Assembly: GCF_963676665.1 (NCBI RefSeq) | Contig: NZ_OY781373.1 | Span: forward strand, 62,001 to 126,000 | Length of the DNA stretch: 64,000 bases | DNA from: an uncultured Tolumonas sp. | Lineage (GTDB): Bacteria > Pseudomonadota > Gammaproteobacteria > Enterobacterales > Aeromonadaceae | Direction of reading: 5' to 3' | Part shown: piece by piece, positions 1 through 64,000 of the stretch | Position numbering within the stretch: position 1 is the stretch's first letter | Layout: every line of letters begins with the position of its first letter | Position numbers and translations under genes: made by a program | The notes under the pieces: generated by a model | The model's database searches: none | What the model saw: only the letters and a program-made list of their open reading frames with translations | Told to the model about the DNA's origin: nothing

Positions 1-18
1 CAGCGCACTTTTGTTCAT
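1..18 (-). CDS. Start of a divergent gene, cut by the window edge
   Basis: Only six codons are visible (M-N-K-S-A-L), reading out of the window on the minus strand. They are supported by a good ribosome binding site, GGAGAT, ending 4 bases before the ATG. The gene is divergent from the GlxA-type regulator at 240, so it could be that regulator's target. No function can be assigned from six residues. Confidence 0.45.
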
Positions 19-36
19 GGTTATCTCCATTGGTTT

Positions 37-162
37 ATACCCGTCGTACTTGAAGTCGCCGCATCGTTGACGGCGTTCTCTCACCCCAATCACATAGCAT
101 CTCTATGTTCATGGGGATTCACTCACTTGTCGCCTTGCTGCAACACCAATTACTTTGGGTAT
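37..162. repeat. 126-bp intergenic repeat with inverted ends (ATACCC...GGGTAT)
   Basis: The stretch starts with ATACCCGTCGTACTTGAAGT and ends with ATTACTTTGGGTAT, so ATACCC and GGGTAT are inverted ends. Its interior (near CATAGCATCTCTATG and GGGGATTCACTCACTTG) closely resembles an intergenic repeat common in Serratia, Yersinia and relatives, recalled from memory. It has no ORF. Such elements are non-autonomous, MITE-like or transcript-folding repeats. No second copy was noticed in this window. Confidence 0.6.
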
Positions 163-239
163 GCAGTGAAGCTAGATTAAACCGTGGCACTGTTTTACGC
201 TGTTGGCGTAAATGACATTTTCAGGGTGTAAAACGACAA

Positions 240-1211
240 ATGACCATTGGTTTACGAATTGCTATCGTGGCATATGAACAGGCGCTGCCTTCAGCCTTAT
301 ATGGATTGGGTGAGGTGTTTTATGCCGTCGAGCGTTTTCGCGAACGAAATGAGTCGGTGCGATCGCTGGAATGGCGTTATCTGTTGGTTGGACAAGACGA
401 TCGGATGTCATCGTTACCATGCTGGCAAGCAGATGAGCGCGTTGATGTGGTGATATTACCACCGTGCAGCGCTGGTCAGACACCTGTGTGTCCTCCTGAT
501 TGGTTAGTCGCATGGTTACACCAGCAACATCAGCAAGGTGCGGTATTAGCATCGGCTTGTGGGGGGGCGTGCGTGTTAGCCCGAAGTGGGCTATTAGATG
601 GCCGCATTGTGACGACACATTGGTTACTAGAAGAGACTTTTCGCCAGCAGTTTCCAAATGTTCGCTTAAATTTAGATGCGGTCGTCATCGAAGAGGCCGA
701 TCTGATCACGGCGGGTGGCATTATGGCTTGGCTAGATTTGGCAATGCGGATCGTATGGCGTTATTACGGTGCAATCTTAGTGGCACAGTTGAGTAAATAT
801 TTGTTGTGGGATAGCGGCGAACGGGAGCAGCGTTATTACCGCCGTTTTCAGCCACCAAAACAGCATGGTGATGGGGCGATCCTCAAACTACAACAATGGC
901 TGGAAGTGCATTTCCAGACCACTTGCCCGTTATCACAACTGGCTGAACAGGCGGCGATGAGTCCGCGTACCTTACAGCGGCGTTTTCTGGCGGCGACCCA
1001 ACTGACCATCAGCAGTTATGTGCAGCATTTGCGGCTGGAGAAAGCGCGGGAATTACTGGAAACCACGGTTTTACCGGTAGAACAAATTACCTGGCAGATT
1101 GGTTACGATGACAGAGCGTCGTTTAATAAGCTGTTTAAGACGCAGATCGGCTTATCGCCCAAGGCCTACCGACAGCGGTTTAGTGGTGCGTCCTCTGTCG
1201 GAAGAACTTAG
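240..1211 (+). CDS. GlxA-family transcriptional regulator (DJ-1/PfpI-like domain + AraC HTH)
   Basis: 323 aa. Residues about 5-180 form a DJ-1/PfpI-like class I glutamine-amidotransferase fold, with the elbow ACGGACVLA near residue 105-113. Residues about 215-315 form a two-helix AraC/XylS DNA-binding domain (SQLAEQAAMSPRTLQRRF, then IGYDDRASFNKLFKTQIGLSP). This architecture is that of GlxA/FtrA-type activators, whose N-terminal domain senses a ligand rather than acting as an enzyme. The ATG at 240 is preceded by AGGGTG at good spacing. It is divergent from the gene cut at the left edge. The target is unknown. Confidence 0.85.
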   Translation: MTIGLRIAIVAYEQALPSALYGLGEVFYAVERFRERNESVRSLEWRYLLVGQDDRMSSLPCWQADERVDVVILPPCSAGQTPVCPPDWLVAWLHQQHQQGAVLASACGGACVLARSGLLDGRIVTTHWLLEETFRQQFPNVRLNLDAVVIEEADLITAGGIMAWLDLAMRIVWRYYGAILVAQLSKYLLWDSGEREQRYYRRFQPPKQHGDGAILKLQQWLEVHFQTTCPLSQLAEQAAMSPRTLQRRFLAATQLTISSYVQHLRLEKARELLETTVLPVEQITWQIGYDDRASFNKLFKTQIGLSPKAYRQRFSGASSVGRT

Positions 1212-1840
1212 TCAGTGTGATCATCCTGTATATCAATGGCATGACACAGCGTGGAGATCGCCTTTTGCCAGCGAGTCCAGCCCTCTTCGGTTTGTAGACT
1301 GATGCCGCCATAGTGCTGAGTATTGCGACTCCGGACCAGCAGGTACTGCACGCCAGCGACTAGAAAGTTGGCGATGGCACTGATATCGCGTTGTTCATGA
1401 TCGAGATCGCTGGTGGCTTGTTGCAGCACGTCGATACCCCATTGTTCCCGGATATCTGCCAGCGTGGTCGTTAGGGCATTCTGCTGTGATAGTTCCCACG
1501 CCATGATAGCAAGCGTCTGCGGGCGGGCCAATAAACTGCGGACTAGCCGTTCCAGCACTAATTGCAGACGTTGACCAGCACTTAGTCGCAGCAAGGTGAT
1601 CCGATCACCCAGCACTTCATCGACGGATGGCCAGAAGTTACTGCTTTTGCCATAACACGCCAGTAATTTGGGTAGGCCGTCAAAATAGCGGTAGATCAGC
1701 ACCTTATCGACACCAGCGGTTCGGGCAATGGCGTTAACACCAATCGACTGAAAGCCTTGTTCCGCCAGCAATTGGCCCACGGCTGCGATCAGGCGTTGCT
1801 CGGTCTGGGCTCGGTCACGGCTGTTATCAGTGAGGGCCAT
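1208..1840 (-). CDS. TetR-family transcriptional regulator
   Basis: 210 aa from the ATG at 1840 (MALTDNSRDRAQTEQRLIAA). Residues about 10-55 are a typical TetR helix-turn-helix (GQLLAEQGFQSIGVNAIARTAGVDKVLIYRYF); the rest is the divergent ligand-binding domain. A longer reading frame exists upstream, but its extra codons lie inside the lipoprotein gene and look non-coding. The gene overlaps the 3' end of the lipoprotein gene by 14 bases, so the two are one operon. The probable operator is the GTCAC/GTGAC inverted repeat at 2428-2474, in front of the lipoprotein gene. The regulator likely represses its own operon (inference). Confidence 0.85.
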   Translation of the reverse strand: MALTDNSRDRAQTEQRLIAAVGQLLAEQGFQSIGVNAIARTAGVDKVLIYRYFDGLPKLLACYGKSSNFWPSVDEVLGDRITLLRLSAGQRLQLVLERLVRSLLARPQTLAIMAWELSQQNALTTTLADIREQWGIDVLQQATSDLDHEQRDISAIANFLVAGVQYLLVRSRNTQHYGGISLQTEEGWTRWQKAISTLCHAIDIQDDHTD

Positions 1841-2414
1841 CTGTTTGCTCCAGCAAATTACGGGTACGTTCCGCGATCCGATCCAGCGCCGTGTTACTGT
1901 GCGCCCATGTCGTAAAATGACCATGGAAATCAGACAGACCGGCATTATCAGCCAGACTGGCATCCAGATACAACGTCTTGCCTGCGGCATCAATCACCCT
2001 GATTTGAATGGCTGAACCACCACTTTGTACCGGCAGTAAAATCAGGGCACTGCTGGCGACATTCAGCAGCGGTGCTACTGGTTTTACCTCAGTTATTTCC
2101 GCTTGTACGCGCAGCACCGGCCCATGCGGGTCATTACCTTTCAACTCACGGGCCAGCGCATTTTCCAGATGAAAACGTAGCAGCGCCTGCCGTTCTGCAC
2201 TGAGTCGATAACAAAGTGAAGTGACGTGCCAGCGCACCGACTCAACGATCACGGCTGACCAGTGCAGGCGCGTCGCCGGTTGCTGATAAATCAGCGTGCT
2301 TTCTTGTTGAGGGTTAAGCGCATTTTTGCCGGGTTGGCTGGCCGGATGAACGCAACTGCAACCGGTTAATACACCGATCATACTGAGCAGAAAAATGGAA
2401 AAATAGTATTTCAT
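1827..2414 (-). CDS. Putative outer-membrane lipoprotein, DUF3313-like
   Basis: 195 aa. The N-terminus MKYYFSIFLLSMIGVLTGCS is a lipoprotein signal peptide with lipobox LTGC, cleaved before Cys19. The mature part has the pattern of DUF3313-type lipoproteins (alternating strands such as LRVQAEITEVKPVAPLLNV and IQIRVIDAAGKTLYLD). That family assignment is from memory and moderate. The gene is first in a two-gene operon with the TetR regulator, behind a strong inverted-repeat operator. Function unknown; a role in envelope homeostasis is only a guess from the lipoprotein nature. Confidence 0.7.
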   Translation of the reverse strand: MKYYFSIFLLSMIGVLTGCSCVHPASQPGKNALNPQQESTLIYQQPATRLHWSAVIVESVRWHVTSLCYRLSAERQALLRFHLENALARELKGNDPHGPVLRVQAEITEVKPVAPLLNVASSALILLPVQSGGSAIQIRVIDAAGKTLYLDASLADNAGLSDFHGHFTTWAHSNTALDRIAERTRNLLEQTDGPH

Positions 2415-2427
2415 GATATCGCTCTCT

Positions 2428-2474
2428 TTTTGTCACCATGTAGTGACAAAATGGTAGAGTCACTTAGTGGTGAC
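2428..2474. promoter_or_regulatory. Probable TetR operator: paired GTCAC/GTGAC inverted repeats
   Basis: A 9-bp perfect inverted repeat, TTTTGTCAC / GTGACAAAA with a 6-bp spacer, spans 2428-2451. A second, less regular repeat (GTCAC at 2459-2463, GTGAC at 2470-2474) follows. Both lie 14-60 bases upstream of the lipoprotein ATG, where a promoter is expected. They are the obvious binding sites for the TetR protein encoded second in the operon. Confidence 0.65.
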
Positions 2475-2542
2475 ATGCAGCGATAATTTATGGCAAGAGG
2501 AATTATCTTATTAGGGGTTGTTTGGTTTATGCGCGGATAAAA

Positions 2543-2566
2543 AAATCCCTCGCTTGCGAGGGATTT
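2543..2566 (-). terminator. Rho-independent terminator of the ilv operon
   Basis: The palindrome AAATCCCTCGC-TT-GCGAGGGATTT is followed, in the minus-strand reading direction, by a T-run (the A-run at 2539-2545). It lies 17 bases beyond the ilvA stop codon and so ends the ilvGMEDA transcript. Confidence 0.9.
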
Positions 2567-2582
2567 AAAGCAGCAATGAAAC

Positions 2583-4118
2583 TTAACGTGGTGCGAGAAA
2601 CAGTCGGTAGGTTTCATCATCGCTGACATCGCGCGATGGATAACCCAGTTCCTGCAAATGGCGGTTAAACGCCGGCATATCATCTTCACCCAGCTCAAAA
2701 CCACACAACACATAACCGTAATCGGCACCATGGTGACGATAGTGGAACAGGGTAATGTTCCACAGCGTGCCCAGTGTTTCCAGAAAACGCAGCAAGGCGC
2801 CGGGTTGTTCCGGAAATTCGAAGCTGAACAGGCGCTCTTGCACCGTTTTGCACGGGCGACCACCGACCATGTAACGCACATGATTTTTCGCCAGACTGTT
2901 ATCGGTGATATTCAGCACCGAATAACCCGATTTTTGCAGGTCTGCGACCACCTGTAACAGCTCTTCGGTGCCGTTGTTCAGGCGTACGGAAACGAAGATG
3001 GTTGCTTCTTTGTCTTCCGAATAACGGTAGTTGAACTCGGTGACCATGCGTTTGCCGAGAATATGGCAGAACTCCAGAAACGCACCTTTGCGCTCTGGAA
3101 TGGTGACCGCCAGCACGCCTTCGCGTTTTTCACCCAGCTCGCAACGCTCAGAGACATAACGCAGACTGTGGAAGTTCACGTTGGCACCCGACAAAATCGC
3201 GGCCATGCGCGCGCCTTTGATGTGCGTGGTTTCCACATATTTCTTTAAACCAGCCAGCGACAGGGCACCGGAAGGTTCCGCCACCGCGCGGGTATCATCG
3301 AAAATATCTTTCAGCGCGGCACAGATCTCATCGTTGGTCACGGTGATTACGTCATCCAGATACTCACGACAGACGCGGAAGGTTTCATCACCAGCGCGTT
3401 TTACCGCCACACCATCGGCAAACAACGACACGCGGGGCAGATTCACCGGCTCACCAGCTTCCAGTGCCGCTTTCATTGACGCGGAGCCTTCAGCTTCGAC
3501 ACCGATGACTTTGATGTTTGGCAGCAGTTGCTTGATATAAACCGCAACACCGGCCGCCAGACCACCACCACCGACCTGCACAAACACATGTGTCAGACGG
3601 GTATCTTGTTCCAGCAGTTCACGGCCAATGGTGCCTTGCCCGGCGATGACATCAACATCGTCATACGGCGGGATCAGGGTGTAGCCGTGTTCTGCCGCCA
3701 GACGACGGCTTTCGGCATACGCTTCATCAAAGCTGTTACCGAACAACACTACATTGCCACCCATACGACGCACGGCATCAATTTTGATGTCCGGCGTGGT
3801 GGTTGGCATCACGATGATGGCCGGAATTTTCAGCTTCGCACCGGATAGCGCCACGCCTTGGGCATGATTTCCCGCCGAGGCGGCAATGATGCCTTTCGCG
3901 CGCTGTTCTTCACTCAAACCGGCGATCTTGTTATACGCACCGCGCAGTTTGAATGAGTGTACGGGCTGCAGATCTTCGCGCTTGAGCGCCACGTGGTTGC
4001 CCAAACGATCGGAGATCTTTTTCAGCGTCTGTAACGGGGTGACTTTCGCCACCTCGTAGACTGGCGACAGCAGGATCTTGCGAAGATAATCGCTGGCCTG
4101 CGGTTGTGTGTCGCTCAT
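2583..4118 (-). CDS. ilvA: Threonine deaminase (L-threonine ammonia-lyase), biosynthetic
   Basis: 511 aa, near the usual length of about 514. It converts threonine to 2-oxobutanoate, the first step of isoleucine synthesis. The PLP lysine is Lys57 in HSFKLRGAYNK, the glycine-rich phosphate loop is VGGGGLAAG near residue 187, and the C-terminal third carries two ACT-like regulatory repeats (GAFLEFCHILG and GALLRFLETLG), as expected for the isoleucine-inhibited form. It is the last gene of the ilv operon, two bases after the ilvD stop, and ends before a strong terminator. Confidence 0.97.
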   Translation of the reverse strand: MSDTQPQASDYLRKILLSPVYEVAKVTPLQTLKKISDRLGNHVALKREDLQPVHSFKLRGAYNKIAGLSEEQRAKGIIAASAGNHAQGVALSGAKLKIPAIIVMPTTTPDIKIDAVRRMGGNVVLFGNSFDEAYAESRRLAAEHGYTLIPPYDDVDVIAGQGTIGRELLEQDTRLTHVFVQVGGGGLAAGVAVYIKQLLPNIKVIGVEAEGSASMKAALEAGEPVNLPRVSLFADGVAVKRAGDETFRVCREYLDDVITVTNDEICAALKDIFDDTRAVAEPSGALSLAGLKKYVETTHIKGARMAAILSGANVNFHSLRYVSERCELGEKREGVLAVTIPERKGAFLEFCHILGKRMVTEFNYRYSEDKEATIFVSVRLNNGTEELLQVVADLQKSGYSVLNITDNSLAKNHVRYMVGGRPCKTVQERLFSFEFPEQPGALLRFLETLGTLWNITLFHYRHHGADYGYVLCGFELGEDDMPAFNRHLQELGYPSRDVSDDETYRLFLAPR

Positions 4119-4120
4119 GC

Positions 4121-5971
4121 TTATTCTCCCAGTTTGCTGCGATCGCGCACGGCACCTTTGTCAGCACTGGTCGCCAGATTCGCGTAAGCACGCAGTGCAA
4201 AGGAAACAAAACGGTCACGGTTAACCGGCTTCCATGCGGCTTTGCCTTTAGCTTCCATCGCGGCACGACGGGTCGCCAGTTCGCTATCACTGATTTTGAT
4301 ATCGATGCTGCGAGCTGGGATGTTGATGCTGATCAGATCGCCATCTTCAATCAGGCCGATGTTACCGCCAGACGCGGCTTCCGGTGAGACGTGGCCGATC
4401 GACAGACCTGATGAGCCGCCAGAGAAACGACCATCGGTGATCAGCGCACACACTTTACCCAAGCCCATCGATTTCAGATAAGAGGTTGGATACAGCATTT
4501 CCTGCATACCTGGGCCGCCTTTCGGGCCTTCGTAACGCACGATCACCACATCACCGGCTTTCACTTTGCCGCCCAGAATACCGGCTACTGCGTCGTCCTG
4601 GCTCTCGAACACCACCGCCGGGCCTTCGAATGTCAGAATGGATTCATCCACACCAGCCGTCTTAACGATACAGCCGTCAACAGCCAGATTACCGGCCAGC
4701 ACCGCTAAACCACCATCCTGGCTGTAGGCGTTTTCTTTGGTGCGGATACAACCTTCTTTACGATCCACATCCAGCGATGGCCAGCGACAATCCTGGCTAA
4801 ATGCCACGGTAGTTGGAATGCCAGCCGGACCGGCGCTGTAGAATTTCTTCACCGCGTCAGACGGGTTCAGTGCCACATCATACTGCTCGATCAGCTCGGC
4901 TAATGACAGGCCCAGCACGTTACGCACGTCAGTATGCAGCAGACCAGCGCGGCTCAGTTCACCCAGAATGGCGACGATACCACCGGCGCGGTGCACATCT
5001 TCCATATGATATTTCTGAGTTGAAGGCGCCACTTTACACAGCTGCGGCACACGGCGTGACATACGGTCGATGTCAGCCATGGTGAAATCCACATCGCCTT
5101 CCTGGGCAATGGCCAGCAGGTGCAATACGGTGTTGGTGGAACCGCCCATGGCGATATCCAGCGCGATGGCATTTTCAAATGCATCACGGGTAGCAATAGA
5201 GCGTGGCAGTGCCGTCACATCGTCTTGTTCGTAATAACGTTTTGCCAGCTCAACGATACGATGACCGGCACTTTTAAACAGTTGTTCACGATCCGCGTGC
5301 GTTGCCAGCAGCGAACCGTTACCCGGCTGCGACAGACCCAGCGCTTCGGTCAGACAGTTCATGGAGTTGGCGGTAAACATACCGGAGCACGAGCCGCAAG
5401 TTGGGCAAGCACTGCGTTCAACCGCTGCGGTGTCTTCATCGCTGACCGTTGGGTCAGCCGCCATGATCATGGCATCGACCAGATCCAGCTTGATGATTTT
5501 GTCTGACAGTTTGGTTTTACCCGCTTCCATCGGGCCGCCGGAAACGAAAATCACCGGAATGTTCAGGCGCATCGCGGCCATCAGCATCCCGGGGGTGATT
5601 TTGTCGCAGTTGGAGATACACACCATCGCATCGGCACAGTGCGCGTTGACCATATATTCCACTGAGTCAGCGATCAGCTCGCGTGATGGCAGCGAATAGA
5701 GCATGCCGCCGTGACCCATGGCGATACCGTCATCTACTGCAATGGTGTTGAACTCTTTCGCCACGCCTCCTGCCGCTTCGATTTCACGCGCCACTAATTG
5801 ACCCAGATCTTTTAAGTGCACATGGCCCGGTACGAACTGGGTGAACGAGTTAACTACGGCGATAATTGGTTTATCGAAATCACCGTCTTTCATACCGGTG
5901 GCGCGCCACAGTGCACGGGCACCGGCCATATTGCGACCTTGCGTGGTCGTCGCGGAACGTAACTTAGGCAT
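4121..5971 (-). CDS. ilvD: Dihydroxy-acid dehydratase
   Basis: 616 aa, the normal length of the E. coli-type enzyme. It dehydrates dihydroxyisovalerate and dihydroxymethylvalerate in valine and isoleucine synthesis. Iron-sulfur ligands are in SNCDKITPG near residue 120 and in [16 protein letters not shown] near 192-207; the C-terminal [15 protein letters not shown] is the family signature. It sits between ilvE and ilvA. The 149-bp gap to ilvE holds a hairpin that may adjust downstream expression. Confidence 0.97.
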
Positions 5972-6085
5972 TGTTGTCTCCTTAATGGAAGCTGCCTGCC
6001 GTCTTCATTGGTCTTATTGGCAACTTCACGATTATGTATTCGAATGTATTCGGCTATTTTGCAAAACAAGACAGTCTGCAAAACA

Positions 6086-6110
6086 AGAAGGCGCCAGTTA
6101 TGCGCCTTCT
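6086..6110 (-). terminator. Hairpin between ilvE and ilvD (partial terminator or processing site)
   Basis: AGAAGGCGC and GCGCCTTCT form a perfect 9-bp stem with a 7-base loop, 11 bases beyond the ilvE stop. In the minus direction it is followed by TGTTTTGC, a weak U-tract. Since ilvDA lie downstream, full termination is unlikely unless they have their own promoter. A leaky terminator or mRNA-stabilising hairpin is the more likely role. Confidence 0.55.
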
Positions 6111-6120
6111 GTTACTTCAA

Positions 6121-7044
6121 TTATTTGCTGACCGGAGTCAACCAGCCCCATTTATCTTCGGTCTCGCCATTGAACAGGCCAAAGAAGGCTTTTTGGATCT
6201 CTTCGGTGATTGGGCCACGACGACCTTCACCGATCTGCATACGGTCCACAGAGCTTACGGGTGTGATTTCTGCGGCAGTACCACACATGAAAATTTCATC
6301 TGCCAGATACAGCGCTTCACGTTGCAGTGACTCTTCGCGGATGGTGTAACCCAGTTCACGCGCCAGCGTCATGATGCTGTCACGGGTGATGCCAGGCAGG
6401 ATGCCGGAGGTCGTTGGCGAGGTGTACATGACGCCATTTTTGATAATGAACAGGTTTTCGCCTGAACCTTCAGAGATATAACCATTCACGTCCAGCGCGA
6501 TGCCTTCCACATAACCGTTACGACGTGCTTCACGTGCAATCAGTTGGGATGACAGGTAGTTACCACCGGCTTTGGCACCAGTTGGAATGGTGTTTGGTGC
6601 AAGACGGCTCCATGAAGAGACCATGACATCGACACCGTTCGCCAGTGCGTCGTCACCAAGATAAGCACCCCAAGGCAGTGCGCCGATCATCACTTCGACT
6701 TTGTCGCTTTTTGGCAACACGCCCAAACCCACGTTACCGATGAAGGCCAGTGGGCGCAGGTAGGCGCTCTTCATGTCGTTTTTGGTCACGATGTCACAGC
6801 AGGCTTGTTCAATAGCGGCTTTGTCGAATGGCATTTCCATCCAATAGATTTTGGCGGAATCAAACAGGCGCTGAATGTGCTCTTTCAGACGGAAAATCGC
6901 GGTGCCATTCGGGGTGTCATAGGCACGAATGCCTTCAAACACAGAAGAACCATAATGCAGGGCATGCGTCATCACGTGAACCTGAGCGCGATCCCATTCC
7001 ACCATTTCGCCATTGAACCAAATGTATTTTGTAGTCTGTGACAT
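6121..7044 (-). CDS. ilvE: Branched-chain amino acid aminotransferase
   Basis: 307 aa, the usual fold-type IV length. It transfers amino groups from glutamate to the keto acids of valine, leucine and isoleucine. The PLP lysine is in GAKAGGNYLSSQ near residue 160; the cofactor-binding loop is GYISEGSGENLFII, and TTSGILPGITRDS is the family signature. Third structural gene of the operon, 12 bases after ilvM. Confidence 0.97.
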   Translation of the reverse strand: MSQTTKYIWFNGEMVEWDRAQVHVMTHALHYGSSVFEGIRAYDTPNGTAIFRLKEHIQRLFDSAKIYWMEMPFDKAAIEQACCDIVTKNDMKSAYLRPLAFIGNVGLGVLPKSDKVEVMIGALPWGAYLGDDALANGVDVMVSSWSRLAPNTIPTGAKAGGNYLSSQLIAREARRNGYVEGIALDVNGYISEGSGENLFIIKNGVMYTSPTTSGILPGITRDSIMTLARELGYTIREESLQREALYLADEIFMCGTAAEITPVSSVDRMQIGEGRRGPITEEIQKAFFGLFNGETEDKWGWLTPVSK

Positions 7045-7056
7045 GCTTATATTTCC

Positions 7057-7323
7057 TTATGCGCTGATCTTTAAGGCAGATTGTTCAGATTGATCCAGTG
7101 CTTCCACGTGAAACACATCGATCAGTTTGTTCAGTTGGCTCTGCAACAGCTGGATCGGGCGTTCACTCTCCACGGTCACGGCAATACGCAGGGAACTGCT
7201 ATCGGGTACGGTTTCCATATTTAACTGACACAGAGCAAAGCCACGGTGACGCACCACGCGCAGCACACGCTCCAGCACTTCAGGGCGGGAACCGGTGATC
7301 AAATTCAGCTGATGTTGCTTCAT
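7057..7323 (-). CDS. ilvM: Acetolactate synthase II small (regulatory) subunit
   Basis: 88 aa from the ATG at 7323 ([23 protein letters not shown]), with one ACT domain typical of IlvM. It partners with IlvG to form acetohydroxyacid synthase II. The start codon overlaps the ilvG stop (ATGA), indicating translational coupling and equimolar production. The longer upstream frame is the ilvG coding region read in another frame. Confidence 0.93.
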
Positions 7324-8969
7324 GGTTTGCTCTCCATCATATCCTGATTGGCGGCACCTGGCGGAACCAGAGGCCAAACATTTTCTTCTGCTGAAATCGA
7401 AACGTGCAGCAGATAAGCGCCTTCGCTGGCCAGCATTCTGGCAATCGCAGCGGGGACTTCGTCTTTGCGGGTGATGGTTTCGCCTGCGATATCAAAGGCG
7501 GAAGCCAGACGCACAAAATCGGGGTTGTCTGACAGGATGGTTTCACTGAAACGGGCGTCGAAAAACAGCTCCTGCCACTGACGCACCATACCCAGACGCT
7601 GGTTATCCAATAACACCATTTTTACCGGCAGTTTAGCGCGGCGCAGCGTGCCCAGTTCCTGGACATTCATCATAAAGGAACCGTCACCGCTGACCAAGAC
7701 TACTTCGTCGTTCGGGCGCGCCATTTTAGCACCAACTGCCGCCGGTAAGCCAAAGCCCATGGTGCCTAAACCGGAGCTGGAGATGTGATTGCGTGGGCTA
7801 TTGAACTGCATGTGTTGCGCCACCCACATTTGATGCTGGCCGACGTCGCAACATACCACGCTGTTTTCCGGCAGCGTATCGCTTAATTGTTTGAGCAGCA
7901 GTGGTGCATAAATGTGCTCACCCGGGTGGTCATAACGCCATGGGAAATCATTTTTCATCGCTACACAGTGTTCACGCCAGCTGGTGATACTCATGGTCAT
8001 TGCCAGCGCTGGCAGCAGGCTACGCATGTCACCGTGCAGACCCACGTGTGCGCTGCGCAATTTGCCCACCTCTGCGGCATCCACATCCAGATGAATAATC
8101 TTGGCATGTGGGGCAAAGGCAGCCAGTTTTCCGGTCACCCGATCATCAAAACGCGCACCGGCTACTACCAATAAATCGGCTTCCTGCACCACTAAATTCG
8201 CGGCCTTGGTACCGTGCATGCCCAGCATGCCTAAGAATTGCGGGCTGTTCGGGTCGAGTGAACCAATACCTTTTAGCGTGGTTACCGATGGCATGGTGGT
8301 GATGGCGGCAAAATCGCGCAACTCGGCCACGGCGTCAGCCGCAATCACGCCGCCACCGACATACAGTACCGGTTTTTTCGCTTCACTCAACAGCTTACGA
8401 GCGGCAACGATGGCCTCTTGTTCGTCATTTTCATATTGTTCGGCCACGAGCTCGATCAGGGTGTCGAGTTCGGCTTTCGCCAGCTGAATGTCTTTCGGAA
8501 TATCCACCAAAACCGGGCCGGGGCGACCAGAACGGGCAATACGGAAGGCATCGGCCACCACCTGACCCAGTTCGTCGACCGATTGCACCATGAACGAGTG
8601 TTTGGTGCAGGCCAGGGACAGGCCCAGCACGTCCACTTCCTGAAACGCGTCAGTGCCGATCAGTGGCGAGGCGACCTGACCGGTCAGCGCCACCACCGGC
8701 ACCGAGTCGAGCAGTGCATCGGCCAGACCGGTGATCAGGTTGGTAGCGCCCGGGCCGGAAGTGGCGATACAAACGCCGACTTTACCGGTTGAGCGTGCGT
8801 AACCGATAGCGGCCATCGCCGCGCCTTGTTCATGACGACATAACAGGTGAGGAATTCCCCCATCGTACAGTGCGTCGTACACCGGCATGATCGCGCCACC
8901 CGGATAACCAAAAACCTGGGTAACACCCTGCTGGTGTAATGCTTTGACTAAGTACTGGGCCCCGTTCAT
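7320..8969 (-). CDS. ilvG: Acetolactate synthase II catalytic subunit
   Basis: 549 aa and intact, unlike the frameshifted ilvG of E. coli K-12. This thiamine-diphosphate enzyme condenses pyruvate with pyruvate or 2-oxobutanoate. The activating glutamate is in [12 protein letters not shown] near residue 47; the ThDP/Mg motif is [14 protein letters not shown] near residue 427. First structural gene of the operon, downstream of the ilvL leader and attenuator. Confidence 0.97.
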
Positions 8970-9011
8970 TTCCTTGTCCCTTTTTTTGACTGCAAAAATG
9001 GCTTAAAAAAA

Positions 9012-9038
9012 AACCCCCGAGTGGTGTGCTCGGGGGTT
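9012..9038 (-). terminator. ilv operon attenuator terminator
   Basis: AACCCCCGAG and CTCGGGGGTT form a GC-rich 10-bp stem with a 7-base loop. On the minus strand it is followed by a run of nine U residues (A-run at 9005-9013). It lies between the leader peptide stop and ilvG, exactly where the ilvGMEDA attenuator is in enteric bacteria. Confidence 0.92.
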
Positions 9039-9057
9039 GTGAGTCTTTTCGTCCTGA

Positions 9058-9150
9058 CTAGCGAGTAGCTAATCGCGCCCCGAGCGGTGGAATAATCACC
9101 ACCACGACCAGGATCACAATAATGCTAATCAGAGACTGAATCTTGCTCAT
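9058..9150 (-). CDS. ilvL: ilv operon leader peptide
   Basis: A 30-codon ORF starting ATG-AGC-AAG-ATT-CAG and ending CGC-TAG. Codons 10-20 are eleven consecutive branched-chain codons (I-I-V-I-L-V-V-V-V-I-I), with more Ile and Leu on either side. Ribosome stalling here when Ile, Val or Leu tRNA is uncharged would prevent the terminator at 9012-9038 from forming. Leader peptide, hairpin and downstream ilvG are the classic attenuation arrangement. Too short for ordinary gene callers. Confidence 0.92.
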   Translation of the reverse strand: MSKIQSLISIIVILVVVVIIPPLGARLATR

Positions 9151-9201
9151 AAAATTCAAAAAATCCGGTTTGTTCCGCAAAAACATGCGGGCGTGACACA
9201 G

Positions 9202-9230
9202 AATTAGCATATTCCTGTGCGTAAATACAA
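9202..9230 (-). promoter_or_regulatory. Candidate ilvL/ilvG promoter
   Basis: On the minus strand, TTGTAT (9225-9230) and CTAATT (9202-9207) are separated by 17 bases. They lie about 50-80 bases upstream of the ilvL start, the expected position. The match to the sigma-70 consensus is moderate. Confidence 0.4.
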
Positions 9231-9503
9231 TCAGTTTTTTACTACGGGCTGATTATTTCTTAAACAGTCTTAGTTTTTTTATGGTTCTATCAACTATATT
9301 TTTAGTGATTGGTTAGCATAACTAACTATCTATCTATGTCTTAATTAAAAAATATTTTGTGAAATTCATTTTTTTTGGCGAGATAAACCAATATCGCTGC
9401 ATTGCCTGATTTCAGCCTTAGAGCGTGCTATTTTCAAATTTCAGTATTAATTAAGTTTCGTTGATTATGCTCAGTACACAGGAATAAAACTCCGGAGGCG
9501 GGC
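9231..9503. other. AT-rich intergenic region between the divergent ilv operon and the protease gene
   Basis: No ORF or strong hairpin is visible. The stretch is AT-rich with A/T runs (for example around 9350-9375), as is common for upstream DNA of strongly transcribed operons. A ribosome binding site, GGAGG, at the end of the gap serves the gene at 9504. Confidence 0.5.
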
Positions 9504-10031
9504 ATGCAGATCAGAACGATATTGGTGGCAATGATGGTGGTGGTAACGGGTATGGTTAATGCAGCTGAACCGGTGCAAGGCCGTGTGGCATCAGCACCGC
9601 CTAAAGTATTCGGTTGGGTTGAAAAAGCCGTGTTGCTGCCGGGCGCTTTACCGCTGAATGTAAAAATGGATACCGGTGCCTTAACCTCGTCACTGGATGC
9701 CCGCGATCTGGAACGTTTCCGCAAAGACGGCCGTGACTGGGTACGTTTTGTCGTCGAAGTGCAAGACGACCATGATCAACCACACAGCATGAGTTATGAA
9801 CGGGAAGTACAGCGTGATGTATTACTGCGCGGTGCGGGTGGTGCCGATCATCGTCCGGCAGTATTAATGCAAATTTGTATCGGCGATCAGGTGTATGAAG
9901 AGCAATTTACCCTGCGTGACCGCGGTGATATGAAATATCCGGTCTTGATTGGCCGCCGCACCATTGAACATCTGGGCTTAATAGATGTGAAACAGCAGTA
10001 CACTGTTGAACCTAAATGTCCGGCTGGTTAA
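9504..10031 (+). CDS. Secreted RimK-linked-type aspartyl/zinc protease (RimK/LysX-like, PF05618 type)
   Basis: 175 aa with a signal peptide (MQIRTILVAMMVVVTGMVNA, then AEP). The core VKMDTGALTSSLDA near residue 54 carries the DTGA motif of retropepsin-like aspartyl proteases in the ATP-dependent zinc protease/RimK-associated family. FTLRDRGDMKYPVLIGRRTI is the second family block. GGAGG stands 5 bases before the ATG. It is a single gene divergent from the ilv operon; the substrate is not known. Confidence 0.8.
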   Translation: MQIRTILVAMMVVVTGMVNAAEPVQGRVASAPPKVFGWVEKAVLLPGALPLNVKMDTGALTSSLDARDLERFRKDGRDWVRFVVEVQDDHDQPHSMSYEREVQRDVLLRGAGGADHRPAVLMQICIGDQVYEEQFTLRDRGDMKYPVLIGRRTIEHLGLIDVKQQYTVEPKCPAG

Positions 10032-10049
10032 CGTTCTTGGGATGCAATC

Positions 10050-10874
10050 TTAACCTGGGTTTCTGGACGGTGGATTGTAATAATGCGGTTGTTGTCGTAG
10101 CAGCAACTGCAATTCACGCGGTTTCATGCCTGTCAGGGCTTGCACATCATGTATGAAGTGCGATTGATCACTAAATCCCCGCTCTAAAGCTATATCCAGC
10201 AGATTTTGCTCGGTTTGCAACGATATCTGACGCATCGTGTGGTGAAGACGAGCTAGACGCGCAAATCGTTTGGGTGTCAGTGCATAGGTTTGTTTAAAAC
10301 TACGTTCCAGATGGCGGTTACTCCAGCCGGAAACTGCGGCTAATGAATCAATGGGTGTATTGGGGCAGTAATACAGCCGTTCCATCAGTGCGTCGAGCGT
10401 GAGTCCGCTGCCAGTATGGTGGCGGCTTAATTGCTGCAGCAGGAATTGCTCAATATATAAAATCTGTTGGGGGATTTCTGATGTTGAAAGGAGTTTCTCG
10501 TGCAGTTTATCGACCGTGCAACCCCATAACTCGTGCAAAGAGCGCATTCTGTCTTGCAACTCAACGAAAGGGTTATCAGTAAAATGGCGGAATTGGCCAT
10601 TTTTAAAACGTATAGCAATGAAACCCAAATTGTCTGATGGTAGAAATCGTTCCGTTTGCTGGCGAGGGCAGACTAAATAATTTTCCGGTAATTTTTGCCC
10701 TGATATGAGTTTAGGTGCCTGGCGATAATGGAAAAAACATTCACTTCCTGTGCCGGGCATCAGCATGGGGAGCGTTGTTGAAGAGGGGATATCCCATCCC
10801 CAATATCTATCGATAAAGGGGCGAAGTTTTTTGCTCGGCTGACAATGCCAGCGATGAGGATGCCCCATCTGCAT
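10050..10874 (-). CDS. AraC-family transcriptional regulator
   Basis: 274 aa from the ATG at 10874; AGGGTGA 6 bases upstream favours this start over the ATG five codons earlier. The N-terminal half (HCQPSKKLRPFIDRYWGWDIP) is the DUF6597-like sensing domain; the C-terminal 100 residues are an AraC HTH (IDSLAAVSGWSNRHLERSFKQTYALTPKRFARLARLH, then ALERGFSDQSHFIHDVQALTGMKPRELQ). It lies just downstream of the DUF6506 gene on the same strand, separated by 42 bases, so they may be co-transcribed. Confidence 0.85.
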   Translation of the reverse strand: MQMGHPHRWHCQPSKKLRPFIDRYWGWDIPSSTTLPMLMPGTGSECFFHYRQAPKLISGQKLPENYLVCPRQQTERFLPSDNLGFIAIRFKNGQFRHFTDNPFVELQDRMRSLHELWGCTVDKLHEKLLSTSEIPQQILYIEQFLLQQLSRHHTGSGLTLDALMERLYYCPNTPIDSLAAVSGWSNRHLERSFKQTYALTPKRFARLARLHHTMRQISLQTEQNLLDIALERGFSDQSHFIHDVQALTGMKPRELQLLLRQQPHYYNPPSRNPG

Positions 10875-10916
10875 AAAAATCACCCTCATCAGTGATGGTA
10901 CATTCAGGTTGCTTGG

Positions 10917-11222
10917 TTAGCGGAATAGGTCATCCCCGCTCTTAAATCCCAGCCCGGGATGAAAATCAAAGCGCACTGCACCTACCGCAATTTTTCCTTG
11001 CACGGCGCGTTTTATGCGGGCTAACCCTTCAGCACCGAAGCCAGCACATAATTCGATCGCTATTATGCCCTCATCCAATAAAGATTTAGCGACAGTTTCT
11101 GCTTCAGCATAGTTTTTAACCGCGATAGTGGTGACTTCCACATCGCCCGTGTTGACTTGTGTCCGATGTTTTTCTGGATCCGCTTGTTCTGATACGAAGA
11201 TAAACGCAGCTTTCAATGTCAT
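10917..11222 (-). CDS. DUF6506 family protein
   Basis: 101 aa from the ATG at 11222 (MTLKAAFIFVSEQADPEKHR), with AGGA 8 bases upstream. It matches, from memory, a small family annotated DUF6506: an N-terminal strand, then TIAVKNYAEAETVAKSLLDEGIIAIELCAGFG. No catalytic residues are recognisable. The neighbouring AraC gene suggests it is that regulator's target or partner. Confidence 0.65.
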   Translation of the reverse strand: MTLKAAFIFVSEQADPEKHRTQVNTGDVEVTTIAVKNYAEAETVAKSLLDEGIIAIELCAGFGAEGLARIKRAVQGKIAVGAVRFDFHPGLGFKSGDDLFR

Positions 11223-11438
11223 GTTAATGTTCCTGTAGCGGGTGGTTATCATTAATCCAACACGATGCTAACGAGTTATCGCGCCGTCTTTATTGTAAGA
11301 AAGCGACATTATTGCTATCGGTTTGATAAAACCGTTGTAGAGAACGTTTATCCTGGTCGTTTTCCCGCCAAATCTGACGGCTGTTTTTCATGGCAGCCGT
11401 TGGTTAGTGTCAGTGCAAAATCTCATCCGGAGTTTTGC

Positions 11439-11667
11439 ATGTCACTTGCCGTTGTCTACAGCCGCGCCAGCCTTGGCGTTGATGCACCGTTAGTCTCTGT
11501 CGAAGTTCATCTCAGTAATGGTTTACCGGCCTTTAATATCGTCGGCTTGCCGGAAGCCTCGGTGAAAGAGTCGCGTGATCGGGTGCGCAGTGCCTTGATC
11601 AACGGCAACTTTGAGTTTCCTGCGAAACGGATCACCGTTAATTTAGCACCGGCTGATTTACCCAAGG
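11439..11667 (+). pseudogene. comM: comM 5' fragment (interrupted by the transposon)
   Basis: The first 76 codons of ComM/YifB (MSLAVVYSRASLGVDAPLVSVE...VNLAPADLPK). Reading on into the transposon adds only Val and a stop (GTG TGA). Joined in frame with 27692-28983 it gives 506 codons, the normal ComM length. ComM is a hexameric MCM-like helicase that drives branch migration during natural transformation. As it stands it is disrupted. Confidence 0.95.
11663..11667 (+). repeat. Target-site duplication, left copy (CAAGG)
   Basis: CAAGG directly precedes the transposon terminus TGTGAG and is repeated at 27687-27691 directly after the other terminus. In the intact gene it occurs once (CCC AAG GAA GGG). 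Five bases is the duplication length of Tn7-like elements. Confidence 0.95.
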
Positions 11668-11731
11668 TGTGAGTTACAAATTTAAATGAAAATAAATATC
11701 AAAAAATGAAAAATAACAAAAATAAATGAAA
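11668..11731 (+). repeat. Left transposon end with 20-bp-phased AAATGAAA repeats
   Basis: After the terminal TGTGAGTTACAAA, AAATGAAA occurs at 11684, 11704 and 11724, exactly 20 bases apart. Counted from the terminus, TGA falls at positions 20-22, 40-42 and 60-62. Tn7 ends carry repeated 22-bp TnsB binding sites; this is the equivalent pattern and probably marks the TnsB sites of this element. Confidence 0.7.
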
Positions 11732-11763
11732 CTTATTAGCTATTAAAGGATTTGTACTCTCTT

Positions 11764-12648
11764 TTAATTTCGAGAGCTATTGTTTCGTTGAATACAAAAT
11801 CCAGGGGCCATCTTCATGGATTCAATGTCGTAAAGTTCATCGATGTTTTTTAAAGCTAAAGGATATTGTTTGGAATCTAATTTATATGTTTTGGAGCAAT
11901 CAACTCTGAGATCATTCAACAAAAATCCAAGGCACGCTTCTGACGCAGCAATAGTTTTTTGTCCTGCACCTGGCAGGCCCAAATCTAAGAACTGGCTATC
12001 AGGATGGTTACTATTGGGGTGAGGAATAAGATGAATATTCCTGATGCGATTCCATGTTGAATCTCTTGATTTGCTAAATTTGGATGATGGTTCACCGCCT
12101 AGTGGTATAGCAGATACAACCCTTGTAAATTTGAATGTTCGATATTCACTTACTGAAAAATCATAGGCTCTAAAATACCAAGAACCACTAGATTCAAAGA
12201 GGCTGTGGGGCGATAAAATCCTTGTTTTTTTCCCTGAACTAGCAGATGAGTATTCGATTAATACTTGTTGTGAGTTGACCATTGTTCTAGTGATTGAACC
12301 AATGAGTCTCGCATCTAATTGTTGCTCAATTGTTACTTTTCCAGTCCCAAATGTCTCGACAAGAAAAGTTTCTTCAACCTTACCGTAAGCTAAATATCGT
12401 AACCCATCCTCAGCAAGATGGTTTTCTGCCGATATGAATTTTTCAGCTGCAATATAACCATTTCTTGAGCCTAGGAAGACAACTGCTTCAGGATTTATCT
12501 CTATATAAGAGGCTATTGTTCGACTAGCGGTAGCTTCTCCTATACCGAACCTACATACAATTTCTGAGCGGGTTAACTTTCCTTTGAAATGCAAAAGGAA
12601 ATCAATAAATTTGAATCTAGCTGTTTGCAGAGGGTCGACTAGCTGCAT
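11764..12648 (-). CDS. WYL-domain transcriptional repressor (BrxR/CapW-like) of the Wadjet-like operon
   Basis: 294 aa. Residues about 10-65 are a winged helix (LTRSEIVCRFGIGEATASRTIASYI). Residues about 115-190 are a WYL domain (VLIEYSSASSGKKTRILSPHSLF, then GSWYFRAYDFSVSEYRTFKFTRV). The C-terminal 90 residues fit a WCX dimerisation domain. This wHTH-WYL-WCX order is that of BrxR and CapW, dimeric repressors of anti-phage operons. It is divergent from the SMC/Toprim operon, and two copies of TATCAAATGATA lie between them, so it probably represses both directions until a ligand or DNA-damage signal relieves it (inference). Confidence 0.8.
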   Translation of the reverse strand: MQLVDPLQTARFKFIDFLLHFKGKLTRSEIVCRFGIGEATASRTIASYIEINPEAVVFLGSRNGYIAAEKFISAENHLAEDGLRYLAYGKVEETFLVETFGTGKVTIEQQLDARLIGSITRTMVNSQQVLIEYSSASSGKKTRILSPHSLFESSGSWYFRAYDFSVSEYRTFKFTRVVSAIPLGGEPSSKFSKSRDSTWNRIRNIHLIPHPNSNHPDSQFLDLGLPGAGQKTIAASEACLGFLLNDLRVDCSKTYKLDSKQYPLALKNIDELYDIESMKMAPGFCIQRNNSSRN

Positions 12649-12670
12649 ATGTCACCTATCGCTATTTTGA

Positions 12671-12682
12671 TATCAAATGATA
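12671..12682. promoter_or_regulatory. Operator 1, TATCAAATGATA, at the WYL regulator promoter
   Basis: An inverted repeat TATCA-AA-TGATA, identical to the copy at 12745-12756. It lies 23-34 bases upstream of the regulator start codon, where its own transcript would begin, consistent with autorepression. Confidence 0.65.
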
Positions 12683-12713
12683 CGATATTTTTATTTTATT
12701 TGGTGTTTTTATA

Positions 12714-12741
12714 TTGAAATTTATATAAAAAAGATTATTAA
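12714..12741 (+). promoter_or_regulatory. Candidate promoter of the Wadjet-like operon
   Basis: TTGAAA (12714-12719) and TATTAA (12736-12741) are separated by 16 bases in AT-rich DNA. The second operator starts four bases after the -10, so a bound repressor would cover the transcription start. Confidence 0.4.
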
Positions 12742-12744
12742 TGG

Positions 12745-12756
12745 TATCAAATGATA
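12745..12756. promoter_or_regulatory. Operator 2, TATCAAATGATA, at the operon start
   Basis: The second exact copy of the 12-bp inverted repeat, 74 bases from the first. It includes the most upstream ATG of the jetD-like frame (12751), which argues that translation starts further down at 12775. Confidence 0.65.
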
Positions 12757-12774
12757 TCAAAATGTGTGAGTGAT

Positions 12775-13584
12775 ATGGCATCTGAACTAATGAAATCAAT
12801 GGCTGCGATCCAGGGAGGAAGGGGGGTCGATTGGCCAAGTATGAGAAAAAGACTCCTCAAGCTTGGGGTTGAGGAATCACTTTTGAGGAAAGCGGTAGAA
12901 GTTACTCGTTACAGTGAATCTGTATACCATGTAACAATAATCAATAAGAAAAATTTTGATCAGTTAGTTAAATATGCAGAACCCATAGATAAAAGCTCCA
13001 GGTCAAAAGCTAGTCTCAGTGGCAAAACGCATAGAACCAATGTTAATGGCGCTTTATTAGTAGCATCTACATCAACTTCTGAAACTCCATACAATTATAT
13101 TTTTAGAGATAAAGAAAATTATCCTATTCCATTCAAAAAACATGCAATGATTATTGAAAATTTAGAATGTTTTTTGGAACTAAAAGCAGTTTACCAATTT
13201 ACTATTGATAAATGTGGTATCACTTATCCAGAAAATGATATTGAATTCATTTGGGCAGCAGGTAATAGTATCTCAAATAAATTAATAATACCTTATCTAA
13301 AATCATTTGAAGGAGATGTATTATGCGTTCTCGATGTTGATTTTGGAGGCCTTAAAATATATTCAAATTTAATTTCTGGTGGCTTGGATATTAATAAGAC
13401 GAAATATATTGTTCCTACAGATATTGAAGAAAGACTAAATGGTTCTCGAATAAAGTTATCAACAAAAGAGCTCGAGTGCTTAAGCCGAGTATATGGAGTT
13501 TCAACGCAAACTGATAATATTATTCGAACCTTAAGATACTATGGAAAAAAATTGGAACAGGAGAGTTATCGTGCAATTCAATAA
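12775..13584 (+). CDS. JetD-like Toprim nuclease subunit of a Wadjet-like system (short form)
   Basis: 269 aa from the ATG at 12775. The C-terminal half has the DUF2220/Toprim signature: acidic motif MIIENLECFLEL (Glu about residue 128), a middle WAAGNSISNKLIIPYL, then LDVDFGGLKIYS (two Asp near residues 187 and 189), and the terminal GKKLEQES that echoes the LEQE motif of JetD. JetD is the nuclease that cleaves DNA trapped by the SMC motor. It is shorter than a typical JetD (roughly 380-400 aa), mainly at the N-terminus. It lies first in the operon and overlaps the SMC gene by 14 bases. An upstream ATG at 12751 is inside the operator. Confidence 0.75.
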   Translation: MASELMKSMAAIQGGRGVDWPSMRKRLLKLGVEESLLRKAVEVTRYSESVYHVTIINKKNFDQLVKYAEPIDKSSRSKASLSGKTHRTNVNGALLVASTSTSETPYNYIFRDKENYPIPFKKHAMIIENLECFLELKAVYQFTIDKCGITYPENDIEFIWAAGNSISNKLIIPYLKSFEGDVLCVLDVDFGGLKIYSNLISGGLDINKTKYIVPTDIEERLNGSRIKLSTKELECLSRVYGVSTQTDNIIRTLRYYGKKLEQESYRAIQ

Positions 13585-16570
13585 TGGCTTTAAATTGGAT
13601 TTACCAAGTGAATATAAAATTATAGAGCTGATTTTTATTAATAGCGGTTCTAATTATTATGTAAAATTGCCTGTTGATAATAATGCCGCATTGTATTCAG
13701 GTAATAACCAAGGAAAGACATCTACACTTGCTGCATTAAAGTTATTTTTACTACCAGAGGTAAATTTTAAAAAAAGTGCAGATAAGTTTGGTTTTGCTTC
13801 TGGTGGTGAATATTTCTCCGATATTGATTCATTTCAATATTATTTTCCTAGCTCAGAATCGTACATAATATGTAACTCTGAAAATCCTGCCTGGAGAGAT
13901 GGTTTTTGTTGGGTTCTATTTAGAACGACGGATTATGGTTATCATCGGATTGCAGTTCCACATCCTTATAGCTATATAGAACATCTATTTTGGGATGGTT
14001 CATCAAAATTAAATAATGGCATTGGCCAGTTAAGAATAGATATTAATCTTACAGAAATAAAGAAAAAACTAACTTCAAAAGAATATGGAGGAGAGTTATT
14101 TACTGACAGAACATTAATAGGAGAGGCTATTTATTCTAGAACATCAACTACAGATGATCATACTCGATTCAGTCTATTACCAATGTCGAAGAGATTTACT
14201 GCAGCAAGTGTAGATACTGTCCGAGCCCTATTAGGAATGGCATTTAGTCTTGGTAATGCATCGACTTCAACTTTACCTATGGCTATTGGATCGATTATTG
14301 ATGGAATGGGATTGAGTGTTGTTAAAGATGATGGTGTTTTTATTGACCTTGATTCGGCACTGGATGAATGGCAACGCTTAAAAAAAGAAGATGAGCGTCT
14401 ATCTTTAATTGAAGAGTTGCAACCAAAATGGAAGGAATTAAAGTTAGATAATTCTATCTATAATTCATTAAAACTAGATATAAATAAAAAATATCAAACT
14501 ATATTTTCAGCTGTATATAATAAACGAGAAGAACTAAATGCCAAATTAAAATCTTTGATAGAAGAGCTAACTATTGCCGAGAAAAATTATAATTTATCAA
14601 ATAAATCATCTATAAATGCTGAAGATAAACTCAAAACCGTGTTAGCACAACACGACGCGCAAAAAAAGATGATACATAATTTAGAAATACAACTAAAGCA
14701 AATTGAAGAGATTAGACTATATTATGGTCCTTTATGCCAAAGTGAAAGTAGAAATGACGAGGAGTTGTTAAACGTAATATTGGAAGAAATTAAATTTATT
14801 GATCAAGAAATTAAAGCACTAGAAAATGAAGGTGTTGCTCAAAATAAATTAATTAAAGTGTTATCAGATATCAAAGAAAGTCAAGACGAGCTGTTAACAC
14901 TTAAAAGAAACATTATAGAATTAGATAATGGGCAGTCATTTTTTGATAATTTAGAACAGCATTCTAGGTCTGTTCTTAGTAGCTTAAATTCCGGCTTTGC
15001 TCAAATAAACTATAAACCTACAGAGCAAGAAAAAAATATTATTTGTTCATTTACTGGCATGTTCAGTTGTGTTGATGAATGCTTGTGTTTTAATGGAGTA
15101 AAAATACCTAGCGCCAAATTTAAAGAACATGATCTAGAAATGGTTAAAAATAAAGTAAAAGATAAGATTGAAAATATAAAGAGGCAGTTAATTTTATACA
15201 ATAAAGAAAAATCGTCATTATTGGAATCATTAAAAATGAAACCCGAGGCGAGGGTAAGTAAACTTCATGAGTCTAAATGTGAATTGGATAAAGTTACCAA
15301 AAAGAAAAATATATTCGAAGGCAGATCTATATTGGCAGATAATCTTCGCGAAGCAGAATGTGAGTTAATTGAAATTAAAAAACAAGAAGAGATATTTAAA
15401 GAAAATCATGAGAAATCGATAGAAACACTAAAGGAAAGTAATAAGAAATATAAAGATACACTGTTTAGACAAAATGAAATTCAGAAACCATTAGAGCGAT
15501 TGGATTCTCAGTATAAAGAAATAGATGAATTATTATATAAGCATCAGGGAGTGATTGTTAAATACAATGAAAATGATGCCATTCAATCATCTATAGAATA
15601 CGAAGAGAGCATTATTCGGGATGAAATGCTGTTATTATCTAATAAATTAAAAGAAGTAGATTCTATTCGTGAACGTGTTCTTGAAAGATTTAGATATCTC
15701 CTAGGGAAGAATATTATACATTCCTCACCTGAAGATATTTATTCAATAAATACAACAAGGAAAATATTTCAGGATTATTTTGATTCTTTCGAAACATTAT
15801 TCAGCACTCTAGAACGATCAAGAAATAGATATATAGAACAATTGAATGCACACAATAACACAGCGGAAACATCAGCCAAAATAATAGAAAATATTAAAGG
15901 GGTCATTGAGAGTTTTATATATGAAATAAATCAACAACTGAATGGATACCATATTTCAAACTTAGATGGATTTGAAATAACTGCAGATCTTCATCCTCTA
16001 TATGTTGAGGTTGTTGAATCTATGAATAAGGTATCGTCTCATCTTAATAGCCTTTTGCCAGAGGATTTCTATAAGCAAGTTCAAAATTTTCAATCTAAGT
16101 TTTATATTAGGAAAACTGGTAAAATTGATTTATCTAAAATCATTGAAAAAGTTAGTTATCAATTTAACCGTAATGGAAAAAAAGAAGCTGTTCCGCAGTC
16201 TAATGGTACCAATTGCATGGTCAATGCGGTATTGCTAGCATTATTACTTAAACGTTTAGTTCCCGAAGATTTAGAGCTCTCGATACCAGTAATATTTGAT
16301 GAAGTTGGTAGCCTTGATGAAAGAAACCTCTACGAAATTCTCAGCGTTGTCGAAGAGCATGGTTTAACACTATTTGCTGCCAACCCTGAAGCCACGGGTG
16401 TAATTGCAAGTGTATTAGATACATATCATGACCTATCATCATTTCAAGTTTCAGATGTGGAAGTACATGGAAAAGCTGAATGGATTTATTTTTCTGGAAT
16501 GGAAGAAACATTATTTAATGTCAAAAACCATAATGATTTATCTAGTCAAATATCTATCGAGGGCAGATAG
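13571..16570 (+). CDS. JetC-like SMC/MukB-type ATPase of a Wadjet-like system
   Basis: 999 aa from the GTG at 13571, chosen because AGGAGAG stands 6 bases upstream; an ATG 30 bases earlier has no such site. Walker A is SGNNQGKTST near residue 44-53. Two long coiled-coil arms (about residues 250-440 and 540-690, rich in K, E, I and N) are separated by a hinge-like globular part. The ABC signature lies in QSNGTNCMVNAVLL near residue 878, and Walker B is IPVIFDEVGSLD near 905-915. This is the SMC motor that extrudes DNA loops in Wadjet. Strongly AT-rich codon use, unlike the host genes. Confidence 0.82.
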   Translation: MQFNNGFKLDLPSEYKIIELIFINSGSNYYVKLPVDNNAALYSGNNQGKTSTLAALKLFLLPEVNFKKSADKFGFASGGEYFSDIDSFQYYFPSSESYIICNSENPAWRDGFCWVLFRTTDYGYHRIAVPHPYSYIEHLFWDGSSKLNNGIGQLRIDINLTEIKKKLTSKEYGGELFTDRTLIGEAIYSRTSTTDDHTRFSLLPMSKRFTAASVDTVRALLGMAFSLGNASTSTLPMAIGSIIDGMGLSVVKDDGVFIDLDSALDEWQRLKKEDERLSLIEELQPKWKELKLDNSIYNSLKLDINKKYQTIFSAVYNKREELNAKLKSLIEELTIAEKNYNLSNKSSINAEDKLKTVLAQHDAQKKMIHNLEIQLKQIEEIRLYYGPLCQSESRNDEELLNVILEEIKFIDQEIKALENEGVAQNKLIKVLSDIKESQDELLTLKRNIIELDNGQSFFDNLEQHSRSVLSSLNSGFAQINYKPTEQEKNIICSFTGMFSCVDECLCFNGVKIPSAKFKEHDLEMVKNKVKDKIENIKRQLILYNKEKSSLLESLKMKPEARVSKLHESKCELDKVTKKKNIFEGRSILADNLREAECELIEIKKQEEIFKENHEKSIETLKESNKKYKDTLFRQNEIQKPLERLDSQYKEIDELLYKHQGVIVKYNENDAIQSSIEYEESIIRDEMLLLSNKLKEVDSIRERVLERFRYLLGKNIIHSSPEDIYSINTTRKIFQDYFDSFETLFSTLERSRNRYIEQLNAHNNTAETSAKIIENIKGVIESFIYEINQQLNGYHISNLDGFEITADLHPLYVEVVESMNKVSSHLNSLLPEDFYKQVQNFQSKFYIRKTGKIDLSKIIEKVSYQFNRNGKKEAVPQSNGTNCMVNAVLLALLLKRLVPEDLELSIPVIFDEVGSLDERNLYEILSVVEEHGLTLFAANPEATGVIASVLDTYHDLSSFQVSDVEVHGKAEWIYFSGMEETLFNVKNHNDLSSQISIEGR

Positions 16571-17968
16571 ATGCAAACAAATGGACAAAACACGCTTGTC
16601 ATTATGTTTCAACATGTGGACATTTTTTTTACAATGCTTGATTATTATTCTGAACAGAATAAAAGTATAGTTGGATTTAAAATATCAACTTATGAAAATG
16701 TATTAGGTTATTATTGTAATAAGCATATTCAGGATAAGAATGATAGACGAAGAATTTTAGCCGCACTATCCATTAAAAATATGGAAAAATGCGGTCTTCT
16801 TAGTCTTGTTAATGATAATAAGGGTGTGTTTTCTTTACAAAAATGCCTGCTTCAGACTATTCAGAATTTAGATTCTAAAAGAATAAGAGAGTTGGGCCAA
16901 CCAGATCTAGATATTATTTATGCTCAAATAAAATCATTATATGATTATTTTTCATCACACAATCTTATTCTTAGTCATTTTGATTCTGATGTCCTCGAAA
17001 ATCTATCGGCATTAACAGATACATTACAAGAAGTGTTTTCAAAGATTGATCATAACGTAAGAGCTTTAGAAGGTAGCTCTAAACGATTATCTGAAATAGT
17101 GGATAGTCATGATTTTAATAAGAAAATGCCGACAAAACAGGTAAATGATGCTCTCGATGAGATCATAAGAATATATAGGAGAAATATTAAGCCGACACTA
17201 ACTTTTTTAAATGAAAAAGCAATGACGAGAGATTCGTCTGCGATGTTTCTTATCAGAAAAATCCGTGAAATATTAGAAAGGACAACCTTTCATAAAGAGC
17301 TAAATAATATAATAGCTATAGAGATGAAGCTTCTTTCTTTTTCGGAAGTCATTAATGATATTAGGAGGAAATTAAGTCGGTATATAGATATGAGTGTTTC
17401 GCAAAGAAAAATTTATAATGAAATCGAAGTTCAATTTAATGATCTTAATCACATAGTTATAAGTCTGTTAGATTCAAAGCTTACAGGTAAGCAACTATCA
17501 TATGAACATGATTTTTTTAAGAAAAATAGATGTTTTACAGGTCTTAACAACTGGTTAAGGACAAGCCTGACGGCTCCAATTATTGAACTTCCTGAAAATT
17601 TCAATATAGATTTTTCCTTGGAATATATAAGAACTAAATTAGATAGAGTCGATATTCTTGAGTCAAAAAAGAGATTGCCAAGTAAAAAATCTCACAGTGT
17701 AGCAGAAAGGCGAGCTCGACAACTAAGGGTTGGAAACATAAAAATGGCTATGAAATGTTTTGATACGTCAGTGTTTATACCGGATCTCTATTTTGCAATT
17801 CATCAGCATTTTCTCGTTAATTTAAAAGACTATGAGCTTAAGGATATTTATGATGCGATCCCTTTTATTAACAAACAAATTTATAAAAAGAATACGCTTA
17901 TTCGCCGAGAAATAACACATCTGGGTAAGGTTCTAAGTTATACAGTAAAAGAACTTGGAGTTGTTTAA
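16571..17968 (+). CDS. JetA-like kleisin (MukF-type) subunit
   Basis: 465 aa, starting immediately after the SMC stop codon with GAGGGC 7 bases upstream. The N-terminal 110 residues look like winged-helix DNA/protein-binding segments; residues about 140-320 are helical with coiled-coil tendency (VFSKIDHNVRALEGSSKRLSEIVDSHDF); the C-terminus is again winged-helix-like. There is no enzymatic motif. Its size and position between the SMC gene and a small gene match the JetA/MksF kleisin, which bridges the SMC heads. The call rests mainly on operon context. Confidence 0.7.
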   Translation: MQTNGQNTLVIMFQHVDIFFTMLDYYSEQNKSIVGFKISTYENVLGYYCNKHIQDKNDRRRILAALSIKNMEKCGLLSLVNDNKGVFSLQKCLLQTIQNLDSKRIRELGQPDLDIIYAQIKSLYDYFSSHNLILSHFDSDVLENLSALTDTLQEVFSKIDHNVRALEGSSKRLSEIVDSHDFNKKMPTKQVNDALDEIIRIYRRNIKPTLTFLNEKAMTRDSSAMFLIRKIREILERTTFHKELNNIIAIEMKLLSFSEVINDIRRKLSRYIDMSVSQRKIYNEIEVQFNDLNHIVISLLDSKLTGKQLSYEHDFFKKNRCFTGLNNWLRTSLTAPIIELPENFNIDFSLEYIRTKLDRVDILESKKRLPSKKSHSVAERRARQLRVGNIKMAMKCFDTSVFIPDLYFAIHQHFLVNLKDYELKDIYDAIPFINKQIYKKNTLIRREITHLGKVLSYTVKELGVV

Positions 17969-17969
17969 A

Positions 17970-18530
17970 ATGAATGAATTTGGTTTAAATGTAATAGCAT
18001 CGCAGGAAATATATAAAGATCTTATAGGCGGTCGAGTTATTAACCGCTATGAACTTGTTGATGATAAACTTGTTTTGTCTCCAAAGTTTTCAGCTTTGGT
18101 TAATGATGTTGATTTGTTTAGAGGTTTATATCTGCTATTGGGTTTTGATTTGATTAATGTAGGGCGGGACTCGTATTATATTTCAAGAGTCGATAGGACA
18201 GATCTTAATGATATAGGTGCGAATATTCAAGTAATACTTTTAATGTTGAGCAGAGGATTAACATTGAAAGGTATTTCACCAAATATTATGTTTGATATGT
18301 CTGCTGGTGTAAGTGCTAGGGATATAGATTCTATAGGTGATGATGATGATATATCAAGAATAGTGAGGGCCTGCGGACTACAACTACCATTTACTAAACC
18401 AGTAAATACTATTATGGTTGAAAGAGGCTTAATGTACCGACTACAAAATGATCGGTATGTTCTATCATGCGCAGGAAAATTTCTCTTTGAAAAGCTTTTT
18501 AATGAGGATAAATCTGATGATGAGATCTGA
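17970..18530 (+). CDS. JetB-like (MukE/MksE-type) subunit
   Basis: 186 aa from the ATG at 17970, one base after the kleisin stop, with GGAG 9 bases upstream. It begins FGLNVIASQEIYKDLIGGRVINRYELVDD and ends MVERGLMYRLQNDRYVLSCAGKFLFEKLF, the two winged-helix halves expected of a KITE protein such as MukE/JetB. It is last of four tightly packed genes. The assignment is by size, fold impression and context. Confidence 0.7.
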   Translation: MNEFGLNVIASQEIYKDLIGGRVINRYELVDDKLVLSPKFSALVNDVDLFRGLYLLLGFDLINVGRDSYYISRVDRTDLNDIGANIQVILLMLSRGLTLKGISPNIMFDMSAGVSARDIDSIGDDDDISRIVRACGLQLPFTKPVNTIMVERGLMYRLQNDRYVLSCAGKFLFEKLFNEDKSDDEI

Positions 18531-18563
18531 TATTGTTTGTGGCATAAAACTACTCCAAGTCGC

Positions 18564-19208
18564 ATGAGAATTCTTTTTTGCGGCGACCCACACGGACAAT
18601 TCGAGCACATCTTTGAGCAGGTACGACGAACACGGCCAGCTGCAGTCGTGTTACTCGGCGACTTTGATTTGTCTCAACCATTTGAAACTGTGTTTGCACC
18701 TATTCTGGATTTAACCGAACTGTGGTTCATTCATGGTAACCATGACACGGATAATGAGCATTGTTACGACCACTTATTTTACTCCCAGTTATCGGATAGA
18801 AACTTACACGGTAAGGTAATGAATATTGGTGGATTGCGAATTGCTGGGTTGGGAGGTGTGTTCCGAGGTCAGATCTGGTATCCACCGGAAACTCCTCGAT
18901 ATCAAACAAAAGCAGATTTTATTGCCCGTTGTGGCAAAGGGAACCGATGGCGTGGTGGTTTACCGCTTAAACATCGAAGCAGTATCTTCCCTGAAGATTT
19001 AGATCTATTTCAAGGACAGAAGGCTGACATCCTAGTTTGTCATGAAGCACCAGCGGCTCACCCGCATGGTTTTGCTGCTATTGATGACCTGGCTGATTCA
19101 TTAGGGGTAAAACAGATCATTCATGGTCATCATCATGAGCCGTTCGTATATTCAGACCCTCGGTACGTGAACGTAGGTTTTCGTGGTTTTTATGAGATGT
19201 CAGATTGA
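18564..19208 (+). CDS. Calcineurin-like metallophosphoesterase
   Basis: 214 aa from the ATG at 18564 (MRILFCGDPHGQFEHI); a TTG nine codons earlier is also possible. Metal-binding motifs are in order: GDPHG, VVLLGDFDLS, WFIHGNHDTDN, VCHEAPA and IIHGHHHEP, all five blocks of the calcineurin-type phosphoesterase fold. It follows the JetB-like gene by 33 bases but has a clearly higher G+C content, so it is probably a separate acquisition. The next gene, a HipA-like kinase, begins one base after its stop, so these two form a pair. Confidence 0.85.
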   Translation: MRILFCGDPHGQFEHIFEQVRRTRPAAVVLLGDFDLSQPFETVFAPILDLTELWFIHGNHDTDNEHCYDHLFYSQLSDRNLHGKVMNIGGLRIAGLGGVFRGQIWYPPETPRYQTKADFIARCGKGNRWRGGLPLKHRSSIFPEDLDLFQGQKADILVCHEAPAAHPHGFAAIDDLADSLGVKQIIHGHHHEPFVYSDPRYVNVGFRGFYEMSD

Positions 19209-19209
19209 T

Positions 19210-19980
19210 ATGACCACACCCATTTATCGAATTACTGCCGATGCGAAAACAGAGTTCATTGATAATATTGATGAAGTGTCTTGGTGGTTGTTCGATCGGT
19301 TACCGCAAGGGTTTGCCGGGCGCGTTTACGCCAAACAGATATTAAAACAACATCCTGAATTCTCATCTGATTTGCGTGATTGGTCAGATCCTGTTGTACT
19401 TCAGTTGCTTTCTGAATATCCCGTTGATGCGATCGGTAATTTGTTGGTTGGGGAGAATGATTTAGAGCGCTACCAGATGACAGAAAATACCCAGTGTTCT
19501 CTCGCTGATTTGCCTCGATTGGCTGAACAGGCAAAGGCATTTTGTCAGACTCTGATTTCTGGTGAACAACCTAAGTTCTGTTGTGACATTGAGCAACATG
19601 GCCCCTGCATCGTGAAATTTGCAATGACAGAACGCCAGGCGGATTTGCTCATTGCTGAACATATTGCCTTATCTGTTTTGAATGATGCGGGTATTCCGGC
19701 TGCACAAACTACGCTGCTCCGTGCTGGCCACTATCAGTTTTTAGTTATTCGTCGTTTTGATTGTATCGGTTCCGCTCGACATGGCGTTGTATCGCTAAAA
19801 GCACTCGATTTGGAATTCGTCGGAAGTCGGGATCGACGCTGGCCAGTGATAGCTAGTCAGTTGATAGAGCAGGGCGTTATTGCGGCCAATGCATTACCAA
19901 CCATTCAGCTTCTGTTTTGCTATGGTCGTTTGATTGCTAATAGTGATATGCACAGTGGTAATTTGTCTTTCTTCTTTGAT
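19210..19980 (+). pseudogene. HipA/YjjJ-like serine kinase toxin, 3' end removed by the IS
   Basis: 257 codons remain. The sequence resembles the YjjJ-type HipA kinases: phosphate/ATP region CIVKFAMTERQADLLIAEHIALSVLNDAGIPA, then FLVIRRFDCIG, and the catalytic loop IANSDMHSGNLSFFF, in which Asp, His and Asn match the HipA GDNDRHxxN loop. The frame runs into the IS21-family terminus, gaining one Cys and a stop (TGT TGA). The C-terminal helical part, including the Mg-binding region after the catalytic loop, is missing, so activity is unlikely. Confidence 0.8.
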
Positions 19981-20041
19981 TGTTGATTTGCGCTTAAAAC
20001 TGACCCACTTTTTGCGTTGAATTTTGACCCACCCTAATTCA

Positions 20042-20830
20042 CTATTTTACGGGTTTGGGTTGTGGATAAACCGGTGTCTTTTTCTCCTTTTTCCCCTTGG
20101 TTGAACTTTCTTTAAAACGATAGCTGTCATTCCCAGTTTCAACAATATGGCAATGGTGTGTCACCCGATCTAACAGGGCTGTTGTCATCTTCGCATCACC
20201 AAATACATTCGACCATTCCGCAAAATTCAGATTGGTCGTGATGATCATGCTGGTACATTCGTATAGTTTACTCATCAAGTGAAAGAGTAAGGCGCCACCC
20301 GTTTGACTAAAGGGTAAGTAACCCATTTCATCCAGTACAACTAAGTCGGTGTGCATCAATCTGGCCGCGATTTGTCCTGCTTTGCCTTGCTGTTTTTCTT
20401 TCTCCAGCGCATTCACCAATTCAATGGTCGAAAAGAATCGAACGCGTCGGTGAAACTGTTCAATGGCCTGTATCCCGATGGCGGTAGCAAGATGGGTTTT
20501 ACCGGTTCCCGGGCCGCCCACTAAAACCACATTTTGTGCATTATCCATAAAGTCACCTTGGCATAGTTGCCGGATAAGCGCCTCATTAGCCATGCTCTCA
20601 GTAAAGTTAAAACCATTCACATCTCGATAGGCAGGAAACTTAGCGGCTTTTAATTGATAGGCCACCGAGCGAACTTCTCGCTCTGCCAGTTCTGCTTTCA
20701 ATAAATGATCTAATACCGTGATGCTGGCCTGAAATGCCGGTGAGTCTTGTTCCGCAAGATCTGCCAGCGCGTGAGCCATGCCATATAACTTCAGTGATTT
20801 AAGTACGGGGAGCATGGCATTAGTGAGCAT
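20042..20830 (-). CDS. istB: IstB transposition helper ATPase
   Basis: 262 aa, a DnaA/DnaC-like AAA+ ATPase. Walker A is [18 protein letters not shown] near residue 105; Walker B is [18 protein letters not shown] near residue 165. IstB assembles on DNA and activates the IstA transposase. It overlaps the istA 3' end by 11 bases, as usual for IS21. Confidence 0.95.
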
Positions 20831-22337
20831 GATGATCTCCTTGCAGTCTCAGATTGTCATAGCGGGTCACGTTAGCCAACGGCTCGATCTTCAGTGTCAG
20901 CTCGGGTGGGACATCTATCGGTGCCAGCGGTGTTTTATCCAGTAATCGACTCAAAATATTGAGGACAATTTGCTTCGAGGGTGCGCCCGTCTCCAACGCT
21001 AATTCAACTGCCGTCAATACATCCTGTTCATCGTGCAGCAATACCAGCGCTAAAATGTCCACCATCTCCCGATCACCTCCTATGCGCTTGAGTAGAATGG
21101 ATTGCAATGTCCGGAAGGCTTGAGGCAATTCGACAAACGGCGCACCGTTACGCAATGCCCCCGGCTTTCGCTGTAATACAGAGAGATAATGTCGCCAGTC
21201 GTAGATGATGAGTGGGTGTTCATGTTTGCGATTAAACAACCGTTGATGGACCGCGATAATGCCGCCTTCTGCAATCACCTCGAGACGGTCATGATAAATG
21301 TGCAAACTCACCGGGCGGTTGGCAAATGACGAGGGCACGCTGTAACGCGTGCGTTCAAAGGTCAGCAAACTCGTGGGAGAGATCCGCTTTGTTTGCTCGA
21401 CGAATCCATCAAAAGGCTGGCCAACTGGCATCAGGAAGGGACGTTCATCATCCAGTGCGGCCTGGATTGTTCTGGCTTCAGTAGGATGGGTTGATTCATG
21501 CCAGAGCGCGACACAACGTGCAGCCAACCAATCGTTCAATGCCGTCAGTGACGGCATCTCAGGCACTTTTTGCCACAATCGTCGCCGGGCATCCTGTACA
21601 TTCTTCTCGATCTGACCCTTTTCCCAACCGGCGGCTGGATTACAAAACTCAGCATCAAACAAATAGTGACTAACCATGGCCGCAAACCGGGCATTCACAT
21701 CGCGCTGCTTACCCTGTTTTACCTTATCTACGGCGGTCTTCATATTGTCGTAGATGCCCCGTTGTGGAATACCACCCCATGCCGTAAAGGCATGGTAATG
21801 CGCATCAAACAGCATCTCATGGGTTTGCAGCGGATAAGCGCGAACGAAGAAAGCACGGCTGTAACTCAATTTACAATGAGCAACTTGCAGCTTGACGCGT
21901 TCACCCGCAATTACCGCCCAATCCTCGCTCCAATCAAATTGAAATGCTTCGCCGGGCGAAAACTGCAAAGGGATATAGGTGTGCTTGCTAGCACCGTGAG
22001 TGGATTCTAATTGCCGACGACGCCACTCGCGGGCAAATACCGCTACGCGATCATAGGAGCCATCAAAACCGAGGGTACATAAATCAGCGTGCATCTGTTT
22101 GACGGAGCGGCGTTGTTTACGAGAGGTTCTGGCTGCATCGGTTAACCACTGCGTCAGTTTATCGGTAAAAGCATCGAGTTTACTGGGTGTTTGCCGTTGA
22201 GGATAAAGGGGTTCAGCAATCTCAGTTCTGAGATAACGGCGAACTGTATTGCGGGAAAATCCGGTACGGCGGGCGATCTCCCGGATCGAGAGTTTATCGC
22301 GGAAATACCAACGTCTGATCTTGCTCAAAATGGCCAC
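20820..22337 (-). CDS. istA: IstA transposase (IS21 family)
   Basis: 505 aa from the GTG at 22337, preceded by GGAGT 7 bases upstream. The N-terminal HTH is [21 protein letters not shown]. The DDE residues are in [24 protein letters not shown] and [16 protein letters not shown] frame extending 24 codons upstream would start near the IS end and lacks a ribosome binding site. It appears intact, so the IS may still be active. Confidence 0.93.
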
Positions 22338-22450
22338 GTTAATCACTCCTAACTCCCGCTCATAAAATAAGCAGGATAGTCTGTTTACGTGGATCAAATT
22401 TCGACGCAAATATGTGGGTTTAGTGGGTCAGTTTTAAACGCAAATCAACA

Positions 22451-22549
22451 GGCTAGGATCTCTTTTGCTTTGGGATAACCAATCCAGACCGGTCTTTTCA
22501 GATTTTCAATGCGATCTTCAATCGATAATTCAGCGGTCGAACTGGCCAT
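22451..22549 (-). pseudogene. tnsC: tnsC (tniB-like) 5' remnant, 33 codons
   Basis: The ATG follows the tnsB stop directly. The encoded start, ending ENLKRPVWIGYPKAKEILA, carries the conserved N-terminal WIGYPKAKEIL block of TniB/TnsC transposition ATPases. The frame then enters the IS terminus and ends Cys-stop. Everything from Walker A onward is missing. TnsC couples target selection to TnsAB, so the transposon cannot move without help. Confidence 0.85.
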
Positions 22550-24418
22550 TTATATTTCCTCTACGTCATCAAAAGGCGTGATGTCGTCAAGCTCAGGTAC
22601 AGATATTTCCTGCATTGGCGGCGGGGAATGAATTTTCTTTTCTTTAACGAGTGCAGCTTTACGGGTCTGACTTTTAGCTTGTCGGATACGTTCTTTTTTA
22701 GCTAACTGGGTTTTGGCTACAGAGGAATTTTGGATCCGCTGCATTTCAGAAAGAGCAGTGAAAATCTCATCCTGGTTACAATTGCGTTTACCGCGTTCAG
22801 CAAGATAGGTCTGGATCGCCCGAAGCTCCCACAAGCTCACCACGGGAAAGCGCATATTCTGGTAAGGAATACGAAAATACTGTTCCAACTCTGGGTCAAA
22901 GAACAGCACGGAGCTGATATCGCGAGGGTCACGACGAACAATGAACTTTCGCTTTTTCTTTGGTTCTTTCGGATCTTTAGCACCAATCCATCGACTGAGC
23001 ACATCAGCTTGGTAATAAATACCATCCCATGCAATTCCATAAGGTTGGATTGTCCGTTCTTCAAATGGCAGAAAGTCGATCAGGAATTCCGGATAGTTTC
23101 TTGGTTGTGGCGGAATACCTTTACCAGGATGTAAATCATCGCCTTCGATCCCGAGCTGATACTGGAATATAGGAGAACATTTCAGATCTCTGTGGATACG
23201 ATTGTGATAAACCCCAAGCACAAGATTGTTAAACCATTTCTCAAATTCACTCAGGGTCATTGAGGCATGTTTGGCTGGGTTATATTCACCAAGCTCCTGA
23301 TTATTGGAACGTGTTGTTCCTGGTAATGCATGGATCTCAGACATCAGAGTGCCCATAAGCCGCTCTATCGAACCACCGAAATGCGGAGTTCTGACTGGGC
23401 GATACTGCAAATCAATACCATGTCGGGCACAGGCCCGTTGGAGCGCTTCACTTCTGAATTCTTTCGCGTTATCGAGATGAATGGTTTTAGGTAACCCCTG
23501 ACATGGCCATGCAAATGGAATGTCATGACTTTCCAGATAACTGTCCTTTGGCATCACTGCATTTGCGATACAAAGCGCCGTACCAATTGTTCCTGGTGGG
23601 TCAAAGGAGATGTAGTAACCTGCAATCATTCTACTGAAGATATCAATCGCAACAGTGATGTTAGGTCGTTGTAGTGATAACCGGTATTGGTCATCCACTA
23701 ACATGATATCGACCTGTGTATGGTCGATTTGTATTACGGAGTACGGATAATCAGCGCCGGGGAAATGTCCCCGAATGGGATTAAATTTTCGGGCTGCCTG
23801 TTTTCCATCACGCCTTGCTGCAAGGACCGATGGTGGAATTTTCTTAATACGATTCAGGAATGTATTGAAATGTGGTGGCTCCAGACTTTGTTCAAAACAT
23901 CGGACACACAAGTTTCGATAGGTCTGCGTTGGTGTTAAAAGTTGGATGGTTAGGTAGTCATTTTCTATTGCATCTTCAATCAGTTTTTCCAGCTCACCAT
24001 CTATGCGACCAGCGCCTTTATCTGAACGGCCCCTTCGAACCAAATCAGCCACATTGCCTGATTTTTCATACTGTCGTAACCAACGATAAATGGTGATGGT
24101 ACTGACCTTAAATTTTTTAGCTGTTTTTTCGAAAGACTCGGACTTCGATAACCCAGAACGCTGTTTTTCAATTAACCAACTGATGACTTGATATCTATGC
24201 AGTGCTATTTGCCATTGCTCATCAGATAGCAGCGCCAGTTCCGTCTTTTTCTGTTGGATGTTGTCCGGTTTAAATAGATGTATTTCTTCGGGAGGAATTT
24301 TAAGTAACTCGCCGGTCTGAACAGAAAACAGTTCAACACGACCATCAAGTCGTGTTTGTTTGTAGCAGAAAAGTTCTGAGTCCTTTCTCAGGATAGATCC
24401 ACAGCGTAGATTATCCAT
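22550..24418 (-). CDS. tnsB: TnsB-like DDE transposase (TniA)
   Basis: 622 aa from the ATG at 24418, preceded by GTGAG; a GTG three codons earlier is the alternative. Residues about 80-130 hold helix-turn-helix segments (SESFEKTAKKFKVSTITIYRWLRQYEKSG). The retroviral-type integrase core has its catalytic residues in VIQIDHTQVDI, TIHLDNAKEFRSEA and GGSIERLMGTL (Asp near 230, Asp near 314, Glu near 350). A Mu-type C-terminal domain and a basic tail follow. TnsB binds the transposon ends and cuts and joins the 3' strands. It sits between tnsA and the tnsC remnant and appears intact. Confidence 0.92.
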   Translation of the reverse strand: MDNLRCGSILRKDSELFCYKQTRLDGRVELFSVQTGELLKIPPEEIHLFKPDNIQQKKTELALLSDEQWQIALHRYQVISWLIEKQRSGLSKSESFEKTAKKFKVSTITIYRWLRQYEKSGNVADLVRRGRSDKGAGRIDGELEKLIEDAIENDYLTIQLLTPTQTYRNLCVRCFEQSLEPPHFNTFLNRIKKIPPSVLAARRDGKQAARKFNPIRGHFPGADYPYSVIQIDHTQVDIMLVDDQYRLSLQRPNITVAIDIFSRMIAGYYISFDPPGTIGTALCIANAVMPKDSYLESHDIPFAWPCQGLPKTIHLDNAKEFRSEALQRACARHGIDLQYRPVRTPHFGGSIERLMGTLMSEIHALPGTTRSNNQELGEYNPAKHASMTLSEFEKWFNNLVLGVYHNRIHRDLKCSPIFQYQLGIEGDDLHPGKGIPPQPRNYPEFLIDFLPFEERTIQPYGIAWDGIYYQADVLSRWIGAKDPKEPKKKRKFIVRRDPRDISSVLFFDPELEQYFRIPYQNMRFPVVSLWELRAIQTYLAERGKRNCNQDEIFTALSEMQRIQNSSVAKTQLAKKERIRQAKSQTRKAALVKEKKIHSPPPMQEISVPELDDITPFDDVEEI

Positions 24419-24440
24419 GCAACTCACTTTGCCAAGTTGA

Positions 24441-25184
24441 CTATGGCGTTATTATGCGCGAACGAAACCGTCTACGAATGGGAGATTGTTCAAAGTTATA
24501 ATCAAAAGGTGGTTCACCATTCCAAATGATAGTGTTCATGGTAAGTTGCGTTGTTAGGTCCACATTTAACCGGCCATCGCGAACTAACATCCAGATGTAA
24601 GGTAAAAGCTGTTGTTGTGTTTTTTTATCTTGGGAAAGAGATTGCAATAACTCATTAATTGATAAGTGTTGATGGATTAATATGTTGTTAACCTGAGATT
24701 CAATCTCAGTGGCTGTACCTAGATCTGATGTTGGGAATCTACTTCGGTCGTACTGCAAGAGAAAGTTTATATTTTTGAGATAAGGTGTTTCAATATATTT
24801 TTCTGTTACCAATTTAAATAAATAGCCTCGTTCCTTGCACCATTTTGTCGCCATTTTAAATCTAAGAGAAAATCTCTTCCATTCTTCCTGGAGAATTTTT
24901 TGTGGTTTTATTTCAAAAACGGTTTTCTGAATATATTCCAAGTTATCAATAGTAATGAGTCTCTCAACCAAAATATCTGGTGTATATCTATTGTTTCTGG
25001 TGTTGTGCGATAAAATCGTAAATGGCTGTGTTTGAATTGATTGTATGCTGTGATCGAAGATCAAACAATTAATGAATTTTTTCTCTAGCTCAGATTCGAA
25101 GCTTAGTGATTTATACGATTTGGTACTGGCTTGTATTCCAGATGAAAAAATATATCTAAGATTAATTTTTCTTCCTTCTGGCAT
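24441..25184 (-). CDS. tnsA: TnsA-like endonuclease
   Basis: 247 aa from the ATG at 25184, with TTAGG upstream and just past the stop of the preceding gene; an ATG at 25223 would overlap that gene by 29 bases. The restriction-endonuclease-like core has Glu in SLSFESELEKKFI, Asp in NRYTPDILVE and Glu-x-Lys in TVFEIKPQKI. TnsA cuts the 5' strands, making the element cut-and-paste rather than replicative. Adjacent to tnsB. Confidence 0.87.
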   Translation of the reverse strand: MPEGRKINLRYIFSSGIQASTKSYKSLSFESELEKKFINCLIFDHSIQSIQTQPFTILSHNTRNNRYTPDILVERLITIDNLEYIQKTVFEIKPQKILQEEWKRFSLRFKMATKWCKERGYLFKLVTEKYIETPYLKNINFLLQYDRSRFPTSDLGTATEIESQVNNILIHQHLSINELLQSLSQDKKTQQQLLPYIWMLVRDGRLNVDLTTQLTMNTIIWNGEPPFDYNFEQSPIRRRFRSRIITP

Positions 25185-25194
25185 TAGCCTAATC

Positions 25195-26409
25195 TCATCG
25201 ATTTCTGAATAATAAGAAAACAATCATCGCAACGACTACTGGAGTCCAGGATAATATTCGATAGCAAATCAACCATTTTCTTGCATTTGAAAAGCATTTA
25301 TTTAATCTGTCTTTCATTTTTTCAATAGATAAAGATAAATCTTTTGGATATTGCTCTTTCTTTCCGTCAATAGATTGTAAGACTAATATTTTAGATTCTT
25401 CTATGGAATCAAGCCTGTTTTTTTGATTATCAATTGAACCTGATATTATTACTGATGTAATAAGCAATCCAAGAGTTAATATTGAGCACTCAAAAAAACT
25501 GAAGTTGTAATTAAAAAAAGGAATTATTGCAGCAAGAGAAACTGGAACTGTTAATATTTTATTTGTAATATCACTTATTATGTTTGATAGTTGGTTTGCT
25601 ATATCTATTTCAGCTTGTGCTACTTCTCTTTTTGCTTTATGGAAAGTAAAGCCACTTAAATATGTGCTGAGGTTTTTTTGATACATCTCAACGAATTTAT
25701 CCCAAGATCTTACTAGCTTTGAAAAAGCATCTGTTGGTGCTTCGTCAGAGTTTATAAACTCCAATAAGGTCGAAGAAAAAACATGTAATTTTTCATGATA
25801 ATGAGGTTCTAGTTTCGCTTCATCTGAAATCAAGTATGACATAAATGAGAAATCTTGAGGTATACACTCGATCATTTCTTGGGATGTATGAATATCTAAT
25901 AACAAAGGTTTACTGATCTCAGATATTGATGCAACAAACACTACAGTGGTAATTCCTGTAGTTGAGTTTTTTGTATCGTGATAGTGTGCTAGCTTTAATA
26001 GCACATGGATGAATTCGCAAAACCTTTTCAGTTCATCAATAATTGGATGCGATTCTTCTGGATAGCAAACATCTTCATCTATTAGATAAAATGATGTCGG
26101 GAAAACCCCTTTTTTTAAACTGGCACAAGAAAGTAATAGGTTGATAGCACTTTTATACCATTTACCAACAGCTTTACTACCTAGCCTAATTTTGATATCA
26201 ATTGGAGCTCCATCTGTTTGTAAGCGCTCCATTTGATCAACTAGATCCTCGTCTCCTTGCGCTGCAAAATCAACACGATGAGGATCTAAAGATGATTTTA
26301 GTCGCTGAATATTTTCTGCGGATGCAGCTATCCTTCCAGAAAATTCATTATCAGGAATTTCCGGCCGATTTACCTCTCTGTATAATTGAACTACATCAAG
26401 ATGAGCCAT
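25195..26409 (-). CDS. Unrecognised protein with C-terminal membrane anchor
   Basis: 404 aa. The N-terminal 280 residues are soluble and mixed helix/strand; I recognise no domain. Two hydrophobic segments at about 288-330 (VPVSLAAIIPFF..., then LTLGLLITSVIISG) and one at the C-terminus (LSWTPVVVAMIVFLLF) suggest three membrane helices with a helical, charged stretch between them. It overlaps the upstream YejK-like gene by 14 bases, so they are translationally coupled, and ends 10 bases before tnsA. It lies between the transposon end and the transposition genes. No function is proposed beyond partnership with the YejK-like protein. Confidence 0.75.
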   Translation of the reverse strand: MAHLDVVQLYREVNRPEIPDNEFSGRIAASAENIQRLKSSLDPHRVDFAAQGDEDLVDQMERLQTDGAPIDIKIRLGSKAVGKWYKSAINLLLSCASLKKGVFPTSFYLIDEDVCYPEESHPIIDELKRFCEFIHVLLKLAHYHDTKNSTTGITTVVFVASISEISKPLLLDIHTSQEMIECIPQDFSFMSYLISDEAKLEPHYHEKLHVFSSTLLEFINSDEAPTDAFSKLVRSWDKFVEMYQKNLSTYLSGFTFHKAKREVAQAEIDIANQLSNIISDITNKILTVPVSLAAIIPFFNYNFSFFECSILTLGLLITSVIISGSIDNQKNRLDSIEESKILVLQSIDGKKEQYPKDLSLSIEKMKDRLNKCFSNARKWLICYRILSWTPVVVAMIVFLLFRNR

Positions 26410-27526
26410 CTTCTTTTATCAACCCTAGTTGTTTTTCAATTTCTTTAATTAAACCTTCTGGCATCTGATTTATAATCAGCTTTCCATTACTATAGCATAA
26501 TTTATCATCTTGTTCTGTACCTAAATCATTTCTATCGAAGTCAATCACAAAATTTTTATCTTTATAGCTAATTCTAGTTAACTTTTTAATTGCATTAAAG
26601 TTGGGGTTGAATTCAACAGGTATTCCAACTTCATCGCTATTAAGTCTTGTTATGAATTCATCAGAAAGCTCTTCTAATAAATCATGGTCATCTGCAGGAA
26701 AAAATCTTCTGGCTATATTTTCTATCTCGGATAATTTTGCAGTGGATTTTGGTTCTGAAGAAGTTTTATCTGTTAAATATGAAAGGATCTGTGCTTTTAA
26801 TTCATCAGAATATGGTGCCAAATTTGGTTTTGATCTGAAAAAATTAACACTTTCAGATACAACTTTCATTGTCAGTTTTTGTGATGGCGCACCAGGCTTA
26901 CAACCTAAAGCACTAATAAAATATCCTGCAGTATCCTTTTGAGTTAATGGACTGACAAAACTAAGATATGTAATATCATTTTTTTCATTTTCATCTGCCA
27001 ATTGATAGCTATCAAACTTATCGAAATTTATCTTTGCTGCTTGGTGTAATCGACTTAAATCCAAATAAACTAAATCTTCTACATTAAGAGTATTTTTGTT
27101 GTTAACAATTCGGTAGCCATCTTTTTGTTTTATCATCGCAATTAAAAAGAATCTAACAGAGTCTACTATATAATCTGAAAAAACAATGTATCCTCCGGTT
27201 GCTAATGGCTGTGCTGAGGCTTTTTCATGTAGTTCTTTCATTGATTCATATGTTATTTTTAAAAAATCACTATCTTTTTGTTCTTCAATAGAAAAATAAT
27301 CTTTAAACCCTTTTGGAAATTGTCCTTTGTAGTCTTTAGTTTCAAAAACGCCATATTGAGCACTACTATTTTTCCTTCCATAAGCGTTGAGAATACCATT
27401 CATGAGATTTATGACTGTTGTGTTATCTGTAGGTAGCAAATCGTCTTTCAAATCTAATGGCAAAGCGGGTTCTTGTTTTTCTTTAATTAATTGATGAATA
27501 ACGAATTTATTAATAATTACTGTCAT
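26396..27526 (-). CDS. YejK/NdpA-like nucleoid-associated family protein
   Basis: 376 aa. The start (NKFVIHQLIKEKQEPALPLDLKDDLLPTDNTTVINLMNGILNAYGRK) and the middle (GGYIVFSDYIVDSVRFFLIAMI..., DLVYLDLSRLHQAAKINFDKF, YLSFVSPLTQKDTAGYFISALGC) follow the E. coli YejK/NdpA pattern (PF04245) closely. The C-terminal KNFVIDFDRNDLG...GKLIINQMPEGLIKEIEKQL also aligns. YejK is a nucleoid-associated protein, but its role is unclear. This copy is about 40 residues longer, AT-rich, lies inside a transposon and is coupled to a membrane protein, so it is unlikely to be the housekeeping yejK. Confidence 0.75.
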   Translation of the reverse strand: MTVIINKFVIHQLIKEKQEPALPLDLKDDLLPTDNTTVINLMNGILNAYGRKNSSAQYGVFETKDYKGQFPKGFKDYFSIEEQKDSDFLKITYESMKELHEKASAQPLATGGYIVFSDYIVDSVRFFLIAMIKQKDGYRIVNNKNTLNVEDLVYLDLSRLHQAAKINFDKFDSYQLADENEKNDITYLSFVSPLTQKDTAGYFISALGCKPGAPSQKLTMKVVSESVNFFRSKPNLAPYSDELKAQILSYLTDKTSSEPKSTAKLSEIENIARRFFPADDHDLLEELSDEFITRLNSDEVGIPVEFNPNFNAIKKLTRISYKDKNFVIDFDRNDLGTEQDDKLCYSNGKLIINQMPEGLIKEIEKQLGLIKEDGSS

Positions 27527-27624
27527 ACGTCATCTCGTTTAGATAGTTAAAAATGGAGTTCAACTCTAAGAGGATTATACCCATTTGAGTGTTCAAAACT
27601 TTGATTCAGTTTAGGTATTAGAAC

Positions 27625-27686
27625 TCATCCTTAGAAACGAAATTTCAATTATTTATGTAATTAATCAATTAATTTTGTAACTCACA
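27625..27686 (-). repeat. Right transposon end with 20-bp-phased TGA motifs
   Basis: The terminus (TGTGAGTTACAAA on the minus strand, 27674-27686) is followed inward by AATTGATT, AATTGAAA and GGATGAGT. Their TGA falls at positions 20-22, 40-42 and 60-62 from the end, the same register as on the left end. These are probable TnsB binding sites. Confidence 0.65.
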
Positions 27687-27691
27687 CAAGG
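27687..27691 (+). repeat. Target-site duplication, right copy (CAAGG)
   Basis: Matches 11663-11667 exactly and directly abuts the right terminus. Together with the left copy it defines the insertion as a single transposition event in comM. Confidence 0.95.
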
Positions 27692-28983
27692 AAGGGGGCC
27701 GTTTTGACTTGGCCATCGCGCTTGGCATTCTCGCGGCGTCAGAGCAAATTCCTGATAATTTACTGGCGGAATATGAGTTTTTAGGCGAGTTGGCACTGAC
27801 CGGCGCGGTGCGCTCCGTCTTAGGCGTATTGCCGGCGGTGTTAGCTGCTGGAGACGCGGGGCGCACGCTGGTGGTGCCCAAGGCCAATGCGGCTGAGGCC
27901 AGTCTGATCCAGCAGCAACGGGCGTATGTCTGCGACAGTTTATTGCAAGTGTGTGGCTGGTTGGCGGGGCAACAAGCGTTGTCACTGGCGGAATGTGACG
28001 AAGCTTTACCAGATGCATTACCACTGCTCGATTTACAAGATGTGATCGGCCAGCAGACCGGTAAACGGGCGCTGGAGATTGCCGCCAGCGGGCAACATCA
28101 TCTGTTATTGCTGGGCCCGCCGGGCACGGGGAAAAGCATGTTAGCCAGCCGGTTAGCGGGCATTTTGCCGGAAATGAGCGACGAAGAAGCGCAACAAACC
28201 GCCGCGTTACACTCGATTGGTGGGTTAAACCCCGGTAAGGTGAACTGGCGGTTACGGCCATTTCGCTCGCCACACCACAGTGCCTCTTCAGTGGCGCTGG
28301 TGGGTGGCGGCAGTAAACCGCGGCCCGGCGAAATTTCCTTAGCACATAACGGCGTTTTATTTTTAGATGAGTTAACGCAGTTTGAAAAGCGCACGCTGGA
28401 TGCGCTGCGCGAACCGCTGGAAACCGGCATGATCACCATATCCCGTGCCGCGCGGCAGATGGAGTTTCCTTCCCGTTTTCAGCTGGTTGCGGCGATGAAC
28501 CCCAGCCCCTGTGGGCATCTCGATGACCAGCAGCGCGCCAGTCCCGATCAGGTGTTGCGTTATCTGGGCAAGCTCTCTGGCCCGTTCCTCGATCGCTTTG
28601 ATCTGACGGTCGAAATTCCGCTGTTACCCAAAGGCAGTTTAAGTCAAAAAGCCGAACGTGGTGAGAGCAGTGCCGAGATTAAAACGCGTGTGATCGCCAC
28701 CCGTGAACGGCAACTAACACGCAGCGGAAAACTGAATGCCATGCTGACCAGTAAAGAGATTGAACGTGACTGTGCGTTATTAACCGACGATGCGCAGTTT
28801 CTGGAAAATGCCATTCACAAACTGGGCTTGTCGCTACGGGCGTGGCATAAGCTGTTGAAGGTGTCGCGCACCATCGCTGATATCGCCGATGAGCCACAAA
28901 TTCAGCGCCAGCATCTGGCCGAAGCTCTTGGCTATCGAGCTATGGATCGGCTGTTTCAGCGATTGAAAACACAGCGGTTTTGA
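27692..28983 (+). pseudogene. comM: comM 3' fragment
   Basis: Continues ComM in frame after the duplication: EGGRFDLAIALGILAAS, then the Lon-like domain. The Mg-chelatase-type AAA+ part has Walker A LLLGPPGTGKSMLASRLAG and Walker B GVLFLDELTQF, with the C-terminal LSLRAWHKLLKVSRTIADI. It lacks its own start; a TTG at 27709 would leave out the first quarter of the N-terminal domain. Probably non-functional for branch migration. Confidence 0.93.
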
Positions 28984-29073
28984 GTTTTCGACTCTGGTTG
29001 CAAAGGCTGGATGCTAACAAGGTAGGTCCAGAAAACCATCGATCTGTCTGTTATCGTCATGTGTGCATGCGTG

Positions 29074-31149
29074 TTACGACTGCGCGGGCGAGAAATCAGC
29101 CTCAGTTCTGAGCATGACACCTGCGGTGACAGAAACCCGATTGCGGCCGGCATGTTTGGCCGCATAAAGCGCTTTGTCAGCGAGGTTCAGCAGAACATCA
29201 ATATTGTCGTCCTTCGAGGTTAGTGAAGCAATGCCAATCGAGACAGTAACACTCAGTGGCAAGCCATTGCCCAGTGGTACTTTCGCGTCAGCGATAGCTT
29301 CTCGCAATCGTTCGGCGACCCTGAGGGCTTCTTCCTCATTGGTTTCCGGCAATAGAATCGCAAATTCCTCGCCGCCCACACGACCAATGATATCGACGAC
29401 CCGTAGCGTGTATTGGCATACGGTCGCCAGCTTTTGAAGAACAATATCACCGACCTTGTGGCCATAGGTATCGTTGATTTTTTTGAAATGATCAACATCC
29501 AGCATGAAGATAGAGAGTTCGCCGCCGTAGCGTACCACACGCGTCAGTTCGTGTTCGGCCTGCTGCATAAAATGGCCTCGATTATTAAACCCAGTCAGGT
29601 GGTCTGTGTGTGCCTGGCGCACCAGTTCACACTCAATCACTTTTTGAGCGGTAATATCAGTGTGAATACCACTCATTCTGAGCGGTTGGTGTTCTGGCGT
29701 CCATGCGGTAAATTTGCCGATTGAACGGATCCAAACCCATTCACCGTCCTTTTTTTGTCGCCGATATTCCATAATCAGTGGCTCACCATTTGCCATGGAT
29801 TTATGGTAAGTCGTCATCACGAGCTGCCGATCTTCAGGATGAATGCCCGTTTCCCAAACTTGTAAGTCGCTGCTGAATTCATCAGGCTCATAACCGAGGA
29901 TTTTGGCATATTCAGGGCTGACAGAAACGGCGCCAGTCTGGACGTTGATGTCGAACCAGCCCTGATTTGCCGCACTCAGCGCCAGCCGCAACCGTTCTTC
30001 GCTTTCTCTGAGAATGCCTTGAGTATGCGTCAGGCGGCGATTGAGGCGCTGCAGGGAATAGGTGATGGCAGAAACCACAGTTAATATGATCAAAACGGCG
30101 ATCAGTAGCGGCACGACCCATTGTGGAACGCGCTTAGGGCTTGGATCATAAATGAAACCATCCAGCTGATAACCCGGCTTGATCAACCCGGCTTTGGCGA
30201 AGGTATCAGCCATGTGCTGCCAGCGTCCCACGTTCATATGACCAATATCGATCAGATCGGGAAAAATCAGTTTGCGCATCTCAGCGGCTTCAAACTCCAG
30301 ATGTTTCCTCGTCTTCTCGACATGGTATTTATCGATCAGCAGCGTGATGATTTCGTCCGGGTGATCCATCGCGTAGCGCCAGCCTTTGAGCGTGGCGCGA
30401 CGCATCGCTGCGACGCGTTTGGGATGATCGCGCAATTCTGCTTCTGAGGTGAACAAAATATCGCTGTAGAAATCGATACGATAAGTGGAGGGATCAATGA
30501 TGTTGTAGGCGATATTATGTTGTTTGAGGAAATAAGGCTCATTCGTGATGTAGGAATTAAAGGCATCGACCTTGCCGGAGATCAGGTCGTTGATATTGTA
30601 GCTGCTGGGTATAATGTTGACTTGCGAAAGTGAGACACCCTCACTCATGAACATGCTGAGAAAATCAGCATCTTCCGTCATGTTCATCAGCATGACTTTC
30701 TTGCCCATCAGGTCGTGCACAGACTCAATACCCGAATCTTGACGTGTCAATAATACCGAAGGTGAATGTTGGAATATCGCGGCAAGCGCCACGAGGGGTT
30801 TGCCTAACAGACGCTGATACAGAATTTCACTATTGCCTTCCGCATATTGGGCGTGACCAGCCAGCACTTCAGGCACCGGTTGATGTGCCGGATCTCCGGC
30901 GTGGATGCGAACGGCTAAACCCTCTTCCTTATAAAACCCTTTTTCAACGGCGGCATAGTAACCTGCAAACTGGAATTGGTGGTGCCAGCGCAATTGCATA
31001 TCAACAACATCGGCGGCATGCGCGTGTCCTGTGATGACGATCGCCGTACAAATGAGCACGAGCATGCGCAAAACAGCGCTCGGACTGGCAAGCCCGATGC
31101 TTGTATATGATTTGCTCATCCAACGTTGATAACGGCTTATGTCGAACAC
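29074..31149 (-). CDS. Diguanylate cyclase with THI5/NMT1-like periplasmic sensor, PAS and GGDEF domains
   Basis: 691 aa. A signal/membrane helix at about 24-45 is followed by a periplasmic-binding-protein domain of the ThiY/NMT1 type (residues about 48-340, DMQLRWHHQFQFAGYYAAVEKGFY, then LTSEAELRDHPKRVAAMRRATLKG). A membrane helix follows (about 348-370), then a PAS/PAC unit (about 385-505) and a GGDEF domain with GRVGGEEFAILLPE near residue 600. The GGEEF active site is intact, so it should make cyclic di-GMP. The sensor probably binds a thiamine precursor or similar small molecule (inference). There is no EAL domain. Single gene, minus strand. Confidence 0.9.
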   Translation of the reverse strand: MFDISRYQRWMSKSYTSIGLASPSAVLRMLVLICTAIVITGHAHAADVVDMQLRWHHQFQFAGYYAAVEKGFYKEEGLAVRIHAGDPAHQPVPEVLAGHAQYAEGNSEILYQRLLGKPLVALAAIFQHSPSVLLTRQDSGIESVHDLMGKKVMLMNMTEDADFLSMFMSEGVSLSQVNIIPSSYNINDLISGKVDAFNSYITNEPYFLKQHNIAYNIIDPSTYRIDFYSDILFTSEAELRDHPKRVAAMRRATLKGWRYAMDHPDEIITLLIDKYHVEKTRKHLEFEAAEMRKLIFPDLIDIGHMNVGRWQHMADTFAKAGLIKPGYQLDGFIYDPSPKRVPQWVVPLLIAVLIILTVVSAITYSLQRLNRRLTHTQGILRESEERLRLALSAANQGWFDINVQTGAVSVSPEYAKILGYEPDEFSSDLQVWETGIHPEDRQLVMTTYHKSMANGEPLIMEYRRQKKDGEWVWIRSIGKFTAWTPEHQPLRMSGIHTDITAQKVIECELVRQAHTDHLTGFNNRGHFMQQAEHELTRVVRYGGELSIFMLDVDHFKKINDTYGHKVGDIVLQKLATVCQYTLRVVDIIGRVGGEEFAILLPETNEEEALRVAERLREAIADAKVPLGNGLPLSVTVSIGIASLTSKDDNIDVLLNLADKALYAAKHAGRNRVSVTAGVMLRTEADFSPAQS

Positions 31150-31360
31150 TATGTTTCCCTATCCAGAGGGGTTGGTACCGAAATATGAGGTTAATAGATA
31201 CAGATTACACTACGGCGGCAATACACACATATATTAGCTACTGATTCGATTAACTGTAGTCAATCGTGCTAAATATCGGTGATGTTGTCTATTTTCAAAT
31301 CACTTCCTTTTTCCATCAGCTGGCGTTATAAATGCGCCGTTGTAACTACCGGAGTGTGAC

Positions 31361-31720
31361 GTGAATCCCATTTTAACCAGTATGCTGTTGCTGATGTGCA
31401 GCAACGTATTTATGACCTTCGCCTGGTACGGTCATTTGAAAGATATGAGTAGTAAGCCATGGATCATTGCAGCCATCATCAGTTGGGGCATTGCGCTGTT
31501 TGAATATCTGCTGCAAGTGCCAGCCAACCGAATTGGCCACACCGCACTGAGTGTGGGGCAGCTGAAAATCATGCAGGAAGTGATCGCATTGGCCGTGTTT
31601 GTACCATTTTCGGTATTTTATCTGAAAGAAGCCGTTAAACTCGATTACCTGTGGGCTGCATTTTGTATGTTAGGTGCGGTGTTTTTTATCTTCCGTGAAA
31701 AAATTATGAGTATGATCTGA
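31361..31720 (+). CDS. DMT-type small membrane protein (DUF486)
   Basis: 119 aa, GTG start with GGAG 8 bases upstream. Four hydrophobic segments (ILTSMLLLMCSNVFMTFAWYG, IIAAIISWGIALFEYLL, VIALAVFVPFSVFYL, WAAFCMLGAVFFIF) and the family motif FMTFAWYGHLK identify DUF486, a small relative of drug/metabolite transporters. Substrate unknown. It is 21 bases ahead of the phosphatase gene, possibly co-transcribed. Confidence 0.8.
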   Translation: MNPILTSMLLLMCSNVFMTFAWYGHLKDMSSKPWIIAAIISWGIALFEYLLQVPANRIGHTALSVGQLKIMQEVIALAVFVPFSVFYLKEAVKLDYLWAAFCMLGAVFFIFREKIMSMI

Positions 31721-31741
31721 CCGATCGACGGGGAGTAGGTA

Positions 31742-33070
31742 ATGCAACGGTTTGCCCGGTTGTATAGTGTATTGCTTGGTTTGGGTTGGTTACCTTTCTC
31801 CGTTTTGGCGTCAGCAGTTTTGCCGCCGTTTTTAAGTTCAAAGACCCCTTATCAACCCCAGCAACAGATAGCAGATTATCAGCCTGTACCTACCGGTTAT
31901 CAGTTGGTGTTTACCGAGTTATTAGCGCGCCATGGTGCGCGCACGATGACGGGGGGTAAAAGTGATGTGCGGAGTTATCAGCTCTGGCTGCAAGCACAAA
32001 AAAGTGGTGCGTTAACGGCGCTGGGTAAAACGCTGGGGCCGCAGCTGGCAGCGATGATCAAAGCCAATCAGGCGTTAGGTTATGGTCAACTGACGCAATT
32101 AGGGCGTGAAGAACAGCAACAGTTGGCGTCCCGACTCGTTTTGCGTGATCAGTCGTTATTTCAACAAGCCATCGTTCAGGGTCGGAAAATCAGTGTGCAA
32201 AGTTCCGGCAAGGGGCGGGCGGTCGATAGCGCGGAAAACTTTGTGCTCGGTCTCAAGCAGGTGCAACTGGCATTAACTCCGTTATTACTGCCTCCAGCGG
32301 CCAACCCGGTGCAGCTCTATTTTCATAAAAACGACAGCAGTAAACCTTATCGTAACTATCTGAAAAAAGATGCCCAGCTCAAAACAACACTGGCTGCGAT
32401 CAAAGCGCAGGCACAAAGTCAGCAAATGGCCCGGCAAGTATTAGAGCGTATTTACACGAAGCCGTTTATCGATCAGTTAGGAAGCGGCGAGTTACCGACC
32501 CCGTTAGATGCTGCGCAACGGCTGTATGATCTGTATGCGATTGCGCCCGGTATGCAATATGAAGGTCAGTGGCAGTTCAGCTCGTTTATGCCGGCAGAGG
32601 CGGCGAAATGGTTTGCGTATCTCAATGATGCGGAAGACTTTTATCAAAAAGGCCCCGCCTTTCAGGGGCAGGATATTACCTATCGCATGGCACAAGTGCT
32701 GGTGGATGATTTCTTTAACAGCATCAAACAGCTGCAGGGAAATGTGTCGCCTTTTGCGGCCAAACTGCGCTTCAGCCATGCCGAAGTGGTGATCCCGTTC
32801 GTCACTTTGTTACAGCTGCCCGGTAGCAATCAGGCGGTGACCGCTGAGCAGCCTTATCGTTATGACAACAATCCGTGGCGGGGTGAAACTATCGCGCCGA
32901 TGGCAGCCAATATTCAGTGGGATGTCTACCGGGATGCGCACCAGCACTATTTAGTAAAAATGTTGTATAACGAGCGGGAAACACGTTTTAAGACCGATTG
33001 TCAGCCCATAAAAGCCGGTAGCTTTTATTATGCTTTCAGTGAATTGCTGCGCTGTTATTATCAGCAATAA
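31742..33070 (+). CDS. Secreted histidine-type acid phosphatase (branch 2, phytase/MINPP-like)
   Basis: 442 aa with an N-terminal signal peptide (ARLYSVLLGLGWLPFSVLASA). The phosphohistidine motif is ELLARHGARTM (RHGxR at 63-67); the acid-base motif is RFSHAEVVIPF near residue 348, HAE as in MINPP-type enzymes instead of the HD of classical phytases. C-terminal Cys residues could form a disulfide. It probably releases phosphate from organic phosphates in the periplasm. Confidence 0.82.
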   Translation: MQRFARLYSVLLGLGWLPFSVLASAVLPPFLSSKTPYQPQQQIADYQPVPTGYQLVFTELLARHGARTMTGGKSDVRSYQLWLQAQKSGALTALGKTLGPQLAAMIKANQALGYGQLTQLGREEQQQLASRLVLRDQSLFQQAIVQGRKISVQSSGKGRAVDSAENFVLGLKQVQLALTPLLLPPAANPVQLYFHKNDSSKPYRNYLKKDAQLKTTLAAIKAQAQSQQMARQVLERIYTKPFIDQLGSGELPTPLDAAQRLYDLYAIAPGMQYEGQWQFSSFMPAEAAKWFAYLNDAEDFYQKGPAFQGQDITYRMAQVLVDDFFNSIKQLQGNVSPFAAKLRFSHAEVVIPFVTLLQLPGSNQAVTAEQPYRYDNNPWRGETIAPMAANIQWDVYRDAHQHYLVKMLYNERETRFKTDCQPIKAGSFYYAFSELLRCYYQQ

Positions 33071-35065
33071 TCATAATTGCCGGGTTAAGATTTTGATCTG
33101 TCGTATCGCCTGCCTGGTGTCCATTCCGGCATAACGTGCGGCCAGATAGTGTGTTGTCAGTTGTTGCATGATGGCAGCAGCCGGATGATTGGCTGCCTGC
33201 AAACGCTGCACGAATGCTTGTGGTGTCTCATCATTTTGGCGCATAAAACCACGCTGTGTTAAGCGTCGGCAGGCCTGTAAATAGGCCATCACCAAGGGAT
33301 CTTGTTTTATCCGGTGCCTTGCCAGCCAATTGATTCCGAGCGCCAACCCGATCACCAAAAACAACCCACCGAGCATGGCGAACAGACGCCCCCAGATGTT
33401 ATTACCAAACAGCTCGCGTAGCAGTTGTTCCTGCGACTGGTTGTTGTAATTCAACACCCACGATGTCCAGCGATAGTCGATATCGGCCAGATACTGATGC
33501 AGTTGGGCAAAAAACAGCAGATTGCGGTAACTGGTCAGACTGAACGGATCGCGCAGGCGAGTTTCTGCCGCCGGTAGGATGTCGTCGATGCTGCGGCTGA
33601 GGCGATCGGGTGCCACCATCAACGTAGGGTCAAAGCGCTGCCAGCGATGGTCGAGCCAGACCTCTGACCAGGCATGGGCATCAAATTGATACAGGCTGAG
33701 GTAGTTGCCATCGGCATGATATTCCCCGCCTAAATAGCCAGTTACCATCCGCGCCGGAATGCCCGCCGCACGCATTAGAAAGGTAAAACTACTGGCAAAG
33801 TGGGCGCAAAAACCACGGCGGCTACCAAACATAAAATCATCGATCTGATCGCTGCCTTGCAGTGTGGGCGGCTCTAACGTGTAGCTGAAACCGTGGCTGG
33901 CAAAATAGCGCATCGTGGCTTGCGCAAATTTCCGATCATCAGAACTATTCAGACGTAATTCCGCAGCTAAGGCACGTACCTGCGGGTTTCCTTGCGGTAA
34001 TTGCAGGTTAAGTTGTCGCTGGTAACCGGTTAACTGCGTTTGCAGTGTGGTTTGCGGAAAATAGCTTAACGGGATCTGTTTTTTCTGCTGTAACAATTTG
34101 GGTGAATACAGACTCATCACCGGGGTGAGCAGTGCTTCGTCATTGTTTGGTCGCGACAGATCGAGGCTGTATAACCAATGCTGATTGCTGGGTTCGACAA
34201 TCAAGCGGTAAGTGCTGCTGGGCCCTTGCCAATGTATCCGTTGTTGTAACGGCGTGGTGGCCGTAAACGGGTTCGTTTGTTGTTGATACCACTGGCGTAA
34301 AGAGGGTGCCACGCGCCAGGTTTTGCCATCAAATTCTTCATGCACCAGTGCCCGCCAATAGCGTTGGTTTTCCGGCGGTAATGGCCCGTCAAAGCTGGCG
34401 CGAAACGCCAGTGCGCTGGAGCGGGAAAGTTGCGCGATATCGCCCGGCGTTACCTCTTCATTGAGACCGGTCGTGGCACTCTTGAGATCGGGGATGCGCC
34501 ACATCGGCCCTAAATGCGGGATCAGTAAAAACAGCACCGCCATCAGGGGCAGGCTTTGCAACAGCAACCGTAACCCCAGTCGCCATTGTGCGCGGTAGTT
34601 ATTGGTCTGATAAATCGACAGCAGCGCAATGGTGTTAATACCAGCCACCAGCAGCAGATAAATGGTAAACGCCAGCCCCTGATGGTAGATCAGCGCCAAG
34701 GCCACCAGAAAATAGAGCGATAACACATGCAGGCTGAGGTGACGACGGCTGGAAAATTCGAGAAATTTCAGCGTACAACCCAGCACCAGCAGACTAAACA
34801 TCGCTGGCAGAAAGCCACTGCTGCGCCAGAGGTAGGCGATAAAGCCCATGCCTAACAAAGCCAGAGCGTTTTTCAGCCACAGCGATGGTGGCTTTAACTG
34901 TTCATGCGCTATTGCGTAACGCCAGCCGATGGTGAGTAGGGCACAAGCATAAATGGCGAAGTGCAATTCACCATACAGCGGCAGCACCATCAGCAGATAA
35001 CTTAAGCTCAGCCAGTTCAGCGTCTGTTGGCCGAGTGTGACCGAGAGATGTTCAGTGGTTTTCAT
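33071..35065 (-). CDS. TgpA-type membrane transglutaminase-like protein (DUF3488 + transglutaminase)
   Basis: 664 aa. Six or so membrane helices occupy residues about 10-185 (DUF3488), then a periplasmic transglutaminase-like domain with Cys in RRGFCAHFASSFTFLMRAAGIPAR, His in FDAHAWSEVWL and Asp in RFDPTLMV. A last membrane helix lies near 560-580, followed by a cytoplasmic tail. All three catalytic residues are present. It overlaps the DUF58 gene by 14 bases, in a MoxR-DUF58-transglutaminase operon. Confidence 0.9.
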   Translation of the reverse strand: MKTTEHLSVTLGQQTLNWLSLSYLLMVLPLYGELHFAIYACALLTIGWRYAIAHEQLKPPSLWLKNALALLGMGFIAYLWRSSGFLPAMFSLLVLGCTLKFLEFSSRRHLSLHVLSLYFLVALALIYHQGLAFTIYLLLVAGINTIALLSIYQTNNYRAQWRLGLRLLLQSLPLMAVLFLLIPHLGPMWRIPDLKSATTGLNEEVTPGDIAQLSRSSALAFRASFDGPLPPENQRYWRALVHEEFDGKTWRVAPSLRQWYQQQTNPFTATTPLQQRIHWQGPSSTYRLIVEPSNQHWLYSLDLSRPNNDEALLTPVMSLYSPKLLQQKKQIPLSYFPQTTLQTQLTGYQRQLNLQLPQGNPQVRALAAELRLNSSDDRKFAQATMRYFASHGFSYTLEPPTLQGSDQIDDFMFGSRRGFCAHFASSFTFLMRAAGIPARMVTGYLGGEYHADGNYLSLYQFDAHAWSEVWLDHRWQRFDPTLMVAPDRLSRSIDDILPAAETRLRDPFSLTSYRNLLFFAQLHQYLADIDYRWTSWVLNYNNQSQEQLLRELFGNNIWGRLFAMLGGLFLVIGLALGINWLARHRIKQDPLVMAYLQACRRLTQRGFMRQNDETPQAFVQRLQAANHPAAAIMQQLTTHYLAARYAGMDTRQAIRQIKILTRQL

Positions 35066-36038
35066 ACAGCGCCAGCGCGGTCAGACAGTGAGTTTGATGC
35101 AGCGCCCCTTCGCCGGGCGCAATGCTTTGACTGCCCAGCAATAAGCCGTAATGCGCACCTTGTTGCTCCAGTATTTGCAGCTGATAACAAAGCTTCGACA
35201 GGCGTTCTTCCAGATCCAGCCCCGGCGTTTTTTGTAGCTCCAGCCAGCATAATTGCGGGATCGGCGTCATAAACTCTTTGCTGACCAAGCCACGCCCTTG
35301 CGCGACCTGTTTCCAGGCGATCTGGCTTAATGATTCACCGACACGGTAAGGGCGTACACCCTGCATTTCATCCATGCCCGCGGTTTGACTGACGGAAGCT
35401 GGCGCATTGGATTCCGCCTGTGGCGTATTCCCGGCCTGCAACTGCAGCTCACACAATAACGGGCGCGGATAAGCCAGCCCGGTTTGTTGCAGATCGAGCT
35501 GCGTCCAGCATTCCAGCAAACCGAGCGGCCATTGGCTGGCGATGCGTAACCGACCCGGTTGTAACCAGCCGCGGCGGGCGGCAATAAAGGTCACGCCGAG
35601 TTGCGCACGATTTTCAAGCGTTGGCAGATGTTCGCCTAAGCCATCTATAGCGCTTAATTGCAGATCATAACGCGGGCGTTCCGTTTGTAATTGCAGCAGA
35701 AAACGTAACGATTGCCCGGCATAACCGGTTGGTGCCGTCAGCGCTTCCACCGTTAACCCGCTGAGGTTGTAGTGGCAGTAATGCATCGAGACTACAAACA
35801 GGCTGAACAACAGATAAGCCAGCGCCAGCACCAGATTGTTTTCATAATTGGAGCCGAGCAGGAAAATCGCCACCGTCAGACACAGATAAACCCAGCCGGT
35901 ATGGCTGGGGAATATAAATAGGTTATGACGATTTAAACGATATTGGCTGGCAGGGGGAATGCGCCGCTCCAGCCACGCATTCATGCGTTGTTGCCACGCC
36001 TGATGCAGCGACGGCCACAGTTTCATCGCACCTTTCAT
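35052..36038 (-). CDS. DUF58 domain protein
   Basis: 328 aa with two membrane helices near residues 48-90 and a C-terminal DUF58/von Willebrand-like part: VSQTAGMDEMQGVRPYRVGESLSQIAWKQVAQGRGLVSKEF, the family hallmark. It overlaps the MoxR stop (ATGA) and the next gene, so the three are translated together. DUF58 proteins are thought to act with MoxR ATPases as a chaperone for periplasmic or metal-containing complexes; the target here is unknown. Confidence 0.88.
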   Translation of the reverse strand: MKGAMKLWPSLHQAWQQRMNAWLERRIPPASQYRLNRHNLFIFPSHTGWVYLCLTVAIFLLGSNYENNLVLALAYLLFSLFVVSMHYCHYNLSGLTVEALTAPTGYAGQSLRFLLQLQTERPRYDLQLSAIDGLGEHLPTLENRAQLGVTFIAARRGWLQPGRLRIASQWPLGLLECWTQLDLQQTGLAYPRPLLCELQLQAGNTPQAESNAPASVSQTAGMDEMQGVRPYRVGESLSQIAWKQVAQGRGLVSKEFMTPIPQLCWLELQKTPGLDLEERLSKLCYQLQILEQQGAHYGLLLGSQSIAPGEGALHQTHCLTALALYENH

Positions 36039-36940
36039 CGTACTGGGTCCACACGTTCCAGCAGTGCGCGGCTCAGGCTGCTACGGCCACCAATCGCGCC
36101 GCTATAACCGCTGCGTAAACGATGTTCGGCCACGGGGGCAAAAATCGCCTGAATATCATCCGGCAGCAGATAATCACGTCCGGCCATATAGGCCCAAACC
36201 CGGGCGGCACTTAACAATGCTTTGCTGGCACGCGGGGAGAGCGCGTGCGGGGTGATGCCCGCAGTGCGGCTTTCTTGTACCAGACTGAGCAGATAATCCA
36301 GCGCGGCATCAGCCACTTTCACCTGTTCAGCTTGTCGTTGCATTAACTGTAATTGTTGGGCATCCAGCAGTGGCGTGACGTTGATGATGCCGTTTTGCAG
36401 CAACATGCGTTTTTCGGTGACTTTATCCGGATAACCTAACTCAATGCGCATCAAAAAACGGTCTAACTGCGACTCTGGCAGCGGATAGGTGCCGGCTTGA
36501 TCCTGCGGATTTTGCGTCGCAATGACGAAAAACGGCTCGGGTAAGGCGCGTGTTTCGCCATCTAAGCTGACCTGGCGTTCGGCCATCGCTTCCAGCAGCG
36601 CGCTTTGCGTGCGTGGGCTGCCACGGTTGATTTCATCGGCCAACAGCACTTGGGTAAACACCGGGCCGGGGTGAAAAACGAACTCTTTTTGTTGTTCAAA
36701 GACCGAGACACCCAGCAGGTCGGCCGGCAGCATGTCGGAGGTAAATTGCACGCGTTGATACTGCAACCCCATCACGGTGGCCAGTGCGTGCGCAAGCGTG
36801 GTTTTGCCCATGCCGGGCAGATCTTCAATCAGCAGATGGCCCTTCGCCAGCAAGCAACAGACCGCCAGCTGGATCTCCTCTTCCTTGCCTAAAATCACCC
36901 GGTTCAGTTCACTCAGAACGGCTTGAATATGCTGCTGCAC
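36035..36940 (-). CDS. MoxR-family AAA+ ATPase
   Basis: 301 aa. Walker A is EDLPGMGKTTLAHALA near residue 40; Walker B is VLLADEINRGSPRTQSALLEAM near residue 100; sensor FVIATQNPQDQAGTYPLPESQLDRF follows. The C-terminal lid (ALSPRASKALLSAARVWAYMAGRDYLLPDDI) is typical. First gene of the three-gene operon. Confidence 0.95.
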   Translation of the reverse strand: MQQHIQAVLSELNRVILGKEEEIQLAVCCLLAKGHLLIEDLPGMGKTTLAHALATVMGLQYQRVQFTSDMLPADLLGVSVFEQQKEFVFHPGPVFTQVLLADEINRGSPRTQSALLEAMAERQVSLDGETRALPEPFFVIATQNPQDQAGTYPLPESQLDRFLMRIELGYPDKVTEKRMLLQNGIINVTPLLDAQQLQLMQRQAEQVKVADAALDYLLSLVQESRTAGITPHALSPRASKALLSAARVWAYMAGRDYLLPDDIQAIFAPVAEHRLRSGYSGAIGGRSSLSRALLERVDPVR

Positions 36941-36983
36941 GCTAGACTCCGAAAAATAACAAGGCTCCGCAAAAAATAGCGGT

Positions 36984-37013
36984 CACAGGCTCCTGTAAGT
37001 ATAGGAGCCTGTG
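36984..37013. terminator. Hairpin between the BI-1 gene and moxR
   Basis: CACAGGCTCCT and AGGAGCCTGTG form an 11-bp perfect stem with an 8-base loop, 18 bases beyond the stop of the BI-1 gene. A short T-run follows on the minus strand about 8 bases later, so it probably ends that transcript before the moxR promoter. Confidence 0.65.
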
Positions 37014-37030
37014 GGAAAAGGCGGGGAAGA

Positions 37031-37690
37031 TCAGCGACGGCTGAGAATACGCAGGACACGCAAGAACAGGTTGATGATATCGAGATACAACGCAGCGGCG
37101 CTGTCGATAGCGTTATCCAGCGTTTTCGGGATCGCATTCGCGCGCGCCCAGTCGTAACCGATATAACCACTGAAAATCAGTGCCACCGCCCAGTCGGTCA
37201 GCGGATGTGATTTGTGGAAGATAAACACTTCCGCCAACTGCACGACCAAGGTGATCAGCAAGGCGAAAAATAGTGCGCGCCCGATGCCCTGAAAGAACGC
37301 CGGATACATACTGCCTAACAGCATCATGACGAAGGTGATTTCACCGGTCACACGCATGGCTTCCAGCACCAATGCGCTGTCAAATTGGCTGACTACTAAA
37401 TTCAGCACCAGACCAAACGGCACCACAATCAGGTTGTAACCAAAGAAGCTGATCAACGGATTTTCGGAGCGATTCAGAATAAAACTTCCGGCCATACAAC
37501 ACAGGAAGTAACCGATAAAAAACAGCCGATTATCGATGGCATACAGACTTTCCACCGGAATCGTCATCATCATCAGCCAGTTAACAAAAAAGCCCCAGCA
37601 TAAAGTCAGGCCGATGGTGAGGTTATATAACGACGGGCTGATTTGTTGCACGCCCGAGAGGTGTACGCGTTTAAAAACACTGGTTTCCAT
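37031..37690 (-). CDS. Bax inhibitor-1/YccA-family membrane protein
   Basis: 219 aa with seven hydrophobic segments and the family C-terminus (SGYIGYDWARANAIPKTLDNAIDSAAALYLDIINLFLRVLRILSRR). The conserved C-terminal region AALYLDIINLFLRVL is diagnostic. Members act as pH-sensitive calcium leak channels or modulate FtsH; the role here is not shown by the sequence. Confidence 0.92.
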   Translation of the reverse strand: METSVFKRVHLSGVQQISPSLYNLTIGLTLCWGFFVNWLMMMTIPVESLYAIDNRLFFIGYFLCCMAGSFILNRSENPLISFFGYNLIVVPFGLVLNLVVSQFDSALVLEAMRVTGEITFVMMLLGSMYPAFFQGIGRALFFALLITLVVQLAEVFIFHKSHPLTDWAVALIFSGYIGYDWARANAIPKTLDNAIDSAAALYLDIINLFLRVLRILSRR

Positions 37691-37878
37691 AATTTTATTA
37701 TCCCATACATAGTAAGTTGTTCATTCTTACAACAATTGCAGCAAATTCATAGTATCGCTTCAAATGAATATGTCGTTGTTTTTTGCTTCACCTGTACCGA
37801 TCTTGCGGCGATAATGCGCGCCTTCGTGCTGACTATGAGCGGTCAGTGGTGTTAAACCCTCATTATTCAGAATTAATT

Positions 37879-38766
37879 ATGTTGTCATTTCTGCCCGGTT
37901 TTATCTTATTACCACTCAGTATTGCATTTGTGATCCTGAATACCGCACTGGTGTCATTCCTGATTGGCATCCAGGCCTTGCTGAAATTGTTGATCCCGAT
38001 TGCGGTGGTTAATCATTACCTGACCCGTGGTTGTAATTTCATCATGTACGGCTGGTTGTGTGGTAATGCGCTGATGTTGCGACTGGTGAATAAAGTGGAG
38101 TGGGAAGTGCATGACACCACCAATCTGAATAAGAAAGGCTGGCATATGGTGATCTGTAATCATCAAAGCTGGGCGGACATCGTGTTATTAGGTGATATTT
38201 TCCGTAACCGTTTGCCAACCCCGAAATTTTTCTTAAAACACGATCTGTTGTATGTGCCGTTTGTCGGTCTGGCGTGCTGGGGCTTGGACATGCCGTTTAT
38301 GCGTCGTTACAGCCGTCAGCAGTTACTGAAAAACCCGGAGTTGCGCGGCAAAGATGTGACTACGGCGCGTGAGGCGTGTGCCAAATTCCGTACCATTCCG
38401 ACGACGGTGATTAATTTTGTTGAAGGCAGTCGTTTTACACCGGAAAAGAAAGCCGAAACCAAATCACCGTATGCGCATTTGCTGACGCCGAAACCGGCGG
38501 GGTTAGCGATGGCGATGAACGTGCTGGGTGAGCAGTTTGAGAAGATTGTTAACGTGACGCTGGCTTACCCGGAAAACACCGATCGACCATTTCACGCCAT
38601 GTTGACCGGTCGTTTAACGCGGGTTCAGGTTTGGATTGAAGAGATCCCGGTGACGGAAGTGCAGCGTGGCGATTACATCAAAGATAAACCGTTTAAACGT
38701 GGTTTCCAGCAATGGCTGACCGGCGTCTGGCAACGCAAAGATCAGCTATTGGCAGAAAAGCGTTAA
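37879..38766 (+). CDS. YihG-type 1-acyl-sn-glycerol-3-phosphate acyltransferase
   Basis: 295 aa from the ATG at 37879 (MLSFLPGFILLPLSIAF). N-terminal membrane helices, then the PlsC-type motifs: VICNHQSWADIVLLG (NHxxxxD), KFFLKHDLLYVPFVG, NFVEGSRFTPEKK and AGLAMAMNVLG. The YihG/YihG-like acyltransferases make phosphatidic acid with a preference for particular acyl chains. Single gene. Confidence 0.87.
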   Translation: MLSFLPGFILLPLSIAFVILNTALVSFLIGIQALLKLLIPIAVVNHYLTRGCNFIMYGWLCGNALMLRLVNKVEWEVHDTTNLNKKGWHMVICNHQSWADIVLLGDIFRNRLPTPKFFLKHDLLYVPFVGLACWGLDMPFMRRYSRQQLLKNPELRGKDVTTAREACAKFRTIPTTVINFVEGSRFTPEKKAETKSPYAHLLTPKPAGLAMAMNVLGEQFEKIVNVTLAYPENTDRPFHAMLTGRLTRVQVWIEEIPVTEVQRGDYIKDKPFKRGFQQWLTGVWQRKDQLLAEKR

Positions 38767-38776
38767 CGGAATGGTA

Positions 38777-39235
38777 TTAACTGAGCAGCGCAAACAGTTC
38801 ATCCAGATTGTGTTCCGAAAATACCTGAATATCGTGTTGGCGTAACAGGCGAGTGGTGATGCCTTCACCGGGAATTTTCTGACCGCTGAACTGGCCGTTA
38901 TAGATATTGCTGCTGCCGCACGATGGGCTGCTCTCTTTTAAGATCGCGTATTTGATTTGTTGCTGCTGGCACAAGGTGAGTGCCTGTTCGGCGCCGCGCA
39001 CGAAGGCGGTAGTCACATCATGGTTACAACCGGTCATTACGCGGCCATCGGTTTGAATTTCAGCGGCCGGACGCGGGGTGGGTAAACCACCAGCTTGTTC
39101 CGGACAAAATGGCACCAGCCAGCCATTGGCTTGCCAGCGTTGCAATAAGGTGTGATGAACCGGTTTGCTCTGACCGTCATAACGAACCGGGCAACCCAGC
39201 AAACAGGCACTGACTAGAATTTTTGGTGTTTTCAT
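38777..39235 (-). CDS. DUF523 family protein
   Basis: 152 aa. Conserved cysteine blocks are VSACLLGCPVRYDG, PFCPEQAGGLPTPRPAAEI, VMTGCNHDVT and LKESSPSCGS, the full DUF523 signature, suggestive of metal or iron-sulfur binding. Function unknown. Its 3' end faces the acyltransferase gene. Confidence 0.88.
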   Translation of the reverse strand: MKTPKILVSACLLGCPVRYDGQSKPVHHTLLQRWQANGWLVPFCPEQAGGLPTPRPAAEIQTDGRVMTGCNHDVTTAFVRGAEQALTLCQQQQIKYAILKESSPSCGSSNIYNGQFSGQKIPGEGITTRLLRQHDIQVFSEHNLDELFALLS

Positions 39236-39306
39236 TCTTCGACTCCCGTGTTTATCGCAGTGATTTTAAGCGGGAGCTGCAAAATGGCCAGACTATTTAA
39301 ATTTCA

Positions 39307-39849
39307 TTAGTTGGTTATGTGAGCAGGGCGCTGTCGCCATAAACGGAAGACGGTGTGGCTGTTCACAAACAAAAAGCTGCCCTCAATCAGCGCACCACCA
39401 ATCGAACCAATCACAAAATTATGTGTCACCCAACACACGGTGCCCATCAGCATGATCAGACGCATACGAATGCCTTGTTCACGATACAGCGCCCAGGTAC
39501 CGAGCGTGGTGCCGATCAGCGTTAACCACTGAATCGGTTGGGTAATGTTCGGCACACCCAACACCCAAACGATCAGCAGGAAAAAACACATCACCGCGAC
39601 ATGGCGGGTATGAGTTGAAATAAAACTGCGGAAACCACTGAGCCATGCCGCATAAGCGGCGGTATGGGCGCCGAGCAAGAAGAAATGGGCGCCAATGACG
39701 ACACAATATAAGGTCAGAAAGGTACGCAGACGCTGGTCATTGCGTTGCACAAAGGCTGAAATGCCAATTATAAACGCCAGTAAACCCACTGACTGCGCCA
39801 GTGGGTTGGCAGCAAACAAAGCCGCTAAAGCATGTAAATGTGAGGTCAC
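39307..39849 (-). CDS. ygjV: YgjV-family inner-membrane protein
   Basis: 180 aa with five or six hydrophobic helices and the YgjV pattern (SVGLLAFIIGISAFVQRNDQRLRTFLTLYCVVIGAHFFLLG). The start is a GTG that overlaps the uxaA stop (GTGA), so it is translated with uxaA. In E. coli ygjV also neighbours uxaA, which supports a link to hexuronate use. The molecular function is not known. Confidence 0.82.
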   Translation of the reverse strand: MTSHLHALAALFAANPLAQSVGLLAFIIGISAFVQRNDQRLRTFLTLYCVVIGAHFFLLGAHTAAYAAWLSGFRSFISTHTRHVAVMCFFLLIVWVLGVPNITQPIQWLTLIGTTLGTWALYREQGIRMRLIMLMGTVCWVTHNFVIGSIGGALIEGSFLFVNSHTVFRLWRQRPAHITN

Positions 39850-41333
39850 AAGGTTACGCCACTTTTGAAGATCGCGAGTTCTCGGAAGTCGTTCTTCTCA
39901 TTACAGGTGGCTTTACCATTGGCGACATCGACAATCAAATCAATAAACTGATTGAGCAGCTGCGCCATGGTTTGGTCTTCCAGCAATCGACCTGCGTTAA
40001 AGTCAATCCAATGCGGTTTACGTCTGGCTAAATCGCTGTTGGTGGCTAGTTTCACAGTCGGAACGAATCCGCCGTAGGGCGTACCTCGCCCTGTGCTGAA
40101 CAATACCATGTGACAACCGGCGGCGGCCAGTGCGCTGGTGGCCACGGCATCATTGCCTGGCGCGCTGAGTAAGTTAAAACCAGGGTGCGTTAACCGATCA
40201 CCATATTTCAACACATCCATGACCTGACTTTGTCCGGCTTTTTGCGTACAGCCCAGCGACTTCTCTTCCAGCGTGGAAATGCCACCTGCTTTGTTGCCGG
40301 GAGACGGATTTTCATAGATCGGCTGGTTGTGATCGATGAAATACTGTTTGAAGTCATTCACCATCGATACCGTTTTCTCAAACGTGGTTTCATCATGGCA
40401 ACGGGACATCAAAATGCGTTCCGCACCAAACATCTCCGGCACCTCGGTTAGCACGCTGGTGCCACCATGTTGGATCACGTAATCAGAAAACTGACCCAGC
40501 AGCGGGTTGGCGGTAATGCCGGAGAAACCATCAGAACCGCCACATTCCAGCCCGAATTTCAGCTCGCTGATCAAACCCGGTGTGCGGGAGTCTTGTTGCA
40601 TCACTGCCAGCAACTCCTGCAACAGTTCGACACCGGTGGCAACTTCATCATCATGTTGCTGACAGACCATGAAACGCACGCGCTCGGCATCAAATTCACC
40701 TAAGGTCTCTTTGAAGGCGGCGATTTGGTTGTTTTCACAACCTAAGCCAACCACCAGAACCCCGCCGGCATTGGGGTGACGGACCATATTCTGCAGTATG
40801 GTGCGGGTGTTCTGGTGGTCTTGGCCTAGCTGGGAACAGCCATATTGGTGGCTGAAAAGATGAATACCGTCGATAGCTGACAGATTGCATTCACGTTGCA
40901 GCTGTTGCTGCATCTGTTTCGCCAGCGCATTCACACAACCGACTGTTGGTAAGATCCATAACTCATTCCGAATACCCACTTCACCATTTTTACGACGATA
41001 GATCTGCACTTCGCGATCGGCGGGTTGTGGTGGCAAAGCGATAAAATCAGGCTGGTATTGATATTCATCCAGATCGTTCAAATTGGTGGCGATGTTGTGA
41101 TGATGCACATGTTCACCGACCGCAATGTCAGTGCGGGCATGCCCAATCGGCAGGCCATATTTGATCACTTGCGTGTTCGCGGGTAAATCATGCAGCGCCA
41201 GTTTATGCCCACGCGCAATAAAGCCACGCAGGGTGATCGTCACGCCATCGATGTTAATACGCTGACCTTCGGCAAGGTCAGCCAAGGCCACCGCGACATT
41301 ATCGGTGGCATGTATTTTTATAACCTCTTGCAT
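39846..41333 (-). CDS. uxaA: Altronate dehydratase
   Basis: 495 aa, normal length. N-terminal SAF domain (residues about 1-90), then the D-galactarate/altronate dehydratase core with conserved HQYGCSQLGQDHQNTR near residue 157, VLVVGLGCENNQ and GLECGGSDGFSGITANP, whose cysteines probably hold iron. It dehydrates D-altronate to 2-keto-3-deoxygluconate (KDG). It follows uxaB by 9 bases and is coupled to ygjV. Confidence 0.96.
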   Translation of the reverse strand: MQEVIKIHATDNVAVALADLAEGQRINIDGVTITLRGFIARGHKLALHDLPANTQVIKYGLPIGHARTDIAVGEHVHHHNIATNLNDLDEYQYQPDFIALPPQPADREVQIYRRKNGEVGIRNELWILPTVGCVNALAKQMQQQLQRECNLSAIDGIHLFSHQYGCSQLGQDHQNTRTILQNMVRHPNAGGVLVVGLGCENNQIAAFKETLGEFDAERVRFMVCQQHDDEVATGVELLQELLAVMQQDSRTPGLISELKFGLECGGSDGFSGITANPLLGQFSDYVIQHGGTSVLTEVPEMFGAERILMSRCHDETTFEKTVSMVNDFKQYFIDHNQPIYENPSPGNKAGGISTLEEKSLGCTQKAGQSQVMDVLKYGDRLTHPGFNLLSAPGNDAVATSALAAAGCHMVLFSTGRGTPYGGFVPTVKLATNSDLARRKPHWIDFNAGRLLEDQTMAQLLNQFIDLIVDVANGKATCNEKNDFRELAIFKSGVTL

Positions 41334-41342
41334 AATGCAACC

Positions 41343-42806
41343 TCAGCTACAAACGGTCAGCGCGGTGCGCATACCTTGTGAACGGATCCGCATCAGATGC
41401 AGACAAACCGCTTCCACCAGCCCTTTCACGCGGGTCAGATCTTCTCCCCAGTGACTTTCTACGCTCAATGTTTGCTTCACCAGATCGGCCAGCGTGATGG
41501 TACCAGCGTCAACCGCCGGCCACAGTGCCGCAAAGTGTTCCAGCCAGTGCGCTTCGTCTTGCAATGGGTAGCTTTCATCGCCACGTTTGCCTTGATAAAA
41601 GGCCAGTAGTGCCGCCAGTGCAAAGGTCAGGCGAACCGGCAGATGGCCTTTGCGATCTTGATAGGTCAGCAGTTGTGGCAGAATACGGGTTTTGTATTTG
41701 GTCATGCCGTTCAGGGCAATCGACAACAGTTGGTGCTTGATAAACGGATTGCGGAAGCGCGCTAACACATCTCGCGAGAATGACTCCAGCTCATCGCGTG
41801 GCAGATCCAGCGTCGGTACTATTTCTTCGAAAATTGCCTTTTCCACAAATTGGCTTAACTGCGCGTCTTGCAGCGTTTCGCCGACGGTGTCGATTCCGGC
41901 TAAGAACGCCACCGGTACCAATGCGGTATGCGCACCATTCAAGATCGCCACTTTGCGCTCTTTATATGGCTTGATGTCATTCACGATACGAATGTTCATC
42001 GGTTTATCGGCTGGCAGCTGATCAAGACACAGCGCTTCACTCAACCACTGCGGCCCTTGAATGACAAACAGATAGAAGTATTCCGCGGTATCGACAAATT
42101 GATCCTGATAACCGAACTCTTCCTGCAAGGCGGCGTGTTCATCACGTGGGAAACCGGTCACGATGCGATCAACCAGTGTTGAGCAGAAGGTGTTGTGCTG
42201 ACCCAGCCAGTTACTGAACGCCAGCGGCAATTTCCACTCGACAGCATAACGCTGCACCAATTCACGCAGCGCATCACCGTTATAGTCAATCAGCTCACAA
42301 GGCAGAATGATCCAGCCTTTGTCGGCGGCACCGTTAAAATGTTGGAAGCGTTCAAACAGCAAACGCGTCAGTTTGGCGGGAAAGCTGCTTGGTGGCGCAT
42401 CGGTCAGCTGGTCATCCGCGACATAGGTAATGCCAGCTTCGGTGGTGTTTGAGAACACAAAACGAATATCGGGGTTACGCGCCAGTGCCAACACCTCATC
42501 AAACTGCTGGTAGCAGTTCAGTTCGCGATTAACGCTGCGGATCAGACGGGTATGGCGCACCGCTTCACCCGCTTCGTTCAGGCCACGAATAACCGTGGTA
42601 TAGAGACCATCTTGCGTGCTCAAGCTGGGTGGAAAGGGCGTATCAATCGGGCGAATGATAGTAATACCAGCATTCAGATTGGTGTGTTCATTCAGCAAGT
42701 CGATCTGCCAATCGACAAAGGCGCGCAGAAAATTGCCTTCGCCGAATTGGATGATTTTTTCAGGGTATACGTTGCCGGGAAATTGCTGGCGGTTTAAAGC
42801 GTGCAT
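41343..42806 (-). CDS. uxaB: Tagaturonate reductase (altronate oxidoreductase)
   Basis: 487 aa from the ATG at 42806, with GAGGAGA 6 bases upstream. It is a mannitol-dehydrogenase-family enzyme: N-terminal NAD region [22 protein letters not shown], central [20 protein letters not shown] near residue 280 and the helical C-terminus. It reduces D-tagaturonate to D-altronate with NADH. Second gene after uxaC in the uxaC-uxaB-uxaA-ygjV operon. Confidence 0.95.
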
Positions 42807-42860
42807 TTGTGTCTCCTCACGCGGGAGCCTTGCCCCCACGCCGTTATCTGTTGAGTACGA

Positions 42861-44273
42861 TTATTTCAGCGCAATGCCGAAGTAGTTTTTCGCATTGTTA
42901 AAGCAGATGTTCTGCACCATCTCACCCAACAGTTTGATGTCGGCTGGCGCTTCGCCATCGGCGACCCAACGACCGAGCATGCGGCACAATACGCGGCGGA
43001 AATATTCATGTCGGGTATAAGAGAGGAAGCTGCGGCTGTCGGTCAGCATGCCAACAAAACGGCTCAGCAAACCGAGTTGTGCCAGCTGGATCATCTGGCG
43101 TTCCATGCCATCTTTCTGATCGTTAAACCACCAGCCGGAGCCGAATTGCATTTTTCCTGGAATACCGTCGCCCTGGAAATTGCCCAGCATGGTTGCCAGC
43201 ACTTCGTTATCGCGTGGATTCAGGCAATACAAAATGGTTTTTGGTAACTGATTATTGCGATCTTGCGCGTCGAGCAGACGTGACAATGGCGCGGCAACCA
43301 GACCATCATTGATCGAGTCAAAACCAGTATCTGGGCCAAGTTCCTGCAAACGACGGCTGTTGTTATTGCGCAGCGCACCGATGTGATATTGCTGCACCCA
43401 GCCCCGTTGTTTGTATTCGGCGGCGAGGAATAACAACACTGCGGTTTTGAAGGCGGCGATCTGCTCGGGTGACAGAATTTGACCTTGGCGACGTGCCTGC
43501 AACATGGCTGTCAGTCCGGCATCAGAGGCTTCACCGAACAGCACCACATCCAGTGCGTGGTCAGCAATTTTACAGCCGTGAGCCGCGAAATGATCCAGAC
43601 GCAGTGTCAGCGCCTGTTTTAAGTCGGCAAATGAATCAATGGCGACATTTGCGGCAGTTTCTAACGCCGTGATGTAATCGGCAAAGATCGGTGCTTCAAT
43701 ATTGAAGGCTTTGTCTGGCCGCCAGCTTGGTGTCACTACGGTGCCAAATGTTTCATCGGCTGCAATCGCTGCGTGGTGGCGCAGGTCATCAATCGGATCG
43801 TCAGTGGTGGCGACCATTTTCACGTTCATCTGCTGCATGATGCCACGTGCCGAAAATTCCGGTTGCGCCAGCTTGTCGTTGCAGAAATCCCACACCTGTT
43901 TTTCGGTAGTAGGAGATAACAATACATTCGTTAAGCCAAATGGCCGACGCAGTTCGAGGTGTGTCCAGTGATACAGCGGGTTACCAATGGTATGCGGAAC
44001 AGTAGCGGCATAAGCCTGAAATTTAGCGTAATCATCGGCATCACCGGTGCAGAATTTCTCATCGGCACCGTTCGAGCGCATGGCACGCCATTTATAATGA
44101 TCGCCTTTCAACCAGATGTCATACAGATTTTTAAACTGGTAATCTTCAGCGATCAATTGCGGCGGCAGGTGACAATGAAAGTCATAAATTGGCTGGTCTG
44201 CTGCGAAATCATGGTACAGCTGGCGGGCAAAATCAGTATCCAGTAAGAAATCTTCGGTTAAAAAGGAACTCAT
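42861..44273 (-). CDS. uxaC: Glucuronate/galacturonate isomerase
   Basis: 470 aa, the typical length. Signature segments are [15 protein letters not shown] near residue 30 (metal-binding HCH), [10 protein letters not shown] and [18 protein letters not shown]. It isomerises D-galacturonate to D-tagaturonate and D-glucuronate to D-fructuronate. Only the galacturonate branch (UxaB/UxaA) is encoded nearby. GGAG is 6 bases from the start; a KdgR-like box lies just upstream. Confidence 0.97.
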
Positions 44274-44283
44274 TTTTTACTCC

Positions 44284-44302
44284 GGTGAAATGAAGTTTCA
44301 TG
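44284..44302 (-). promoter_or_regulatory. KdgR-like box upstream of uxaC
   Basis: On the minus strand, CATGAAACTTCATTTCACC fits 15 of 19 positions of the KdgR consensus AATRAAAYRNYRTTTYATT. It lies 11-29 bases before the uxaC start codon, in a place where bound repressor would block transcription or early elongation. Confidence 0.5.
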
Positions 44303-44353
44303 TTTTCACATGTCCTCCTGCTTTCGCGAACAGGGCATGTAGCCATTTTTTCG

Positions 44354-44369
44354 ATTTGTTATACCAATT
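44354..44369 (-). promoter_or_regulatory. ExuR/UxuR-type operator, uxaC/exuT region
   Basis: AATTGGTATAACAAAT on the minus strand, identical over 16 bases to the site in front of the GntR regulator gene at 49254. It resembles the enterobacterial UxuR/ExuR motif AATTGGTATACCAATT. Confidence 0.7.
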
Positions 44370-44653
44370 ATTATTTCTTCCCCTGCTTGTGTCTATCCAT
44401 CTATTCGAGATTTTGTCTTGTTGGTCACATATTTTGCCTTTAATAGGAGGTGAAACCACTATTATTTGATATTGATCATGTTGTTGGTAGGCATTTGTCA
44501 CAAAAATCCGCTTCGCTCATGAGAGTAAAGTTGTTGGTCCAATTTCGGGTTGTGTATTACAGCATCAAATGCAGCTGAAATGTACTTCTAATAACCAGAC
44601 TGGCGTCATGAGTACTTTCTAACTATTTTGATGTTTGTTGTGGAGACAAAAAC

Positions 44654-45931
44654 ATGGCGTCAACTAAAAAGATTAAAGGACTGCGCTGGTGGATTATCGG
44701 CGTAGTTATGCTGGGAACGGTATTGAACTATCTAACCCGTTCTTCGTTGTCAGCTGCGGCGCCGACACTGAAGGATCAGCTACACATTACCGTAGAACAA
44801 TATTCCTATGTCGTTGCGGCATTTCAGGCGTGTTACACCGTGATGCAGCCGGTTGCCGGCTTTATTCTGGATTCTGTCGGTGTCAAAATTGGTTTGGCTA
44901 TTTTCTGCGTTGCTTGGTCGCTGACTAATATGCTGCATGCCTTCGCTAACAGCTGGCAGTCATTAGCATTCTTTCGTGGTCTGATGGGGATGGCTGAAGC
45001 AGCCGTTATTCCTGCAGGTATGAAATCGGTCACAGAATGGTTTCCTGCCAAAGAGCGTTCGATTGCCACTGGCTGGTTTAATATTGGATCGTCAATCGGT
45101 GGCATGTTGGCACCACCGCTGGTTATTGCCTGTATTCAGTTATATAACTGGGAAACGGCTTTTGTGGTGACCGGTGCATTAGGTTTTGTCTGGGTTGCGC
45201 TGTGGTTACTTTTCTTTCGTCTACCATCTAAACACCCCAACATTACTGATGAAGAAAGACAATATATCCAGGATGGTCAAGAGGTTGCACATAAAAATGA
45301 CAAATCTAAACCATCGGTAAGACAGATCATAAAACGCAAGGAATTCTGGGGTATCGCGATTCCTAAATTCCTTGCAGAGCCTGCCTGGCAGACCTTTAAT
45401 TTTTGGATCCCGCTCTATTTGAGTTCTGTTCGCCACATGGATCTGAAGTCAATCGCTATGTTTGCTTGGATTCCATTTCTCGCTGCGGATTTAGGTTGTG
45501 TGGTGGGCGGGTATTTGTCCCCACTGATGATGAAATGGTTCAAGGTGTCATTAATTACAAGCCGTAAGTTAGTGGTTATCACTGGCGCTATTTGTATGTT
45601 GGCTCCTGCTGCAATAGGTCTGGTTGCCAGCCCTTATACGGCAATTGCATTGTTCTGTGTCGGTTGTTTTGCGCACCAAACTATCTCTGGTTCACTGATC
45701 ACGTTGTCATCTGATGTATTCAGCAAAAACTCCATTGGTACAGCGAATGGTTTGACTGGAATGGCTGGTTATCTTGGGGCGACTATTTTCTCTCTCATAG
45801 TCGGTGTTGTAGCAAGCAAAATTGGCTATGACCCACTCTTCGTCTGCTTATCATTATTTGACGTGATTGGCGCGGTCATTGTGTGCTTGCTTATCAGGAA
45901 TTCAGCCACTAACTCGCCAGTTTCTGTATAG
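44654..45931 (+). CDS. exuT: Hexuronate transporter (MFS, ACS family)
   Basis: 425 aa with twelve hydrophobic segments and the ExuT pattern (LRWWIIGVVMLGTVLNYLTRSSLSAAAPTLKDQLHITVEQYSYVVAAFQACYTVMQPVAGFILD). The conserved FRGLMGMAEAAVIPAGMKSVTEWFP is typical of anion:cation symporters. It imports galacturonate/glucuronate with protons. TGGAGA precedes the start. Divergent from uxaC and sharing its regulatory region. Confidence 0.93.
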   Translation: MASTKKIKGLRWWIIGVVMLGTVLNYLTRSSLSAAAPTLKDQLHITVEQYSYVVAAFQACYTVMQPVAGFILDSVGVKIGLAIFCVAWSLTNMLHAFANSWQSLAFFRGLMGMAEAAVIPAGMKSVTEWFPAKERSIATGWFNIGSSIGGMLAPPLVIACIQLYNWETAFVVTGALGFVWVALWLLFFRLPSKHPNITDEERQYIQDGQEVAHKNDKSKPSVRQIIKRKEFWGIAIPKFLAEPAWQTFNFWIPLYLSSVRHMDLKSIAMFAWIPFLAADLGCVVGGYLSPLMMKWFKVSLITSRKLVVITGAICMLAPAAIGLVASPYTAIALFCVGCFAHQTISGSLITLSSDVFSKNSIGTANGLTGMAGYLGATIFSLIVGVVASKIGYDPLFVCLSLFDVIGAVIVCLLIRNSATNSPVSV

Positions 45932-45982
45932 AAGACGCTTTTGGGGCGGGTTCAGGTCAAGATAAATGACAAGTGTTTTTAT

Positions 45983-46008
45983 GCCCCGTATCTGACGGGG
46001 CTTTTTTT
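45983..46008 (+). terminator. exuT terminator
   Basis: GCCCCGT-ATCTG-ACGGGGC, with a 7-bp GC-rich stem, is directly followed by seven T residues. It lies 52 bases past the exuT stop. Confidence 0.93.
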
Positions 46009-46132
46009 ATTCGGTTCTACGGATTTCAAGTGTGGTTTATATCTTTTGGGTTGTTTATTAGGCCAATAATTTACAAAACACACCCCAATTAGCCCTCAGT
46101 TCAGTGATTGACGAACATAAACCTGAATTTCA

Positions 46133-46148
46133 TGTGACCAACCTCACT
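46133..46148 (+). promoter_or_regulatory. Candidate CRP site upstream of dctP
   Basis: TGTGACCAACCTCACT matches TGTGA-N6-TCACA at 9 of 10 positions. It is 168-183 bases before the dctP start and 67 bases upstream of the ExuR/UxuR-type operator, a usual layout for catabolite-activated sugar-acid genes. Confidence 0.55.
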
Positions 46149-46214
46149 GTTTTGGTGAAAGTTAGCGCCAGACCAAAAAAGCACCTAAAAAGTGTGATGG
46201 TTCTCAACTATAAA

Positions 46215-46230
46215 AGATGTCATACCAATT
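46215..46230 (-). promoter_or_regulatory. ExuR/UxuR-type operator upstream of dctP
   Basis: Minus strand AATTGGTATGACATCT shares AATTGGTAT-ACA with the sites at 44354 and 49254. It ties the TRAP transporter to the hexuronate regulon. Confidence 0.65.
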
Positions 46231-46315
46231 AAGATTGCACCTGTAATGTGACATTTATGACGTTGAGCCGTAACGACGTTGATCTATACCCCCCAACAGC
46301 AGAGGTTTGTTCACA

Positions 46316-47311
46316 ATGACGTTAAAACTAAAAACACTGGCTGCAAGCATCTTATTAGCCGCCCCGTTGGCAATGTTTTCATTCTCTTCCATGGCCGTTG
46401 AACGTGTAACACTGAAACTGGCACATAATCTGGACAACTCGCACGTTGTGCATAAAGCGCTGGCTGAGATGGCGAAAGAAATTGAAACCGCTTCTGATGG
46501 CAAAATGAAACTGCGCATTTATCCAGGCGGCCAGATGGGTGGCCCACGTGAAACGATTGAAATGTTGCAAAATGGTGCGTTGGACATGACTAAGGCGAGC
46601 GCCAGCGAAATGGAACCATTTGCTCCAGCCTACTCTATTTTCAGCCTGCCTTATCTGTTCAAAAACGAAAAACACTTCACCAATGTGCTGTATGGCAAAG
46701 TCGGTCAAGACATGATGCAAGAGACCCGCGATAAAGGGTTTATTTCACTGGCGGCTTATGTGGCTGGCACACGTAGTTTTTATGCGAAGAAAGCCATTCA
46801 TACTCCAGCTGATATGAAAGGTCTTAAGATCCGCGTTGTTGCAACACCAACGACCATCAAACTGATTGAGTTGCTGGGGGCTGCACCAGCACCGATCCCA
46901 TTTGGTGAAGTCTATACCGCACTGCAACAAGGTGTCATTGATGGTGCTGAAAACAATGAACCATCTTATGTGCAAACTCGCCATGTGGAAGTCGCTAAAT
47001 TCTATTCGGAAGATCAACATACCGCAGTGCCGGATTATCTGATTGTCTCCACTAAGGCGTGGGATGCGTTATCCGACGAGCAGCGCAAAATCATCACTAC
47101 CGCTGCTAAACACTCCGAAGAGTACGAACAGAAACTGTGGGCTGACGAAGTGATCGCATCTCGTAAAAAAGCGGAAGAGAGTGGTGCCACCTTTATCCAA
47201 GTTGATAAAGAAGCTTTCCGCAAAGCGTTGACACCGATCTATGACGATTTCAAAAATGACCCGCAAAAAGCGGAATGGCTGAAGAAGATTGAAGCTGTTT
47301 CCGATCAGTAA
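46316..47311 (+). CDS. TRAP transporter solute-binding protein (DctP family), probably for hexuronate
   Basis: 331 aa from the ATG at 46316; a TTG three codons earlier is less likely. Signal peptide TLAASILLAAPLAMFSFSSMA, then VTLKLAHNLDNSHVVHKALAEM. The conserved Arg that grips the ligand carboxylate lies in GLKIRVVATPTTIKLIELLGAAPAPIPFGEVYTALQQGVIDGAENN near residues 165-210. The operator in front and the UxuR/ExuR-type regulator downstream make galacturonate/glucuronate the most likely ligand (inference). Confidence 0.88.
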   Translation: MTLKLKTLAASILLAAPLAMFSFSSMAVERVTLKLAHNLDNSHVVHKALAEMAKEIETASDGKMKLRIYPGGQMGGPRETIEMLQNGALDMTKASASEMEPFAPAYSIFSLPYLFKNEKHFTNVLYGKVGQDMMQETRDKGFISLAAYVAGTRSFYAKKAIHTPADMKGLKIRVVATPTTIKLIELLGAAPAPIPFGEVYTALQQGVIDGAENNEPSYVQTRHVEVAKFYSEDQHTAVPDYLIVSTKAWDALSDEQRKIITTAAKHSEEYEQKLWADEVIASRKKAEESGATFIQVDKEAFRKALTPIYDDFKNDPQKAEWLKKIEAVSDQ

Positions 47312-47370
47312 GTAATAGAAAATCTAGCATTTGGCGGAATGGCATTGCTGTTCCGCCAAGGAGAAACAGT

Positions 47371-47895
47371 ATGCGGCTTCAAAAATTTAAAACACCGATT
47401 GATAAGGTAATTGCTACTTTTTCGATCGTGGTAATGGTTGGTTTGGTTTTTTGTGTGGTATGGCAAGTGTTCAGTCGCTATGTACTGGGTGCACCAAGCA
47501 CCATGACCGATGAAATAGCTCGTTTCAGCATGATCTGGGTCGGGTTACTGGGTGCTGCATATGGCGTAGGCGCTCAGAGCCATTTAAGCATCGATTTGTT
47601 GACAATGAATTTGAAAGGCAAAAAGAAAGCCTTGAACGTGATTTTTGTCAATCTGTGCGTGCTGGGCTTTGCGGCAAGTGCGCTGATTTGGGGTGGTGGA
47701 GTGCTAGTGCTTAAAGTCTATGCAACCGCACAATTATCACCTGCGATGCAACTGCCGATGGCTTATGTATATGGTGTACTACCGTTGAGTGGTGCCGTGA
47801 TGAGTTATTACAGCTTGTTATACATATTAGATGCAGTCATGGATTTCTTTGCTCTGCCTGCCATCCAAATGACCACCTCTGAGGAGAAAGCATAA
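47371..47895 (+). CDS. TRAP transporter small permease (DctQ family)
   Basis: 174 aa with four membrane helices and the family block RYVLGAPSTMTDEIARFSMIWVGLLGAAYGVG near residue 35-70. It forms the membrane complex with the large subunit. Its stop overlaps the dctM start (TAATG). Confidence 0.92.
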   Translation: MRLQKFKTPIDKVIATFSIVVMVGLVFCVVWQVFSRYVLGAPSTMTDEIARFSMIWVGLLGAAYGVGAQSHLSIDLLTMNLKGKKKALNVIFVNLCVLGFAASALIWGGGVLVLKVYATAQLSPAMQLPMAYVYGVLPLSGAVMSYYSLLYILDAVMDFFALPAIQMTTSEEKA

Positions 47896-49196
47896 TGGAT
47901 TGGACACTCTCATTGGTTATGTTTGGCTCGTTTTTTATATTGGTATTTTTAGGCGTTCCTATTTCATTCTCTATCGGGTTGGCCACACTGGCTGCTGGCA
48001 CGATGATGCTCCCGTTAGAAACAACACTCGCGGTAATTGGCCAGAAAGTGGCCACTGGTTTAGATAGTTTTTCATTGTTAGCGATCCCATTTTTTATCTT
48101 TGCCGGGGTATTAATGAATCGTGGCGGTATTGCCCACCGCCTCATTAATTTTTCGCAGATCTTAGTTGGCCGGATGCCGGGTTCGCTGGGGCATGTGAAT
48201 GTGATGGCAAATATGTTGTTTGGTTCAATTTCAGGCTCTGCGGTTGCAGCTGCAGCAGCGGTTGGTGGCACCATGTCACCGATGCAGAAAAAAGCGGGCT
48301 ATGACCCAGCGTATTCTGCTGCGATCAATGTGACCTCTTGTATTACCGGATTATTAATTCCGCCATCAAACGTGTTGATTATTTATGCACTAACAGCGGG
48401 TGGTATTTCGGTTGCGACGCTATTCATGGCGGGCTACCTTCCAGGTATCCTTATGGGGCTTGGTATCATGGTCGTCGGTGCTATTATTGCAAAGCGCCGT
48501 GGCTATCCGGTCGCACCTCGTCCAACCATGGCTATAGCGTTGAAAGCGCTGTGGGATGCGTTCCCTAGTCTGTTGCTGGTTGTCGTAGTTATGGGGGGTA
48601 TTCTGGGTGGTATCTTTACTGCTACCGAAGCATCAGCCATTGCGGTGGTATATACCTTTGTATTGTCAGTCTTGATTTATCGTGAAGTGAAGTTCAAAGA
48701 GCTGCCATCGATCATTCTCGATTCGGTTATCACCACGTCGATTGTTTTACTATTGATCGGTATCTCTGTTGGTATGTCATGGGCAATGACCAATGCGGAT
48801 ATTCCTTACACCATCAGTGATGCCCTGATGCGAGTATCAGACAATCCGATTGTTATTCTGCTGATCATTAACATCATTTTGTTGATTGTTGGTGTGTTCA
48901 TGGACATGACCCCAGCCGTGTTAATTTTCACGCCGATCTTTTTACCAATAGCGACTAATTTGGGTATGGATCCGGTTCATTTCGGGATCATGATGGTGTT
49001 CAATCTGTGTATCGGCTTGTGTACACCACCAGTGGGCAGTGCGTTGTTTGTTGGTTGTTCAGTGTCTGGGGTTCGCTTGCAAGATCTGCTCAAACCTATG
49101 TTGCCATTCTTTTTGGCTCTGCTAGTGACCTTATTTGCCGTTACTTACATTCCTGCATTAAGCCTGTTTTTACCCGGGCTATTCGGAATGCATTGA
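47895..49196 (+). CDS. TRAP transporter large permease (DctM family)
   Basis: 433 aa with about twelve hydrophobic segments. Family motifs are [66 protein letters not shown] and [20 protein letters not shown]. It drives sodium-coupled uptake of the solute delivered by the DctP-type protein. Confidence 0.95.
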
Positions 49197-49253
49197 TGAA
49201 GTTTTTAGATCCTCGTGTTCAGCATCTCAGAAACAGCTATCGGTGTATTTTAC

Positions 49254-49269
49254 AATTGGTATAACAAAT
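49254..49269 (+). promoter_or_regulatory. ExuR/UxuR-type operator overlapping the regulator's -35
   Basis: AATTGGTATAACAAAT, identical to the uxaC/exuT site. It covers the TTGGTA used as -35 of the promoter at 49256-49284, so the regulator very probably controls itself. Confidence 0.7.
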
Positions 49270-49284
49270 CATGCCCTATATAAT
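49256..49284 (+). promoter_or_regulatory. Promoter of the UxuR/ExuR-like regulator gene
   Basis: TTGGTA (49256-49261), 17-base spacer, TATAAT (49279-49284): a perfect -10 and a 4/6 -35. The -10 sits in the loop of a perfect 12-bp inverted repeat (49266-49277 with 49287-49298, AAATCATGCCCT / AGGGCATGATTT). Confidence 0.65.
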
Positions 49285-49329
49285 ACAGGGCATGATTTAC
49301 CATTTATTCTGGCAGTAAACGAGGTTGTT

Positions 49330-50100
49330 ATGGATTTTGTTGAATCAGCACGTCTTTATCAGAAAGTGGCTACAGAGCTAAAGAAACGGATCACTTGTAA
49401 CCAATATATGGTTGGAGATCGTTTACCTGCAGAGCGTCTGATTGCGGAAGAGATGAAAGTGAGCCGAACGGTAGTCCGCGAGGCTATTATCATGCTGGAA
49501 GTTGAAGGCATGGTTGATGTGCGAAAAGGTTCTGGTATCCATGTCATCGCTTTGGAGTCACGATATTCACCGCTGACGACACTTGAAACAGAAGATAATG
49601 AATTTTTGACCGCAGGCCCGTTCGAGTTACTACAAGCCCGCCAGTTGCTGGAAAGTAATATTGCCGAATTTGCGGCTACTCAAGTGACCAAGCAAGACAT
49701 TATGGCGTTATTGGCAATTCAAGAAACAGCCCAGAAAGAAGACCGATCGCGCGATTCTCAGTGGGATAAACAGTTCCATATTCAGGTTGCCAAAGCCACG
49801 CAAAATTCTGTGCTGGTCACTTTGGTGGCTAAGCTCTGGCAGCATCGGGAGCACAATCCGTATTGGCTTAAATTGCATGAGCATATTGATGATCGGGCGA
49901 TCGAGAGCTGGTGTGATGATCATGAGCAGATCTTGAAAGCATTGATGCGGAAAGACCCGAAAGCGGCAAAGTTGGCGATGTGGCAGCATTTGGAAAATAC
50001 CAAGAAAATGCTGTTTCAGGCGACAACGGTGGATGATGACTTAGTAGATGATCGCTATTTGTTTGCCGAAAATCCCGTCGTTCATTTAGTGAACGCTTGA
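49330..50100 (+). CDS. UxuR/ExuR-like GntR-family repressor
   Basis: 256 aa from the ATG at 49330, with GAGG 6 bases upstream. The N-terminal winged helix ([46 protein letters not shown]) is the GntR/FadR type; residues about 95-225 are the FCD ligand domain ([19 protein letters not shown], then [18 protein letters not shown]). It is close to E. coli UxuR and ExuR; which one cannot be settled here. Ligands of that pair are fructuronate or tagaturonate/galacturonate. The three matching operators in the window are its likely targets. Confidence 0.9.
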
Positions 50101-50138
50101 GCGTAATGAATCGATTAAGCTCCATTTTTGAGGTTTGA

Positions 50139-51455
50139 ATGAAAAACAAAGCAAACTTTTCCCAGCATTTTATCTGGTTATTTCCCTTGTTGTGCCTGCT
50201 TGTACCAACGGTTAGTTTTGCTTCCGAAACGGGACATATGTTAACGCTGGGGGGAATAAGACTTGAGTTTATCTTCTTCGCCTTTACGTTGCTGTGTGTT
50301 GCGCTGTTTCATCATTACACCATGTTTGTTTCTCTGGCTGGGCTTGCTGCTGTTGTCGCCAGTAAATATATATTCCTGGATGATTTCTCTTTTGTTCATC
50401 ACATGATGGGCGGTGACGGCCATGAAGGTGAATGGCGGATCATGCTGAACCTTTTTGGTCTGCTATCTGGCTTTGCCATTTTGGCAAAACATTTTGATGA
50501 ATCTCATTTACCAAAAATTTTACCAAGATATTTGCCGGATGACTGGAAAGGCGGTTTTGTTTTATTGGTGATGATTTTTGTCACCAGTGGCTTTCTCGAT
50601 AATATTGCGGCAGCGATGATTGGTGGTGCAATCGCATTCGTTGTGTTCAAACAGCGGGTACACATCGGTTATCTGGCGGCCATTGTGGCGGCAAGTAATG
50701 CCGGTGGTTCTGGCTCGGTGGTGGGTGATACAACGACCACACTGATGTGGATTGATGGTGTCAGTCAATTAGATGTTCTACACGCTTATATTGCCGCGGT
50801 CGTTTCACTGGTGATCTTTGGCGTGATAGCTTCCAAACAACAAGATAAGTATCAGCGTATTGTCAAAGATGGCCCGAGTTCTGTTCAGGTTGAATGGAAA
50901 AAAATCGGCGTAGTTGGTTTGATCTTACTATTGGCTGTGGCCACCAATTATTTATTTGATTTCCCTGCGTTAGGTGTTTGGGTTGCTATTCTGATTGGAT
51001 CTTTGGTGGTAAAAACCCCGTGGCGTGAGATCAATCATGCATTGCCCGGCACTGTTTTCCTTTTAGGATTAGTCAGTTGTGCATCGCTAATGCCTGTTGA
51101 TGAATTGCCGCCAGCTTCTTGGGTGAGTACATTTGGATTAGGGTTCATTTCAGCGATCTTTGATAATATTCCATTGACGAAGTTGTGCCTTGAGCAAGGG
51201 GGGTACGATTGGGGTATTCTGGCCTATGCGGTGGGGTTTGGTGGTTCAATGTTATGGTTTGGCTCATCGGCGGGCGTTGCTTTGTCCAGTATGTATCCTG
51301 AGGCTCGCTCGGCGGTAAACTGGGTGCGCCAAGGTTGGCATGTTCCAGTCGCATATGTAATTGGATTCTTTATCATGTTAGCAGTAGCCGGTTGGTCGCC
51401 GCATGCCCCGCATAAAAATCAAATAACGACAGTAAAAGAAAAAACCTACTCATGA
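50139..51455 (+). CDS. nhaD: NhaD-type sodium:proton antiporter
   Basis: 438 aa. A signal-like first helix (FIWLFPLLCLLVPTVSFASE) and about eleven further hydrophobic segments. The family blocks VTSGFLDNIAAAMIGGAIAFVVF and AASNAGGSGSVVGDTTTTLMW are characteristic of the ion-transporter superfamily NhaD branch. It exchanges sodium for protons. It follows the regulator by 38 bases without a visible terminator and may help supply the sodium gradient used by the TRAP transporter (inference). Confidence 0.85.
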   Translation: MKNKANFSQHFIWLFPLLCLLVPTVSFASETGHMLTLGGIRLEFIFFAFTLLCVALFHHYTMFVSLAGLAAVVASKYIFLDDFSFVHHMMGGDGHEGEWRIMLNLFGLLSGFAILAKHFDESHLPKILPRYLPDDWKGGFVLLVMIFVTSGFLDNIAAAMIGGAIAFVVFKQRVHIGYLAAIVAASNAGGSGSVVGDTTTTLMWIDGVSQLDVLHAYIAAVVSLVIFGVIASKQQDKYQRIVKDGPSSVQVEWKKIGVVGLILLLAVATNYLFDFPALGVWVAILIGSLVVKTPWREINHALPGTVFLLGLVSCASLMPVDELPPASWVSTFGLGFISAIFDNIPLTKLCLEQGGYDWGILAYAVGFGGSMLWFGSSAGVALSSMYPEARSAVNWVRQGWHVPVAYVIGFFIMLAVAGWSPHAPHKNQITTVKEKTYS

Positions 51456-51491
51456 TGAACGTATCGTTGATTTGTGCCATGTGGTTATAAG

Positions 51492-51527
51492 ACAAAGCCC
51501 AGCAATCAAAAGCATGCTGGGCTTTGT
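51492..51527 (+). terminator. nhaD terminator
   Basis: ACAAAGCCCAGCA and TGCTGGGCTTTGT form a 13-bp perfect stem with a 10-base loop, 37 bases after the nhaD stop. A/T flanks on both sides would let it work in both directions, also ending dsbA transcripts. Confidence 0.85.
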
Positions 51528-51575
51528 TATTTGACATCTCGAAGCGGGAAAAGCCAGAGATAAGATATTGATCCG

Positions 51576-52184
51576 CTAGTCTTTCTTTTGCAGTAAATAT
51601 TTCACAAGACTGATGTACTCTTCAGTGCTCTTGATACCTTCGGTTTTCACCAGATATTTACCATTCACCACGGTTGATGGCACGGCACGGATGTTCATGC
51701 TGCCAGTGCTGCGATCATATTGTGCCACCATGCCGGTTACCGCGAAGCTGTCTACGGCACCATCAAAATCTTTACCATTCACACCGGCTTTCTCAAACAC
51801 AGCGCGTACATCGGCACGACTTTGTGGGGCTTTTTGTTCGGCGTGGATCAGGCTGAAAAACATAGGTGTTACTTTTTCTTCTACCTTCAGCAGGTCTGCA
51901 ACCGCATAAGCTCGTTGCAGTTCTGGGCCCATCTCTTTACCCATGAAGGCCACGGGTGTGCGTTTAAAAGCCACATCTGCCGGTAACTGTTTTTTCAATT
52001 CAGCCATGATCGGTTCGAACTGATAGCAGTGTGGACAAAAATACGAGAAAAACTCCATCACTTCTGGTTTTGGTGTGTTGGTCTGACGAATAATTTCGTA
52101 ATTCACATTTTCTTTAAATTCTGGTGCCGCCTGCAGGAAAGGGGCAATCAACAGACCAACCAGCAACACAAACAGTTTTTTCAT
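51576..52184 (-). CDS. dsbA: Thiol:disulfide interchange protein DsbA
   Basis: 202 aa with a signal peptide (MKKLFVLLVGLLIAPFLQA). The active site is FSYFCPHCYQFEP (CPHC near residue 49-52), inserted in a thioredoxin fold by a helical domain; the cis-proline is in IRAVPSTVVNGKY. It introduces disulfides into periplasmic proteins. Single gene, minus strand. Confidence 0.95.
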   Translation of the reverse strand: MKKLFVLLVGLLIAPFLQAAPEFKENVNYEIIRQTNTPKPEVMEFFSYFCPHCYQFEPIMAELKKQLPADVAFKRTPVAFMGKEMGPELQRAYAVADLLKVEEKVTPMFFSLIHAEQKAPQSRADVRAVFEKAGVNGKDFDGAVDSFAVTGMVAQYDRSTGSMNIRAVPSTVVNGKYLVKTEGIKSTEEYISLVKYLLQKKD

Positions 52185-52659
52185 AGTAAGTTCCGTATCA
52201 GGGTAGAGGATAAATCACGGTGTCATGCGCCAAGACTATTCACTCCGTTTCCGTTCGTCAATTGCGATCGAATAATAGTCATCGATATCGGTGAAATGAG
52301 GCTAAGTTGGTGTTTATAGAGTGAGAATTTATCGGCTAAGGAAGCACAGCCAACGATTTATATAGTGAGCAACATCACGAAAATGGCTGGGTAATTTGCA
52401 AATTGCGAAAAACGAAGTATATTAGTTTCGTCTGGCGCGCACAGCATGTGCATAATAATGCCAAACATAATAAAGAAACCGACACATCGGTCATAAGCTG
52501 TTGAAAGCAGCGGGATAGTGTGTAATTCGATTGAGCTTGCCTTGGCAGGCTCAAATCATTTCTGGCGGCATGAAAAAAAATTCCTTCCCTTTATACCGCA
52601 TTCATATTCTGATTTTTATCTTTGCGCCGTTGATATCAACGACGCATGAACACTATCAA
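52185..52659. other. Gene-free region between gmhB and dsbA, with an imperfect hairpin
   Basis: 475 bases. No ORF with a good start is visible. TTGAGCTTGCC and GGCAGGCTCAA (about 52530-52553) form a stem with one mismatch and a 2-base loop, and an A-run (AAAAAAAA) follows about 22 bases later on the plus strand. The part nearest dsbA should hold its promoter. A small RNA in this region is possible but unsupported. Confidence 0.4.
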
Positions 52660-53217
52660 TTAGCTAAGTGCTGGCACTGATTTCGCAAACGTCAGCAGAG
52701 AATCCTGCACTTCATCGGCCAGCGCCTGTGCTTCTTCGGTGACGGCTTTACCAGTGCGTACCAGAATCTTATGGGTTACACCAGCCGCTTTAGCGGCCTG
52801 CATGTCGGCACCTTTGTCACCTACCATATAGGAATTGACCAGATCAATATCCAGCTCTTTAGCGGCGTCAAGCAACATACCCGGTGCAGGTTTACGGCAA
52901 TCACAAACCTGACGGTAAGGTGCTTCACCTTCTGTTGGATGATGTGGGCAGTAATAGATACCGTCGAGATCAACATCACGGTCCGCCAGTGACCAGTCCA
53001 TCCATTCGGTCAGATGCATAAATTGTTTTTCGGTGAAGAAACCACGGGCAATGCCAGACTGATTGGTGACTAATACCAAGCAGTAGCCTTTTTTCTTCAG
53101 CAATTGTAATGCTTCGATTGCACCGTCAATAAAGTGAAAATCGTCCACGGAAGCGACATAACCCGTATCCTGATTAATCACGCCGTCCCGATCCAGAAAT
53201 ACCGCAACTTTGGCCAC
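52660..53217 (-). CDS. gmhB: D-glycero-beta-D-manno-heptose 1,7-bisphosphate 7-phosphatase
   Basis: 185 aa HAD-type phosphatase. The nucleophile motif is [11 protein letters not shown] (Asp9 and Asp11 region); [13 protein letters not shown] and [17 protein letters not shown] are motifs II and III-IV. The zinc-binding loop [10 protein letters not shown]...VCDCRKP is specific for GmhB. It makes heptose phosphate for lipopolysaccharide inner core. Confidence 0.95.
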
Positions 53218-53309
53218 AATTTATCCTCATTAATTACACTGCTGCTTATTGTAGGGGATTTCCAGTCGCGGGGCAGGATACAATTTAAAAAAACCACCAC
53301 GGAATCGTT

Positions 53310-55394
53310 ATGCCTCAGCCGTTAGAACTCTCTCTTGCAGAACATTGCGCACGTTTACTGAGTCGTGGCGAGCGGCGTTTTGTCTTGCTGACGGGGAATG
53401 CGGAGGCTTGTCAGCAACAGGCAACGGCACTTTGGCAATACGGTGCATTATGGCTGGGTGATGGTCCAGCCGAGTGTTTACCGCAAAAATCGCAGCACAC
53501 TATGCCTTGGCTGGGGCAGGAATATCCGTTGGTGGTGGTAAATGGTTTTTCCGGTTTATCGCCAGAGATTTTAGGTGCGGTTGGGGGAGCCGTGCGTGCC
53601 GGTGGGTTGTTGGTGTTATTGATGCCTGCTCTCACTGATTGGTCGGTGTTTTCTGACCCCGATCACCGGCGTTATGTGTCGCAGCCGGAAGAGATATCGC
53701 GCTGTTATCCGCATTTCCTGCAACGGCTGTTACGCTTGTTACAGACTGACCCTGACGTCTGGCTCTGGGATCTCAGTGCCAATCATTTACAGGCGGAATT
53801 GCCGGAATTACCGGCTGTGGTGTGGCATAGAACAGTTGATGCTGACGGGTGCCTGAGTACAGAGCAACATGCGGCGATGCTGGCGGTGGAACAATGTGCG
53901 TTGGCGGCGAAAGCCTATCCGCTGGTCATCATGGCCGATCGCGGGCGGGGTAAATCCACCGCATTGGGTTTGGCGGCGCGTCATTTACTGGCACAAGGTA
54001 AACGGCTGGTCGTCACGGCACCGTCACAGCAATCGGCACAAACATTATTCCGGCATGCTGGTCAGCACGCTTTATTGAGTTTTTACAGCCCGGAAATGTT
54101 GCTGGAACAAAATGTTGATTGCGATCTGCTGCTGGTCGATGAAGCCGCAGCGATCCCGGCGGCATTATTACGCCAGTTACAGCAAAAATATCAACGGGTG
54201 GTATATGCCACCACCATTCATGGTTATGAAGGTTCGGGGCATGGTTTTGAGTTGCGCATGTGCCGCTGGCTGGCTACGCACTGGCCACACTGGCAGCAAC
54301 TCACTTTAACTGTCCCACTGCGTTGGGCGGTCAGCGATCCGCTGGAGCCGTTGCTGGCGAACATCTTATTGTTGGATGCCGATGCTTCACCTTTGCCAGC
54401 AACGCGATCAACCAAGTTCACGCTGCAACAAGTGAGTTCTGCTGAACTATTACAAGATGAAGCGCTGTTACGGCAACTGTTTGGTTTGCTGGTGTTGGCG
54501 CATTATCAGACTTCGCCCACTGATCTGCGGTTGTTGCTGGATTGCCCGGATATAGAGATCTGGCTGTGGCGTGACGACATCGCGTTATATGGCGTGGCGT
54601 TGCTGATGCGCGAAGGGCCCATCGACCGTGCGCTGGCGGAGCAGATCTGGGCCGGGCGGCGGCGTCCGCGCGGGCAATTATTACCGCAAACCTTACTGGC
54701 GCATTGTGGTTATCGCGATGCCGCCAACTACCGTTATCGACGTGTGATGCGTATTGCCGTGCATCCGGCCTGTCAGCAACAGGGGCTGGGTAGCCAGTTT
54801 ATGGCCGCATTAAGCCAACACTATCAGGGGCTGGCCGATTTTCTCGGTTGTTCGTTTGCCGCTACGCCCGAGGTGCTGCGGTTTTGGCGTAAACAAGGCT
54901 GGCAGGCGGTGCGGTTGGGGTTGAGCAAAGATGTCGCGACGGGATGTCATGCGGCGGTGTTATTGCTGGCACTACGGCCGGAATTACAAACGCAATTGAC
55001 GCAATGGCAGCAGCAATTCCAGCGACAATTACCTGTCTGGCTGGCCCATGGCTTATCGGATCTCACGACAGAAATTATCGTGCCTTTGCTGCAATCAGCC
55101 ACCGTGGAACCACTGACCGGGCAGGAACAACAAGATCTGCTGGCGTTTAGCGATCATCACCGTTCGCCCGATCATTGCTGGCCGTCGGTATTACGGGCTA
55201 TGCAGGTGCATAGTGCTGAATTGGCACAATTACCCAAGCTGTTAGCGGCTTTATTGATCCAGCGGTTTTGGCAAGGGAAGGATTGGGTCTGGTTGGCGCA
55301 GCAGCATCAGTTGGCAGGGCAAAAGGCCGTGGTGCAGCAATTACGACAGGCGATAAAACAACTGCTCCTCCCGCATGGCGGTGAAGAGCAGTGA
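53310..55394 (+). CDS. tmcA: tRNA(Met) cytidine acetyltransferase TmcA
   Basis: 694 aa. N-terminal DUF1726 domain (about 1-160), RecD-like helicase/ATPase (Walker A IMADRGRGKSTALGLAARHLL near residue 208; Walker B LLLVDEAAAIPAALL near 275), GNAT acetyltransferase (VMRIAVHPACQQQGLGSQFM near residue 485) and a C-terminal tRNA-binding domain. It puts N4-acetyl on the wobble cytidine of elongator tRNA-Met. Full length. Confidence 0.95.
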   Translation: MPQPLELSLAEHCARLLSRGERRFVLLTGNAEACQQQATALWQYGALWLGDGPAECLPQKSQHTMPWLGQEYPLVVVNGFSGLSPEILGAVGGAVRAGGLLVLLMPALTDWSVFSDPDHRRYVSQPEEISRCYPHFLQRLLRLLQTDPDVWLWDLSANHLQAELPELPAVVWHRTVDADGCLSTEQHAAMLAVEQCALAAKAYPLVIMADRGRGKSTALGLAARHLLAQGKRLVVTAPSQQSAQTLFRHAGQHALLSFYSPEMLLEQNVDCDLLLVDEAAAIPAALLRQLQQKYQRVVYATTIHGYEGSGHGFELRMCRWLATHWPHWQQLTLTVPLRWAVSDPLEPLLANILLLDADASPLPATRSTKFTLQQVSSAELLQDEALLRQLFGLLVLAHYQTSPTDLRLLLDCPDIEIWLWRDDIALYGVALLMREGPIDRALAEQIWAGRRRPRGQLLPQTLLAHCGYRDAANYRYRRVMRIAVHPACQQQGLGSQFMAALSQHYQGLADFLGCSFAATPEVLRFWRKQGWQAVRLGLSKDVATGCHAAVLLLALRPELQTQLTQWQQQFQRQLPVWLAHGLSDLTTEIIVPLLQSATVEPLTGQEQQDLLAFSDHHRSPDHCWPSVLRAMQVHSAELAQLPKLLAALLIQRFWQGKDWVWLAQQHQLAGQKAVVQQLRQAIKQLLLPHGGEEQ

Positions 55395-55413
55395 GAAGAC
55401 TGGTATCGCAGAA

Positions 55414-55782
55414 TTATTTCTGTTTATCCAGGAAGGTCTTGGTTGCTTCGATCTGAGCTTGGTCAAAAGCCAGACGCGCTTTTACCATATCGATAAATTT
55501 AGCTTTTACGGCTGGGTCTTTGATTTCATCCAGCTGTTTTTGCAATGCTTCAGTGTCCATCATGTGCATACCACGTTGAGCACCGGCTTCATGGCCTTTC
55601 ATCATTTTACCGTGACGCATCATGCCATCACCATCTGCATCCGGACCACCAAATGGGCAAGGTTGCACCATTGGTGCGGTGGGTGCAGCTGCTGACGTTG
55701 TAGCTTGTGTTGCTGCCCAGCTGGCCAATGGTAAACCGGTCATCAATGCTACAGTCAGCAGAGCTTGTTTGCGTGTTAACAT
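55414..55782 (-). CDS. Small periplasmic protein of unknown function, His/Met-rich
   Basis: 122 aa. Signal peptide (LLTVALMTGLPLASWA), then a linker rich in Ala, Thr and Pro, a short Asp/His/Met-rich part (CPFGGPDADGDGMMRHGKMMKGHEAGAQRGMHMM, written here only as a pattern of residues about 43-76) and a charged C-terminal helix pair. The DADGDG run resembles a calcium-binding loop; Met and His could bind copper or nickel. Helical size resembles Spy/CpxP but the LTxxQ repeats of that family are not evident. Neighbour of ompR-envZ, opposite strand. Confidence 0.65.
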   Translation of the reverse strand: MLTRKQALLTVALMTGLPLASWAATQATTSAAAPTAPMVQPCPFGGPDADGDGMMRHGKMMKGHEAGAQRGMHMMDTEALQKQLDEIKDPAVKAKFIDMVKARLAFDQAQIEATKTFLDKQK

Positions 55783-55968
55783 AGTCGTTCCCCTCTTTTC
55801 GTATCAATTTGTTTTTGCACTATCATTACAGACCATAAATGTCACTCGGCTGTGCCAAAAACAGACTATTTTGTAACAGACTTTGCCAGATTAGCTCTGT
55901 GACATAATTTGCCATACATTCCTTACGCAAATTTATATACTGACAGCAATAGCCTCCGAGGAATCCGC

Positions 55969-56691
55969 ATGAACCAGACCTTGCCGCATATTCTGGTGGT
56001 TGATGACCACGCAGAAATTCGTGATTTGCTGAAACGTTTTCTGGAGCAACATGGCTTCAAAGTCACCTGTGCCCGTGATGGCAAGGAGATGAAACGTTTG
56101 CTGGAAAATGGTCATTTCACATTGCTGGTGCTGGATCTGATGTTGCCAGGGGAAGATGGCCTAACCTTGTGTCGTGACCTGCGAGCCCGTTCGTCGTTAC
56201 CGGTGGTGATGCTGACCGCGATGGGCGAAGAGATGGATCGCATCATCGGCTTAGAGATGGGCGCCGATGATTATCTGGCAAAACCCTTTAATCCGCGTGA
56301 ATTGCTGGCGCGCATTAAAGCGGTATTACGCCGCGCCAATCTGATGCCAGAAGCGCAAGAGGAACTACCCGAGCGTTTGCATTTTGATCATTGGCAGTTG
56401 GATCTGGCGCGTCGTGAGCTGGTGGATGAATTCGGTGTGGCGATCAGCCTTTCTACCGCCGAATTTGATCTGCTGAAAGTGTTTCTGGAACGACCAAAGC
56501 GGGTGCTCAGTCGTGATCAACTGCTGGACATGGCGCGTGGACGCGAAGCGCAGGCGTTTGATCGCGCGATTGATACGCTGGTGAGTCGCTTACGCCGTAA
56601 ATTGGAAGTCGACCCGAAAAAACCAGAGCTGATTAAAACTGTCTGGGGTGGTGGTTATATGTTCAGTGCTGAGGTACGGCATGAGCACTGA
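55969..56691 (+). CDS. ompR: Osmoregulatory response regulator OmpR
   Basis: 240 aa from the ATG at 55969 (MNQTLPHILVVDDHAEIRDLL), preceded by GAGG. Receiver domain with the phosphoacceptor Asp in LLVLDLMLPGEDGL near residue 57 and Lys in DYLAKPFNPREL; C-terminal winged helix RREL...LSTAEFDLLKVFLERPKRVLSRDQLLDMARGREAQAFDRAIDTLVSRLRRKLE. It controls porin genes with EnvZ. Confidence 0.96.
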   Translation: MNQTLPHILVVDDHAEIRDLLKRFLEQHGFKVTCARDGKEMKRLLENGHFTLLVLDLMLPGEDGLTLCRDLRARSSLPVVMLTAMGEEMDRIIGLEMGADDYLAKPFNPRELLARIKAVLRRANLMPEAQEELPERLHFDHWQLDLARRELVDEFGVAISLSTAEFDLLKVFLERPKRVLSRDQLLDMARGREAQAFDRAIDTLVSRLRRKLEVDPKKPELIKTVWGGGYMFSAEVRHEH

Positions 56692-58102
56692 TTTTCCCGC
56701 TTTATGGCGTCGCTGGTTACCACAAAGTATTACTGCGCAAATTTTGTTGCTGGCGCTGGCCGGGTTAATTCTGGCGCAGGTGTTAGGGTTACAGATTTAC
56801 CGCTCGGAACGGGATGAAGCCTTGGGGCTGGTGAACAGTCGCAACGCGATGATCCGACTCTCTTCAGTAGTGCGTCTGCTCAGCAGTTCGCCACCGGAAT
56901 TGCATGAAGAAATTTTACGCGCCAGTCGCAGTGAAACGCTGATGATGCGCATCCAAAATGTGCCGTTATCACCCAGCGAACATAACCAGCAATATGAAGA
57001 CGTGTTACGGCGCCTGCTCGAATATCCGAATAATCTCAGTGTGCAGATCAGTGCGGAACGGGTCAGGGATCAGCTGCCACCCACCATGTTCCAGCAGATG
57101 CATCAGCAGATGCGTGATGGTCAGGGGCATACTCGAACCGGATTAGCCCCCCCGCCGTTCTGGCAGCGCGATGTTCGACTGTATGGCTCGGTGGAGTTAC
57201 TGGATGGCCGCTGGCTGAATTTCAGCTCATTGGCCGATCGGGAACCGCCGACCTGGTCGCTGAGTGCGTTACTGAGTTTGTTGCTGGTGGCATTGTTGAT
57301 CGGTGCGGTGTTGGTAGTCCTGTTACGTCGCATCACTCGGCCACTGAAACTGCTGGTACAGCAGGCAGAACAGTTTGGCCGTGGTGCGGCCATTCCCCCC
57401 CTGAGTGAATCAGGCCCGCAGGAAGTGGCAGAAACACTGGCGGCATTTAACCGCATGCAACACCGTCTGAACCGCTTTGTGCAAGATCGCACGCAGATGC
57501 TGGCGGCAATTTCACATGACTTGCGTACCCCACTGACCAGCCTGCGCCTGCGCTGTGAATTTTTACCGGACGGCGAAGATCGTGACCGCATGCTGCAAAC
57601 ACTGGCGCAGATGGAAAGTATGTTGCACGCGACGTTAAGTTTTGCCCGTGATGAACATCAGGGTGAAGAGAACCGTAATGTCGATCTGGTGAGTTTGTTG
57701 CACAGCCTGTGTGATGACTATGAAGATAATGGCCAGCCGGTGGAATGTTATGCCGAAGGCAAACGGGTCTATCAGTGCCGGCCGGAAGTGTTGCGCCGCG
57801 TGCTGCAAAATCTGATCAACAATGCGCTGAAATATGCCGGTGACGCGGAAGTGTCGTTAGAGGCCACTGCCACCGCGATTTTGATCCGCGTGCGTGACCA
57901 CGGTGAAGGCATTCCGGAAGATCAGCTGGAATCGGTGTTTAAACCGTTTTTCCGCCTCGATACTGCGCGGAACACCGAAGATGGCAGCGTCGGGTTGGGG
58001 CTGGCGATCGCACGGACCTTGATCCATCAACATGGCGGCGAATTACAGCTCTCGAACGCGCCGGATGGTGGCTTGTTGGCCGAAATTCAGTTACCGCTTT
58101 AA
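56681..58102 (+). CDS. envZ: Osmosensor histidine kinase EnvZ
   Basis: 473 aa from the ATG at 56681, overlapping the ompR stop by 11 bases. Two membrane helices (about 15-40 and 190-215) flank a periplasmic domain; a HAMP follows, then the H-box MLAAISHDLRTPLTSLRLRCE near residue 285 and the ATPase lobe with NLINNALKYAG and VGLGLAIARTLIHQHGG. Phosphorylates and dephosphorylates OmpR. Confidence 0.95.
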   Translation: MSTDFPALWRRWLPQSITAQILLLALAGLILAQVLGLQIYRSERDEALGLVNSRNAMIRLSSVVRLLSSSPPELHEEILRASRSETLMMRIQNVPLSPSEHNQQYEDVLRRLLEYPNNLSVQISAERVRDQLPPTMFQQMHQQMRDGQGHTRTGLAPPPFWQRDVRLYGSVELLDGRWLNFSSLADREPPTWSLSALLSLLLVALLIGAVLVVLLRRITRPLKLLVQQAEQFGRGAAIPPLSESGPQEVAETLAAFNRMQHRLNRFVQDRTQMLAAISHDLRTPLTSLRLRCEFLPDGEDRDRMLQTLAQMESMLHATLSFARDEHQGEENRNVDLVSLLHSLCDDYEDNGQPVECYAEGKRVYQCRPEVLRRVLQNLINNALKYAGDAEVSLEATATAILIRVRDHGEGIPEDQLESVFKPFFRLDTARNTEDGSVGLGLAIARTLIHQHGGELQLSNAPDGGLLAEIQLPL

Positions 58103-58180
58103 GCCGGCAGGGCAAACCTGCTTGGTTTCCCTTGGTGAAATCCGTATAGTCGTTGGGTTTTCCTGACAGGATTAGAGAGC

Positions 58181-60244
58181 ATGTTTCAAGATAACCCGTT
58201 ACTGGCGCAGCTCAAGCAGCAGCTTCGCGACAATCTGCCGAAAAAAGAGGGGGTCGTTCGTGCCTCCGATCGTGGTTTCGGCTTTCTGGAAACCGATCAT
58301 CGGGGCGAAAGCTACTTCATTGCACCACAGCAGATGAAGCGAGTCATGCACGGTGACCGGATTATCGCGGTGATCCGCGCGGAAAACGGCAAAGAACAAG
58401 CCGAGCCGGAATCACTGGTAACCCCATTCCTGACCCGTTTTGTAGCGCGCATCAAGGTGATCAAAGATCGTCTGTTCGTGGTGCCTGACCATCCGGTGAT
58501 GAAAGATGCGATCAAAGCTCGCCCAATGAAAGGACTGGATGAAAGTCAGTTCAAAGAAGGCGACTGGGTCATTGCGAATCTGAAACGTCACGGTATGAAC
58601 GAGGCCAGCGGTCATTTCGCCGAAATTACCGAATATGTCACCCACAACAATGATCCGGAAGCGCCATGGTGGGTGGTGTTACGTCGCCATGACTTGCCGC
58701 GTTGTGCACCGGAAATTGAACAGGAATGGCAACTGCGTGATGAAGGACTGACCCGTGAAGACCTGACTGCGCTGCCATTTGTCACTATCGACGGTGAATC
58801 GACCCGCGATATGGACGATGCGTTATATATTGAAAAAACGGCTGACGGCTGGAAATTGCTGGTGGCCATTGCCGACCCGACTGCCTATATCGAGCCAGGC
58901 AGTGCGCTGGATCTGGAAGCGTCTAAACGGGCGTTTACCGTCTATCTGCCGGGCCGCAATATTCCGATGATCCCGCGTCACTTGAGTGACGAGCTGTGTT
59001 CACTGCATGAAGGTGAAGATCGTCCGGCACTGTGCTGTGAAATGCTGATCACCGCCGACGGTGAGCTGTTACCGGAACCACGTTTCTTTGCGGCCAATAT
59101 CCGCTCACAAGGCCGTCTGATTTATGATCAACTGTCGGATTGGCTGGAAAATGGCAGTGCGGAGGGTTTTGTGCCGGCCCTGGCGATTGTCGAACAGATT
59201 GAACAGTTGCAGGCCGCGACGACAGCGCGTCAGAACTGGCGCAAAGAGCACGCGATCCTGTTTAAAGACCGTCCGGACTACGATTTTGAGTTGAACGAAG
59301 CCGGTGAAGTGCTCGCGATCCATGCATCCTTCCGCCGCAGCGCCAACAAGATTGTGGAAGAGGCGATGATTGCCGCTAACCAGTGTGCTGGTGATTTCCT
59401 GGCCCGTAATCCGGGTTATGGTATTTTCAACGTGCACGCCGGTCTGGATGTCGAAAAATTCAAAGGCGTGCAGGAATTACTGCAACAACACGAAGCGCCG
59501 TTGACCGACGAAACCTTGCTGACACTGCCAGGTTTCTGCCAATTACGTCATTGGCTGGATGCGCAACCAACCAGTTATCTGGATAACCGCATCCGTCGTT
59601 TCCAGACCTACTCGCTGATGTCAGCAGAACCGGGCCCGCATTTCGGCTTAGGTCTGAGCCATTATGCGACCTGGACGTCACCAATCCGTAAATACGGCGA
59701 TATGATCAATCATCGTATCCTGAAAGCTATCATCAGCAATCAGGACGTGCCGGTACGTGCCGATGCGGCACTGACCGATGCGCTGAGCTTGTCACGCCGC
59801 AGCAACCGCATGGCAGAACGCGATATTGGCGATTGGTTATATGCCCGCTTCCTGCTGCCAGCAGTAGCTTCCGGGCAGGTATTTGATGCCGAGATTATGG
59901 ATGTGATGCGTAGCGGTATTAAAGTCCGTCTGCTGGAAAATGGCGCCGTCTGTTTTGTACCGGGCAGTCTGATCCTGAAAGACCGTAAGCGTTTCACCTG
60001 CAGTCATGACGACGGTCGTGCCATGCTGGATGGTGAAGTGTATTACGAATTGGGGCAGACCATTCAGGTCAAACTGCAGGATGCGATTGAAGCAACCCGC
60101 ACGTTGATTGCGATCCCAATCGAGTTGCCATCTGCAGCGGCGCCTGTGGTAACAAAAGAGGCGTTGGCGGAATCCGAACACGAGCTGATGGATGAGCTGT
60201 TGACTGAACCGGCGGATGCTGCGCCGGAAGAAGACGAAGCTTAA
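58181..60244 (+). CDS. rnb: Exoribonuclease II
   Basis: 687 aa, about 40 longer than E. coli RNase II because of an acidic C-terminal tail (SEHELMDELLTEPADAAPEEDEA). Cold-shock domains at the N-terminus (EGVVRASDRGFGFLETDHRG), the RNB core with catalytic acidic residues in IDGESTRDMDDALYIEK near residue 205 and the signature GPHFGLGLSHYATWTSPIRKYGDMINHR; S1 domain near 560-640. It degrades RNA from the 3' end. Confidence 0.95.
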   Translation: MFQDNPLLAQLKQQLRDNLPKKEGVVRASDRGFGFLETDHRGESYFIAPQQMKRVMHGDRIIAVIRAENGKEQAEPESLVTPFLTRFVARIKVIKDRLFVVPDHPVMKDAIKARPMKGLDESQFKEGDWVIANLKRHGMNEASGHFAEITEYVTHNNDPEAPWWVVLRRHDLPRCAPEIEQEWQLRDEGLTREDLTALPFVTIDGESTRDMDDALYIEKTADGWKLLVAIADPTAYIEPGSALDLEASKRAFTVYLPGRNIPMIPRHLSDELCSLHEGEDRPALCCEMLITADGELLPEPRFFAANIRSQGRLIYDQLSDWLENGSAEGFVPALAIVEQIEQLQAATTARQNWRKEHAILFKDRPDYDFELNEAGEVLAIHASFRRSANKIVEEAMIAANQCAGDFLARNPGYGIFNVHAGLDVEKFKGVQELLQQHEAPLTDETLLTLPGFCQLRHWLDAQPTSYLDNRIRRFQTYSLMSAEPGPHFGLGLSHYATWTSPIRKYGDMINHRILKAIISNQDVPVRADAALTDALSLSRRSNRMAERDIGDWLYARFLLPAVASGQVFDAEIMDVMRSGIKVRLLENGAVCFVPGSLILKDRKRFTCSHDDGRAMLDGEVYYELGQTIQVKLQDAIEATRTLIAIPIELPSAAAPVVTKEALAESEHELMDELLTEPADAAPEEDEA

Positions 60245-60283
60245 AACAAATCCAGCGCTTCGCGTGGTTGGTGAGCTAAAGAA

Positions 60284-60316
60284 AAACCCTGCTTTATCGG
60301 CAGGGTTTATTTTTTC
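60284..60316. terminator. rnb terminator, shared with the opposite gene
   Basis: AAACCCTGC-TTTATCG-GCAGGGTTT is a perfect 9-bp stem followed by T-rich sequence at 60310-60316 and preceded by A-rich sequence, so it can terminate rnb on the plus strand and the oxidoreductase gene on the minus strand. Confidence 0.9.
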
Positions 60317-60339
60317 TGCGATACCGGCTTTTTTTCTGT

Positions 60340-61248
60340 TTACTGCGCCAGCAGTTTTTCCATCCAACGCTGTGCTATCAATGCCTGTTCGCCACTGACT
60401 TTCGGGGTGGTTTGATTGGCCACACAATCCAGAAAATGTTCCACCATCGGGGTAAAACCGCGTAACTCTAAGATGGTTTGCCAGCTACCGGCGGTAGACA
60501 CACAGATCTTGCCATCCCGTTCCTCTTCCAGGCGATTGAGGTCGCGTACCCGCATCACGGCGCCATGGGTGATCACCTCCAGCAGCTCTGCCTGTGTTCC
60601 GGCATCACGGTGCATGGCGGTGGTGATCAACTTATTGTCATGGCGGAACACATGGCCGGCAAAAATCAGCTCATCTTGCACCGTCGCGTTAACCTGGCTG
60701 GCGAGCAGCGATAAATCGCCATCACACAGCCAGAGCACGGTATCCAGCAGATGCAGATAGTCATCAAACATCGTAAAACGCAACGGGTTGCTGATGCCAT
60801 GAATGCGATGTTTTTCAAAACGGACGGCAGCGGCAGCAGGCATCTGTTCTTTGATGGTTTGATAAAACGGGGCAAACCGGCGGTTAAACCCGACCATCAG
60901 GGTGCGTTGCTGTTTTTCCGCCAGTGCCACCAGAGCCTCGGCCTGATCGAGTGTATCAGCTAACGGTTTATCGATATAAACGTGCAGCCCTTTACGCAGC
61001 ATATGCTCGGCGATTTCGTAGTGCGTATTGGTTGAGCTGTGAATAAACACGACGTCGCAGTTGGCCGCCAGTTCATCGAGTGAGAAAAAAGCGACGAGAC
61101 GATATTGTTGGCAGAGCAGGCAGTTTTTCTGCTGGTTGGGAGTATAGGCACCCACCAATTCCCAGTGTTTGGCCTGTGATAAGATCGGCAGATAGACTTT
61201 CTGCGCGATACCACCCAGACCCACTATGCCTACCCGTAGTTTACGCAT
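60340..61248 (-). CDS. Gfo/Idh/MocA-family oxidoreductase (MviM/YceM-like)
   Basis: 302 aa. Rossmann start RVGIVGLGGIAQKVYLPIL, then VFIHSSTNTHYEIAEHMLRKGLHVYIDKPLADTLDQAEAL with the EKP-like signature as DKP, and VGFNRRFAPFYQTI. It fits the YceM/MviM group of NAD(P)-dependent sugar oxidoreductases. The substrate is unknown. It is 112 bases downstream of eda on the same strand and could share that transcript. Confidence 0.85.
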   Translation of the reverse strand: MRKLRVGIVGLGGIAQKVYLPILSQAKHWELVGAYTPNQQKNCLLCQQYRLVAFFSLDELAANCDVVFIHSSTNTHYEIAEHMLRKGLHVYIDKPLADTLDQAEALVALAEKQQRTLMVGFNRRFAPFYQTIKEQMPAAAAVRFEKHRIHGISNPLRFTMFDDYLHLLDTVLWLCDGDLSLLASQVNATVQDELIFAGHVFRHDNKLITTAMHRDAGTQAELLEVITHGAVMRVRDLNRLEEERDGKICVSTAGSWQTILELRGFTPMVEHFLDCVANQTTPKVSGEQALIAQRWMEKLLAQ

Positions 61249-61289
61249 GCTGCCTCCTTTTTCTGCTTCGAAAACAGCATGGTAGAGTT

Positions 61290-61345
61290 ACAGGTAACAG
61301 CGAGGCAAGTTGGAACTAAATTTCCGTCTGCGTTCTGTTACCTGT
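61290..61345. repeat. 11-bp inverted repeat with 34-base loop, eda to oxidoreductase gap
   Basis: ACAGGTAACAG (61290-61300) and CTGTTACCTGT (61335-61345) are exact reverse complements. The pair fills much of the 112-base gap between eda and the oxidoreductase gene. No T-tract follows in either direction, so it may be an RNA stem for processing or two half-sites of an operator. Confidence 0.5.
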
Positions 61346-61360
61346 CAGACATTTATGCGT

Positions 61361-61981
61361 TTACAGTGCCGCCATGGCTTCTTTCGCCAATTGGCCGATC
61401 TTGTCCCATTGCTGGTTATCAATCAGCTCGGCCGGCACCATCCACGTGCCGCCACAAGCGACGACGGTTTTCAAACTCAGATAGGTTTTGACGTTATCGG
61501 GAGTCACACCGCCAGTAGGCATAAATTTCACCGGATACACGGCTGACATGGCTTTCAGCATGTTCACACCGCCCGATGGCTCCGCTGGGAAGAATTTCAG
61601 CATGCGCAGGCCCATCTCCATGGCTTGTTCCACCAGACTCGGATTATTGACGCCCGGCACAATGGCCACACCGCGTTGTTGGCAATAACGCACGGTGGTT
61701 GGGTTGAAACCAGGGCTGACGATGAAATCGACACCAGCAGCAATGGCCTCATCGACCTGTGCGGTGGTCAGCACCGTGCCCGCACCGATCAACATGTCGG
61801 GGAACGCAGCACGCATACGGCGAATGGCCTCTGCCGCTGCAGGGGTACGGAAGGTGATTTCTGCACTCGGCATGCCATTTTCGACTAACACGCGGCCCAA
61901 ATTCACCGCATCATCGGCGTTGTTAATGGCAATAACCGGGATCACTTTCAGTGCTTGCAGACGTTCAACTAAAGTAGGCAT
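61361..61981 (-). CDS. eda: 2-keto-3-deoxy-6-phosphogluconate aldolase
   Basis: 206 aa, usual length. The catalytic residues are Glu in NGMPSAEITFRTPAA near residue 43 and the Schiff-base Lys in SAVYPVKFMPTGGVTPDN near residue 132. It splits KDPG to pyruvate and glyceraldehyde 3-phosphate, the last step of hexuronate breakdown. It follows kdgK by 18 bases. Confidence 0.96.
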   Translation of the reverse strand: MPTLVERLQALKVIPVIAINNADDAVNLGRVLVENGMPSAEITFRTPAAAEAIRRMRAAFPDMLIGAGTVLTTAQVDEAIAAGVDFIVSPGFNPTTVRYCQQRGVAIVPGVNNPSLVEQAMEMGLRMLKFFPAEPSGGVNMLKAMSAVYPVKFMPTGGVTPDNVKTYLSLKTVVACGGTWMVPAELIDNQQWDKIGQLAKEAMAAL

Positions 61982-61999
61982 GGTATCTCCTGAGAAAAA

Positions 62000-62941
62000 T
62001 TAAAGGGATGATGACGGCATCACGTCAGCAGGAATAATGGCGCCGCGATGTTGGATCACGGTACCTGCCAGACGATGCCCTTGGATGGCAGATTCAGTCA
62101 CGCTGCCGTGTTGCAGACGGCGGGCCAGATAACCGGCGCTGAATGAATCACCTGCCGCCGTGGTGTCGACCACGTCTTGAGCGGCAATTTTCTGTGCGGG
62201 CACTTCTTCGCGAATACCCGATTTACTGACGATCACACAAGGTGACGAACCGCGTTTGATCACGATTTCATCCACCCCCCATGTTAAGGTGCGTTCAATA
62301 ACCTCTTCCAACGGGCGATTGCCCCAGAGTGCATCTTCATCATCCAGCGTCAGAAATGCGATGTCGGTGAATGTCAGCATTTGCTGATAACTTTGCTGCG
62401 TCTCTTCACGGCTTTGCCATAAGCGCGGGCGGTAGTTGTTATCAAACACCACACGGCCACCTTGGCTGCGAAACGTGCTGAGGAAATTAAATAAGCGAGA
62501 GCGGCTGGTTGGGCTCAAAATCGCCAGACTGATCCCGCTGAGATAAATCACATCCATCTGTGCGAGTTGCGCTAACACGGTTTCAGTCTGTTCGGTTTCT
62601 AACCAATATTTGGCCGCCGCATCGCTGCGCCAGTAAGAGAAACTGCGTTCGCCATGGCTATCGGTGTCGATGAAATAAAGCCCTGGCATTTTATTCGCCA
62701 GACGCTGCACCAATGTTGTATCGACACCTTCTTGTTGCCAGTTATCGAGCATGGTCTGACTAAAATTATCAGTGCCTAACGCGCTGACATAGTGCACTTT
62801 ACCCTGATGCCGCGGCAGCTGGCGGGCAAGGTAAACCGCAGTATTCAACGTGTCACCACCAAACCCCTGTCGGATATCGTTATCCTGACGTTGTAGTTCC
62901 ACCATGCATTCACCAATGATGGCGATGTTCAGCGTATCCAT
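62000..62941 (-). CDS. kdgK: 2-dehydro-3-deoxygluconokinase
   Basis: 313 aa PfkB-family kinase. N-terminal IIGECMVELQ and GFGGDTLNTAVYLAR bind substrate; the C-terminal motif DVVDTTAAGDSFSAGYLARRL near residue 245-265 carries the catalytic Asp and the anion hole. It phosphorylates KDG formed by UxaA. Divergent from kdgR, with the KdgR box 68 bases before its start. Confidence 0.96.
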   Translation of the reverse strand: MDTLNIAIIGECMVELQRQDNDIRQGFGGDTLNTAVYLARQLPRHQGKVHYVSALGTDNFSQTMLDNWQQEGVDTTLVQRLANKMPGLYFIDTDSHGERSFSYWRSDAAAKYWLETEQTETVLAQLAQMDVIYLSGISLAILSPTSRSRLFNFLSTFRSQGGRVVFDNNYRPRLWQSREETQQSYQQMLTFTDIAFLTLDDEDALWGNRPLEEVIERTLTWGVDEIVIKRGSSPCVIVSKSGIREEVPAQKIAAQDVVDTTAAGDSFSAGYLARRLQHGSVTESAIQGHRLAGTVIQHRGAIIPADVMPSSSL

Positions 62942-63008
62942 GATTTGCTCTCATGTTGAATTGGGAAAACGATCATAGATTAAACAATCAAACCTACGTG
63001 TCAAATAA

Positions 63009-63027
63009 AATAAAACAATGTTTCATT
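63009..63027. promoter_or_regulatory. KdgR box between kdgK and kdgR
   Basis: AATAAAACAATGTTTCATT matches the KdgR consensus AATRAAAYRNYRTTTYATT at all positions except one purine/G-type ambiguity, effectively a full match. It is centred between the divergent genes kdgK-eda and kdgR, so it should regulate both. Confidence 0.85.
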
Positions 63028-63090
63028 AATTTTGGTTCGGATTTAAAAAAAGCTGGTATATAGTCTTCGGCAAAGAAGATCAGGATAGAG

Positions 63091-63891
63091 GTGGTAGTGA
63101 ACGATTTTTCAAAACAGCAGGATTCGGTGTCGTCGGTGCTGAAGGTATTCGGTATTTTGCAGGCCTTGGGTGATGAGCATGAGATCGGAGTAACTGAACT
63201 TTCACAACGTGTCATGATGTCAAAAAGTACCGTCTATCGGTTCTTACAAACCATGAAATCGTTGGGTTATGTGCAGCAGGAAGGGGAAAACGATAAATAT
63301 TCACTGACCCTCAAGTTATTCGATCTGGGTGCCAAAGCCTTACAGCATGTCGATTTGATAAAAATTGCCGATCAGCAGATGCGCTTATTATCAAAAGCGA
63401 CCCAAGAGACCATTCATCTGGGGTCGATGGAAGAAGAGAGTATTGTTTATCTGCATAAAATTGATTCGCTTTATAACCTGCGCATGTATTCCCGCATTGG
63501 TCGCCGCAACCCGCTGTATTGCACAGCGATTGGTAAGGTGTTGCTGGCCTGGCTGGATGAGCAAGCGATCCGAGACATTCTGGCACCGGTGGCTTTTGAA
63601 CGAAAAACGGCACACACCTTACCGGATATTGATGCGTTGTTAGCGGAACTGGCAACGGTGCGCGAGACCGGTTTTAGTGAAGATCGTGAAGAGCAGGAAG
63701 TGGGGGTGCGATGTGTGGCGGTGCCGGTTTATGATCGGTTTGGTTATGTCATGGCTGGCTTAAGTATTTCATTTCCAACGATTCGTTTTGATGAACAGCA
63801 ATTGGCGCACTACGTAACCATGTTACATCAGGCGGCCGCGAACATATCGCAGCAGTTGGGTTTAGCCCGTTACCCGTATCCGGCAATCTAG
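63091..63891 (+). CDS. kdgR: IclR-family repressor KdgR
   Basis: 266 aa from the GTG at 63091 (AGGA 5 bases upstream); a second GTG at 63097 is also possible. The N-terminal winged helix DSVSSVLKVFGILQALGDEHEIGVTELSQRVMMSKSTVYRFLQTMKSLGYVQQEGE and the effector domain (ETIHLGSMEEESIVYLHKIDSLYNLRMYSRIGRRNPLYCTAIGKVLLAW) are nearly those of E. coli KdgR. It represses KDG-pathway genes and is released by KDG. Confidence 0.95.
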   Translation: MVVNDFSKQQDSVSSVLKVFGILQALGDEHEIGVTELSQRVMMSKSTVYRFLQTMKSLGYVQQEGENDKYSLTLKLFDLGAKALQHVDLIKIADQQMRLLSKATQETIHLGSMEEESIVYLHKIDSLYNLRMYSRIGRRNPLYCTAIGKVLLAWLDEQAIRDILAPVAFERKTAHTLPDIDALLAELATVRETGFSEDREEQEVGVRCVAVPVYDRFGYVMAGLSISFPTIRFDEQQLAHYVTMLHQAAANISQQLGLARYPYPAI

Positions 63892-63952
63892 CCAAGTAAT
63901 GCCAGGCGGCATCCTATTTTTGTTGCAGATAAAGATGAAATGCAAATGCAAA

Positions 63953-63967
63953 TGATATAAATTATCA
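63953..63967. promoter_or_regulatory. Possible Fur box at the right edge
   Basis: TGATATAAATTATCA matches the Fur core TGATAATNATTATCA in 13 of 15 positions. It lies 26 bases before an ATG at 63993, suggesting an iron-regulated gene starting there. Confidence 0.45.
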
Positions 63968-63992
63968 TCTAAAGCTTGTGAGGATGATAATT

Positions 63993-64000
63993 ATGCATTT
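63993..64000 (+). CDS. Possible start of a gene cut by the right edge
   Basis: ATG-CAT-TT with GAGG 9 bases upstream. Only two codons are visible. The Fur-like box just upstream hints at an iron-related gene. The start itself is uncertain. Confidence 0.3.

Follow-up and report, generated by a model that had tools for sequence, protein, structure and literature searches.

The locus studied here raises the question of whether a Toprim protein followed by three subunits of an SMC complex belongs to one of the known Wadjet types, to the MksBEF condensins or to a system apart from both. It was found in a window of 64,000 nucleotides (the whole stretch of DNA analysed) from an uncultured Tolumonas sp., where the list of open reading frames places four tightly packed frames in the order D-C-A-B on the + strand at 12751-18530 (Table 1). 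The overlap between D and C is 44 nt and that between A and B is 14 nt, with A starting directly after C, in agreement with an earlier note on this DNA, in which four tightly packed genes with the Toprim gene first and overlapping the SMC gene were described. The G+C content of the operon is 0.29-0.32 (~0.31), against ~0.5 for much of the window. The true start of D is probably its ninth codon, because the nearest homologue, in L054, is 269 aa long and candidate operator 2 covers the upstream ATG; the ~269 aa given earlier for the JetD-like protein matches both this start and the L054 length.

Table 1. Coordinates of the operon, its putative control region and the carrier element in the window.
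Feature	Coordinates	Strand	Details
CAAGG duplication, first copy	11663-11667		5 bp, inside comM
Tn7-like element carrying the operon	11668-27686		16,019 bp, inside comM
WYL-domain regulator, divergent from the operon	11764-12648	-	Pfam WYL 43.9 bits, cutoff 21.8
Candidate operator 1, TATCAAATGATA	12671-12682
Candidate operator 2, TATCAAATGATA	12745-12756		covers upstream ATG of D
D: short JetD/MksG-like Toprim nuclease (predicted)	12751-13584	+	277 aa; probable start ~12775 = 269 aa
C: MksB-like SMC ATPase	13541-16570	+	1009 aa
A: kleisin-like (MksF/MukF-like)	16571-17968	+	465 aa; weak assignment
B: MksE-like KITE protein	17955-18530	+	191 aa from TTG; ATG follows at 17970
HipA-like fragment	19183-19986
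IS21	20042-22409
CAAGG duplication, second copy	27687-27691		5 bp, inside comM

The gap between the divergent WYL gene and the first ATG of D covers 12649-12750. The candidate operators are based on TATCANNTGATA, which occurs 2 times in the window against 0.03 expected, and the WYL regulator may repress expression of the operon through these two sites. A WYL gene was present in 11 of 23 loci and was adjacent and divergent in nine, the model used having been built from two of them; in L011, only 62 bp lie upstream of the operon. No operator common to all the relatives was found. One repeat was common to L003 and L056 and another to L060, L062 and L065, and GAATCATTTGATTC in L061 was the sole site of a relative with a core like that of the window. 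Promoter-like sites showed no excess (35 vs 33.2 in shuffles).

The Toprim protein D

The ENLE, DVD and LEQE runs previously noticed in the Toprim protein were located in D as ENLE (E136, N137), DVDFGG (D195, D197) and LEQE (268-271). Eight positions (E136, N137, F141, G171, D195, E269, Q270 and E271) are invariant in 22 D proteins, and D197 is D in 21 of them and E in one. The EN, DxD and LEQE run also occurs in five JetD proteins of type I size, of which that of locus L075 alone was typed with PADLOC and that of L082 is encoded on the strand opposite to its SMC gene. The part from EN to the C-terminus measures 132-147 residues in the 22 D proteins and 136-150 in the five type I-like JetD, whereas 98-182 residues (median 128) precede EN in the former and 251-265 in the latter. 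Since the EN-to-end lengths are similar and the preceding part is shorter, the shortening of D lies before the Toprim domain; the claim that this JetD falls about a hundred residues short was thus borne out. The elongated CAP domains of type I JetD are believed to keep it shut. Because D is without much of the CAP-domain region, its control should differ from that of type I JetD, and the short D offers a simple subject for studying the role of the JetD N-terminal region.

Comparison of D by hhalign gave 95.4% with JetD, 96.9% with DUF7281 Toprims, reaching LEQE, and 89.4% with one type III JetD. Among the 22 D proteins, 14 matched a JetD3 and 11 a JetD1 model of PADLOC, and the Pfam families JetD_C and DUF7281 were matched by 12 and six, respectively; the window's own D matched no PADLOC or Pfam model at E<=0.01. 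The structure model of D, built from 12 sequences (pLDDT 78.1, pTM 0.60), opens on three helices and a pair of strands, read here as a predicted winged helix. When this model was compared with the PDB by Foldseek, MksG of C. glutamicum (8b7f) was the best match (E 6.7e-5), followed by topoisomerase VI (1.8e-4) and Spo11 (2.0e-3), with low TM-scores (0.29-0.40 on the query) and an rmsd of 18-23. D was thus found to be a relative of JetD and MksG and not a member of a non-JetD family. DNA cutting by MksG of C. glutamicum is reported to require E236, D279 and Y258, and its E349 and E351 are the counterparts of glutamates that have been proposed for JetD (PMC10123090). No tyrosine is invariant across the 22 D proteins; Y59 in the wing is Y in 16 of 22 and otherwise V, W or H. 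Topoisomerase-like catalysis by D was set aside on this ground.

The motor subunits and the known Wadjet types

The SMC protein C carries Walker A (GNNQGKTS), signature (QSNGT) and Walker B (VIFDEV) motifs, as had been noticed before. The ABC signature reads QS-[NGT]-[GS]-[TS] in 21 of 22 C proteins and GSTGT in that of L072; Ser stands for Gly (QSTST, QSNST or QSNSS) in seven (L004, L061, L063, L064, L069, L070 and L071). The corresponding signature is ASNGT or QSTGT in Mks rows and SGGQ or SGGE in type I rows. In profile comparisons, each a single comparison of small alignments with five rows in the MksB and in the JetC1 set, C aligned with MksB over 868 columns (100%, E 1.2e-43) and with JetC1 at 98.6% (E 1.4e-15), B gave 96.3% with MksE vs 68.3% with JetB1, and A gave 60.3% with MksF vs 0.4% with JetA1. 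Furthermore, B matched Pfam MksE at 34.5 bits (cutoff 27), and the same family was matched by the B proteins of all 20 relatives at E<=0.01. The structure model of A was poor (pLDDT 68.9); its five best structural matches were all MukF, MukEF or MukBEF chains (E 0.009-0.043), none of them under E 0.001, and A may be kleisin-like. The kleisin-like and small winged-helix proteins named earlier appear here as a weakly assigned MksF/MukF-like A and an MksE-like KITE protein B. Judged from these profiles, the motor core is nearer MksB, MksE and MksF than type I JetC, JetB and JetA. The Mks-like nature of the core was a point absent from the earlier note. A search of PDB sequences with the four profiles returned no JetD, JetA-C or MukBEF chain, and the C profile matched only coiled coils (including Smc and Rad50) and PtuA at E 0.52.

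The four proteins were also searched with the JetA-JetD models of Wadjet types I-III. None of D, C, A and B matched the 2023 PADLOC models at E<=0.01; the best Jet score in the window was that of C to JetC3 (E 0.013), and D, A and B gave nothing. A control locus on the same contig of the same genome (L075, G000:C6:390000-409000) is a canonical type I Wadjet in the order A-B-C-D and matched JetA1, JetB1, JetC1 and JetD1 at E 3.4e-94 or better. Among the 22 C proteins, no Jet model matched more than two, and two LmuB models and one AriA model matched four each. Type II was compared through its PADLOC models only, no type II representative being aligned because the JetD2 family gave four weak matches in 150 genomes (E 7.8e-5 to 8.5e-4). 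No subtype covered all four proteins, and the suggestion of a divergent subtype outside PADLOC's three types held. The 2023 models miss the window's operon, yet its D gene is carried by 19 of the 41 species sampled in one genus, and defences of this kind may therefore be undercounted.

An SMC-head tree of 34 rows and 425 columns, which contains long branches, was used to examine the relation of C to other SMC proteins. The D-C-A-B C proteins and Mks came together against JetC1, JetC3 and MukB with support of 89/84, which is not strong. The best tree puts Mks among the C proteins, and a constraint holding the latter in one clade was not rejected (p-AU 0.242). Instead of a separate type, the operon might be only a rapidly evolving branch of Wadjet type III or type I in which the genes have been rearranged, and JetD3 is indeed the PADLOC model with the most D matches. 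Forcing the C proteins together with JetC1 gave p-AU 0.029, a constraint tested after the tree had been seen; moreover, C has 1009 aa against 1478 aa for the JetC3 of L078, the Jet models match at most two of 22 C proteins, and the gene order differs. Such an offshoot is considered improbable, a type III origin keeping some plausibility because JetC3 sits on a very long branch.

Distribution, neighbours and carrier element

The order D-C-A-B recurs well beyond the window. All 21 distinct loci with the four genes have it on one strand, and among 20 further loci it was kept in 17, with D alone in three. The arrangement noted earlier thus stands in 38 loci altogether, and given this shared order and the eight D positions fixed across all 22 sequences, the four-gene arrangement exceeds chance. 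Some loci are incomplete or interrupted: B of L066 is truncated at the contig end, L013 ends after C, L056 has a broken C with A and B not found, and L004, on a Photobacterium plasmid, has a DUF5406 gene and another small gene between C and A (10923-11697).

A first C profile matched seven genomes out of 369 in the class (the window's own, three with strong and three with weak matches), and a second, at E<=1e-6, matched 23 out of 398 in the phylum. Seven of these 23 were strong (nine loci, own included), and the 16 weak ones all belonged to one family (f186) and covered the N-terminal head only. A contig scan gave 11 loci from named Gammaproteobacteria, with L011 and L013 appearing again as two of them. 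With the D profile, matches came from 19 of 41 genomes of one genus and 19 of 147 of one family, one match having internal stops; 42 places were listed, of which seven were already in the locus set and 20 of the other 35 were examined. By tblastn against 72,556 plasmid records, C was found in two and D in one. In viral contigs there were pattern matches, none confirmed by tblastn with C, D or the first C alignment; C had no tblastn match in phage records, and E. coli genomes gave no match at the DNA level.

Several observations stand beside these counts. The family is frequent in some groups, which the earlier note did not mention. The solitary D genes belong to three species of one genus (L118 2917-3804, L119 2968-3801 and L121 7995-8828), have intact EN, DxD and EQE, and adjoin a glycerol kinase-like gene (named by eye). 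Four genomes (G677, G856, G1002 and G1012) have two D genes each in separate places.

The operon was said to lie on a mobile element, and this was confirmed by near-perfect inverted repeats (18 of 20 bases) at the ends of a Tn7-like element and by the CAAGG target duplication inside comM. The gene comM is reported as the target of Tn6022-like Tn7 elements, via TnsF (PMC10293859), and a survey of Tn7-like cargo includes Wadjet JetD, with the number 34 (PMC8649781). The element contains a TnsA-like gene with a neighbouring rve/Mu-type transposase, taken for TnsB-like, an IS21 pair and an NA37 gene. As no TnsC or TniQ was seen among the element frames scanned and IS21 lies at their expected place, the element may be decayed.

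The operon's own neighbours (a metallophosphoesterase and the HipA-like fragment) gave no PADLOC match. When 16 neighbour proteins, mostly large, from 10 loci of relatives were scanned with PADLOC, eight matched defence models, in four of the 10 loci, and the other eight were without match. L067 adjoins GajA and GajB (Gabija) and a type III restriction enzyme, L068 a type III restriction enzyme and an HEC-06/Orf5/SspE-like protein, and L055 a type I restriction-like protein. In L063 (133-12449; an uncultured Photobacterium MAG), a WYL gene is followed by a one-strand row of DdmD, DdmE and D-C-A-B, making two candidate plasmid-defence modules side by side.

These neighbourhoods bear on what the operon would act on. 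The same motor and nuclease could serve against phages, the trigger being the state of phage DNA; Gabija and restriction genes adjoin some relatives, and the target is not readable from sequence. The nearest characterised relatives, Wadjet and MksBEFG, are described as acting on plasmids (PMC10586767, PMC10123090), as are DdmD and DdmE (PMC12287153), directly after which the L063 cassette lies. An anti-plasmid role is suggested by analogy with these systems, and an anti-phage one is regarded as unlikely. A different possibility is a chromosome-organising MksBEF condensin whose linked Toprim protein would serve chromosome processing and not defence. MksB is the nearest motor relative, and MksBEF of P. 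aeruginosa is reported to contribute to chromosome organisation (PMC10586767). Against this stand the patchy presence of D in the genus and family above, the locations on a transposon and plasmids, the low G+C inside the window, the defence genes beside relatives, and the match of the window's C to its own genome only among 198 relatives. A condensin is thus very hard to sustain.

Proposed mechanism and comparison with known systems

We favour, at a probability of roughly 70%, the reading that the operon encodes an Mks-type SMC complex armed with a nuclease, which forms a divergent subtype within the Wadjet group and would act on invading DNA, probably plasmids or phages. The traits of the subtype are an Mks-type core, the order D-C-A-B and a D without ~120 N-terminal residues. 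By homology, C, A and B would form a MukBEF-like motor that extrudes DNA loops, and D would be a Toprim endonuclease reduced to winged helix and Toprim, its fold being predicted and its activity and dimerisation presumed. The motor would extrude invading circular DNA until no further movement is possible, as proposed for Wadjet, where cutting is held to follow complete extrusion of the circle (PMC10586767). The stalled complex would then activate D, and a site formed by E136, D195/D197 and E269/E271 would cut the DNA.

No earlier description of a D-C-A-B Wadjet was recognised in the open-access literature, and Data S1 of PMC7617805, which gives that group's operons, may list the family. According to a review, it is unresolved where Wadjet comes from and how it relates to MukBEF and MksBEF, and a defence past of MksBEF is a tempting speculation (PMC10586767); a family uniting an Mks-type motor with a JetD-type nuclease makes this question of origin testable. 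More tentatively, and with somewhat more doubt than confidence, the operon could represent a fourth type of Wadjet that is sister to the MksBEF condensins and carries a nuclease. If so, it would stand, together with the MksFEB-DUF7281 loci, as a living intermediate between condensins and plasmid defence, each able to arise from the other when a small Spo11-like nuclease is gained or lost, and the short D would be a minimal Wadjet cutter controlled without a long N-terminal region.

Set against known systems, the locus shares features with each. By PADLOC's description of Wadjet it has the JetD active-site residues and lacks matches to the Jet models, the order A-B-C-D and the long JetD N-terminus. 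The broad Wadjet/Mks definition, as set out in PMC7617805, takes co-directional consecutive MksB (>890 aa with Walker motifs), MksF (400-1200 aa) and MksE (150-800 aa) with an optional flanking MksG, and it includes the locus, as judged by the lengths of C (1009), A (465) and B (191 aa), the flanking D and our own homology comparisons. The predicted winged helix and Toprim of D resemble topoisomerase VI-A and Spo11, from which the absence of an invariant tyrosine sets it apart. Wadjet type III is alike in that JetD3 models match 14 of 22 D proteins; in L078 it differs by a JetC of 1478 aa, a JetD of 367 aa and the order A-B-C-D. The MksBEF condensins of Pseudomonas type have the MksB-, MksE- and MksF-like core, including the MksE-like KITE protein, but are ordered F-E-B without a nuclease gene, no D homologue being present in L073 or L074, the two loci inspected. 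Two operons that PADLOC gives no Wadjet name (L014 1174-6567 and L015 4770-10259) place a short DUF7281 Toprim after MksF-MksE-MksB; they share the Mks-type core and a Toprim of 277-287 aa with EN, DxD and a terminal QE, and differ in the order A-B-C-D, in a DUF7281 that is not JetD_C-like and in weak matches to the C profile. Wadjet type I (JetABCD, and MksBEFG of C. glutamicum) likewise combines SMC, kleisin and KITE subunits with a Toprim nuclease bearing EN, DxD and LEQE, but in the order A-B-C-D and with a JetD of 391-411 aa, 251-265 residues of which precede EN.
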